Shown here one piece after another: positions 1 through 37,333 of a DNA stretch of 37,333 bases. The position numbers were made by a program, and so were the translations under genes. This DNA is from an uncultured Porphyromonadaceae bacterium. Its GTDB lineage: Bacteria; Bacteroidota; Bacteroidia; Bacteroidales; Muribaculaceae. The notes below the pieces were generated by a model, which was given only the letters and a program-made list of their open reading frames with translations, was not told the origin of the DNA and searched no databases. The DNA is taken from contig CAMWNB010000024.1 of the NCBI GenBank assembly GCA_947175495.1, positions 1 through 37,333 of the forward strand, in the 5' to 3' direction. Position 1 is the first letter of the stretch. Each line of letters begins with the position of its first letter.

Positions 1-54
1 CCAACGACCCCGAGATTACAAATCACGTGCTCTGGCCAACTGAGCTAAAGAGGC
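1..54 (-). tRNA. tRNA-Thr (anticodon TGT), 3' end outside window
   Basis: The reverse strand begins GCCTCTTTAGCTCAGTTGG, the usual acceptor and D-arm of a tRNA, followed by an anticodon stem-loop with loop TTTGTAA. This places anticodon TGT at positions 20-18 and reads threonine ACA codons. The 5' end is base 54. The variable loop, T arm and acceptor 3' strand lie before base 1, so the gene is cut by the window edge and is not a broken gene. A full promoter lies about 55 bases upstream. Confidence 0.93.
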
Positions 55-108
55 GTTTTCAAATTTCTCTTCGCTTCGGAAGGAGCGCTTGTCCCTCGTT
101 TGCGGTTG

Positions 109-139
109 CAAAGTTATATCAAATATTTGAACTGACAAA
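109..139 (-). promoter_or_regulatory. Bacteroidetes promoter of the tRNA-Thr
   Basis: On the minus strand a TTTG (-33 element, 139-136) is followed after 19 bases by TAACTTTG (-7 element, 116-109). This matches the Bacteroides consensus TTTG-N19-21-TAnnTTTG exactly. Transcription would start near base 102, giving a leader of about 48 bases before the tRNA 5' end. Confidence 0.8.
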
Positions 140-286
140 ACTTTCGCGCCAAAATTTTCAATTTTTCCGCAATAAAAATTCAACAAGCACTATTATTCAG
201 CACATTACAACGCAGCCACACACCACTCTCGCCATTTTTCAACCGATTTGCACCCCAAAACACAGCGTACTATGTTGATTTTTATG

Positions 287-294
287 TATCTTTG
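287..294 (+). promoter_or_regulatory. -7 promoter element (TATCTTTG) before the M16 protease
   Basis: TATCTTTG matches TAnnTTTG and sits 67 bases before the chosen ATG of the M16 gene. I see no good TTTG at the -33 distance. The 55-361 intergenic stretch otherwise holds AT-rich sequence and the minus-strand tRNA promoter. Confidence 0.55.
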
Positions 295-361
295 CATCGT
301 AACGGCGCACACGCGTTTATATAATTAATTAATGTATATTATCAACCATTATCATACACTC

Positions 362-3280
362 ATGAAAAAAACCACCATCAAATCCCTGCTGACAGCAGCA
401 GCCATGGCTCTTTGCGCCCTGCCATCATTGGCCGGCAAGTACGCCTACGACTCCGTGCCGGGCGATCCACTGCACACTAAGGCCTATACACTGCCCAACG
501 GCTTGAAAGTGTTCATGACCGTCAACCGCGACGAACCACGCATCCAGACTTACATCGCTGTGCGGGTAGGCGGAAAGAACGACCCGGCTGAGACAACAGG
601 CCTCGCCCACTACTTCGAGCATCTGATGTTCAAAGGCACCGAGCAGTTCGGCACAACCGACTACGCTGCCGAAAAACCCATGCTCGACCGCATCGAACAG
701 CTCTTCGAGCAGTATCGCCACACCACCGACAGCGTGGCCCGCAAAGCCATATACCACGAAATTGACTCCGTAAGCTACCAGGCTTCCCTCCTGGCCATAC
801 CCAACGAGTACGACAAGCTCATGACCGCAATCGGAGCCAACGGTACCAACGCCTACACCAGCTACGACGTCACATGCTACGTTGAAAACATACCCTCAAA
901 CCAGATCGAGAACTGGGCGCGCATACAGGCCGACCGCTTCGAGCATCCCGTCATCCGCGGCTTCCACACCGAACTCGAGACCATCTACGAAGAGAAAAAC
1001 ATGAGTCTCACACAAGACAACCGCAAACTCTACGAGGCCACCCTCACAGCTCTTTTCCCCAACCATCCCTACGGCACGCAGACCGTGCTCGGCACACAGG
1101 AGAACCTCAAGAATCCATCCATCACCAACGTCAAAAACTACCACAAGCAGTGGTATGTCCCCAACAACATGGCCATCTGCCTCAGCGGCGACTTCGACCC
1201 CGACCACATGGTCGACGTAATCACCCGCTACTTCGACCACCTCAAGCCCAACCCCGAGCTTCCCGTGCTGAAATTTAAGCCGGAGCAACCCATCACCGCC
1301 CCCATAGAACGCGAAATCTACGGCCCCGAGTCGGAACGCATCTACCTCGCGTGGCGCACACCCGCCGCAGCCGACCCCGATGCCAAACTCCTCGAAGTAG
1401 CCTCCGAAGTGCTCAGCAACGGCAACTGCGGCCTTATCGACATCGACATCAACCTCGCACAGACCATGCTCGGAGCCGGCTCCGGCCTCATAGGCATGGC
1501 CGACGGAGGCGCATTCATCCTCATCGGCACACCCAAACCCGGCCAGACACTCGACCAGGTACGCGCCCTCTTGCTCGCCGAGCTTGACAAACTCCGCGCA
1601 GGCGACTTCGACGACGACCTCGTCAAAGCCATCGCAGCCAACGACAAGCTCTACCAGCAGCAGGCCCTCGAGCAGAACACCAGCCGCGCCGACATGTACG
1701 TCGACGCATTCGTCAACGGCGAGACCCTCGCCGATCTCGTAGCCGATTTCCATGCCATCGACTCCATCACCAAAGATGACGTCGTCGCTGCCGTGCGCCG
1801 CCACCTCGGCACCGACAACTACGCCGCCATCTACAAGCGCCAGGGCGAAGACACCACCGTCGTGAAGATGCCCAAACCCGAGCTCACCCCCATCGCCACC
1901 AACCGCGACGCCGCCAGCGACTTCCTCCGCGAGATACAGGCCGCCCAAGTCGAACCCATCGAACCCGTATTCGTCGACTTCGACCGCGACCTCACTCGCC
2001 TCGCCGCCAAGCAAGACACCGAAGTGCTCTACACACGCAACAACTCCAACGACATCTTCTCCCTCATATACGTCTACGAAAAAGGCAGCGGCCACGACCT
2101 CGCACTCGACTACGCATCCGACATCCTCGGCCTCGCCGGCACCCCCGATATGACACCCGAGCAGATCAGCCGCGCATTCTACGACCTCGCATGCAACTAC
2201 CGCATCAGCGTAGGCCCTCGCCGCAGCTACGTCGTCCTCTCCGGCCTCAGCGAAAACATGCCCGCCGCCATGGCGCTCTACGAAAAACTCCTCACAGAAG
2301 CATCAATCACCCCCGACGCCTGGGAATCACTCCTCGCACGCATTCAGCAGAGCAGAGAAAACCAGAAATCCAACCAGAGCGCCAACTTCGCACGCCTCTC
2401 CAACTACGTTCTCTACGGCGAGCACAATCCCGCCAACGACGTCATCTCCGTCGACTCCCTCCGCGCCATGGGCCCCGCCCCCGTGCTTGACGCCGTCCGC
2501 GACCTCCGCAGCCTGCGCCACAGCGCCATCTACTACGGCAAACTGCCAGCCGACAGCGTCATAGCCGCAATCGACCGCCTGCATGTCACCGCACCCGAAC
2601 TCGCCGACGCACCCGCCGGCGACCCCTACACCCTCCGCGCCACTCCCGAGACCACCATATATCTCGCACCCTACAACGCCAAGCAGCTCTACATGCGCCA
2701 ATACAGCAACCGCGGCGAAGCATTCGACCCCGCGCTCGAACCCGTGCGCACTCTCTACAACGAATACTTCGGCGGAGGCATGAACTCCATCGTCTTCCAG
2801 GAAATGCGCGAAAGCCGCTCACTCGCCTACTCCGCAGCCGCCAACATGTCCAAGCCCTCGCGCGCCACACAGCCCTACACCTACATGGCGTTCATCGCCA
2901 CGCAGAACGACAAGATGCTTGACGCAATCAACGCATTCGACGACATCATCAACAACATGCCACGAAGCCAGGCCGCACTCGACCTCGCCAAGCAAGGCAT
3001 CGACAGCCGCCTGCGCACCGCACGCACCATCAAGGACGACATCGCATGGGCCTACATCAACGCACGCGACCTCGGCCTCGCCGATGACCCCGCACGCACC
3101 CTCTTCGAGAAAATACCCGCACTCACACTCGACGACATCCAGGCCTACCAGCGCGACAACGTAGCCGGACGCACCTACCACTACGCTATCCTCGCCGACC
3201 TCGACGACATCGATATCGACGCCCTCCGAGCCATCGGCAACGTTGTCATCCTCACGCCCGAACAGATCTTCGGCTACTGA
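362..3280 (+). CDS. M16 family zinc metallopeptidase (insulinase/pitrilysin-like), exported
   Basis: A 972-aa two-half M16 protease expected to cut peptides in the envelope. Residues 1 to about 25 are a signal peptide (MKK, hydrophobic stretch, ending near SLAG). The inverted zinc motif HYFEH is at residues 83-87 and the third ligand is probably the Glu at about 211 in IYEEKN. The second half (about 520-972) has the non-catalytic M16 fold, including a GGGMNS segment followed by FQEMRESRSLAYS. The ATG at 362 is preferred to one 30 bases upstream because it puts the lysines directly before the hydrophobic core. The length fits Bacteroidales M16 proteins. It is followed by its own terminator, so it appears monocistronic. 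Its substrate is unknown. Confidence 0.93.
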   Translation: MKKTTIKSLLTAAAMALCALPSLAGKYAYDSVPGDPLHTKAYTLPNGLKVFMTVNRDEPRIQTYIAVRVGGKNDPAETTGLAHYFEHLMFKGTEQFGTTDYAAEKPMLDRIEQLFEQYRHTTDSVARKAIYHEIDSVSYQASLLAIPNEYDKLMTAIGANGTNAYTSYDVTCYVENIPSNQIENWARIQADRFEHPVIRGFHTELETIYEEKNMSLTQDNRKLYEATLTALFPNHPYGTQTVLGTQENLKNPSITNVKNYHKQWYVPNNMAICLSGDFDPDHMVDVITRYFDHLKPNPELPVLKFKPEQPITAPIEREIYGPESERIYLAWRTPAAADPDAKLLEVASEVLSNGNCGLIDIDINLAQTMLGAGSGLIGMADGGAFILIGTPKPGQTLDQVRALLLAELDKLRAGDFDDDLVKAIAANDKLYQQQALEQNTSRADMYVDAFVNGETLADLVADFHAIDSITKDDVVAAVRRHLGTDNYAAIYKRQGEDTTVVKMPKPELTPIATNRDAASDFLREIQAAQVEPIEPVFVDFDRDLTRLAAKQDTEVLYTRNNSNDIFSLIYVYEKGSGHDLALDYASDILGLAGTPDMTPEQISRAFYDLACNYRISVGPRRSYVVLSGLSENMPAAMALYEKLLTEASITPDAWESLLARIQQSRENQKSNQSANFARLSNYVLYGEHNPANDVISVDSLRAMGPAPVLDAVRDLRSLRHSAIYYGKLPADSVIAAIDRLHVTAPELADAPAGDPYTLRATPETTIYLAPYNAKQLYMRQYSNRGEAFDPALEPVRTLYNEYFGGGMNSIVFQEMRESRSLAYSAAANMSKPSRATQPYTYMAFIATQNDKMLDAINAFDDIINNMPRSQAALDLAKQGIDSRLRTARTIKDDIAWAYINARDLGLADDPARTLFEKIPALTLDDIQAYQRDNVAGRTYHYAILADLDDIDIDALRAIGNVVILTPEQIFGY

Positions 3281-3282
3281 CA

Positions 3283-3297
3283 CTGACATAATGTCAG
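3283..3297. repeat. short perfect palindrome just after the M16 stop codon
   Basis: CTGACAT, one base, then ATGTCAG. It starts two bases after the M16 stop and could be an operator-like site or chance. It is not followed by a T run and a proper terminator lies 44 bases further on. Confidence 0.4.
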
Positions 3298-3340
3298 CAC
3301 CCGCGCTCAAAGCCTAAAAGCCTAAGCAGCAATATTTAAT

Positions 3341-3373
3341 CCCGTGCCAAACTATTTTGGCACGGGATTTGTT
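3341..3373 (+). terminator. rho-independent terminator of the M16 gene
   Basis: Arms CCCGTGCCAA (3341-3350) and TTGGCACGGG (3357-3366) pair perfectly over 10 bp around a 6-base loop, followed by a T-rich ATTTGTTATTT tail. Confidence 0.8.
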
Positions 3374-3432
3374 ATTTATACAGCAAATCCAAATTCAAGA
3401 ATATCAATAAAACATTAAAACAACATACCACT

Positions 3433-5343
3433 ATGGGAAAAATCATTGGCATCGACTTAGGAACCACCAACTCCTGCGTCGCAGTTCTTGAAGGCAACGA
3501 CCCCGTTGTCATCCCCAACGCCGAAGGACGAAACACCACACCCTCCGTCGTAGCATTCGTCGACGGCGGCGAACGTAAAGTCGGCGAACCCGCCAAACGC
3601 CAGGCCATCACCAACCCCAAGCGCACAATCTACTCCATCAAGCGCTTCATGGGCGAAACCTACGACCAGGTGAAGAACGAAATCGAACGCGTGCCCTACC
3701 GCGTCGTGCGCGGCGACAACAACACACCCCGCATCGACATCGACGGACGCGAATACACCCCCCAGGAAATCTCAGCCATGATTCTTCAGAAAATGAAGAA
3801 GACCGCCGAAGACTACCTCGGACAGAGCGTCACCGAAGCCGTAATCACCGTGCCTGCCTACTTCAACGACTCACAGCGACAGGCCACCAAGGAAGCCGGC
3901 GAAATCGCAGGCCTCACCGTCAAGCGCATCGTCAACGAACCCACAGCCGCAGCACTCGCCTACGGCCTCGACAAAGCCGACAAAGACCAGAAAATTGCCG
4001 TCTTCGACCTCGGCGGCGGCACTTTCGATATCTCGATCCTCGAACTCGGCGACGGCGTCTTCGAAGTAAAGAGCACCAACGGCGACACACACCTCGGCGG
4101 CGACGACTTTGACCACGTCATCATCGACTGGCTCGCCGACGAATTCCTCAAAGACGAAGGCGTCGACCTCCGCAAGGATCCCATGGCACTCCAGCGCCTC
4201 AAAGAAGCAGCCGAAAAAGCCAAAATCGAGCTCTCCAGCACCACCAGCACCGAGATCAACCTCCCCTACATCATGCCCGTCAACGGCGTGCCCAAGCACC
4301 TCGTCAAGACGCTTACACGCGCCAAGTTCGAACAGCTCGCCGACAAACTCATCCACGCCACCATCAAACCCTGCGAGGACGCACTCCGCGACGCAGGCCT
4401 CACAGCCAAAGACATCGACGAAGTAATCCTCGTCGGCGGCTCAACCCGCATCCCCGCCATCCAGAAAGTAGTCTCCGACTTCTTCGGCAAGCAGCCCAAC
4501 AAGAGCGTCAATCCCGACGAAGTTGTCGCAGTCGGAGCTGCCATCCAGGGCGGCGTGCTCAGCGGCGATGTAAAAGACGTACTCCTCCTCGACGTAGTGC
4601 CCCTCAGCGTAGGCATCGAGACCCTCGGTGGCGTAATGACCAAGCTTATCGAAGCAAACACAACAATCCCCACACGCAAGAGCGAGACATTCTCCACTGC
4701 CGCCGACAACCAGCCCAGCGTAGAAATCAACGTCCTCCAGGGCGAGCGTCCCATGGCAAAAGACGACAAACTCCTCGGCAAATTCCACCTCGACGGCATC
4801 GCCCCCGCACCCCGCGGCATACCCCAGATTGAAGTCACCTTCGAGATCGACGCCAACGGCATCCTCAACGTATCTGCCAAGGATAAGGCAACAGGCAAGG
4901 AACAGAGCATCCGCATCGAAGCATCCAGCGGCCTCACCGACGCCGAAATCAAGCGCATGAAAGAAGAAGCCGAAGCCAACGCTGCCGCCGACGCAAAAGA
5001 AAAAGAACGCGTCGACAAACTCAATCAGGCCGACGCCATCATCTTCCAGACAGAGAAACAGCTCAACGAACTCGGCGACAAGATTCCCGCCGACAAGAAA
5101 TCTGCAATCCAGAGCGCCCTCGACCGCCTCAAGGAAGCCCACAAAAGCCAGAACATCGAAGCCATCGACGCTGCCGTCAAAGACATCGAGACCAAGTTCG
5201 GCGAAGCACAGCAGGACATCCTCAATGCACAGGCACAGGCCGGAGCCAACCCCGGCGCAGGCGCCCCCCACGCCGCCAACTCCAACACCGGCAACGGCGG
5301 CGGCGACCACGTCACCGACGTCGACTTCGAGGAAGTGAAGTAA
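3433..5343 (+). CDS. dnaK: molecular chaperone DnaK (Hsp70)
   Basis: ATP-dependent cytosolic chaperone of 636 aa, full length for DnaK. The phosphate-binding signature IDLGTTNS is at residues 6-13. The second Hsp70 signature ([12 protein letters not shown]) follows near 190-200 and the third ([10 protein letters not shown]) near 335. The substrate-binding domain runs from about 385 to 500, followed by a helical lid and a Gly/Asn-rich tail ending DVDFEEVK, the usual DnaK C-terminal peptide that helps recruit partners. The ATG follows an A-rich stretch with no Shine-Dalgarno motif. No dnaJ or grpE is adjacent. No CIRCE-like inverted repeat or TAnnTTTG element is visible in the 60 bases upstream, so its heat-shock control is not apparent here. 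A strong terminator follows. Confidence 0.98.
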
Positions 5344-5363
5344 GATATCCGATCAATAACAAC

Positions 5364-5402
5364 AAAAATGGAGTGTGGCTCAGCGAGTTACACTCCATTT
5401 TT
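5364..5402. terminator. rho-independent terminator after dnaK (possibly bidirectional)
   Basis: AAAAATGGAGTGT (5364-5376) pairs perfectly with ACACTCCATTTTT (5390-5402) around a 13-base loop. The A run on the left and T run on the right let it serve dnaK and possibly the convergent DUF4421 gene, whose stop is 140 bases away. Confidence 0.85.
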
Positions 5403-5542
5403 ATATATACACTTCTCTGCGATTACTATGACATGAAGACAGACAGGCAATTAATAATACTATGTAGGAAGAGCAGATGAACAGTTATCGACTTACGTCG
5501 ATGGAGGAGCCTGGCGACGAGCGGCTCCATCATCATGCCGAC

Positions 5543-6598
5543 TCACCACAGATTGAAGCGATAGCCGATGCACGCGTTGAAGCTAAGGTCGCTGTTTATA
5601 AATGCCTGACGCTTGTTGTAGATAAGGCCCTGGTCGGCGTTGCCTATCACACCCGCAAACCAGTGCCCGTTGTTCCACACCAGGCTGATGCGGAAACGGT
5701 TCGACAGCGACGCCGATTGCGCACGCGTGTCGCCGGTGATGCGCCCGCTCTGCAGTCCCAGCACAGGCGACTCGCTGATGCCCACCAGCCAGTGCCTGTT
5801 CAGCACCCAGTTGTAGCCATAGCCAAGGCGGAGACAGAAATTGTCCGTGTTCACCGCATAAGAATAATTGTCCCATGTGTCCGGCAACTGCTGCAGCATC
5901 TCGGCCGGAAGGTTGCTGAAATCGAATTTATAGCTGTTGTGGAAATACGAAACGCCCGCGTAGAACGACCCCGCGCTGCGCTTCTGTATGCGCCCGTACT
6001 TGAACGCCGCCGCCTGCGAGTACTTCATCTGATTGAAAAACACATAGGTGTCGAAGCCCTGCGTGTGCATGTCTATGCCCTTGAAGTCGATGCGCATCTT
6101 TTCCGTGTCGTTCTTCTCGCCGAAGCGCGTGATGTGCGTGTCGCCATCGTTGTGGACGTTGTAGTACTCAAAGGCAAACAGGCTGCAGTTGAAACCGAAA
6201 TTAAAGCGCTTGCGCGTGCGGTCCGGGCCGCCGAAATAGCGCGACACATTGATGTCGTAGCCAATCGTCAGAGCCAGATACGACAAGCTCAGTCCCATCG
6301 ACGTGGCCGGATCCGACACTATGCGGATAGCCTTCCCCTCGGGCAGGTCGAAATTGTAGAGATCGCTCCAGCTCTCGCTGCTTAGCTTCACATTGAAGCT
6401 CGTGTGCGTCCGGTCCACATACACCGAGTCATAACCGTTGAAGAAGCGGTCGCCCCAGTCGTACACCTTGATCACAAAGCGCGGAAACTTGCCCATGTTC
6501 GCTATCGAGTCAAGGTTGAAAGGAAGGCCGGATGTGCGCGCGGGCGCGGCAAAAGCCGCGCCCAGCGTGATCAGGAGTAATAGCAGAAGTTTTCTCAC
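5543..6598 (-). CDS. DUF4421-like secreted or outer-membrane protein
   Basis: A 351-aa protein with a clear signal peptide (MRKLLLLLLITLGAAFA, cleaved near residue 20). After that come alternating aromatic/hydrophobic strands (for example YFGGPDRTRKRFNF and YGYNWVLNRHWLVGIS) ending YRFNLW, with a terminal aromatic as in beta-barrel outer-membrane proteins. I recognise it as resembling DUF4421, a Bacteroidales family of unknown function, with moderate certainty. It starts with GTG two bases after the alaS stop; no ATG fits and the signal peptide begins exactly there, so it is probably translated by coupling to alaS on the same mRNA. No motif suggests an enzyme. Confidence 0.72.
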   Translation of the reverse strand: MRKLLLLLLITLGAAFAAPARTSGLPFNLDSIANMGKFPRFVIKVYDWGDRFFNGYDSVYVDRTHTSFNVKLSSESWSDLYNFDLPEGKAIRIVSDPATSMGLSLSYLALTIGYDINVSRYFGGPDRTRKRFNFGFNCSLFAFEYYNVHNDGDTHITRFGEKNDTEKMRIDFKGIDMHTQGFDTYVFFNQMKYSQAAAFKYGRIQKRSAGSFYAGVSYFHNSYKFDFSNLPAEMLQQLPDTWDNYSYAVNTDNFCLRLGYGYNWVLNRHWLVGISESPVLGLQSGRITGDTRAQSASLSNRFRISLVWNNGHWFAGVIGNADQGLIYNKRQAFINSDLSFNACIGYRFNLW

Positions 6599-6600
6599 CC

Positions 6601-9234
6601 TCAGGCTTTGAGGAGTTCGGTCATTTTGTCCATGGCTGCCGCAAGACCCTCGGCATCCTTGCCGCCGGCCTGTGCAAATCCCGGCTGACCGCCGCCGCCG
6701 CCCTTGATGGCCTTGGCTGCCTCGCGCACTATCTGCGACGCGTTCTTGCCCGTGGCCGCGATGGCAGCGTCGGTGAGCATAACCGTCAGCAGAGGCTTGC
6801 CGGCGGCATCCTTGGTCGCACCAGCGAAAGCCACTGCCTCATTCTCGGCGAGAGCACGCACGCCGAAAGCCACGTTCTTCACCATGTCGGGCATCATCGG
6901 ACCGCTCATGGAGGCTATGCGCAGCGGGCCGGCGTACACGGCCTTCTCAAGCGCCTGGGCGGCCATGGCCTGAGCTCGCACCTTGAAATTGGCCTCCACC
7001 TGGCGGCGCAGCTCGGCGTTCTCCTCGATGCTGCGGCGCAGGGCGGCAAGCACGTCGGGAGCGTTGTTGAACAGCGCCGAGATACTGTGCATCGTCTCCG
7101 ACACGCGGTCCATCATTTCTTCCACTGCCGTGCCGGTGATAGCCTCGATGCGGCGTATGCCCGCGGCGATGGAGCTCTCGCTGACGATGCGTATCATGCC
7201 GATATTGCCGGTGTTGGCCACATGCGTGCCGCCGCACAGCTCCACGGAGTCGCCGTAGCGCACCACGCGCACGTCCTCGCCGTATTTCTCGCCGAAGAGT
7301 GCCATCGCACCCATCGCCTTGGCCTCGGCTATGGGCATGTGGCGGTGCTCGTCGAGGGCTATGGCCTCGCGCACGCGGCGGTTGGCAAGGCGCTCCACGC
7401 GGGAAATTTCCTCGGGAGTGAGCTTCTGGAAGTGGCTGAAGTCAAAGCGCAGCGAGTCGGGGCTGACGTAGCTGCCGCGCTGCTCCACATGCTCGCCCAG
7501 CACCTCGCGCAGGGCCTGGTGCAGCAGGTGCGTGGCAGTGTGGTTGCGCTCCGTGGCACGGCGTGCCTCCACGTCGATGGCGGCAGTGAACTCGGCCTCG
7601 GGATTCGAGGGCAGTTTCTTGGCCAGATGCACGCCCACGCCGTTCTCGCGCTTCGTGTCGTAAATCTCTATCGTCTCGCCGGTGGCACGGTTCGTCAGCG
7701 TGCCGCGGTCGCCGGTCTGGCCACCCATCTCGGCGTAGAAAGGAGTGCGGTCGAGCACTATCTGGTAGTACTCGCGACCTTTCTGCCGCACATGGCGGTA
7801 GCGCAGGATGCGCGCCGCGCTCTCGGCCTCGTCGTAGCCCGTGAACTGCTGCTCGCCCTGTGCCAGTTCCACCCAGTCCGTGGCCTCCACGGCGGCGGCA
7901 TTGCGGGCGCGCTGCTTCTGCGCGGCCATCTCGGCGTCGAATTCGGCCTGGTTCAGCGTCATGCCCTGCTCCTTGAGTATGAGCAGCGTGAGGTCGAGGG
8001 GGAAGCCGTAAGTGTCGTAGAGCACAAAAGCCTGCTTGCCCGAGATTTCGTTGCGGCCCTCCTTGCGGGCGGCGGCGATGGCGTCGTCGAGCATGCGGAT
8101 GCCGTTCTCAAGCGTGCGCAGGAAAGCGTCCTCCTCTTCCTTTATCACCTTCATGATGAGCTCGCGCTGCTGGGCGATTTCGGGATAGGCCTCGCCCATG
8201 CTCTCGATGAGCGTGTCCACCAGGCGATACATGAACGCCTGCTTCTGCTCCAGGAACGTATATGCGTAGCGCACCGCGCGGCGCAGGATGCGGCGGATCA
8301 CATAGCCGGCCTTGGCATTGCCGGGCAGCTGCGAGTCGGCGATGGAGAAAGCGATAGTGCGCACATGGTCGGCAATCACGCGCATAGCCACGTCCGTGCG
8401 GCGGTCTTCGCCGTACTTCTTGCCCGACAGCTCGGCAATCTTGCCGATAAGGGGAGTGAACACATCCGTGTCGTAGTTCGACTGCTTGCCCTGCAGCGCC
8501 ATGCACAGGCGCTCGAAGCCCATGCCAGTGTCAATCACCTTGGCGGGCAGCGGCTCCAGCGAGCCGTCGGCCTTGCGGTTGTACTGCATGAACACGAGAT
8601 TCCATATTTCTATCACCAGGGGATTGTCCTTGTTCACCATCTCGGCGCCGCTCACCTTGGCGCGCTCCTCGTCGGGGCGCAGGTCGATGTGGATTTCCGA
8701 GCAGGGGCCGCAGGGACCCGTGTCGCCCATCTCCCAGAAGTTGTCGTGCTTGTTGCCGTTTATGATATGGTCGGCCGGCAGGTGCTTCAGCCAGTAGCCG
8801 GCTGCCTCGTCGTCGCGGCTCAGCCCCTCGTCGGCAGCGCCCTCGAACACCGTGGCGTACAGACGCGCCGGGTCCAGACCCAGCACATCCACCAGGTATT
8901 CCCAGGCCCAGTCGATGGCTTCCTGCTTGAAATAGTCGCCGAAGCTCCAGTTGCCAAGCATCTCGAACATCGTGTGGTGGTATGTGTCCATGCCCACCTC
9001 CTCAAGATCGTTGTGTTTGCCGCTCACGCGCAGGCACTTCTGAGAATCGGCCACGCGCTGATATTTAGGTGCCACCGCGCCCAGAATGATGTCCTTGAAC
9101 TGGTTCATGCCCGCGTTGGTGAACATCAGCGTGGGGTCGTCTTTGATCACCATGGGAGCGGAGGGCACGATGTGGTGCCCCTTAGAACGGAAAAAATCCT
9201 TGAAGGATTCGCGTATTTCTTTGGCGGTAAGCAT
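6601..9234 (-). CDS. alaS: alanine--tRNA ligase
   Basis: Charges tRNA-Ala with alanine in the cytoplasm. At 877 aa it is full length. The class II catalytic core begins with the family hallmark [14 protein letters not shown] and motif 2/3 regions follow (for example [13 protein letters not shown]). The editing domain carries its zinc-site motifs HTATH near residues 565-569 and CGGTH near 663-667, so the mischarged-tRNA clearing site looks intact. The C-Ala domain ends with a glycine run ([14 protein letters not shown]) typical of the family. The start at 9234 follows an A/T-rich leader and a -7 element at 9294-9287. The DUF4421 gene follows in the same transcript. Confidence 0.98.
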
Positions 9235-9286
9235 TTTATTGTGCTATAGTATAATTATTATTGTGTATTTTCTTATTTTCAGACTG

Positions 9287-9294
9287 CAAAATTA
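9287..9294 (-). promoter_or_regulatory. -7 element of alaS (TAATTTTG)
   Basis: Minus-strand TAATTTTG, matching TAnnTTTG, 52 bases before the alaS ATG. It lies only 12 bases from the oppositely directed -7 element at 9307-9314, so the two promoters must overlap. Confidence 0.65.
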
Positions 9295-9306
9295 CAGCTA
9301 ATTTCG

Positions 9307-9314
9307 TACTTTTG
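9307..9314 (+). promoter_or_regulatory. -7 element of the M23 peptidase/merR unit (TACTTTTG)
   Basis: TACTTTTG matches TAnnTTTG. Transcription from here would give a leader of about 175 bases before the M23 ATG, long enough to contain the 53-codon reading frame at 9335. Confidence 0.6.
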
Positions 9315-9334
9315 CAAGCGAAAACCAAGTATTA

Positions 9335-9496
9335 ATGCTCGAAAGACCAACGGTGTGCCCTCCGCCTCCCATGTTGCGGCACCGGTCTCCGATGTCGTCC
9401 CCTCGCTCCCCCTTGTGCCATCGCGCCACACCGCGCCGGCAGCCCGGAGGACGCCCGCGCAACGGTCATGCAAGCATAATAACCACGAATCGCTGA
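9335..9496 (+). CDS. possible 53-aa upstream reading frame coupled to the M23 gene
   Basis: An ATG about 20 bases after the -7 element opens a 53-codon frame rich in Pro, Arg and Ser. Its TGA (9494-9496) overlaps the M23 start in the arrangement TGATG. The peptide has no recognisable domain or signal. In GC-rich DNA a frame this long can arise by chance, but its position right after the promoter and the stop/start overlap fit a translated leader. A GTG in the M23 frame at 9355 would instead extend the peptidase by 47 residues; that extension looks unlike an N-terminus and I reject it. Confidence 0.3.
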   Translation: MLERPTVCPPPPMLRHRSPMSSPRSPLCHRATPRRQPGGRPRNGHASIITTNR

Positions 9497-10467
9497 TGAG
9501 TCAAAAAGCATTTTATCGCCTGAATCCGGCCACCGGACAATACGAGCGGGTCTACCCCTCCGCCCGTCGGCGCATCATGGCGTCGCTGCGACAGAGCGCC
9601 GTAGGCGCAGCCGTGGCTCTCGGTGTCGTCACAGCCCTGTATCTGGCTTTCGACTTTCCAAAGGAGCGCGTGCTGCGCTCGCAGAACGAGCATCTGAAAA
9701 TGAGCCTCGAGGCCCTCGACCGACGTGCCGACGAAGCCATCGCCGTAATAGGCGACATCGCCGCACGCGACGACAATTTCTACCGGGTCGTCATGCAGGC
9801 CGAGCCGCTCGGTGCCGCACGACGCTACGCAGGCCTCGAGCGACGCCGCAACTACGAGCGCGCCGACTCGCTCGCCGACGTCGAGCTCGTCGCCGAACTC
9901 ACCGACAAACTCGACATGCTCGACCAGATGGTGGCCACGCAGTCGCGTTCCTTCGATTTCCTGCGCAGCCAGGCATCGACACTGCGCGAGCGCAGCTCCC
10001 ACATCCCCGCCATCCAGCCCGTCAGCGAGAAAAACCTCCGGGCCATGGCCTCCGGCTACGGCTACCGCCGCGACCCCATCTACGGCACCTCCAAATTCCA
10101 CGAAGGGATGGACTTCTCGGCCCCGATAGGCACTCCCGTCTACGCCACCGGCGACGGACGCGTCCTCTCGGCAGGATGGAACAGCGGCTACGGCAACCTC
10201 ATCGAAATCGACCACGGCTATAACTACATCACACGCTACGCCCACCTCAGCGAGATGCTCGTGCGCCCGGGACAGACCCTCCACCGCGGCGACCTCATCG
10301 GACGCGTGGGCAACACCGGCAAAAGCACCGGCCCCCACCTCCACTACGAGGTGCGCCTCAACGGCGTGCCCCAGAATCCCGTGCACTACTATTACTACGA
10401 CCTCACCCCGCAGGAATACGACGAAATGATACGCCAGGCCGAGAACGCCGGACACGTTATGGACTGA
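9496..10467 (+). CDS. M23 (LytM-type) peptidoglycan endopeptidase, membrane anchored
   Basis: A 323-aa envelope protein. Residues about 30-55 form one transmembrane helix (AAVALGVVTALYLAFDF) and about 60-180 are charged and probably coiled coil. The C-terminal third is an M23 domain with both zinc motifs intact: H202 and D206 in HEGMD, and H281 and H283 in HLHYE. With all ligands present it should be an active metallo-endopeptidase cutting peptidoglycan cross-bridges at the cell surface. The ATG at 9496 is chosen because MSQKAFYRLNPATG is the natural start of Bacteroidetes homologues. The MerR gene follows after 4 bases, so the two are probably one operon. Confidence 0.9.
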   Translation: MSQKAFYRLNPATGQYERVYPSARRRIMASLRQSAVGAAVALGVVTALYLAFDFPKERVLRSQNEHLKMSLEALDRRADEAIAVIGDIAARDDNFYRVVMQAEPLGAARRYAGLERRRNYERADSLADVELVAELTDKLDMLDQMVATQSRSFDFLRSQASTLRERSSHIPAIQPVSEKNLRAMASGYGYRRDPIYGTSKFHEGMDFSAPIGTPVYATGDGRVLSAGWNSGYGNLIEIDHGYNYITRYAHLSEMLVRPGQTLHRGDLIGRVGNTGKSTGPHLHYEVRLNGVPQNPVHYYYYDLTPQEYDEMIRQAENAGHVMD

Positions 10468-10471
10468 CACT

Positions 10472-10810
10472 ATGGAAGCACTCGACAAAAAATACTATCG
10501 CATAGCCGAGGTGGCCGACCTCATCGGCGTCCCCGCATCCACGCTACGCTTCTGGGAGACACAGTTCCCCGCCGTGCTTAAGCCGCGGCGCAACGCCGGC
10601 GGCACACGATTCTACCGCCCGTCCGACGTCGAGGCTCTGCGCATGATACACTATCTCCTCAAAGAGCGCGGCCTCAAGGTCGAGGCCGCCCGAGCCGAGC
10701 TCGCCCGCAACCCACAGGGCACCGTCCGCCGCTACGAAGTCGTCGCCAGCCTCCGCTCCATCCGCGACCGCCTCGCCGCACTCCACGCCGCCCTGTCCTC
10801 CCGCCGCTGA
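10472..10810 (+). CDS. MerR family transcriptional regulator
   Basis: A 112-aa protein with an N-terminal winged helix-turn-helix of MerR type: YYRIAEVADLIGVPASTLRFWE, then GGTRFYRPSDVEALRMIHYLL. A short helical tail (residues 85-112) could form the dimerisation coil. There is no C-terminal cysteine cluster or drug-binding domain, so it is not a metal sensor or BmrR type. It lies 4 bases after the M23 peptidase gene, which suggests joint expression, perhaps in envelope maintenance (inference). Its target is unknown. It ends 6 bases before the end of the convergent rmuC, with no terminator between them. Confidence 0.88.
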   Translation: MEALDKKYYRIAEVADLIGVPASTLRFWETQFPAVLKPRRNAGGTRFYRPSDVEALRMIHYLLKERGLKVEAARAELARNPQGTVRRYEVVASLRSIRDRLAALHAALSSRR

Positions 10811-10816
10811 TTGCTG

Positions 10817-11968
10817 TCAGTCCTCCCGCTCGCAGAAGCGCGAAGGCAGGTCCTTGCTGGCCTTTGCCCCCATAGCGCGCAGGCGTTCCGCCCGGCCTAT
10901 GAGATTGCCGGTGCCCGTCGCAAGCTTGTTGTAGGCGCCGTCCCATGCACGTCGCGCCGCGTTCAGCGATGTGTCAATCTTCTCCATATCGGTCAGAAAT
11001 CCGCTCAGTTTGTCGAGCATGCGCCCCGCCTCAGTGGCGATGTCCATGGCATTGCGGCTCTGACGGTCGTTGCGCCACAGCTGCTCCACAAGCTTCACCA
11101 CCGCCATCAGATGCGTGGGCGACACGATGAGCACCCGCGAGTCGAAAGCGTACTGCCACAGCGCGCCGTCCAGCTGCATCGCCGCCATGTAGGCGCCCTC
11201 GTGAGGGATGAACATCATCACGAAGTCGCAGTGGCGGCCGGCCGTCAGGTCCTGGTAGCTCTTGCTTTTCAGTTCGTTGATATGCGCGCGCACCGACGCC
11301 AGGTGCGCCTTCGCGGCAGCATTGCGCGCGTCGGCATCGTCGGCCTCCACCATGCTCAGATATGCCGCCACCGACACCTTCGAGTCAATCACCACGCAGC
11401 GCCCGTCCGGATAGTTCACAATCACATCGGGACGCAGCCTCCGCCCGTCGGGCGAGGTGAACGTCTGCTGCACCTCATACTCGCGCCCCTGCTGCAGGCC
11501 CGAGCGCTCCAGAATGTTCTCCAGGATGATTTCACCCCAGTCGCCCTGCACGCGCGTGTTGCCTTTCAGCGCATCGGTGAGGCGTCGCGTCTCCGCACCC
11601 ACCACCCGGTTCAGCTCCACGAGCTCGCGCACGCGGTCGGCCAGCGAGAAGCGCTCGCGCGCCTCAGCCGAGTAGGCCTCGCGGAAACTCTTTTCCATCT
11701 CGCGCATGCGCTCCGCCATCGGCGCGAGCGCTTCCGAGATGCTGCGGCGCCCCGCCGCGTCGAGCGCCTGCGAGTTGGCCAGCAGCGCCTCGTTGGCAAT
11801 GGCACGGAAGCGCGCCTCGGCAGCCTCGGTGTCGGCGGCACGCTCCTCAAGCAGCCGGCGACTCAGTTCGGCCTCCGCACGGGCGCGGGTCGCCCGCCGG
11901 TCGGCGACCACCGCATACACAACCGCCGCAACGGCCACTACAGCACAAAAAACAGTAAATGCAAACAT
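10817..11968 (-). CDS. rmuC: RmuC family DNA recombination protein
   Basis: A 383-aa RmuC homologue; in E. coli the protein limits recombination at inverted repeats. Residues 1-20 form an N-terminal transmembrane helix and about 22-130 a long coiled coil. The nuclease-like core contains RPDVIVNYPDGRCVVIDSK, which fits the acidic/lysine core of a PD-(D/E)XK fold. The helix at the extreme N-terminus argues for the ATG at 11968. That start is only 4 bases after a TAAATTTG element, so the mRNA might be nearly leaderless. Convergent with merR. Confidence 0.93.
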   Translation of the reverse strand: MFAFTVFCAVVAVAAVVYAVVADRRATRARAEAELSRRLLEERAADTEAAEARFRAIANEALLANSQALDAAGRRSISEALAPMAERMREMEKSFREAYSAEARERFSLADRVRELVELNRVVGAETRRLTDALKGNTRVQGDWGEIILENILERSGLQQGREYEVQQTFTSPDGRRLRPDVIVNYPDGRCVVIDSKVSVAAYLSMVEADDADARNAAAKAHLASVRAHINELKSKSYQDLTAGRHCDFVMMFIPHEGAYMAAMQLDGALWQYAFDSRVLIVSPTHLMAVVKLVEQLWRNDRQSRNAMDIATEAGRMLDKLSGFLTDMEKIDTSLNAARRAWDGAYNKLATGTGNLIGRAERLRAMGAKASKDLPSRFCERED

Positions 11969-11972
11969 AGTG

Positions 11973-11980
11973 CAAATTTA
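11973..11980 (-). promoter_or_regulatory. -7 element directly before rmuC (TAAATTTG)
   Basis: Minus-strand TAAATTTG ends 4 bases before the rmuC ATG, so initiation at the usual distance would fall on or just inside the start codon. A second TAnnTTTG match (TATGTTTG, 11969-11962) overlaps the start codon. No TTTG lies at the right -33 distance for either. Confidence 0.4.
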
Positions 11981-12017
11981 ATTCTAAAATCACAAATACA
12001 CTGCAGAATTTATTTGT

Positions 12018-12025
12018 TATATTTG
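12018..12025 (+). promoter_or_regulatory. -7 element of the YihY gene (TATATTTG)
   Basis: TATATTTG matches TAnnTTTG and lies 23 bases before the ATG at 12049. Divergent from the rmuC promoter. Confidence 0.6.
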
Positions 12026-12048
12026 CGTCACAATAGTTAAAAATCAAT

Positions 12049-13410
12049 ATGCCGAAATGGATACAGCGCGCGGCCGACCGCGCCATCAGCATCTGGAACT
12101 ACGTCAGCGCAGGCGTTTGGACCGACAATCGCCAGCGATGGCAAGTGCGTGTCGTCAAGACACTTAACCTCTCCGTGCGCTCATTCCTGAATGCCGACAT
12201 TCAGACACAGGCATGCGCCATGACCTACCGCACGCTCCTTGCCATCGTGCCCGCCCTCGCGCTGCTCTTCGCCATCGGGCGCGGATTCAACATGCAAAAC
12301 CTCATCGAAGGCGAGCTTATGCACATCTTTCCCGCTCAGCACAAGGCAGTTGCAACCGCCCTCGGCTTCGTCGACTCCTATCTCAGCCAGAGCGCCGAGG
12401 GAGTGTTCGTAGGCGTCGGCATCGTGTTCCTGCTGTGGACACTCATCTCTCTGATAATGAACGTTGAAGACACCTTCAACCTCGTGTGGGGCATCAAGGA
12501 AGGCCGCAGCATGTGGCGCAAGCTCACCGACTACACCGCCATGCTCATCATCCTGCCCGTGCTGCTCATCTGCTCGGGAGGCATCACGCTGCTGGTCAGC
12601 AACTCGCTTCAGTCGCTGCTCCACTGGAATTTCATGACGCCGCTTGTGTCGTGCTTCATGGAGGCCGGCTCGTGGCTGCTGACGTGGCTGTTCTTCACCG
12701 TGGCCTACGTCGCCATTCCCAACACGCGCGTCAAGTTTCTCAACGCTTTGCCCGCAGGCGCCATCGCCGCAGCAGGCTTCCTCGTGCTGCAATGGGTGTT
12801 CGTGTCGGGCCAGATGTATGTGTCGCGCTACAACGCCATCTACGGCAGCTTCTCTTTCCTGCCTTTGCTGCTGATATGGCTGCAGTTGGTGTGGGTCATC
12901 ACCCTCGCCGGCGCCGTCATCTGCTACTCGTCGCAGAACATCTTCCAGTTCAACTTCGCCAACGAAGCCTCCAAAATCTCGCTCGGCTATCGCCGCCGCG
13001 TAGTGCTCGCCATCGCCACCGTAATCGTAAAGCGCTTTGACGCAGGCCTTCCTGCACCAAGCGCCGCCGACCTCATACACTCCTACGGCTTTCCGGCGCG
13101 CGTGGTGGGCGACGCCGTCGAGCGCCTGGCCGGCTGCGGACTCGTCAGCCGCGTCATCATCGACGAACGCCACGCCATCACAGGCTTTCAGCCGGCCATG
13201 GCCACCGACGCCATCACCGTGGGCCTCGTCTACAAGCGCCTCGATTCCATGGGCTCACACGACTTCGTGCCCGACTTCGGCCGACGCTTCCCCGGCGTAG
13301 AAGCCATTTACGAATCCATCACCGAGGCCATCCAGCGCACCTCTTCCCGCACTCTCCTCCGCGACCTCGAAATCGCCCCCCTGGACGCAAACAACGAAAA
13401 AAATGAGTGA
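12049..13410 (+). CDS. YihY/BrkB family inner-membrane protein with C-terminal extension
   Basis: A 453-aa member of the YihY/virulence factor BrkB family (once annotated as RNase BN). A cytoplasmic start is followed by about six transmembrane helices between residues 60 and 310, with the family segment TQACAMTYRTLLAIVPALALLFA at the first helix and SRYNAIYGSFSFLPLLLIWLQ near the last. The last 130 or so residues are soluble and read like a winged-helix region (PSAADLIHSYGFPARVVGDAVERLAGCGLV). E. coli YihY is only about 290 aa; the longer form is, from memory, usual in Bacteroidetes. The biochemical role of the family is unsettled. It has its own -7 element and no terminator before the tandem repeats. 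Confidence 0.9.
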   Translation: MPKWIQRAADRAISIWNYVSAGVWTDNRQRWQVRVVKTLNLSVRSFLNADIQTQACAMTYRTLLAIVPALALLFAIGRGFNMQNLIEGELMHIFPAQHKAVATALGFVDSYLSQSAEGVFVGVGIVFLLWTLISLIMNVEDTFNLVWGIKEGRSMWRKLTDYTAMLIILPVLLICSGGITLLVSNSLQSLLHWNFMTPLVSCFMEAGSWLLTWLFFTVAYVAIPNTRVKFLNALPAGAIAAAGFLVLQWVFVSGQMYVSRYNAIYGSFSFLPLLLIWLQLVWVITLAGAVICYSSQNIFQFNFANEASKISLGYRRRVVLAIATVIVKRFDAGLPAPSAADLIHSYGFPARVVGDAVERLAGCGLVSRVIIDERHAITGFQPAMATDAITVGLVYKRLDSMGSHDFVPDFGRRFPGVEAIYESITEAIQRTSSRTLLRDLEIAPLDANNEKNE

Positions 13411-13455
13411 CCCGGGCTTCGCCGTAGTTACTCCCGCTCGGAAAAAGCAAATGAA

Positions 13456-13488
13456 TTTGCTTTTTCTCTCGACTTATTCGTAACTTTG
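13456..13488 (+). promoter_or_regulatory. promoter in repeat copy 1
   Basis: TTTG at 13456-13459, 21 bases, then TAACTTTG at 13481-13488: a complete match to the Bacteroides consensus. The TTTG lies in the right arm of the palindrome. Transcription would run through copy 2 into dnaB. Confidence 0.6.
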
Positions 13489-13529
13489 GGCGTCGCCGTA
13501 GTTACTATCGCTCGGAAAAAGCAAATGAA

Positions 13530-13562
13530 TTTGCTTTTTCTCTCGACTTATTCGTAACTTTG
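13530..13562 (+). promoter_or_regulatory. promoter in repeat copy 2, proximal to dnaB
   Basis: TTTG at 13530-13533, 21 bases, then TAACTTTG at 13555-13562. It lies 22 bases before the dnaB ATG and is the best candidate dnaB promoter. Confidence 0.72.
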
Positions 13563-13584
13563 CAGACGCAAACCATCAGAGCCT

Positions 13585-15135
13585 ATGCCTCCATCGTCAA
13601 CAAACAATTATAGAAAGCCGGCGCAGCCGACCGTGGCCGACACGGCAGGGCGCATAGCGCCGCGCGACACACGCCTCGAGGCCGCCGTGCTCGGCGCACT
13701 CATGCTCGAAAAAGACGCCTACACCATTGTGTGCGACATCCTGCACGCCGACAGTTTCTACGAGCCTGCCCACCAGCGCATCTACGAAGCCATCCAGACA
13801 CTCGGCGCCGCCCAGAGCCCCATCGACATGCTCACCGTGGTGGAGCAGCTGCGCCTCAACGGCACGCTCGACAGCGTGGGAGGCACAGCCTATGTGGCAC
13901 AGCTGACCATGGAAGTGGCCTCGGCGGCGAACGTCGAGTTCCACGCACGCATTGTGGCGCAGAAATATCTCTCGCGCCAGCTCATAGGCTTCGCCTCGGA
14001 GCTTGAAACCAAGGCTTTCGACGAGAGCATCGACGTGGACGACGTGCTGCAGGAGGCCGAAGGACGGCTCTTCGAAATCTCGCAGCGCAACGTCAAGAAA
14101 GAGGTTACGCAGATCGACCCCGTCATTTCCCAGGCCATCGAAGCCATACAGACGGCGGCCAACCGCACCTCGGGCCTCAGCGGCCTTGAGTCGGGCTACC
14201 ACGACCTCGACAAACTCACCTCCGGCTGGCAGAACTCAGACCTCATCATCATAGCCGCACGCCCGGCCATGGGCAAGACGGCCTTCGTGCTGTCAATGGC
14301 CAAGAACATGGCCGTGAACTACAACACGCCGGTGGCCATCTTCTCTCTGGAAATGAGCAACGTGCAGCTCGTCAACCGTCTCATCTCCAACGTGTGCGAA
14401 ATCGAAGGCTCGAAAATCAAGAGCGGACAGCTGACACCCATAGAGTGGAACCAGCTGATGGCACGCATCAAGCACCTGACGGGCGCGCCGCTCTACATCG
14501 ACGACACCCCCTCGCTCTCCATCTTCGAGCTGCGCACCAAGGCGCGCCGCCTCGTGCGCGAGCACGGCGTGCGCATGATCATTATCGACTACCTGCAGCT
14601 GATGAACGCGTCGGGCATGAAATTCGGCTCGCGCGAGCAGGAAGTGAGCATGATTTCGCGCTCGCTCAAGCAGCTGGCCAAAGAGCTCAACCTGCCCATC
14701 GTGGCGCTGTCGCAGCTCAACCGTAGCGTGGAGTCGCGCACCGAGAACAAACGCCCGCAGCTCAGCGACCTCCGCGAGTCGGGCGCCATCGAGCAGGACG
14801 CCGACATGGTGTGCTTCATCCACCGACCCGAGTACTACCTGCACAGCGACACCGACGCATCCGGACGCGACATCCGCGGCCTCGCCGAGTTCATCGTGGC
14901 CAAGCACCGCTCCGGCGCCGTCGACGATGTGAAGATGCGATTCCGCGCTCCCGTGGCGCGCTTCGAGAACTGGAACGAGGCTGCTGTGGCCATCTCCCAG
15001 GGCACCCACGCCTCGCGCCTTAACGACGCCCTCGGAGCCGACGCCCCGGCGCCCGTGCCGGGTGCCGCACCCATGACCGGCGGCACAGCCGACCTCGCCG
15101 CGCCGCCCTCCGACAACGGCCCGCTGCCGTTCTGA
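13585..15135 (+). CDS. dnaB: replicative DNA helicase DnaB
   Basis: Hexameric helicase that unwinds DNA ahead of the replication fork. The 516-aa protein has the N-terminal DnaB domain (about 25-130, LEAAVLGALMLEKDAY), a linker, and a RecA-like motor. Walker A (ARPAMGKT) is at residues 225-232 and Walker B (MIIIDYLQLM, Asp335) follows. The SQLNRSVESR and LSDLRESGAIEQDADM motifs match the family. The C-terminal 40 residues are a low-complexity Ala/Pro tail ending GPLPF. No intein is present. Its promoters are in the tandem repeat upstream. galE follows 69 bases later with no terminator or -7 element, so it may be co-transcribed. Confidence 0.97.
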   Translation: MPPSSTNNYRKPAQPTVADTAGRIAPRDTRLEAAVLGALMLEKDAYTIVCDILHADSFYEPAHQRIYEAIQTLGAAQSPIDMLTVVEQLRLNGTLDSVGGTAYVAQLTMEVASAANVEFHARIVAQKYLSRQLIGFASELETKAFDESIDVDDVLQEAEGRLFEISQRNVKKEVTQIDPVISQAIEAIQTAANRTSGLSGLESGYHDLDKLTSGWQNSDLIIIAARPAMGKTAFVLSMAKNMAVNYNTPVAIFSLEMSNVQLVNRLISNVCEIEGSKIKSGQLTPIEWNQLMARIKHLTGAPLYIDDTPSLSIFELRTKARRLVREHGVRMIIIDYLQLMNASGMKFGSREQEVSMISRSLKQLAKELNLPIVALSQLNRSVESRTENKRPQLSDLRESGAIEQDADMVCFIHRPEYYLHSDTDASGRDIRGLAEFIVAKHRSGAVDDVKMRFRAPVARFENWNEAAVAISQGTHASRLNDALGADAPAPVPGAAPMTGGTADLAAPPSDNGPLPF

Positions 15136-15204
15136 CCCGCGACGTCGGACCGCTCCGCTGAAAAAGACGCAAAAACTAAACAAAAAACAAAACATATAAA
15201 AAAC

Positions 15205-16242
15205 ATGGACAAGACTCGCATCCTCGTCACCGGCGGCACAGGCTACATCGGCAGCCACACCGCCGTAGAGCTCATCAACGCAGGCTACAGCGTGGTGATA
15301 ATCGACAACCTCAGCAACAGCAACCGCGAGGTGCTCGACGGCATCGAGGCCATCACCGGCACCCGCCCCGACTTCGTGGAAGGCGACTGCACCGACTTCG
15401 ACACTCTGAAAAAACTCTTCGCCGACTATCCCGGCATCAAGGGCATAATCAACTTCGCCGCCAGCAAGGCTGTAGGCGAAAGCGTGCAGAAACCCCTGCT
15501 CTACTACCGCAACAATCTCACCACGCTCATCAACCTGCTCGATCTCATGGGCCCCAACGGCGTGCGCGGCATCGTGTTCTCGTCGTCGTGCACGGTCTAC
15601 GGCGAGCCCGACCAAAACCCCGTTACCGAGGATACGCCCACCAAGAAAGCAACCTCGCCCTACGGCAACACCAAGCAGATAAGCGAGGACATCATCCGCG
15701 ACACCGTGGCCTCCGGCGCTCCCTTCAGCGCCATCCTGCTGCGCTACTTCAACCCCGTGGGCGCACATCCCAGCGCGCTCATCGGCGAGCTGCCCAACGG
15801 CGTGCCGCAGAACCTCATACCCTATCTTACGCAGACAGCCATCGGCGTGCGCCCCATGCTGAGCGTGTTCGGCAACGACTATCCCACGCCCGACGGCACC
15901 TGCATCCGCGACTTCATCAATGTGGTCGACCTGGCCAAAGCCCACGTCACCGCCGTGGAGCGCATCGTCGAAGACAAGTGCGACGAACCCGTGGAAGTCT
16001 TCAATCTGGGCACCGGCAACGGCGTGAGCGTGCTTGAGCTCATCAACACATTCGAGGAGGCCACCGGCGTGCCCGTGCCCCACAAGTTTGCCCCGCGCCG
16101 CGAGGGCGACATCACGCAGGTGTGGGCCGACCCGACACGCGCCAACAAGGTGCTGGGCTGGAAAGCCGACACTCCCCTGGCCGAAACCATGCTCTCGGCA
16201 TGGCGCTGGCAGCAGCGCCTCCGCGAGCGCGGCATCATGTAA
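15205..16242 (+). CDS. galE: UDP-glucose 4-epimerase
   Basis: Interconverts UDP-glucose and UDP-galactose with tightly bound NAD, feeding surface polysaccharide and galactose metabolism. The 345-aa protein has the Rossmann motif GGTGYIGSH at residues 10-18. The active-site SSSCTVYG is at about 126-133 (Ser128 or its neighbour), and the YxxxK pair is Y153/K157 in SPYGNTK. KAVGESVQKP matches the family; the segment before it reads NFAAS where most GalE proteins have HFAGL, a mild deviation. The start follows an A-rich leader. It is probably expressed from the dnaB promoters. The gene ends 24 bases before the first 100-bp REP repeat. Confidence 0.95.
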   Translation: MDKTRILVTGGTGYIGSHTAVELINAGYSVVIIDNLSNSNREVLDGIEAITGTRPDFVEGDCTDFDTLKKLFADYPGIKGIINFAASKAVGESVQKPLLYYRNNLTTLINLLDLMGPNGVRGIVFSSSCTVYGEPDQNPVTEDTPTKKATSPYGNTKQISEDIIRDTVASGAPFSAILLRYFNPVGAHPSALIGELPNGVPQNLIPYLTQTAIGVRPMLSVFGNDYPTPDGTCIRDFINVVDLAKAHVTAVERIVEDKCDEPVEVFNLGTGNGVSVLELINTFEEATGVPVPHKFAPRREGDITQVWADPTRANKVLGWKADTPLAETMLSAWRWQQRLRERGIM

Positions 16243-16265
16243 GCCGAAGCTGCCAGTGAAGCGAA

Positions 16266-16365
16266 CAGTGGAGCGGAGACGTCCACGTCTCCGAACGCCG
16301 GCCGATGGTAATCTCACCCCCATAGCCGACGGCGACGTGGACGTCGCCGCTCCACTGCTGCCAAA
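16266..16365. repeat. REP/BIME-like 100-bp double-hairpin repeat, left copy
   Basis: Ends CAGTGGAGCGG and CCGCTCCACTG are perfect inverted repeats. Inside are two further hairpins: GGAGACGT-CC-ACGTCTCC near the left end and GGCGACGT-GG-ACGTCGCC near the right end. The central 30 or so bases are unpaired. By eye it is identical to the copy at 17046-17145 except at one base (C at 16345, A at 17125). It lies between galE and the RAYT transposase and could also act as a transcription barrier for galE. Confidence 0.9.
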
Positions 16366-16413
16366 CAGGCAACCAATCTAAATTTTTCAGCTAAAAGCCC
16401 GAACGGCATCCGA

Positions 16414-17091
16414 ATGGATATTGACAACTTCATCGACTATAATGACGGCATAGAAGTCAGTGCGGGAGGCGTTCTCCCGCACTGGCATCAAAACCGACGG
16501 ATTCAGTTTGTCACTTTCCGTTTGTCCGATTCCCTGCCAAAATCCAAAATCAACGAATTGCTTGAAGTCAAGCAACGATTTGAGATGGCCCATCCCAAAC
16601 CATGGGCTGCGGACGTATTCCGGCAATATTGGGACATGATAGGCCCGCAAGAAGAGCGCATTCTTGCTGCAGGTTTGGGGAGCTGTGTCTTGCGCAGCCG
16701 CGATGTGCGGCTGATTTTGTCAGACGTGCTTCACTACCGCGATGGTAACCATTACACCCTGCACGCGTATGTGATAATGCCCAATCATGTACACATGCTC
16801 ATTCAGCCGCACCACGACTTCAAACTCAATCAGATAATCAAATCCATTAAAGGATACAGCGCACGAAGCATCAACAGGCTGTTGAACCGCACGGGTAGCA
16901 TATGGATGAAAGAATCCTACGACAGAATTGTGCGCAGTGAAGACGACTTCAGACGTTGCCGTTGCTACATAGCCGACAACCCAAAGCATCTTCCTCCAAC
17001 CGATTACACTCTATACATCGCTGGCGAAACACCCGCTGAAGCATCCAGTGGAGCGGAGACGTCCACGTCTCCGAACGCCGGCCGATGGTAA
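16414..17091 (+). CDS. REP-associated tyrosine transposase (RAYT, Y1 HUH superfamily)
   Basis: A 225-aa single-strand transposase related to IS200/IS605 TnpA. The HUH motif is H125/H127 in IMPNHVHMLI, and the probable nucleophile is Y169 in WMKESYDRIVR. The N-terminal HWHQNRRIQFVTFRLSDSLP is typical of RAYTs. RAYTs bind and nick the REP hairpins around them and are thought to have spread these repeats. Here matching repeats lie on both sides, and the right repeat encodes residues 212-225 and the stop codon. Both catalytic motifs are intact, so it may be active. No tnpB gene is present. It is less GC-rich than galE, consistent with acquisition. Confidence 0.92.
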   Translation: MDIDNFIDYNDGIEVSAGGVLPHWHQNRRIQFVTFRLSDSLPKSKINELLEVKQRFEMAHPKPWAADVFRQYWDMIGPQEERILAAGLGSCVLRSRDVRLILSDVLHYRDGNHYTLHAYVIMPNHVHMLIQPHHDFKLNQIIKSIKGYSARSINRLLNRTGSIWMKESYDRIVRSEDDFRRCRCYIADNPKHLPPTDYTLYIAGETPAEASSGAETSTSPNAGRW

Positions 17092-17145
17092 TCTCACCCC
17101 CATAGCCGACGGCGACGTGGACGTAGCCGCTCCACTGCTGCCAAA
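17046..17145. repeat. REP/BIME-like 100-bp double-hairpin repeat, right copy (overlaps RAYT 3' end)
   Basis: Same element and orientation as 16266-16365, displaced by 780 bases. Its first 46 bases contain the last 14 codons and the TAA of the transposase. The single difference (A at 17125) breaks one pair of the right-hand hairpin. Confidence 0.9.
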
Positions 17146-17209
17146 GTGGTCGCCCTGTTAATTAACGAATATTAACAATAAGACAGGACTGTTTGTGGCA
17201 TTTTGGTTG

Positions 17210-17217
17210 TAACTTTG
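17210..17217 (+). promoter_or_regulatory. -7 element (TAACTTTG) of a short transcription unit
   Basis: TAACTTTG matches TAnnTTTG exactly. A TTTG is present at 17192-17195 but the spacer is only 14 bases, so the -33 match is poor. A terminator lies about 120 bases downstream. Confidence 0.55.
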
Positions 17218-17221
17218 CAGC

Positions 17222-17387
17222 ATGAAACGGAAGACCTCCATATCCTGTGCCTATCTCTCTTTCTCGAGAGACTATGTAGCGGCAATCCGCTCCAAGGTGC
17301 GCGCGTCGCACGCCGGCACAGCTTCCGAAACCGCATTCCGCACTCACGCCTAAGGCTTAATGCCTCTACGCGTGAGTGCGTTTTTTT
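17222..17387 (+). ncRNA. candidate small RNA, or mRNA of a leaderless 43-aa peptide
   Basis: A -7 element at 17210-17217 and a strong terminator at 17339-17387 bound a transcript of about 165 bases. Inside is one frame, ATG at 17222 to TAA at 17351-17353 (43 codons, MKRKTSISCAYLSFSRDYVA...), with no recognisable domain. The ATG is at or before the expected transcription start, so translation would have to be leaderless, and the stop lies in the terminator loop. I therefore slightly favour a non-coding RNA. It is not tmRNA, SRP RNA or RNase P RNA as far as I can recognise. Confidence 0.4.
17339..17387 (+). terminator. rho-independent terminator of the short unit
   Basis: CGCACTCACGC (17339-17349) pairs perfectly with GCGTGAGTGCG (17370-17380) over 11 bp, followed by seven T. 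The 20-base loop has its own small AGGC/GCCT stem. Confidence 0.85.
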
Positions 17388-17456
17388 GCCCCCTACGCAC
17401 GGCAGCCCTCGAGCAGCGCTGCTTCGCTTTCAATAAACAATAGTACAGCAGCTTAA

Positions 17457-17558
17457 ATGATTTGTATCCTCGACTTTCTGCGCGAGCATCCGCAGTGGCA
17501 CCCGTCCGTCGGCAACACGGACTGCTTCGGCGCGCGCATGGCTGTGCCTGAAACTTGA
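17457..17558 (+). CDS. possible 33-aa small ORF upstream of the secreted protein
   Basis: ATG at 17457 to TGA at 17556-17558, beginning MICILDFLREHPQW. It follows an A-rich stretch and lies 39 bases before the secreted-protein gene. I recognise nothing in it and it may be chance. The rest of 17388-17597 shows no TAnnTTTG element. Confidence 0.15.
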   Translation: MICILDFLREHPQWHPSVGNTDCFGARMAVPET

Positions 17559-17597
17559 CGAATAAACAACGACACACCAAACCAATCAATAAACAAT

Positions 17598-19238
17598 ATG
17601 AAAAAACTTTTACTCACTCTCCTGCTTCTGCTCAGCCTCGGCTTCGCAGCAAGCGCAGCGGATTATTCCGATGAACTGACAAATGGAAACTTCACCGGCA
17701 TGAGTTACACCGTAAGCAAGACTTACACTGCGACCAATGGCTCGGGCGCAGCCTATCTTGCACAGGCATCAAGCAACAGTGGTTTTCAGATGCGCACAAG
17801 CAAGGCCGGCACAGGCGTAAAAAACACCACTGCGCCCGAAGGATATATAATTGAGAGTGTTGAAATCACTTTCGGCAGAGCCGGCGGCGGTGTCAACATC
17901 TATGCTGCTGACAGCGACATCGATCTCAAAAGCCTGCCCGCAACTGTCACTAAGGCAACCACAACCGATGATGTTATTTATGTGAACGCTCCTTATTTTG
18001 CAATCACTCCTACGAACGACACATACTGCATCGTGAGCAAGGTTGTTGTCAACTGGGTGTCGACCTCCGGCGTACGCGCATGTGCAACCCCTGTTTTCTC
18101 AGTAGAAGACGGCGTCGAGCTTTTCGCCGGTCAGACAATCACGGTGAACAAGGGCAACGCCGATGCATGCGAACTTCTCGTCAACGGCGAGCCTGTGGAG
18201 GGTCTTGAATATACCATTCCCGAAACTGCTGAAATCGGCAGCACAATCACTCTCACGGCTAACTCCACTCTTGAAGGCGGCGATCCTGCTGAAGCAAGCG
18301 CAAGCATCAACGTGACCGTTGTAGAAGCTCCTCTTGTAGCTGAATTTAATTTCTCTACTTTCGGATGGAGCAACCAGCAAGAAATCTCGACTGTAAACAT
18401 GGGTTTAGTTACACTCAACTTTGACAAGAAATCAAACAGTAACGCTCCCAAGTATTTCACCAACAACAATGATGTCCGCCTGTATGGTGGCGGCGCACTT
18501 ACGATCAGCATCGACCAGGCGTATTATATCACCAAAATAGAATCTGTGTATTCTAATACTCAAAATACGCTGTCTGCTGATTGCGGCTCGTTCAACAGCG
18601 ATTATACCACATGGACCAACGTTGCAAATGACGTGGAATGCTATGAGTCTGCCGTTACTTTCACTGAAAGCGGCACGTCGGGCAACCGCAGCTGGAAATC
18701 CATCGTGGTAAGCTACGCCAAGCGTCCCGAGCCCGAGACGGAGCTTGTGGGCTTCACCCACGAGGAGTCGTTCGGCAGAACTGTGGTTCGTGTGGAATAC
18801 ATGCTGCACCTCAACAACCACAAGGACGCCAACGAGTACACCGTTGAGCTGACCGTGGGCGGAATGACCTTCTCCAACACCGAGCACAGCGACGCCAGCA
18901 TCGTGGAAGAGGCTGCCAACGCTCCCATGCGCGCTCTCAACCCCGACGACGTGGCTTCCGAAACCACCCTCAAGGGCACCATCCTGGCCACCGGCCTTGA
19001 GGCCGAGAAAGAATACGGCACCGCCAGCGTGGCCGTGAAGCTCGGCGACAAGGAAATCCACAACGCAACCATCGAGAACTTCACCACCGGCACCACCGGC
19101 ATCGAGGATGTGACCGTCGAGGACGAGGCTGCCGCCGAGTACTTCAACCTGCAGGGCGTGCGCGTGGCAGAGCCCCAGGCCGGCCAGATCTACATCGTGC
19201 GCCGCGGCGCCAAGGCCGTCAAAGAGCTCGTGAAGTAA
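17598..19238 (+). CDS. secreted protein with Ig-like repeats and C-terminal sorting-like tail
   Basis: A 546-aa exported protein. Signal peptide 1-20 (MKKLLLTLLLLLSLGFAASA). Two similar beta-rich segments start near residues 22 and 250 (NGNFTGMSYTV..., EFNFSTFGWSN...); each reads like a Ser/Thr-rich jelly-roll or Ig-like module. Between them an ATPVFSVEDG...ITVNKG stretch resembles the chitobiase C-terminal-like domain. The final 35 residues (EYFNLQGVRVAEPQAGQIYIVRRG...) look like the tail shared by many Bacteroidales secreted proteins and resemble a type 9 secretion signal (inference). Up to about 18700 the DNA is AT-richer with different codon use; beyond that it is GC-rich like its neighbours, so the gene looks mosaic. 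Function unknown; no catalytic motif seen. Confidence 0.8.
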   Translation: MKKLLLTLLLLLSLGFAASAADYSDELTNGNFTGMSYTVSKTYTATNGSGAAYLAQASSNSGFQMRTSKAGTGVKNTTAPEGYIIESVEITFGRAGGGVNIYAADSDIDLKSLPATVTKATTTDDVIYVNAPYFAITPTNDTYCIVSKVVVNWVSTSGVRACATPVFSVEDGVELFAGQTITVNKGNADACELLVNGEPVEGLEYTIPETAEIGSTITLTANSTLEGGDPAEASASINVTVVEAPLVAEFNFSTFGWSNQQEISTVNMGLVTLNFDKKSNSNAPKYFTNNNDVRLYGGGALTISIDQAYYITKIESVYSNTQNTLSADCGSFNSDYTTWTNVANDVECYESAVTFTESGTSGNRSWKSIVVSYAKRPEPETELVGFTHEESFGRTVVRVEYMLHLNNHKDANEYTVELTVGGMTFSNTEHSDASIVEEAANAPMRALNPDDVASETTLKGTILATGLEAEKEYGTASVAVKLGDKEIHNATIENFTTGTTGIEDVTVEDEAAAEYFNLQGVRVAEPQAGQIYIVRRGAKAVKELVK

Positions 19239-19252
19239 TCCGCACCCTACCC

Positions 19253-19291
19253 CCACAAAAAAAAGACGCCCTCGGGCGTCTTTTTTTGTGG
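19253..19291. terminator. bidirectional rho-independent terminator
   Basis: CCAC, an A run and GACGCC pair with GGCGTC, a T run and GTGG around the loop CTCG. It lies between the convergent secreted-protein and fimbrillin genes and can serve both. Confidence 0.88.
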
Positions 19292-19305
19292 CATATCCGC
19301 AATGC

Positions 19306-20406
19306 TCATTCGTAGGTCTGCTCTATGTCGATGAAGGTGTCGACGGTGGGCGTGCCGAACTCGATGGCACCCATCTCCTCGTTGGAGTTGATCACGAGGC
19401 TGTAGATGTAGTGCACGCCGGGCTGCCACTCCGAATAGCGGCTGGTGGAGAGGGGGAATTTGAGCATGCCGTCGCCAGTCGAACTGCCCGGAACGAGGTC
19501 TTCCTCGGGCGTGTTTTCGTTAGGCCACAGGCGCTCGCCGCTCTTGGCGTCGTAGATGGAACACTGCACGCCTATGTAGGTGTCGCTGCCAGAGCCTTGC
19601 GAACGATAGGTGAGCTGCTGAGGCAGCACATACATCTCGCCGCCACGGCCGAGCCCCGAAGCCGCGATGACGGTGGGGGTTGATGTGAGTGTGAGCTGAT
19701 CGGTGGGCGACTGGGCCCACTGGAGCACATAGGCGTTGGGGGTGTTCTGGTCGGTCCATTTGCCCACGGTCTCGGCCGAGGCGGCGTCGGCGGTGGAGCC
19801 GGCGGGGAAGCTGAAGTTGCCACGGGTCATGATGTTGGTCATAGCCACGTTGGTCACCACCACTTTAAGTTCGGGATTGGTGGAACTCATCTTCACGGTG
19901 AGTTTCGACAGAGCGTGGCGGAAGTTGAACACCACCTGCGCGTTGGCCATGCCGGAGTTGCCGGTGAGGTCGGGGCTGACGGCATACACTATGTCCTCGG
20001 TGCCGCTTGCGGCATCGTAGGGCACGGGGGTGAGAGGGCCGTCGGCGCCCACCCATGTGGAGGGGGCGAAGGCGTAGAAGTCGACCGACTGCTTGGCAGG
20101 CCAGTACTGCAGCGGCGAGTAGGTCCAGTTGTTGGACGCGGTTTTGGTCACGACCACATTGTCCATGAAAGTGACCGGCGCAGATGCGGTGCCGGTGTAG
20201 GCATAGACGTTGAAGGAGGTGAGATTGTTGGTGGTGATGTCGCCTGCACGGGAAAGTTCGGCGGCTGCGGCGAAGCGGATGGCGCCGTCGTCGACGGCGG
20301 CGGAGTTGCCATGCATTTCACCGGCGTCGTCGCCACACGATACTGCCAGCGCGGCCATCGCCACGAGGGGCAGGGCGGCCATAAGCCTGAAATTCTTGGA
20401 GGTCAT
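19306..20406 (-). CDS. fimbrillin family (FimA/Mfa1-like) pilin lipoprotein
   Basis: A 366-aa structural or tip pilin. The N-terminus is a lipoprotein signal with lipobox AVSC (Cys24) followed by GDDAGEM. Fimbrillin-type features follow: an early AAELSRAGDITTNNLTSFNVYAYTG strand, YSPLQYWPAKQSVDFYAFAP (the W/P...DFYAYAP motif of the family), and FNFRHALSKLTVKM. The C-terminal strand ends DTFIDIEQTYE. Family pilins are exported as lipoproteins, cleaved by a surface protease and assembled by strand exchange. It is the last gene of a three-gene unit with DUF3575 and DUF5119 proteins, 39 bases after the latter. Confidence 0.9.
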   Translation of the reverse strand: MTSKNFRLMAALPLVAMAALAVSCGDDAGEMHGNSAAVDDGAIRFAAAAELSRAGDITTNNLTSFNVYAYTGTASAPVTFMDNVVVTKTASNNWTYSPLQYWPAKQSVDFYAFAPSTWVGADGPLTPVPYDAASGTEDIVYAVSPDLTGNSGMANAQVVFNFRHALSKLTVKMSSTNPELKVVVTNVAMTNIMTRGNFSFPAGSTADAASAETVGKWTDQNTPNAYVLQWAQSPTDQLTLTSTPTVIAASGLGRGGEMYVLPQQLTYRSQGSGSDTYIGVQCSIYDAKSGERLWPNENTPEEDLVPGSSTGDGMLKFPLSTSRYSEWQPGVHYIYSLVINSNEEMGAIEFGTPTVDTFIDIEQTYE

Positions 20407-20445
20407 GATTTTGAAATGAGAGTTAAGTATGTGTTTGTATTTCTG

Positions 20446-21396
20446 TCACATGTCGGGTTCGGGACTGATTTCCACCACTGTCCAGCCGTCGACGGCGGCG
20501 TCGATGCCTCCTACGTCGTCGGAGCCGGTGTCGTCGTCGGGCAGCTCGAGACCGTCTATTTTAATGATAACATTGTGCGGGCTCGCGATGTTCATCTGCT
20601 CCGGGGCTATTTCGATGGTGCGGGCCACTGTCTTCCCGCCGGCAAGGGCTATGAGCAGCGACAGACGGCACTCCGGCGGCTGCGCAGGCGCTCCGAAAGC
20701 ACAGCCGCTGCCCGAGAGAGTGTGCAGCGTGCGGTCGGCGGCAAGCGACATGCGCAGGGCCGCGTCGGAGCTGCCGCCGGGCTGCTGTGTGGCAAGATTC
20801 ACTGCCGAGACTACCGGGCTCAGGTCGGCGGCGACTGTGCGCACATGCTCCAGGCCTGAGACACGGCTGATGCACAGGGTGTAGAGCGTGGACAGCGAGT
20901 CGGGACTGCAACGCACAAGACCGCGGCCACACTCCTTGACAGTGCCGTCGGAAGATGTGTAGCGCACGCCGCAGGGCGTCACTTCTATCTCGCTGACAAC
21001 GGCTCCGTAGAGCATGCCCGTGGAGGCATACACGCCGTCGGCCACTGGGCGCGAGGCCGACGCGCACACGGTCGACAGGCTGCCTGTGCCGTCGATGGCC
21101 GTGCCCGGCAGGTCGTTGTTGCAGGCCACAAGCCGGTAGCTGCCGGGCGGAAGCTCCACCGGCCCGCCGTCGCGGCCTGCGATGTCGAAGCGCCACTGGC
21201 GGCTGTAGCTGTCGAGCGGATAAAAGAACAGGCTCATGCCGTCGACGTCGGCGCCCGCCGCGCGGTCCCACTCAAAGCGTATCTCGATGCCGGCCGAGGC
21301 CGCCGGACACTCTATGGCCTTGTGGGCGCACGAGGCCGTCATGAAAGCCAGCGTCGCGGCGAAAACAGCAGGAATATGTGGCAAAGCGGATTTCAT
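20446..21396 (-). CDS. DUF5119-like fimbrial-cluster lipoprotein
   Basis: A 316-aa lipoprotein, lipobox TASC (Cys23) after a hydrophobic segment. It contains SLFFYPLDSYSRQWRFDIAGRDGGPVELPPGSYRLVACNND, a motif I associate with DUF5119, a family regularly beside fimbrillins and probably an accessory or anchor subunit. The longer frame to 21645 is only an overlap with the upstream gene; the ATG at 21396 gives the lipoprotein signal and an ATGA overlap with the DUF3575 stop. It is C-terminally Asp-rich (DDDTGSDDVGGID). The exact role in pilus assembly is unknown. Confidence 0.82.
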   Translation of the reverse strand: MKSALPHIPAVFAATLAFMTASCAHKAIECPAASAGIEIRFEWDRAAGADVDGMSLFFYPLDSYSRQWRFDIAGRDGGPVELPPGSYRLVACNNDLPGTAIDGTGSLSTVCASASRPVADGVYASTGMLYGAVVSEIEVTPCGVRYTSSDGTVKECGRGLVRCSPDSLSTLYTLCISRVSGLEHVRTVAADLSPVVSAVNLATQQPGGSSDAALRMSLAADRTLHTLSGSGCAFGAPAQPPECRLSLLIALAGGKTVARTIEIAPEQMNIASPHNVIIKIDGLELPDDDTGSDDVGGIDAAVDGWTVVEISPEPDM

Positions 21397-22037
21397 CGGG
21401 CGGGATTGTTGAGACTGCCGCGCCCCGGAAACCACACGAGAGTCACTGCCAGCCCGGTGATGCCGACGTAGCGCCGGTAGTAGTTGTCGAGGCACACGTA
21501 TTTCCCGCACTCCGGTCTGTAGACCGTTATGTGGCCGCCGGTATAGCCGGCCCTTACGCTGAGGTCGAGGTTGAGACGATGGTTGAGACGGAAGGAGTAG
21601 CCGTAGCTGATGCCGGCGCCGAAGGTGGGACGGCGCGATTGCCATCCCTTGTTGCCGAACTCGAAGTCGAAGTCATGGCAGGAGCCGTAGATGCCTATGT
21701 GGTGGCCGGTGAGCGCACGGCGGCGCGACGCGCGCCCGAACCAATAGCTGACATCGGCCCATATCCCGCGCAGGCGCCAATAGCGGTGCTCGGAAGCGTT
21801 GCTCCACCACGCGTACACGCCTTCCACCCCGACGGATATATGGCGCGGAAGAGCTATCTCGAGGCCGAAGTCGGGCGTAAGCGCGGCGTCGTGCAGCAGG
21901 TTGGTTTTCATGGCCACATGCAGGCAGTCGTAGTAGCAGCTGTCGCACGGAGCCGATGCCCGCACCGCAGCCGGAACGGCGGCAGAGAGCAGAAGCAGCG
22001 CGAGAAAGCGGACGGGGGATGTGATGCAGGAAGCCAA
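21393..22037 (-). CDS. DUF3575 protein, probable outer-membrane component of the fimbrial cluster
   Basis: A 214-aa exported protein. Signal peptide about 1-27 (FLALLLLSAAVPAAVRAS). HVAMKTNLLHDAALTPDFGLEIALPRHISVGVEGVYAWW is the family hallmark. The remainder is amphipathic strands, consistent with a small beta-barrel. The best start is TTG at 22037, since no ATG or GTG lies in frame between it and the signal peptide; the first in-frame ATG (residue 43) would remove the signal. It heads the unit DUF3575-DUF5119-fimbrillin. No clear TAnnTTTG element is visible upstream, so the promoter is unplaced. Confidence 0.83.
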   Translation of the reverse strand: MASCITSPVRFLALLLLSAAVPAAVRASAPCDSCYYDCLHVAMKTNLLHDAALTPDFGLEIALPRHISVGVEGVYAWWSNASEHRYWRLRGIWADVSYWFGRASRRRALTGHHIGIYGSCHDFDFEFGNKGWQSRRPTFGAGISYGYSFRLNHRLNLDLSVRAGYTGGHITVYRPECGKYVCLDNYYRRYVGITGLAVTLVWFPGRGSLNNPAR

Positions 22038-22115
22038 TGTGGTGTCGTATATCGGATGATGATGCCCGCAGGTATCATATCTGAAACACGCCGCCGCATG
22101 TTAATGTTCACAAGA

Positions 22116-22140
22116 GAGGGCGCCCGTCCGGGGCGCCCTC
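22116..22140 (-). terminator. hairpin after the M18 aminopeptidase gene
   Basis: GAGGGCGCCC (22116-22125) and GGGCGCCCTC (22131-22140) pair perfectly over 10 bp with a 5-base loop. On the minus strand it is followed by TCTCTTGTG, a weak T tract. It ends the yicC operon and lies just upstream of the fimbrial cluster. Confidence 0.65.
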
Positions 22141-22163
22141 GCGGCATTGTCTGATTTCGCGGC

Positions 22164-23450
22164 TCAGCAGTTGAAGAACTCCGTGAAGGCGCGGATGGTG
22201 TAGTCGTGGTCGGCAGCGGAGGCTGTCTCGCGGGCGGAGTGCATGGCCCAGACAGGCGCGCCCATGTCGACACCGCGCAGGGGCAGCTGCGACGTGAGAA
22301 TGTTGCCGAGGGTGGAGCCGCCGGCCACATCGCTGTGGTTCACAAAATACTGCACGGGCACTCCGGCGCGCTCGCAAACGGAGGCGAACACGGCCGCGGA
22401 GTCGGCATCGGTCATGTACTTGCAGTTGGCGTTGATTTTGACCACGGGGCCTCCGCCCAGCACGGGATGGCTCGTGGGGTCGTATTTCTCCATGTAGTTG
22501 GGGTGTACGCCGTGGGCGTTGTCGGCCGACACCATGAACGAGTCGGCCACGCAACGGTAATAGTCCTCCTCGCTGCCGCCGAGGGCGGCGCACAGGCGGC
22601 GCAGCAGGTCGGCCAGCACAGGCGATGCCGCGCCCTGCTTGGTGCCGGAACCGGTCTCCTCATTGTCAAATATGGCCATGATGCGGGTAGCGCCGCTGCC
22701 GTGCGACTCGAGCAGGGCGGTGAGTGCGGCGTGCACCATGCTGAGGTCGTCGAGGCGGCCCGAGGTGATGAACTCGCCGTCGAGGCCCACGAGCGAGGCT
22801 CCCTCCACGGTGTAGAGCGAAAGGTCGTAGTCGAGCACATCGGCCTCGGCCACGCCCAGCTCCTCGGCCACCATGCGGCGCACAAGGCCGCGGGCGGCGT
22901 CCTTGTCGGCCACGCGGCCGAGCACGGGCAGCATGTCCTTCTGGCGGCTCAGAGCGTTGCCCTCGTTGACGGCGCGGTTGAAGTGGATGGCAAGGTGGGG
23001 AATCACCAGCAGCGGACGGCGGAACCACACGGGGCGCTGCACGGGGTGCAGCGGGTCGGCGCCGCGCAGGATGGCGCGGCCTGCCAGCGAGAGCGGACGG
23101 TCGAACCATGTGTAGAGGATGGGACCGCCGTACACCTCGGTGTTGAGCTTGACGATGCCGCCGTCGCACACAATCTCACACGCGGGCTTGACGCGGAAGC
23201 CGGGCGAATCGCTGTGGGCGGCGATGATGCGCACGCCCTTGTGGGCGGGGGCGTCGCCGGCCACGAAGGCGAAGATGGCCGAACCGTTGACACGCACATA
23301 GCGGCGGTCGCCGGGGCGTATGGTCCAGGCGTCGACGGCGCGTAGTTCGGAGAAGCCGGCGGCGTCAAGGCGACGGCGGGTTTCTTCAACGGCCAGGAAG
23401 TTGACGGGCGATGCGTCGAGGAATGCTTGCAGATCGGAGACGTGGGTCAT
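22164..23450 (-). CDS. M18 family aminopeptidase
   Basis: A 428-aa cytosolic zinc aminopeptidase releasing N-terminal (often acidic) residues from peptides. Metal-site motifs are intact: AAHSDSPGFRVKP (His/Asp), DNEETGSGTKQGA (Asp/Glu/Glu), SADNAHGVHPNY, and a C-terminal HSDVAGGSTLGN. The ATG at 23450 overlaps the DUF5063 stop (ATGA) and is preferred to an upstream in-frame start, which would add 21 unrelated residues. It is the last gene of the yicC-gmk-nadD-DUF5063-M18 operon. Full length for the family. Confidence 0.93.
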   Translation of the reverse strand: MTHVSDLQAFLDASPVNFLAVEETRRRLDAAGFSELRAVDAWTIRPGDRRYVRVNGSAIFAFVAGDAPAHKGVRIIAAHSDSPGFRVKPACEIVCDGGIVKLNTEVYGGPILYTWFDRPLSLAGRAILRGADPLHPVQRPVWFRRPLLVIPHLAIHFNRAVNEGNALSRQKDMLPVLGRVADKDAARGLVRRMVAEELGVAEADVLDYDLSLYTVEGASLVGLDGEFITSGRLDDLSMVHAALTALLESHGSGATRIMAIFDNEETGSGTKQGAASPVLADLLRRLCAALGGSEEDYYRCVADSFMVSADNAHGVHPNYMEKYDPTSHPVLGGGPVVKINANCKYMTDADSAAVFASVCERAGVPVQYFVNHSDVAGGSTLGNILTSQLPLRGVDMGAPVWAMHSARETASAADHDYTIRAFTEFFNC

Positions 23451-23953
23451 AACGTGGTGCTGTATTGGATGTTGTTGAGGGCGCGCAGCACATTGCAGAG
23501 CGTGCGGCTCCAATAGTTGGCAAAGTCGTCGCGCAGCTCCGGGATGAGTTCGGCTATAAGTTCCGGCGTGGCGTCGCGGGCTGTCTGCACGATGTTGTAG
23601 AACACCTGGAAGAGGTCGGCGAGGCCCTCGGCAATGCTGGCGCCGATGGGGGTGTCGCTGTACTTCATGTCCTGCTCGAACACTTCGAGATAGGTGTCGT
23701 CCTCGCCGAGGAGCGCGGCCACGCGCATGCGCACGGCCTCGTAGTAGTCTTCCTCAAGGGCGTCGGCCACATAGGCGTCGGAGAGGGCGGTGTCGTCGCG
23801 GCGCAGGTCGGTGGCGGCGATGTAGATGCGCGGCAGCAGGCGCAGCATGGCTGCGACAAACTCGGCGCGCTCGGTCTCGCGGGCGTTTTCGAGCGCCGCG
23901 CAGTACTCGTTGCAGAGCGCCAGGAAGGCTATCTCGTTGTTCTCAAGTTTCAT
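23447..23953 (-). CDS. DUF5063 family protein
   Basis: A 168-aa acidic, largely helical cytosolic protein without signal peptide or membrane segment. Recognisable stretches are ENNEIAFLALCNEYCAALE at the start and DTPIGASIAEGLADLFQVFYNIV near residue 110. I associate it with DUF5063, whose function is unknown. It sits between nadD and the M18 aminopeptidase with ATGA overlaps at both ends, so its synthesis is tied to both. No catalytic residues can be named. Confidence 0.8.
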   Translation of the reverse strand: MKLENNEIAFLALCNEYCAALENARETERAEFVAAMLRLLPRIYIAATDLRRDDTALSDAYVADALEEDYYEAVRMRVAALLGEDDTYLEVFEQDMKYSDTPIGASIAEGLADLFQVFYNIVQTARDATPELIAELIPELRDDFANYWSRTLCNVLRALNNIQYSTTL

Positions 23954-24543
23954 AGGTGCTGGTTTTTGTACAGTTTGTTGTCGATGATGTACTTATAAAC
24001 GCCCGGAGGGAGAAAATAGGTCATGTCGCGGCCGCGGGCTATGGCGTCGCGCACCTGCGTGCTGCTGATGTTGACGGTGATGGGATGCACGGCCTCCATG
24101 CCGTCGACATGGCCTTCGGGCATCGGATAGCCCGGACGGGGATAGACGATGACGCCGTAGTCGTCGAGGATGCGCTGCGAGTCGCGCCACTTGTCGAAAA
24201 TCTGCCAGTTGTCGCTGCCTATTACCAGACGGAACTGCTTGGCCGGATAGCGTCGCGAAAGCAGCTCGAGGGTGTTGATGGTGTAGGATGGCTGCGGCAT
24301 GGACAGCTCGATGTCGCAGGTCTCGATGCGGTCGGCGCCCTTGGTGGCGATGGAGAGCATCGAGAGGCGGCGCATGTCGGGGATGAGCCCGGCGGGATCC
24401 TTGAGGGGATTGCGCGGCGAGAGCAGCAGCCACACCTTGTCGACGATGCCCCACTGCGTAAGGTAGGCGGCAAGCATCATGTGGCCGATGTGCACGGGGT
24501 TGAACGAGCCACCCAGCAGGCCGATGGTCTCGCGGGTGCTCAT
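23950..24543 (-). CDS. nadD: nicotinate-nucleotide adenylyltransferase
   Basis: Joins ATP and nicotinate mononucleotide to give deamido-NAD, the central step of NAD synthesis. The 197-aa protein has the nucleotidyltransferase motif GGSFNPVHIGH (residues 11-21, with the H18xGH signature), the substrate-binding segment LLLSPRNPLKDP, and the C-terminal NISSTQVRDAI motif that contacts ATP. Length and motifs fit a complete enzyme. Starts and stops overlap gmk and DUF5063 by ATGA. Confidence 0.96.
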   Translation of the reverse strand: MSTRETIGLLGGSFNPVHIGHMMLAAYLTQWGIVDKVWLLLSPRNPLKDPAGLIPDMRRLSMLSIATKGADRIETCDIELSMPQPSYTINTLELLSRRYPAKQFRLVIGSDNWQIFDKWRDSQRILDDYGVIVYPRPGYPMPEGHVDGMEAVHPITVNISSTQVRDAIARGRDMTYFLPPGVYKYIIDNKLYKNQHL

Positions 24544-25118
24544 AATCCGAGATGCTTCTCGATGACGGCGCGGGCTTCGGCCACGGCCTGGCCGAGACTG
24601 TCGTTGACCACGCGCCGGTCGAACTGCGGCGCGAACGAAATCTCGTACTCGGCCTTGCCCACGCGCTGGTCGATCACCTCGGGAGTGTCGGTGGCGCGCG
24701 CCTCAAGGCGGCGGCGCAGCTCAGCCACGCTCGGCGGAGCGATGAACACGGTGAGGGCGCGGTCGCCGTAAAGGCGCTTCACGTTGATGGCGCCCTTGAC
24801 GTCGATGTCGAGAATCACGTTCTGCCCCGCAGCGGTCTTGCGGTCGATCTCGCTGCGCAGCGTGCCGTAGAAACGGCCGGGATAGACCTCCTCCCATTCA
24901 ACGAAACTGTTGGCGGCCACTGCGTCGCGGAAGGCTTCGGTGGTGAGAAAATGATAGCTCACGCCGTCGGTCTCGCCGGGACGCGGCGAGCGGTTCGTGG
25001 CCGACACGGAGAACTCCAGGGGCAGCGGACGCTCGCCCTCGAGGAGTTCGTGGATGATGGTGCTCTTGCCGCATCCCGACGGAGCGGACAGCACTACTAT
25101 TTTGCCTTCTTTGCTCAT
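24540..25118 (-). CDS. gmk: guanylate kinase
   Basis: Phosphorylates GMP to GDP using ATP. The 192-aa enzyme has the P-loop APSGCGKST near residues 12-20, the GMP-binding region (SVSATNRSPRPGETDGVSYHF), FVEWEEVYPGRFYGT, and the Walker B-like DIDVKGA. Complete length. It overlaps yicC upstream and nadD downstream by four bases (ATGA). The yicC-gmk pairing is common in bacteria. Confidence 0.97.
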   Translation of the reverse strand: MSKEGKIVVLSAPSGCGKSTIIHELLEGERPLPLEFSVSATNRSPRPGETDGVSYHFLTTEAFRDAVAANSFVEWEEVYPGRFYGTLRSEIDRKTAAGQNVILDIDVKGAINVKRLYGDRALTVFIAPPSVAELRRRLEARATDTPEVIDQRVGKAEYEISFAPQFDRRVVNDSLGQAVAEARAVIEKHLGL

Positions 25119-25993
25119 AGCACGTTGAGTACTTGTTCTTTAATCTGTTCGAGAATATCTTTCATCTCCACCACGAGGCGCTGCATGCCGGCGTCGTTGC
25201 TCTTGGAGCCGAGGGTGTTGATTTCGCGGCCCATCTCCTGGGCTATGAAACCCAGCTTCTTGCCGTGGGAGAGACCGGGGGCGGCCATGGTCTCGCGGAA
25301 ATAGCGCAGGTGCTGGGCCAGACGCTGCTTCTCCTCGTTGACGTCGAGCTTCTCGATGTAGAATATCATCTCCTGCTCGAGGCGGCCGCGGTCGTAGTCT
25401 ATGTCCGAAAGCTTGGCAAGGCCTTCTTCTATGCGCGCGCGGATGCGCGGCACACGCTCGGCCTCGAAAGCGTCGACCTGCGCGAGCAGGGCGGCGATGC
25501 CGTCGATGCGCTCGCCGAAAAATGCCTCCAGGCGCTCGCCTTCGGCGCGTCGGTGGGCCATGCAGGCGGCCACAGCGCCGGCGATGGCCCGGCCCATGGC
25601 CTGCCACTCCTCGTCGCTGCTGTCGTCGGGCGTCACGGCGCGGTACACCTCGGGCATGCGCAGAAGCACGGCGTACCAGTTGTCGGGCACGTCGATGCCG
25701 AGCTCGCCCGAGGCGTGCTCTATCTGTTGCTTATAAGCGCGTAGGGTGTCGATGTCGAGCTCTACGGAAGCCTGTGCGGCCGTGCGCTCGATGGTGGCCG
25801 AAGCGTCCACCTTGCCACGCTCAAGGCCGGCTGCCACGAGCTCGCGCACGGCGCTCTCGCGCGAGCGGAAAGCCGACGGCAGGCGGGTGGCCAGGTCGAG
25901 CTGCTTGCTGTTGAGCGTCTTTATCTCAAATGTGATTTTTGCTCCTTGCGTTTCGGCTGTTCCCTTGCCGAAACCCGTCATTGAGTATAGCAT
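25115..25993 (-). CDS. yicC: YicC/YloC family endoribonuclease
   Basis: A 292-aa protein of the YicC family, linked in E. coli to RNA (including sRNA) turnover. It begins MLYSMTGFGKGTAETQG, the family hallmark, with an N-terminal YicC domain (to about 155) and a C-terminal DUF1732 domain (EMIFYIEKLDVNEEKQRL...GFIAQEMGREINTLGSKSND). First gene of a five-gene operon, with a -7 element 27 bases upstream. Confidence 0.95.
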   Translation of the reverse strand: MLYSMTGFGKGTAETQGAKITFEIKTLNSKQLDLATRLPSAFRSRESAVRELVAAGLERGKVDASATIERTAAQASVELDIDTLRAYKQQIEHASGELGIDVPDNWYAVLLRMPEVYRAVTPDDSSDEEWQAMGRAIAGAVAACMAHRRAEGERLEAFFGERIDGIAALLAQVDAFEAERVPRIRARIEEGLAKLSDIDYDRGRLEQEMIFYIEKLDVNEEKQRLAQHLRYFRETMAAPGLSHGKKLGFIAQEMGREINTLGSKSNDAGMQRLVVEMKDILEQIKEQVLNVL

Positions 25994-26019
25994 AATCTTT
26001 TTTGACTGGTATAGATGAG

Positions 26020-26027
26020 CAAAATTA
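26020..26027 (-). promoter_or_regulatory. -7 element of the yicC operon (TAATTTTG)
   Basis: Minus-strand TAATTTTG, 26 bases before the yicC ATG. The -33 side is a run of A/T without a clear TTTG. Confidence 0.6.
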
Positions 26028-26050
26028 GATATAATTTTTTAAAAAATGCG

Positions 26051-26058
26051 TAACTTTG
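26051..26058 (+). promoter_or_regulatory. -7 element of the pseudouridine synthase gene (TAACTTTG)
   Basis: TAACTTTG, 18 bases before the chosen ATG at 26077. Divergent from the yicC promoter across an A/T-rich spacer. Confidence 0.68.
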
Positions 26059-26076
26059 TGCAAAATAATTGCCGAC

Positions 26077-26766
26077 ATGCAGGTACTCTACGAAGACAAC
26101 CATATTATAATAGTGAACAAAGAGCCGGGCGAAATCGTGCAGGGCGACAAGACGGGCGACCGCCCGCTCAGCGACACCGTGGCCGCATGGCTCAAGGAAA
26201 AATATGCCAAGCCGGGAAATGTGTTTGTCGGCGTCACACACCGCCTCGACCGCCCCGTCGGCGGAGTCGTCGTGTTCGCCAAGACATCGAAGGCGCTGTC
26301 GCGCATGAACGAGATGTTCCGCACGGGCGCCGTGCACAAACGCTACTGGGCCATAACCGCCGGCAGGCCGCCGCAGCCCGAAGGCGAGCTGCACCACTAC
26401 ATCACCACCGTGGAGCGCACCAACAAGAGCTACGCCCGCGACACACCGCGCCCCGGCGCCAAGGAAGCGCGCCTGCGCTACCGGCAGATAGCCGAAGGCG
26501 AGCGCTACCGCCTGCTGGAAATAGAGCTCCTAACTGGCCGCAAACACCAGATTCGCGTCCAGCTCAGCTCCATAGGCTGCCCCATAAAGGGCGACCTGAA
26601 ATACGGCGCGCCGCGCAGCAACCCCGACGGCTCCATATCGCTGCTGGCCCGCGAAATCAGCTTCACACACCCCGTCAGCGGCAAGGACATCCACGTCGTG
26701 GCCCCCGCCCCCGCCGACCCTCTGTGGCAGGCCATCGCCTCGCAAGTCGCACGCGACGCCGAATAG
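26077..26766 (+). CDS. RluA family pseudouridine synthase
   Basis: Isomerises uridine to pseudouridine in rRNA or tRNA. The 229-aa protein is just the catalytic domain, without an N-terminal S4 domain. The catalytic Asp58 lies in HRLDRPVGGVVVFAKT; most RluA proteins have HRLDxxTSG there, so the PVG variant marks a subgroup. GRKHQIRVQLSSIGCPIKGDLKYG is the second family motif. The ATG at 26077 is used rather than a TTG at 26056, which lies inside the promoter. The exact target base cannot be assigned. Followed by a terminator. Confidence 0.92.
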   Translation: MQVLYEDNHIIIVNKEPGEIVQGDKTGDRPLSDTVAAWLKEKYAKPGNVFVGVTHRLDRPVGGVVVFAKTSKALSRMNEMFRTGAVHKRYWAITAGRPPQPEGELHHYITTVERTNKSYARDTPRPGAKEARLRYRQIAEGERYRLLEIELLTGRKHQIRVQLSSIGCPIKGDLKYGAPRSNPDGSISLLAREISFTHPVSGKDIHVVAPAPADPLWQAIASQVARDAE

Positions 26767-26820
26767 AGCGGAGAGAGACCGGCCCTCCGGCAACTCGCCA
26801 CTTGTCTTTTTGTTTTTTAC

Positions 26821-26849
26821 AAAAAACCGGCGCGCGTGTCGGTTTTTTT
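26821..26849 (+). terminator. rho-independent terminator of the pseudouridine synthase gene
   Basis: AAAAAACCG (26821-26829) and CGGTTTTTT (26840-26848) around a 10-base loop, with seven T. The next -7 element begins four bases later. Confidence 0.8.
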
Positions 26850-26852
26850 GAG

Positions 26853-26860
26853 TAATTTTG
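26853..26860 (+). promoter_or_regulatory. -7 element of the rRNA methyltransferase/pdxB unit (TAATTTTG)
   Basis: TAATTTTG, 47 bases before the ATG at 26908 and immediately after the preceding terminator. It is the only TAnnTTTG element I see for the three genes to 30440. Confidence 0.6.
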
Positions 26861-26907
26861 CAGCGGCGAAGGCACGGCGCCTCGCACGACGTTGAAATTC
26901 TTGTTAT

Positions 26908-28419
26908 ATGAACGACACTTTTGATATGGTGGCCAAAACCTTCCAGGGTCTGGAAGACGTGCTGGCCGACGAACTCCGCGCTCTCGGAGCCGAAGACATA
27001 AACATAGGCCGACGCATGGTGGCCTTCAGCGGCAACCTCGAAACGCTGTACCGCGCCAACTTCTGCTGCCGCACGGCGCTGCGCATCCTCAAGCCGTTCT
27101 ATAAATTCAGCGCACGCGACGCCGACGAACTCTACGACAAGGCCAAGGACTTCGACTGGAGCTCTATCCTCTCGCTCAGCAAGACTTTCAGCATCGACAC
27201 CGTGGCCTACAGCGACGAGTTCTCGCACTCGCGCTTCGTGACCTACCGCATCAAGGACGCCATCGTCGACTGGTTCAAGGACCGCTACGGCGAGGACAAG
27301 CGCCCGGGCGTGCGCCTGCAGGACGCCGATGTAATGATCAACGTGCACATATCCGGCACCGACGTGACGCTCAGCCTCGACAGCAGCGGCGAGTCGCTGC
27401 ACAAGCGCGGCTACCGCGTGGCACAGACCGAAGCGCCCATCAACGAGGTGCTGGCCGCAGGCATCATCCTGCGCAGCGGATGGCGCGGCGAACGACCCTT
27501 CGTCGACCCCATGTGCGGCTCCGGCACTTTCTTGTGCGAGGCCGCGCTGATTGCCGCCAACATCGCCCCCGGCGTGTTCCGCAAGCGCTTCGCCTTTGAA
27601 GCATGGCCCGACTTCGACGCCGAGCTTTTCGACAAGATTTACAACGACGACTCCGCCGAACGCGAAGTCACCAAGCCAATCATCGGCGCCGACATCTCGC
27701 CGAAGGCCATCGACATAGCCGCCGCCAACCTCAAGAGCGCCGGAGTGGCGCGTCATGTGCAGCTGAGCGTGCGTCCCATCGCCCGATGGACGGCCGAGGA
27801 CGTACCCTCCGAGGCAGGCGTGCTCGTGACTAACCCACCCTACGGCGAGCGCATATCGGCGCCCGACATGGAAGGCCTCTACACATCCATCGGCTCCACC
27901 CTCAAGCACTGCTTCCGCGGCTGGGAAGCCTGGATAATAGGCTACCGCGACGAGCATTTCCGCAACATAGGCCTCGCAGCCAGCGAGAAAGTGCCGATGC
28001 TCAACGGATCGCTGGAATGCGAGCTGCGCGAGTACATCATCTTCGAAGGCGACAAGAAGTCGTTCCTGGCCGGCGGCGGCAAACTCAAGAACGGACCCGC
28101 ACGCGAGGAGCGCGGCAACGACCGCCGCAGCCCGCACGCCGAACGCGGCGAACGACGCCCCTGGGCCAAGGACGACCGTCGCGACCGCCCCTTCCGAAAA
28201 GACCGCGCGCCGTTTGCCAAAGACCGCGACCGCACGCCGTTCCGCCGCGACGAAAAACCCGTGGCCGGCACCCCGGAGGCACCGTCGGAGAATCCGCTGG
28301 CCGTGCGCCGCAACCCGGCCGCGCTCAAATCGCTCGTAGGCCGCAAACCCTCCCTGCCGCCCCAGGCCGGCGCTCCCGTGATGCGCTCCCGCGGCTGGAA
28401 GAAAAAGGGCGAACAATAG
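26908..28419 (+). CDS. THUMP-domain 23S rRNA (guanine-N2) methyltransferase, RlmL-type, with Arg-rich tail
   Basis: A 503-aa SAM-dependent RNA methyltransferase. It has a THUMP RNA-binding domain (about 45-160), then an UPF0020/RlmL-type Rossmann domain. The SAM-binding motif is DPMCGSGTF near 200-208, GADISPKAID near 265, and the catalytic NPPY is at 309-312. The fused E. coli RlmKL has a second domain that is absent here. From about residue 390 the protein becomes a disordered tail of about 110 residues dense in Arg, Asp, Lys, Phe and Pro (RDRPFRKDRAPFAKDRDR), ending RSRGWKKKGEQ. The target G2445 is assumed from RlmL. Likely first gene of a unit with the membrane protein and pdxB. Confidence 0.92.
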   Translation: MNDTFDMVAKTFQGLEDVLADELRALGAEDINIGRRMVAFSGNLETLYRANFCCRTALRILKPFYKFSARDADELYDKAKDFDWSSILSLSKTFSIDTVAYSDEFSHSRFVTYRIKDAIVDWFKDRYGEDKRPGVRLQDADVMINVHISGTDVTLSLDSSGESLHKRGYRVAQTEAPINEVLAAGIILRSGWRGERPFVDPMCGSGTFLCEAALIAANIAPGVFRKRFAFEAWPDFDAELFDKIYNDDSAEREVTKPIIGADISPKAIDIAAANLKSAGVARHVQLSVRPIARWTAEDVPSEAGVLVTNPPYGERISAPDMEGLYTSIGSTLKHCFRGWEAWIIGYRDEHFRNIGLAASEKVPMLNGSLECELREYIIFEGDKKSFLAGGGKLKNGPAREERGNDRRSPHAERGERRPWAKDDRRDRPFRKDRAPFAKDRDRTPFRRDEKPVAGTPEAPSENPLAVRRNPAALKSLVGRKPSLPPQAGAPVMRSRGWKKKGEQ

Positions 28420-28467
28420 AGACGCACCACGCTGCATCCGCCGCAAACACAACCCGACTGACAGCCC

Positions 28468-29442
28468 ATGCCAGCGCGCATCACCAAATTTTTCCACTCC
28501 CGCTACGCCATGTTTCTGGCGGCAGTGCTCATGACACTTGCCCTGTGGGCCACATGGGCATCCGGCCACATGGCAGCTCTCACGGGCAACCGCGGCATCG
28601 CATTGCCACCCGCCGGCTGCTGGCTCGCAGGCCCGACCGACCTGTGGGCAGCCATTGCCTCGGCATTTGCCGTGATGGGGTTGCTCGTCTACATCAACCG
28701 CCGCTTCAACCTGCTGCGTGACCTGTCCACGCTGTTTGTCGTGCTGTTCGCAGCCATGACCGCAGCCACGCCCGACCTGGGCGCGCAGTTCGGCACCGGC
28801 CAGCTGCTGGCCATGGTGATGGGCGTATGCGTCGTGCTGATGTTCGGCAGCTACGCGCGCCCGATGCGGCGGCGCGAAGTCTTTCTTGTGTTTTTACTGC
28901 TCTCTGCCGGCACAGCCACCCAGTACGCATTCGCCGTCTATATCCCCGTCATGGCAGTGTGCTGCATGCAGATGCGTCTTGGCTCGTTGCGCACGGCAGT
29001 GGCCGCGCTGCTCGGCCTGGTCACACCCTGGTGGCTGTTGCTCGGGCTCGGCATAGTAGAACCGACGGAACTGCAACTGCCCCGCCCTGCCAACATCTTC
29101 GCCACCATCAACCTTGAAGAAGGCGTGCAGCTTGGCACCACAGTGCTGTTCACCGCCTGCCTGTTCATCGTGGCCGTGGCGCTGAATTTCTTCCGCACCA
29201 TGGCCTACAACGCGCGAGCGCGCAGCTACAACGGCACGGTGCTGCTCATGGGCTTTGTCACCATAGTGGCCATAACCGTGGATTATAATAATGTAGCATC
29301 GTATGTGCCGGTGCTCAACATATGCGCATCGCTCCAGGCTGCCCAGTTTTTCGTGTTGCACCGCACCGACCGTTCCTGGATAGCCATCCTCTGCATCCTG
29401 CTCGCATACGCAGGTTTCTACATCTGGAACTCAGTGATATGA
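28468..29442 (+). CDS. multi-pass membrane protein of unknown function
   Basis: A 324-aa protein with about eight to nine predicted transmembrane helices, starting at residue 14 (AMFLAAVLMTLALWATWASG) and ending LLAYAGFYIWNSVI. Charged loops such as YARPMRRREV lie between helices. I do not recognise a transporter or enzyme motif. It begins 48 bases after the methyltransferase and its stop overlaps the pdxB start (ATGA), so it is translated with pdxB. A role in vitamin B6 metabolism is only a guess from position. Confidence 0.82.
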   Translation: MPARITKFFHSRYAMFLAAVLMTLALWATWASGHMAALTGNRGIALPPAGCWLAGPTDLWAAIASAFAVMGLLVYINRRFNLLRDLSTLFVVLFAAMTAATPDLGAQFGTGQLLAMVMGVCVVLMFGSYARPMRRREVFLVFLLLSAGTATQYAFAVYIPVMAVCCMQMRLGSLRTAVAALLGLVTPWWLLLGLGIVEPTELQLPRPANIFATINLEEGVQLGTTVLFTACLFIVAVALNFFRTMAYNARARSYNGTVLLMGFVTIVAITVDYNNVASYVPVLNICASLQAAQFFVLHRTDRSWIAILCILLAYAGFYIWNSVI

Positions 29443-30440
29443 AGATACTCATCGAAAGCAAGGTACCATTTCTGCGCGGACTGCTCGAGCCCTACGCCAC
29501 CGTGGACTACGCCGACCCGGGCGAAATCACCGCCGGACGCGTGCGCGATGTCGACGGCATGATCGTGCGCACACGCACGCGCTGCGATGAGGCCCTGTTG
29601 GGCGCATCGCGCTGCTCGTTCGTGGCCACAGCCACCATCGGCACCGACCATATCGACCTGCCATGGTGTGCCGCGCGCGGCATCGAGGTTGCAAACGCGC
29701 CGGGTTGCAACGCGCCGGCCGTAGGCCAGTATGTGTTCGGCAGCGTGGCCGCTCTCATCCCGGGCCCGCTCGAAGGCCTCACCCTCGGCGTGGTGGGCGT
29801 GGGCCATGTAGGGTCTGTCGTCGCACGCTGGGGTCGTTCGCTCGGCATGCGCGTGATGCTGTGCGACCCGCCCAGGCAGCGTGCCGAGGGCGGCGACTGC
29901 TGGTGTTCGCTCGCCGACATCGCCCGCGAGGCCGACATTGTGACGATGCACACACCGCTGACACGCGCAGGAGCCGACGCAACTTTCCACCTTGCCGACG
30001 CCGCATTCTTCGGCTCGCTGCAGCGTCGTCCCGTATTCATCAACGCCGCGCGCGGTCCCGTGGCCGACAACGAAGCCCTCGCCTCCGCCATCAGCAGCGG
30101 CCTTGTGAGCCATGCCGTGGTCGACTGCTGGGAAGGCGAGCCACACATCTCTCCCGCCTTGCTCGCGCTGGCCTCCGTGGCCACGCCCCACATCGCAGGC
30201 TACTCACGCGAAGGAAAATGGCGAGCGTCGCAGATGGCCCTCGACGCACTCGTCCGCCACTTCTCGCTGCCGCGCATTGCCTTGCGCGAGACTGCCCCGC
30301 ATCCCGTGCCTGACGCCATACGGATCGACGCCGTGCGCCGCAGCTACAACCCGCTGCTGCACGACACCCCCGCACTCCGTTCTAATCCTGCCGATTTCGA
30401 GCGCCTGCGCAACGAATATGACCTGCGGACTGAACTATAA
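29439..30440 (+). CDS. pdxB: 4-phosphoerythronate dehydrogenase
   Basis: Oxidises 4-phospho-D-erythronate using NAD in pyridoxal 5'-phosphate synthesis. The 333-aa D-2-hydroxyacid dehydrogenase has the NAD motif GVGHVG at 120-125 and the PdxB hallmark NAPGCNAPAVGQYV (87-99). The catalytic residues are Arg205 (NAARG), Glu233 (WEGEP) and His251 (TPHIAGYS). E. coli PdxB is about 378 aa, so the C-terminal dimerisation region is shorter here. The ATG at 29439 overlaps the upstream stop. A terminator follows. Confidence 0.93.
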   Translation: MKILIESKVPFLRGLLEPYATVDYADPGEITAGRVRDVDGMIVRTRTRCDEALLGASRCSFVATATIGTDHIDLPWCAARGIEVANAPGCNAPAVGQYVFGSVAALIPGPLEGLTLGVVGVGHVGSVVARWGRSLGMRVMLCDPPRQRAEGGDCWCSLADIAREADIVTMHTPLTRAGADATFHLADAAFFGSLQRRPVFINAARGPVADNEALASAISSGLVSHAVVDCWEGEPHISPALLALASVATPHIAGYSREGKWRASQMALDALVRHFSLPRIALRETAPHPVPDAIRIDAVRRSYNPLLHDTPALRSNPADFERLRNEYDLRTEL

Positions 30441-30464
30441 ACACCACGATACACAAGAAAACAT

Positions 30465-30499
30465 CACCAACAGGCTATAAGTCAGGTTGGTGTTTTTTT
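30465..30499 (+). terminator. rho-independent terminator of pdxB
   Basis: CACCAAC (30465-30471) and GTTGGTG (30486-30492) with a 14-base loop and seven T. Confidence 0.8.
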
Positions 30500-30532
30500 A
30501 TCCCAAAATTGACAATTTACGTTTTCAGTCCA

Positions 30533-30568
30533 TTCACACTATTTTGGCTAAAATTTGAATAGTGTGAA
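30533..30568. repeat. inverted repeat in the pdxB/thioredoxin-like intergenic region
   Basis: TTCACACTATT (30533-30543) and AATAGTGTGAA (30558-30568) are perfect 11-bp arms around 14 bases. No T run follows. It could be a regulator-binding site or RNA hairpin. The surrounding stretch to 30720 is AT-rich with several T runs and no reading frame of note. Confidence 0.55.
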
Positions 30569-30724
30569 GTGAAGCTGTTTCCGCACCAAAACGGCCTACA
30601 CACTTAGTTTGCAAAAACAGGTCATTCACCCAGACTGATACTATTTTTAAAGTTTTTTTACTAAATGCGCCGATTTTTTTGCGATTTTTTTTTGCAAACA
30701 CTATGCTATTTTACAAAAAAGCAT

Positions 30725-30732
30725 TACCTTTG
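30725..30732 (+). promoter_or_regulatory. -7 element (TACCTTTG) of a short transcription unit
   Basis: TACCTTTG matches TAnnTTTG. The nearest TTTG upstream (30691-30694) is 30 bases away, too far for a standard -33 element. Confidence 0.6.
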
Positions 30733-30737
30733 CATGT

Positions 30738-30807
30738 GTGTTTTTTATAGTATTAGATTAAGGATAAAGGTCTGGAAAGAGTTGTTGTGAAACAACTCTT
30801 TTTTTTT
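30738..30807 (+). ncRNA. candidate ~70-nt small RNA or terminated leader
   Basis: Bounded by the -7 element at 30725-30732 and a terminator hairpin: AAAGAGTTGTT (30776-30786), GTGA tetraloop, AACAACTCTTT, then a T run to 30807. The body has an unpaired GTATTAGATTAAGGATAAAG stretch and no reading frame. From memory, similar short units recur in Bacteroides genomes, but I could not check this. The next gene starts 75 bases later, so it could alternatively be an attenuated leader of that gene. Confidence 0.5.
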
Positions 30808-30881
30808 ATGCCTCCGGTCCTGTTTAATCCCATTCCTGGCCATTGCTGAACCTGCCCCGACGCGTGCGCGTTATATAATGT

Positions 30882-31382
30882 ATGAAACAGATATCGCGCA
30901 CATTCTTATTAGCGGCAATATTCGTAAGCCTGCTCATAGTGTCCGTGGCCTATCATTCCGACCGGCGCGACACACGCATTGGCGCCCACGCACCCGCCCT
31001 ATCCTTCGACAGCGAGCCATCCGAGGCGCTCAGCGCGCTCAAAGGCAAATATGTGCTGCTGTGCTTCTGGTCGTCCACCAATGCGCCTTCGCGCGAAGCC
31101 GTCAACGTGTACACATCGTGGCTGCAGCGGCAGACCGACACAGACATCGGCATGATAGCGTTCAACTTCGACAAGTCCGAACCGCTGTTCCGCGAGATTG
31201 TGAAGCGCGACGGGCTCAATCAGGAACTGCAGTTCCGCCTCAGCGACGAACGCGCCGCACGCCTGATGCGCGACTACCACCTCGCTCCCGGCGACTACGG
31301 AACCCTCCTCGTCGCACCCGACGGCCGCATTCTCGCCCACAACCCCTCCCCCGACTCCATAGCCAGCATAATAAAGGTATAA
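30882..31382 (+). CDS. thioredoxin-fold (TlpA-like) protein lacking the CxxC active site
   Basis: A 166-aa envelope protein with an N-terminal signal or anchor helix (about 7-25, TFLLAAIFVSLLIVSVAY). A redoxin domain follows: KGKYVLLCFWSSTNAPSREAVNVY, then IGMIAFNFD, and YGTLLVAPDGRILAHNPSPD with the cis-Pro region replaced. Where TlpA proteins have WCxPC, this one has TNAPS, so both redox cysteines are gone. Only one cysteine remains, just before the motif. It therefore cannot act as an ordinary thiol oxidoreductase; a binding or chaperone role is possible. Monocistronic; the start follows a TATAATG-like stretch and no clear -7 element is adjacent. Confidence 0.8.
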   Translation: MKQISRTFLLAAIFVSLLIVSVAYHSDRRDTRIGAHAPALSFDSEPSEALSALKGKYVLLCFWSSTNAPSREAVNVYTSWLQRQTDTDIGMIAFNFDKSEPLFREIVKRDGLNQELQFRLSDERAARLMRDYHLAPGDYGTLLVAPDGRILAHNPSPDSIASIIKV

Positions 31383-31398
31383 GATTTCTTAAAAACGG

Positions 31399-31429
31399 GT
31401 TGCTATTTCAATTTCTTTTGTTACATTTG
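31399..31429 (+). promoter_or_regulatory. promoter of gdhA
   Basis: TACATTTG (31422-31429) matches TAnnTTTG. GTTG at 31399-31402, 19 bases upstream, matches TTTG in three of four bases. Predicted start near 31436 gives a leader of about 270 bases. Confidence 0.65.
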
Positions 31430-31435
31430 CAATGT

Positions 31436-31704
31436 TAATCTTAAGAGCCGGTTCGACAATAAAAGCCAAAACTCTTGCTCACCGGCCCACATTAATATAT
31501 TGTAAATACATCACAGTTTCAGAAATGACAATAACCCCGGTAGACAAAAAATTACCGACGCCTCGCACATCACGGGTGCTTCTCGGCCTGTCCATCGGTC
31601 GTGTGCGTCAAGCACACTCCCTCACCGCAGGTCGGGAATCGCGCCATGCCATGCGACCCTGCCGTTGACTTTTATGTCGAGCCGGTCCTAAACATCTATA
31701 CCAT
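31436..31704 (+). promoter_or_regulatory. long structured 5' leader of gdhA (candidate cis-regulatory RNA)
   Basis: The 31383-31704 gap has no credible gene. CCGGTTCGACA (31448-31458) pairs with TGTCGAGCCGG (31675-31685) with one G-U pair. After one bulged A, TAAAAG (31460-31465) pairs with CTTTTA (31669-31674). This makes a closing helix of about 17 bp around some 200 bases. Inner hairpins: CGGTA/TACCG (31538-31557), GTGTGC/GCACAC (31601-31617) and GCAGGTCG/CGACCCTGC (about 31627-31662, one bulge). GCCGGT (31447-31452) can instead pair with ACCGGC (31481-31486), competing with the closing helix. I do not recognise a known riboswitch class. Confidence 0.55.
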
Positions 31705-33042
31705 ATGGATATTAACAAAATCATGGCCGACCTGGAGGCAAAGCACCCGGGTGAAAAAGAATATCTGCAGGCCGTCAAAGAAGTGCTCATGTCCGTACAG
31801 GACGTTTACAACCAGCATCCTGAATTCGAGCGCAATAAAATCGTGGAGCGCATGGTCGAACCCGACCGCATCGTCACCTTCCGCGTAACCTGGCTCGACG
31901 ACAAAGGCGAAGTTCAGAACAACATCGGCTACCGCGTGCAGTTCAACAACGCCATCGGCCCGTACAAAGGCGGCATCCGCTTCCATGCATCCGTCAACCT
32001 CTCCATCCTCAAATTCCTCGGCTTCGAACAGACATTCAAGAACGCCCTCACCACCCTGCCCATGGGCGGCGCCAAAGGCGGCAGCGACTTCTCGCCCCGC
32101 GGTAAGAGCGACCGCGAAATCATGCGCTTCTGCCAGGCATTCATGCTGGGCCTGTGGAAAAACCTCGGTCCCGACCGCGACGTGCCCGCCGGCGACATCG
32201 GCGTAGGCGGCCGCGAAGTCGGCTACATGTACGGCATGTACAAGCGCCTCGTCAACGAGCACAACGGCACCTTCACCGGCAAGGGACTGAGCTTTGGCGG
32301 CTCCCGCATCCGTCCCGAGGCCACCGGCTTCGGCGCCCTCTACTTCGTGCAGAGCGTGCTTAAGGAAAAAGGCGACAACATCGCCGGCAAGACCGTGGCC
32401 ATCTCCGGTTTCGGCAACGTGGCATGGGGCGCAGCCCTCAAGGCCACCGAGCTCGGCGCCAAAGTAGTGACCATCTCCGGCCCCGACGGCTACATCTACG
32501 ACCCCCAGGGCCTCGACGCCGAAAAGATCGACTACATGCTCGAACTCCGCGCCAGCGGCAACGACATCGTAGCTCCCTACGCCGAGAAATTCCCCGGCAG
32601 CGAATTCTTCCCCGGCCGCAAACCCTGGGAACGCAAGGTCGACATCGCTCTCCCCTGCGCCACACAGAACGAGGTGAACGGCGACGATGCCAAGCAGCTC
32701 GTCGACAACGGCGTGGAACTCGTGGCCGAAGTCAGCAACATGGGTTGCACCCCCGAAGCCATCGACACCTTCATCGACGCCCGCGTCACCTACGCTCCCG
32801 GCAAGGCAGTAAATGCCGGCGGCGTGGCCACTTCCGGCCTTGAAATGAGCCAGAACGCCATGCACCTGCAGTGGAGCGAAGCCGAAGTGGACGAAAAGCT
32901 GCACACCATCATGCGCGACATCCACGAGCAGTGCGTCAAGTACGGCCGCCAGGCCGACGGCTACATCAACTACATGAAGGGCGCCAACATCGCCGGCTTC
33001 ATGAAAGTGGCCGACGCCATGATGGGCCAGGGCGTATGCTGA
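31705..33042 (+). CDS. gdhA: NADP-type glutamate dehydrogenase
   Basis: Assimilates ammonia by reductive amination of 2-oxoglutarate to glutamate. The 445-aa hexameric type matches NADP-dependent bacterial enzymes. The substrate-binding NNAIGPYKGGIRFH (81-94) and catalytic Lys124 in PMGGAKGGSDF are intact, as is Asp163 in VPAGDIGVGGRE. The Rossmann domain is near 235-245 (VAISGFGNVAWGAA). The start codon follows a short AT-rich region after the structured leader, so initiation could respond to leader folding. Monocistronic with its own promoter and terminator. Confidence 0.97.
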   Translation: MDINKIMADLEAKHPGEKEYLQAVKEVLMSVQDVYNQHPEFERNKIVERMVEPDRIVTFRVTWLDDKGEVQNNIGYRVQFNNAIGPYKGGIRFHASVNLSILKFLGFEQTFKNALTTLPMGGAKGGSDFSPRGKSDREIMRFCQAFMLGLWKNLGPDRDVPAGDIGVGGREVGYMYGMYKRLVNEHNGTFTGKGLSFGGSRIRPEATGFGALYFVQSVLKEKGDNIAGKTVAISGFGNVAWGAALKATELGAKVVTISGPDGYIYDPQGLDAEKIDYMLELRASGNDIVAPYAEKFPGSEFFPGRKPWERKVDIALPCATQNEVNGDDAKQLVDNGVELVAEVSNMGCTPEAIDTFIDARVTYAPGKAVNAGGVATSGLEMSQNAMHLQWSEAEVDEKLHTIMRDIHEQCVKYGRQADGYINYMKGANIAGFMKVADAMMGQGVC

Positions 33043-33070
33043 TAGCCCTCCCGCCCACATCCGCACAACA

Positions 33071-33110
33071 AAAGAATCCCGAGGCCTTGCGGCCTCGGGA
33101 TTTTTCTTTT
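33071..33110. terminator. bidirectional rho-independent terminator
   Basis: AATCCCGAGGCC (33075-33086), loop TTGC, GGCCTCGGGATT (33091-33102), flanked by A-rich and T-rich runs. It serves gdhA and the convergent YitT gene. Confidence 0.9.
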
Positions 33111-33132
33111 CCTCATCCGGGGGAATACTTTT

Positions 33133-34065
33133 CTATTCCTTCTCGACTCCGGCCACGGGGGCCTGCGGCGGGAACTCGCGATGGGGCTCGGGCTTCATCT
33201 TCACCTTCACCTCGTCGAATCCCTGGCCGTACACGCCGTTGACATTGGCCTGCGTGACGAACGCATCGCGGTCGATACTTTTGATTATGCGGAAGATGGT
33301 GACCGACTCTATCTTGCGGCACATCACCAGCAGCACCTTCACCTCCTGCTTGCTGTACCAGCCCATTCCGGTGAGCACCGTGCAGCCGCGGCGCGCCTCA
33401 TTGTTGATAGCTGTGGCTATCTCCCGCCAGTGGCGCGAAAAGATAGTGAACTGCACGGCCTGGCGGTTGGTATTGATCACCAGGTCGGCCATGTAGCTGA
33501 CAAGGAACAGCACCACGAAACCATACACGATTTTGTCAATCTGATGGAACAGGAAGTACGACGACGATATGATGCACACATCCGTGTAGAGCATCATGCG
33601 TCCGATGCTCACGTTGGAATGCTTCGACACCATCGCGGCCACGATGTCAGTGCCGCCGCTGCTGCCGTTGTGCACAAAAGTCATGCCTATGCCGAGGCCG
33701 CACAGCGTGCCGCCTATCACTATGTTCATGAACGGTTCGTTGGTGAAGCCGTCGGCAAATATCGGCTGGAAAAGGCCCACCCACACGGATATCATCGTGG
33801 CGCCATATATGGTACCTATCACAAAACGCTTGCCCACAACGCGGTAGGCTATAGCCAGCAACACCAGATTGATGACATACTGCGTGATGGCCACCGGGAT
33901 TCCCGTGTTGAAATACACTATGGTGCCTATGCCGGCAAGGCCTCCTATCACCACTTTCTCGGGCAGAATGAAACCCGTGAAACCGAAGGCATATATCGCC
34001 ATGCCGAGCGTTATAAAGAAGTAGTCGCGCGAGGTGCGCCAGAATGATTCTTTCGATACTTTCAT
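33133..34065 (-). CDS. YitT family membrane protein (DUF161/DUF2179)
   Basis: A 310-aa membrane protein of unknown function. About five to six transmembrane helices cover residues 15-200, with the family motif GFTGFILPEKVVIGGLAGIGTIVYF near the start and FVHNGSSGGTDIVAAMV in the middle. A cytosolic DUF2179 domain (about 220-285) follows, with RRGCTVLTGMGWYSKQEVKVLLVMCRK. The ATG at 34065 gives MKVSKESFWRTSRDYFFI, the usual start; the frame extends further upstream but across the promoter. It ends with a hydrophilic Pro/Glu tail. A -7 element lies 24 bases upstream. Confidence 0.9.
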   Translation of the reverse strand: MKVSKESFWRTSRDYFFITLGMAIYAFGFTGFILPEKVVIGGLAGIGTIVYFNTGIPVAITQYVINLVLLAIAYRVVGKRFVIGTIYGATMISVWVGLFQPIFADGFTNEPFMNIVIGGTLCGLGIGMTFVHNGSSGGTDIVAAMVSKHSNVSIGRMMLYTDVCIISSSYFLFHQIDKIVYGFVVLFLVSYMADLVINTNRQAVQFTIFSRHWREIATAINNEARRGCTVLTGMGWYSKQEVKVLLVMCRKIESVTIFRIIKSIDRDAFVTQANVNGVYGQGFDEVKVKMKPEPHREFPPQAPVAGVEKE

Positions 34066-34089
34066 TTTGCCATAGTGGGAAATTCTCTG

Positions 34090-34097
34090 CAAAGATA
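34090..34097 (-). promoter_or_regulatory. -7 element of the YitT gene (TATCTTTG)
   Basis: Minus-strand TATCTTTG, 24 bases before the ATG at 34065. Divergent from the znuA promoter. Confidence 0.62.
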
Positions 34098-34143
34098 ACT
34101 CATTTAGGCGACACCGCACGCGGCAAGTCACAAAAATAATTAG

Positions 34144-34151
34144 TAATTTTG
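34144..34151 (+). promoter_or_regulatory. -7 element of the znuA operon (TAATTTTG)
   Basis: TAATTTTG lies 8 bases before the znuA ATG at 34160, so the leader would be very short. No Zur-like palindrome is obvious in the 90-base divergent region. Confidence 0.55.
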
Positions 34152-34159
34152 TAGCTGTG

Positions 34160-35041
34160 ATGAAAAAAACGGTATACTGCACAATTCTCGCCATCGTCGG
34201 CCTGCTCGCCGCATGCTCCGGAGGCCGCGCGTCCGACACCGCGACGCGACGCCTGGCCGTCAGCATCGAGCCATTGCGCGCACTGCTCGAGCCCCTGGCG
34301 CGCGGACGCTTCGAGGTGGCCGGCGTGATGGACCGCGGCGGCGACCCCGAGAACTTCGAGCCGTCGATTTCGCGCCGCATGGCCGTCGACGCTTCCGAAG
34401 CTTTCTTCATCACCGGCGGCCTGCCGTTTGAGCGCACGCTCGCCGACGCCGCACCGCCGGCAGTAAACGTGGTCGACGTGTCGCAAGGCATCGACCCCGT
34501 CTACGGCACCCACGACCACTGCGGCCACGCCCATGCCGAAGGCGAAAACCACGCCCACGGCATGCCCGACCCCCACATCTGGACCTCCGCGCGCAACGCC
34601 CGCCGCATAGCCGCCACCATGGCAGCCACCCTCGCACGTCTCGACCCCGATGCCGCGCCCCTCTACGCAGCGCGCCTCGACTCGCTCGACGCCGTCCTCG
34701 CCACCCTCGACAGCACTGCGGCGGCCACCATCGCCGCCTCCGGCGCCCGCGCATTCATGGTGTGGCATCCGTCGCTCAGCTACCTCGCCCGCGACTACGG
34801 ACTGCGCCAGGTGGCCCTCGGCGCCGAAGGCAAAGACTTCTCGGCCGCCGGCATGCGCGATGCCATCCGCGACGCCCGCGACGCCCGTGCGGGAGTGTTC
34901 TTTGTGCAGCGCGGCCTCGACCCGGCCCAGGCAGCAGGCGTGTGCCGCGAAGCCGGCGCACGCACCGTAGCCATCGACCCACTCGCCTACGACTGGCAAC
35001 AACAGATCAAAACCATTGCCGATGAACTCGCACGACACTGA
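34160..35041 (+). CDS. znuA: zinc (metal) ABC transporter substrate-binding lipoprotein, ZnuA-like
   Basis: A 293-aa cluster A-I metal-binding protein. Lipobox LLAAC places the lipid anchor near residue 19. A His-rich loop (THDHCGHAHAEGENHAHG, about 117-135) is typical of zinc rather than manganese carriers. Two ligand regions are kept: DPHIW (about 137) and VWHPSLSYLA (about 198). The first family ligand, His in PHxYEP, is replaced: GGDPENFEPS has Glu. The C-terminal Asp (AIDPLAYDW) is present. The ATG at 34160 is used; a GTG directly before it adds one residue. It overlaps znuC by 20 bases. Regulation by zinc is inferred. Confidence 0.87.
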   Translation: MKKTVYCTILAIVGLLAACSGGRASDTATRRLAVSIEPLRALLEPLARGRFEVAGVMDRGGDPENFEPSISRRMAVDASEAFFITGGLPFERTLADAAPPAVNVVDVSQGIDPVYGTHDHCGHAHAEGENHAHGMPDPHIWTSARNARRIAATMAATLARLDPDAAPLYAARLDSLDAVLATLDSTAAATIAASGARAFMVWHPSLSYLARDYGLRQVALGAEGKDFSAAGMRDAIRDARDARAGVFFVQRGLDPAQAAGVCREAGARTVAIDPLAYDWQQQIKTIADELARH

Positions 35042-35732
35042 TACCACCCGCCCGCTGATTACGCTCAGCGGCGTGGGCATGCAATACGACGGCGGACGCA
35101 CCGTGCTCGACGACATCAACGCCACCGTGCGCCACGGCGACTTCGTGGCCATCACAGGTCCCAACGGCGGAGGAAAGACCACGCTGCTGCGCATCATCCT
35201 CGGCCTGCTGCGCCCCACGCGAGGCACTGTAGACTATTGCGGCGGATGCTCGCCGGCAATAGGCTACCTCCCTCAGAAAAACAGCATCGACTCCCACTTC
35301 CCCATCACCGTGCGGGAAGTCGTGGCCACCGGACTGCTGGCCGACCGCTCCCTCTCAGCCTCCGAAAAAGCTGCGCGCACCGACGAATACATACGCCTCG
35401 TCGACCTCGCCGCACACGCCGACCATCCCATAGGCCGTCTCTCCGGCGGACAGCTGCAGCGCGCCCTCCTGGGCCGTGCCCTCGTGTCGCGGCCCACCAT
35501 GCTGGTGATGGACGAGCCACTCAGCTACCTCGACAAACACTTCGAAGCCCACCTCTACGACATCCTGCGCAGCGTGCGCGAGCACTCCACCATCCTGCTC
35601 GTAAGCCACGAGATGAGCCACATCGACAGCATGGCCACATGCCACTGGATCGTGGACCGCACACTCCACAGATGCAACGCACCGCACCACTTCGGCCACA
35701 GCGGATGCGACGAAAACGACAACACGCTATGA
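35022..35732 (+). CDS. znuC: metal ABC transporter ATP-binding protein, ZnuC-like
   Basis: A 236-aa ABC ATPase that would power metal import with ZnuA. Walker A GPNGGGKT is at residues 46-53, the Q-loop is in YLPQKNSIDSHFP, the signature LSGGQLQRALLGRAL lies near 140, Walker B is LVMDEPLSYLD, and the switch His is in LLVSHE. The ATG at 35022 lies within the end of znuA. No permease gene (ZnuB) follows: the next gene is rsgA, overlapping by ATGA. The permease must be elsewhere or absent. Confidence 0.92.
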   Translation: MNSHDTDTTRPLITLSGVGMQYDGGRTVLDDINATVRHGDFVAITGPNGGGKTTLLRIILGLLRPTRGTVDYCGGCSPAIGYLPQKNSIDSHFPITVREVVATGLLADRSLSASEKAARTDEYIRLVDLAAHADHPIGRLSGGQLQRALLGRALVSRPTMLVMDEPLSYLDKHFEAHLYDILRSVREHSTILLVSHEMSHIDSMATCHWIVDRTLHRCNAPHHFGHSGCDENDNTL

Positions 35733-36688
35733 GCAACACCGACACAACCGGACGCATCGTGCGCAACACCGGCGCGCACTATGTGGTAGAAACCCCCGAC
35801 GGACGCGAAATCAACTGCAAGGTAAAAGGCAACTTCCGCATCAAAGGTCTGCGCACCACCAACCCCGTGGCCGTAGGCGACTTCGTCATCATGGCTCCTC
35901 CCGGACCAGACGGCACAGCCTACATCACCGACATCGTCGACCGGCGAAACTACATCGTGCGCCGCTCCATCAACCTCAGCAAACAGAGCCACATCATCGC
36001 AGCCAACGTCGACCAGGCCGTGCTCGTAGCATCGCTCGCCCATCCCACCACAAGCACCAACTTCATCGACCGTTTCCTGGCCACCGCCGAAGCCTACCGC
36101 GTCAAAGCCATCCTGTGCATCAACAAGACCGACCTGCTGGCCGACCCCGACGACCGCGAGCTTCTTGACGCCGTCGCACATCTCTACCGCACCATAGGCT
36201 ACGACGTCATCCCCATCTCTGCACGCACCGGCGAAGGCATGGACCGCCTGCGACGCGCTCTCGCAGGCAAAGTGAGCCTGCTCAGCGGAAACTCCGGCGT
36301 GGGCAAAAGCACCATCGTCAACGACCTCATCCCGGGCATCGCGCAGCGCACCGCCGAAATCTCGGCCGTGCACGACCAGGGCATGCACACCACCACCTTC
36401 TCCGAACTCTTCCACCTGCCCGGCGACCCCGAAGGCTGCATAATCGACACCCCGGGCGTGCGCGGATTCGGCACCGTCGACTTCGCCCGCGAGGAAGTTG
36501 CACACTATTTTCCGGAAATGTTCGCGGAATCGGCAAACTGCCGCTTCAACAACTGCACCCACGTCCACGAACCCGGCTGCGCAGTGTGCCGTGCCATCGA
36601 AGAAGGCCGCATAGCCCGTTCGCGCTACGCATCCTACCTCAGCATCCTCGACGACTCCGCCGACGACAAATACCGTAAACCCTACTAA
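35729..36688 (+). CDS. rsgA: small ribosomal subunit biogenesis GTPase RsgA
   Basis: Circularly permuted GTPase that checks late 30S subunit maturation. In the 319-aa protein an N-terminal OB fold (1-70) is followed by G4 NKTD (132-135), G5 ISARTG, G1 GNSGVGKS (187-194) and G3 DTPGVRGF, the permuted order. A C-terminal zinc knuckle CRFNNCTHVHEPGCAVC follows. All motifs are intact. The start overlaps the znuC stop by ATGA, so it is translated with the zinc transporter genes. No strong terminator is visible between it and the transposase remnant; 36689-36888 holds no gene I can support. Confidence 0.95.
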   Translation: MSNTDTTGRIVRNTGAHYVVETPDGREINCKVKGNFRIKGLRTTNPVAVGDFVIMAPPGPDGTAYITDIVDRRNYIVRRSINLSKQSHIIAANVDQAVLVASLAHPTTSTNFIDRFLATAEAYRVKAILCINKTDLLADPDDRELLDAVAHLYRTIGYDVIPISARTGEGMDRLRRALAGKVSLLSGNSGVGKSTIVNDLIPGIAQRTAEISAVHDQGMHTTTFSELFHLPGDPEGCIIDTPGVRGFGTVDFAREEVAHYFPEMFAESANCRFNNCTHVHEPGCAVCRAIEEGRIARSRYASYLSILDDSADDKYRKPY

Positions 36689-36888
36689 GACCCCGTTCCC
36701 CAATATTTGTTAACGCCGGGGCGGTCAAGCGTCGTGCAGATGTGTTCGCGCAGTGAGGGAGCAATGCGGTTGCATTGTGACCGAAACAAGCGGACGCTGA
36801 TGCATGACGATTGGCCGAGGCGATGGTAATTTATGCCACGGAGAACAGAGAATATATGTTGTCGTGATGAATTAGCGTTTAGGCAGAA

Positions 36889-37329
36889 CTATACGAAGCG
36901 CAACATAAACATTGCACACGCCGCCATTGCAACCCCTTTGGCGGTGTGAAGAAACTGTTCGTAATTTCTGTTTAATCTTCTGAAGGACCCAAGCCAAGAA
37001 AAGGTACGTTCCACAACCCACCTGCCGTTAATCGGCTTGAATTCCGATGTTCCGAAATTCGATTTCACACACTCCAATGCCACATTCAGCCCTTCCATCA
37101 AGTTTTTCACTAAAGGGCCGCGATATCCGTTATCTGCCTTTAACATTCTGATGGTAGGATATTTACAAACTACATCAATAGATTTCCATTGACATCCTGT
37201 CTTAATAAGGAAAAATAAGGCATTGAGAATCTCAAATATGTCGGCCTTTGATTTTGTTTTGAAGATTTCAGGAAATTGCTCTAAAATAAAGTTACGTTGT
37301 CTAAGCGTCAAATCTGTAGTATATCGCAA
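36889..37329 (-). pseudogene. internally deleted IS5-family transposase, partial at window edge
   Basis: The 146-residue frame begins like an IS5-family (DUF4096-type) transposase: MRYTTDLTLRQRNFILEQFPE...NALFFLIKTGCQWK. It then jumps near residue 50 (about base 37180) to the C-terminal third: YPTIRMLKADNGYRGPLVKNL and INGRWVVERTFSWLGSFRRLNRNYEQ, ending AMFMLRFV. About 100 residues are missing in frame, including the first catalytic Asp; the second Asp (KADNGY) and Glu (VVERTF) remain. It cannot be an active transposase alone. The TTG at 37329 is four bases from the window end, so the true start may lie beyond it. Terminal inverted repeats were not identified. Confidence 0.8.
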
Positions 37330-37333
37330 TCTA

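Follow-up and report, generated by a model that had tools for sequence, protein, structure and literature searches.

The window, by which we mean the whole 37,333-nucleotide stretch of DNA that was analyzed, carries the glutamate dehydrogenase gene gdhA, whose leader (nucleotides 31436 through 31704) spans the gap from a promoter box to the ATG at 31705. The box conforms to TAnnTTTG, which we take to be the Bacteroidetes-type promoter consensus and have assigned to gdhA. A preliminary description of this DNA had proposed that the leader is a noncoding, riboswitch-like structure that senses nitrogen status, and had offered the alternative that its two paired ends are the terminal inverted repeats of a small inserted element. 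The features relevant to both proposals are collected in Table 1.

Table 1. Features of the gdhA leader and of a related element in the window.
Feature	Position	Strand	Basis or remark
gdhA, glutamate dehydrogenase, 445 aa	31705..33042	+	Pfam PF00208/PF02812, NCBIfam NF010633
Promoter -7-like box of gdhA, TACATTTG	31422..31429	+	Upstream of and outside the insertion; read from the letters
IS5-family MITE, 244 bp, in the gdhA leader	31445..31688	.	Ends, target duplication, empty site
TAA target duplication (3 bp), left copy	31442..31444	+	Abuts element end
Right copy of the target duplication, TAA	31689..31691	+	Abuts element end
Left terminal inverted repeat (5′ arm of closing helix)	31445..31465	+	Same sequence ends ISs and MITEs in several congeners
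Right terminal inverted repeat (3′ arm of closing helix), somewhat decayed	31669..31688	-	Comparison of ends, pair probabilities
Subterminal rod hairpin at the element's right end	31561..31667	- (inward strand)	Covariance model R1, 80.7 bits, E 3.4e-17 (a match by construction, because this rod is one of the 28 seed rows of the model)
Second, similar element, truncated where the contig ends	36689..37333	-	End repeat GACCCCGTTCCCC...; also a model seed

The leader RNA is predicted to fold strongly, with a minimum free energy (MFE) of -85.8 kcal/mol; shuffled sequences average -59.7 (z -5.98), and none of 200 dinucleotide shuffles reached as low a value. The long closing helix of the preliminary description was borne out: the MFE structure contains pairs 31447-31457/31676-31686 and 31460-31465/31669-31674, and the partition function of the full leader gives these pairs probabilities of 0.98-1.00, except for 0.88 at 31447, with a single bulged A that alternates between 31458 and 31459. 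The proposed competition between this helix and a local pairing of GCCGGT (31447-31452) with ACCGGC (31481-31486) fared differently. The letters are indeed complementary, but the competing state is not supported by our two-state test, which consists of equilibrium predictions: the pairing probability is 0.0 in the full leader, and a 60-nt leader prefix able to form it folds at -9.7 kcal/mol (z -1.40), with 16 of 200 shuffles as good. The description of the leader as noncoding holds broadly, yet there is a 47-codon ATG frame (31525-31668, + strand) that crosses the inserted element and stops 36 nt before the gdhA ATG and that, if translated, could serve as an upstream ORF of gdhA. The Rfam scan that had been suggested for the leader gave no match (Rfam 15, 31380-31760, E≤10). 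The sole Rfam match in the window is a truncated tRNA gene at the contig edge (1-54, - strand), away from the leader.

Comparison with related species revealed an empty site. A match to the window glutamate dehydrogenase at E≤1e-100 is present in 46 of 48 genomes of the genus, and we compared the leaders at the 29 best-scoring congener loci with sequence (L147-L175). All 29 carry a TAnnTTTG box no more than 300 nt upstream of gdhA, the nearest one lying 32-154 nt (median 61) from the ATG; in the window this distance is 275 nt. Conservation of the closing helix in relatives was not found, as none of the 29 loci has a match resembling the terminal inverted repeat within 300 nt upstream of gdhA, nor does any of these leaders match the rod model R1 described below. 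The closest congener (G040, 96% protein identity) shares with the window 24 identical nucleotides in a row that include the promoter box, as well as the tail ACATCTATACC, and joining the window flanks by one TAA yields a short leader that aligns with the G040 empty site. The empty site was aligned against both G040 and G008. Two further observations concern these loci. A weak rod match (32.9 bits) occurs in G006 about 950 bp upstream of gdhA, outside the leader (L166, 3785-3891), and a second glutamate dehydrogenase (about 59-64% identity) is encoded in 14 of 48 genus genomes, with a single one seen in the own genome.

The left end of the leader structure recurs elsewhere in the genome, as the preliminary description had suggested checking. 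Used as a query against the own genome, the leader found, besides itself, 18 short matches at E≤10; six of them, the four best included, lie within query bases 1-28. The 18-base end repeat, allowing up to three mismatches, was found at eight places, the gdhA one included, compared with two for the reversed control. Within this draft genome (95.8% complete), we found neither a second full copy of the window MITE nor any transposase match beyond the fragment in this window. That IS5 transposase fragment (36895-37176, - strand, 54% identity) belongs to the second element of Table 1, where it lies beside a rod (36711-36819, + strand) that is also among the seeds of R1; the end repeat of this element, GACCCCGTTCCCCAATATTTGTTAACG, is preceded by TAA. 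The end of the second element recurs at the start of contig C32 (L093). Lone 18-bp element ends, mostly intergenic, occur at L089, L091, L092, L094, and L095, and no partner ends were noticed by inspection of the 300 bp shown on each side. One lone end sits between two genes directly past a stop codon, and one adjoins a tRNA gene (Pro by eye).

Paired ends are found in congeners. A genus search (49 genomes, own included) with the leader identified 36 genomes with a match at E≤1, and nine congeners (G012, G013, G017, G020, G022, G023, G034, G041, and G046) have 8-18 matches each, to the end repeat, the inner part, or both; G012, for example, matches positions 106-265 of the leader query at 78%. 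Left-end repeats occur as pairs, mostly 250-1150 bp apart. We retrieved 20 congener regions and could delimit an element for a duplication test in 16, of which 13 carry an exact 3-bp TNA duplication immediately outside GAGCC...GGCTC or a relative of it, as judged by eye; the exceptions are L134, L139, and L140. At L140 (G017:C29), two element ends are fused head to head into a near-perfect 35-bp sequence without an interior.

One of the retrieved regions, L126, is a full IS of 1147 bp that encodes a 250-aa transposase with DDE_Tnp_1 and DUF4096 domains, which is recognized by the NCBIfam IS5 family model NF033580 at 161.8 bits (cut-off 110). The left end of the window element is identical over 19 bp to one L126 end (94.7% to the other) and, in L127 and L128, to each of the two ends. 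Two G012 MITEs align with element positions 97-241 at 77-79%, and one end of L126 aligns with positions 100-241 at 69%; the IS L127 matches over 35 bp only (83%) and at the end repeats. The ∼97 bp inside the left repeat have no match beyond the repeat among the other retrieved elements, so that the left rod is missing. Transposase relatives at E≤1e-10 were found in 16 of 48 genomes, the fragment in this window among them. L136 is derived from L126 by deletion (606 bp remain, in two parts that are 99.8% and 98% identical) and shows how MITE-like elements arise from an IS. We take the TNA duplication to be the mark of the IS1031-like group of IS5 (an ISfinder rule), which makes the elements putative members of that group.

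These data show with high confidence (probability about 0.95) that the leader segment is a non-autonomous IS5-family MITE that inserted between the gdhA promoter and ATG and duplicated TAA. The shared ends, the TAA duplication, and the empty site thus vindicate the alternative that had been offered alongside the riboswitch proposal, and both of the refuting observations named in the preliminary description spoke against the riboswitch. The leader folds strongly because the MITE inserted between promoter and start codon: the 17-bp closing helix is the two terminal inverted repeats of the MITE, and the large inner hairpin is the subterminal rod of the IS5-type element family. The 244-bp element holds no ORF of at least 100 aa and is too short for a transposase, and an IS5-type transposase presumably mobilized it in trans. 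The window copy is decayed, with the left rod absent and the right rod weak on the inward strand. Folded alone, rod 31561-31667 gives z -1.55 on the inward strand (13 of 200 shuffles as good) and z -3.18 on the outward strand, and the gdhA mRNA bears the complement of the inward rod strand. Moreover, several positions of the right repeat deviate from the consensus, which means that this copy is not fresh.

Other explanations for the leader fit these observations less well. The strong fold, the site directly before gdhA, and the alternative complementary hexamer had suggested control of gdhA by a cis-acting riboswitch or attenuator responsive to nitrogen status. We now regard such a regulator as very improbable, given that all 29 congener leaders lack a repeat-like match, that Rfam gave no match, that the competing helix has negligible probability, and that related sequence lies at other places in other genomes. 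Two more candidates were also rejected, namely a regulatory RNA specific to gdhA, by its absence from the 29 congener leaders, and an RNA known to Rfam, by the lack of a match for the leader or for six element loci. Invertible promoters with inverted repeats are present in Bacteroides capsule loci, and here inverted repeats lie about 200 bp apart in a Bacteroidales leader. However, the only TAnnTTTG box in the 300 nt before the ATG is outside the repeats, the same repeats are element ends elsewhere, and the leader is an insertion relative to its relatives, all of which leaves a phase-variable promoter segment with almost no likelihood. A co-opted MITE, whose insertion materially controls gdhA mRNA stability or translation, for example through RNase III cutting of the inverted-repeat helix or translation of the 47-codon frame, deserves more weight, although we consider it rather unlikely. 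The whole element fits into the interval from the conserved promoter box to the ATG, the 47-codon frame is present, and MITE helices are described as RNase III targets in Neisseria (PMC10969869). Against co-option, this species is the only one with the insertion among the gdhA leaders examined, so there is no sign of selection for its retention. As a plain insertion, the MITE would now be at most a structural passenger in the gdhA mRNA that senses no ligand; by analogy with RNase III and Correia elements, it may lower or shift gdhA expression via RNA structure or double-strand-specific processing.

The rod itself was examined across the element family. Folding of whole elements and of their ends places a rod of ∼95 nt that starts 22 bp inside the element ends. 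We folded 38 ends and aligned 28 of them, read inward from the tip, by sequence alone (MAFFT, alignment A2). The rodless ends (the left end of the window element, L133_r, L139_r, and L143_l) were left out, as were six ends with rods close to rows that were kept (L133_l, both ends of L135, both ends of L136, and L145). A 35-pair structure was taken from the fold of L137_l, from which the four innermost apical pairs were dropped because the alignment is shifted there. With this structure, 90.1% of 980 cells in the 28 ends pair, whereas the shuffle mean is 67.7% and sliding the partners by 1-3 positions gives 35-48%. Compensatory changes occur in 31 of the 35 pairs (shuffle mean 22.2), and the covariation score is 0.664 versus 0.251 for shuffled and at most 0.161 for slid pairings. 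The sequences are diverged, with a mean pairwise identity of 60% among the 28 ends, and the left and right ends of the same element are 42-61% identical (11 elements). Note that A2 was used in place of an earlier mixed alignment (A1), in which the apical hairpin is off by one base between types; RNAalifold predicted 21 pairs from A1, of which 11 have both partners changed, and the covariation term was weak (-0.46 kcal/mol).

At E≤1e-5, model R1 yielded 126 matches, which are spread over 79 loci, several of them overlapping, and the window. In the 99 distinct rows, 88.0% of cells pair versus 64.7% when shuffled, and the score is 0.668 versus 0.236, in an alignment that was fitted to the model. 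The matches form 36 distinct inward-facing rod pairs; a further 32 rods have no partner within their locus, and some of these sit at the edge of a contig or locus. Of the 36 pairs, 26 are flanked by a TNA duplication at a distance of exactly 22 bp from the rods (two pairs are too short to test); these paired-rod elements overlap the 16 delimited elements tested above. The transposase gene lies between two rods in L126, where it is intact, and in L127 and L278, where it is interrupted. A search of Rfam with six element loci gave no match at E≤1.

Rods (E≤0.001) occur in 36 of 48 genus genomes, own included; the own genome has 13 matches, and the highest count for a single genome is 62. Among relatives, 26 of 59 genomes have rods, own included. 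Across the order they were found in 8 of 295 genomes (own included) and across the phylum in 1 of 395, the own genome; these negatives are soft, as 13 and 9 candidates per genome were scored, respectively, and the own-genome count itself fell from 13 to 12 to 9 from the genus to the order to the phylum search as fewer candidates were scored. The apical pattern GARGGAGY...RYGACYGA has 78 matches order-wide, 11 of them in the own genome, where the reversed control has none (counted from tables). Outside the own genome it is at chance level, with 67 matches against ∼72 for the reversed control, and consequently only hairpin-forming cases count there. By eye, real hairpins among the 67 comprise four of five in G163, one of two in G156, one in G129, and one of three in G187. 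Hairpins resembling GA-RG-GAGY...RYGAC-YGA were seen in other families of the order (G163, G156, G256, G253, G129, and G187; example loci L224, L221, L223, L220, and L268-L271), some of them without obvious IS5 ends.

The mismatches suggest which strand is selected to fold. Read inward, the apical part has the form GA-NN-GA-[6-7 bp]-GA-N′N′-GA, and 26 of the 33 representatives (taken at 80% identity) have all four GA of the two loops. Counted over the 28 ends, there are 84 G-U pairs to 21 A-C (69 to 21 once a single, mostly G-U column is set aside) and 59 G-A mismatches to 1 T-C, counts to be read with the caveat that the rod structure was drawn from inward-strand folds. Because of this G-U and G-A excess, selection for folding seems to act on the strand that runs inward from the tip, either as RNA or as single-stranded DNA. 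Quasi-palindrome correction is a known mutational process, and such correction through template switching would create paired changes without selection for a folded strand. It would also erase mismatches and be strand-neutral, so the conserved GA mismatches that are kept, together with the strand bias of the G-A and G-U counts, speak against it, and we judge it an unlikely source of the compensatory changes.

A role of the rod in cis is likely for the element family, because many MITEs without a transposase keep both rods. In L126 and L127, a rod lies ∼80 nt upstream of the transposase start and hence would be included in any transcript that enters from outside. Shielding against transcription from outside is a mechanism known from other ISs. 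We tentatively propose, at slightly less than even odds, that an IS5 lineage of Muribaculaceae-like Bacteroidales and its MITEs carry a rod of fixed geometry with tandem GA/GA loops that is selected as the inward single strand. This would be a previously unreported RNA or single-stranded DNA module needed in cis, either as a shield against transcription from either side or as a structure that a host factor or the transposase recognizes. A decayed example of this module would then be present in the gdhA leader.

The elements resemble several known systems. Like IS5-family ISs, they combine a DDE_Tnp_1/DUF4096 transposase (NCBIfam IS5) with a 3-bp TNA duplication and inverted ends, and the TNA duplication is shared with the IS1031-like group; the covarying ∼95-nt rod inside the ends is the feature that sets the elements described here apart from that group. 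We know of no description of such a rod in IS5 elements. The accessible parts of the open PubMed Central literature likewise yielded no description of a rod at both ends of an IS5 element. The bridge RNA of IS110 derives from one end of the IS, whereas the rods are found at both ends and are kept in MITEs that lack a transposase; the transposase of IS110 is of a different family from that of the IS5-type elements. The resemblance to IS110 is that a structured RNA resides in a non-coding IS end (PMC11208160).

The sequence of Correia elements is presumably unrelated to that of the window MITE. Correia elements (CREE, NEMIS) of Neisseria are, like the element described here, MITEs present in transcripts, and RNase III cuts them at their inverted repeats (PMC10969869; PMC2649163). 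Bacteroidales MITEs with IS5-family ends are already represented by BrickBuilt, MITEPgRS, MITE239, and MITE700 of Porphyromonas gingivalis, whose ends match IS5-family ISPg elements (PMC4596501). The predicted long stem loops of BrickBuilt come from internal direct repeats (PMC4596501), in contrast to the fixed rod at the ends in the present elements. In Cardinium, a MITE derived from IS982 is described (PMC9769881).

For gdhA, the finding removes one false riboswitch candidate, and it cautions that a leader invaded by a MITE can look like a riboswitch, with a long closing helix, inner hairpins, and a very low folding energy. The structured ends deserve attention beyond gdhA, given their strong covariation in diverged sequences, their abundance of up to 62 matches per genome, and the lack of an Rfam family. 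If it is true that the movement or silencing of these elements needs a single-strand structure at both ends, this would, to our knowledge, be new for IS5-type elements.
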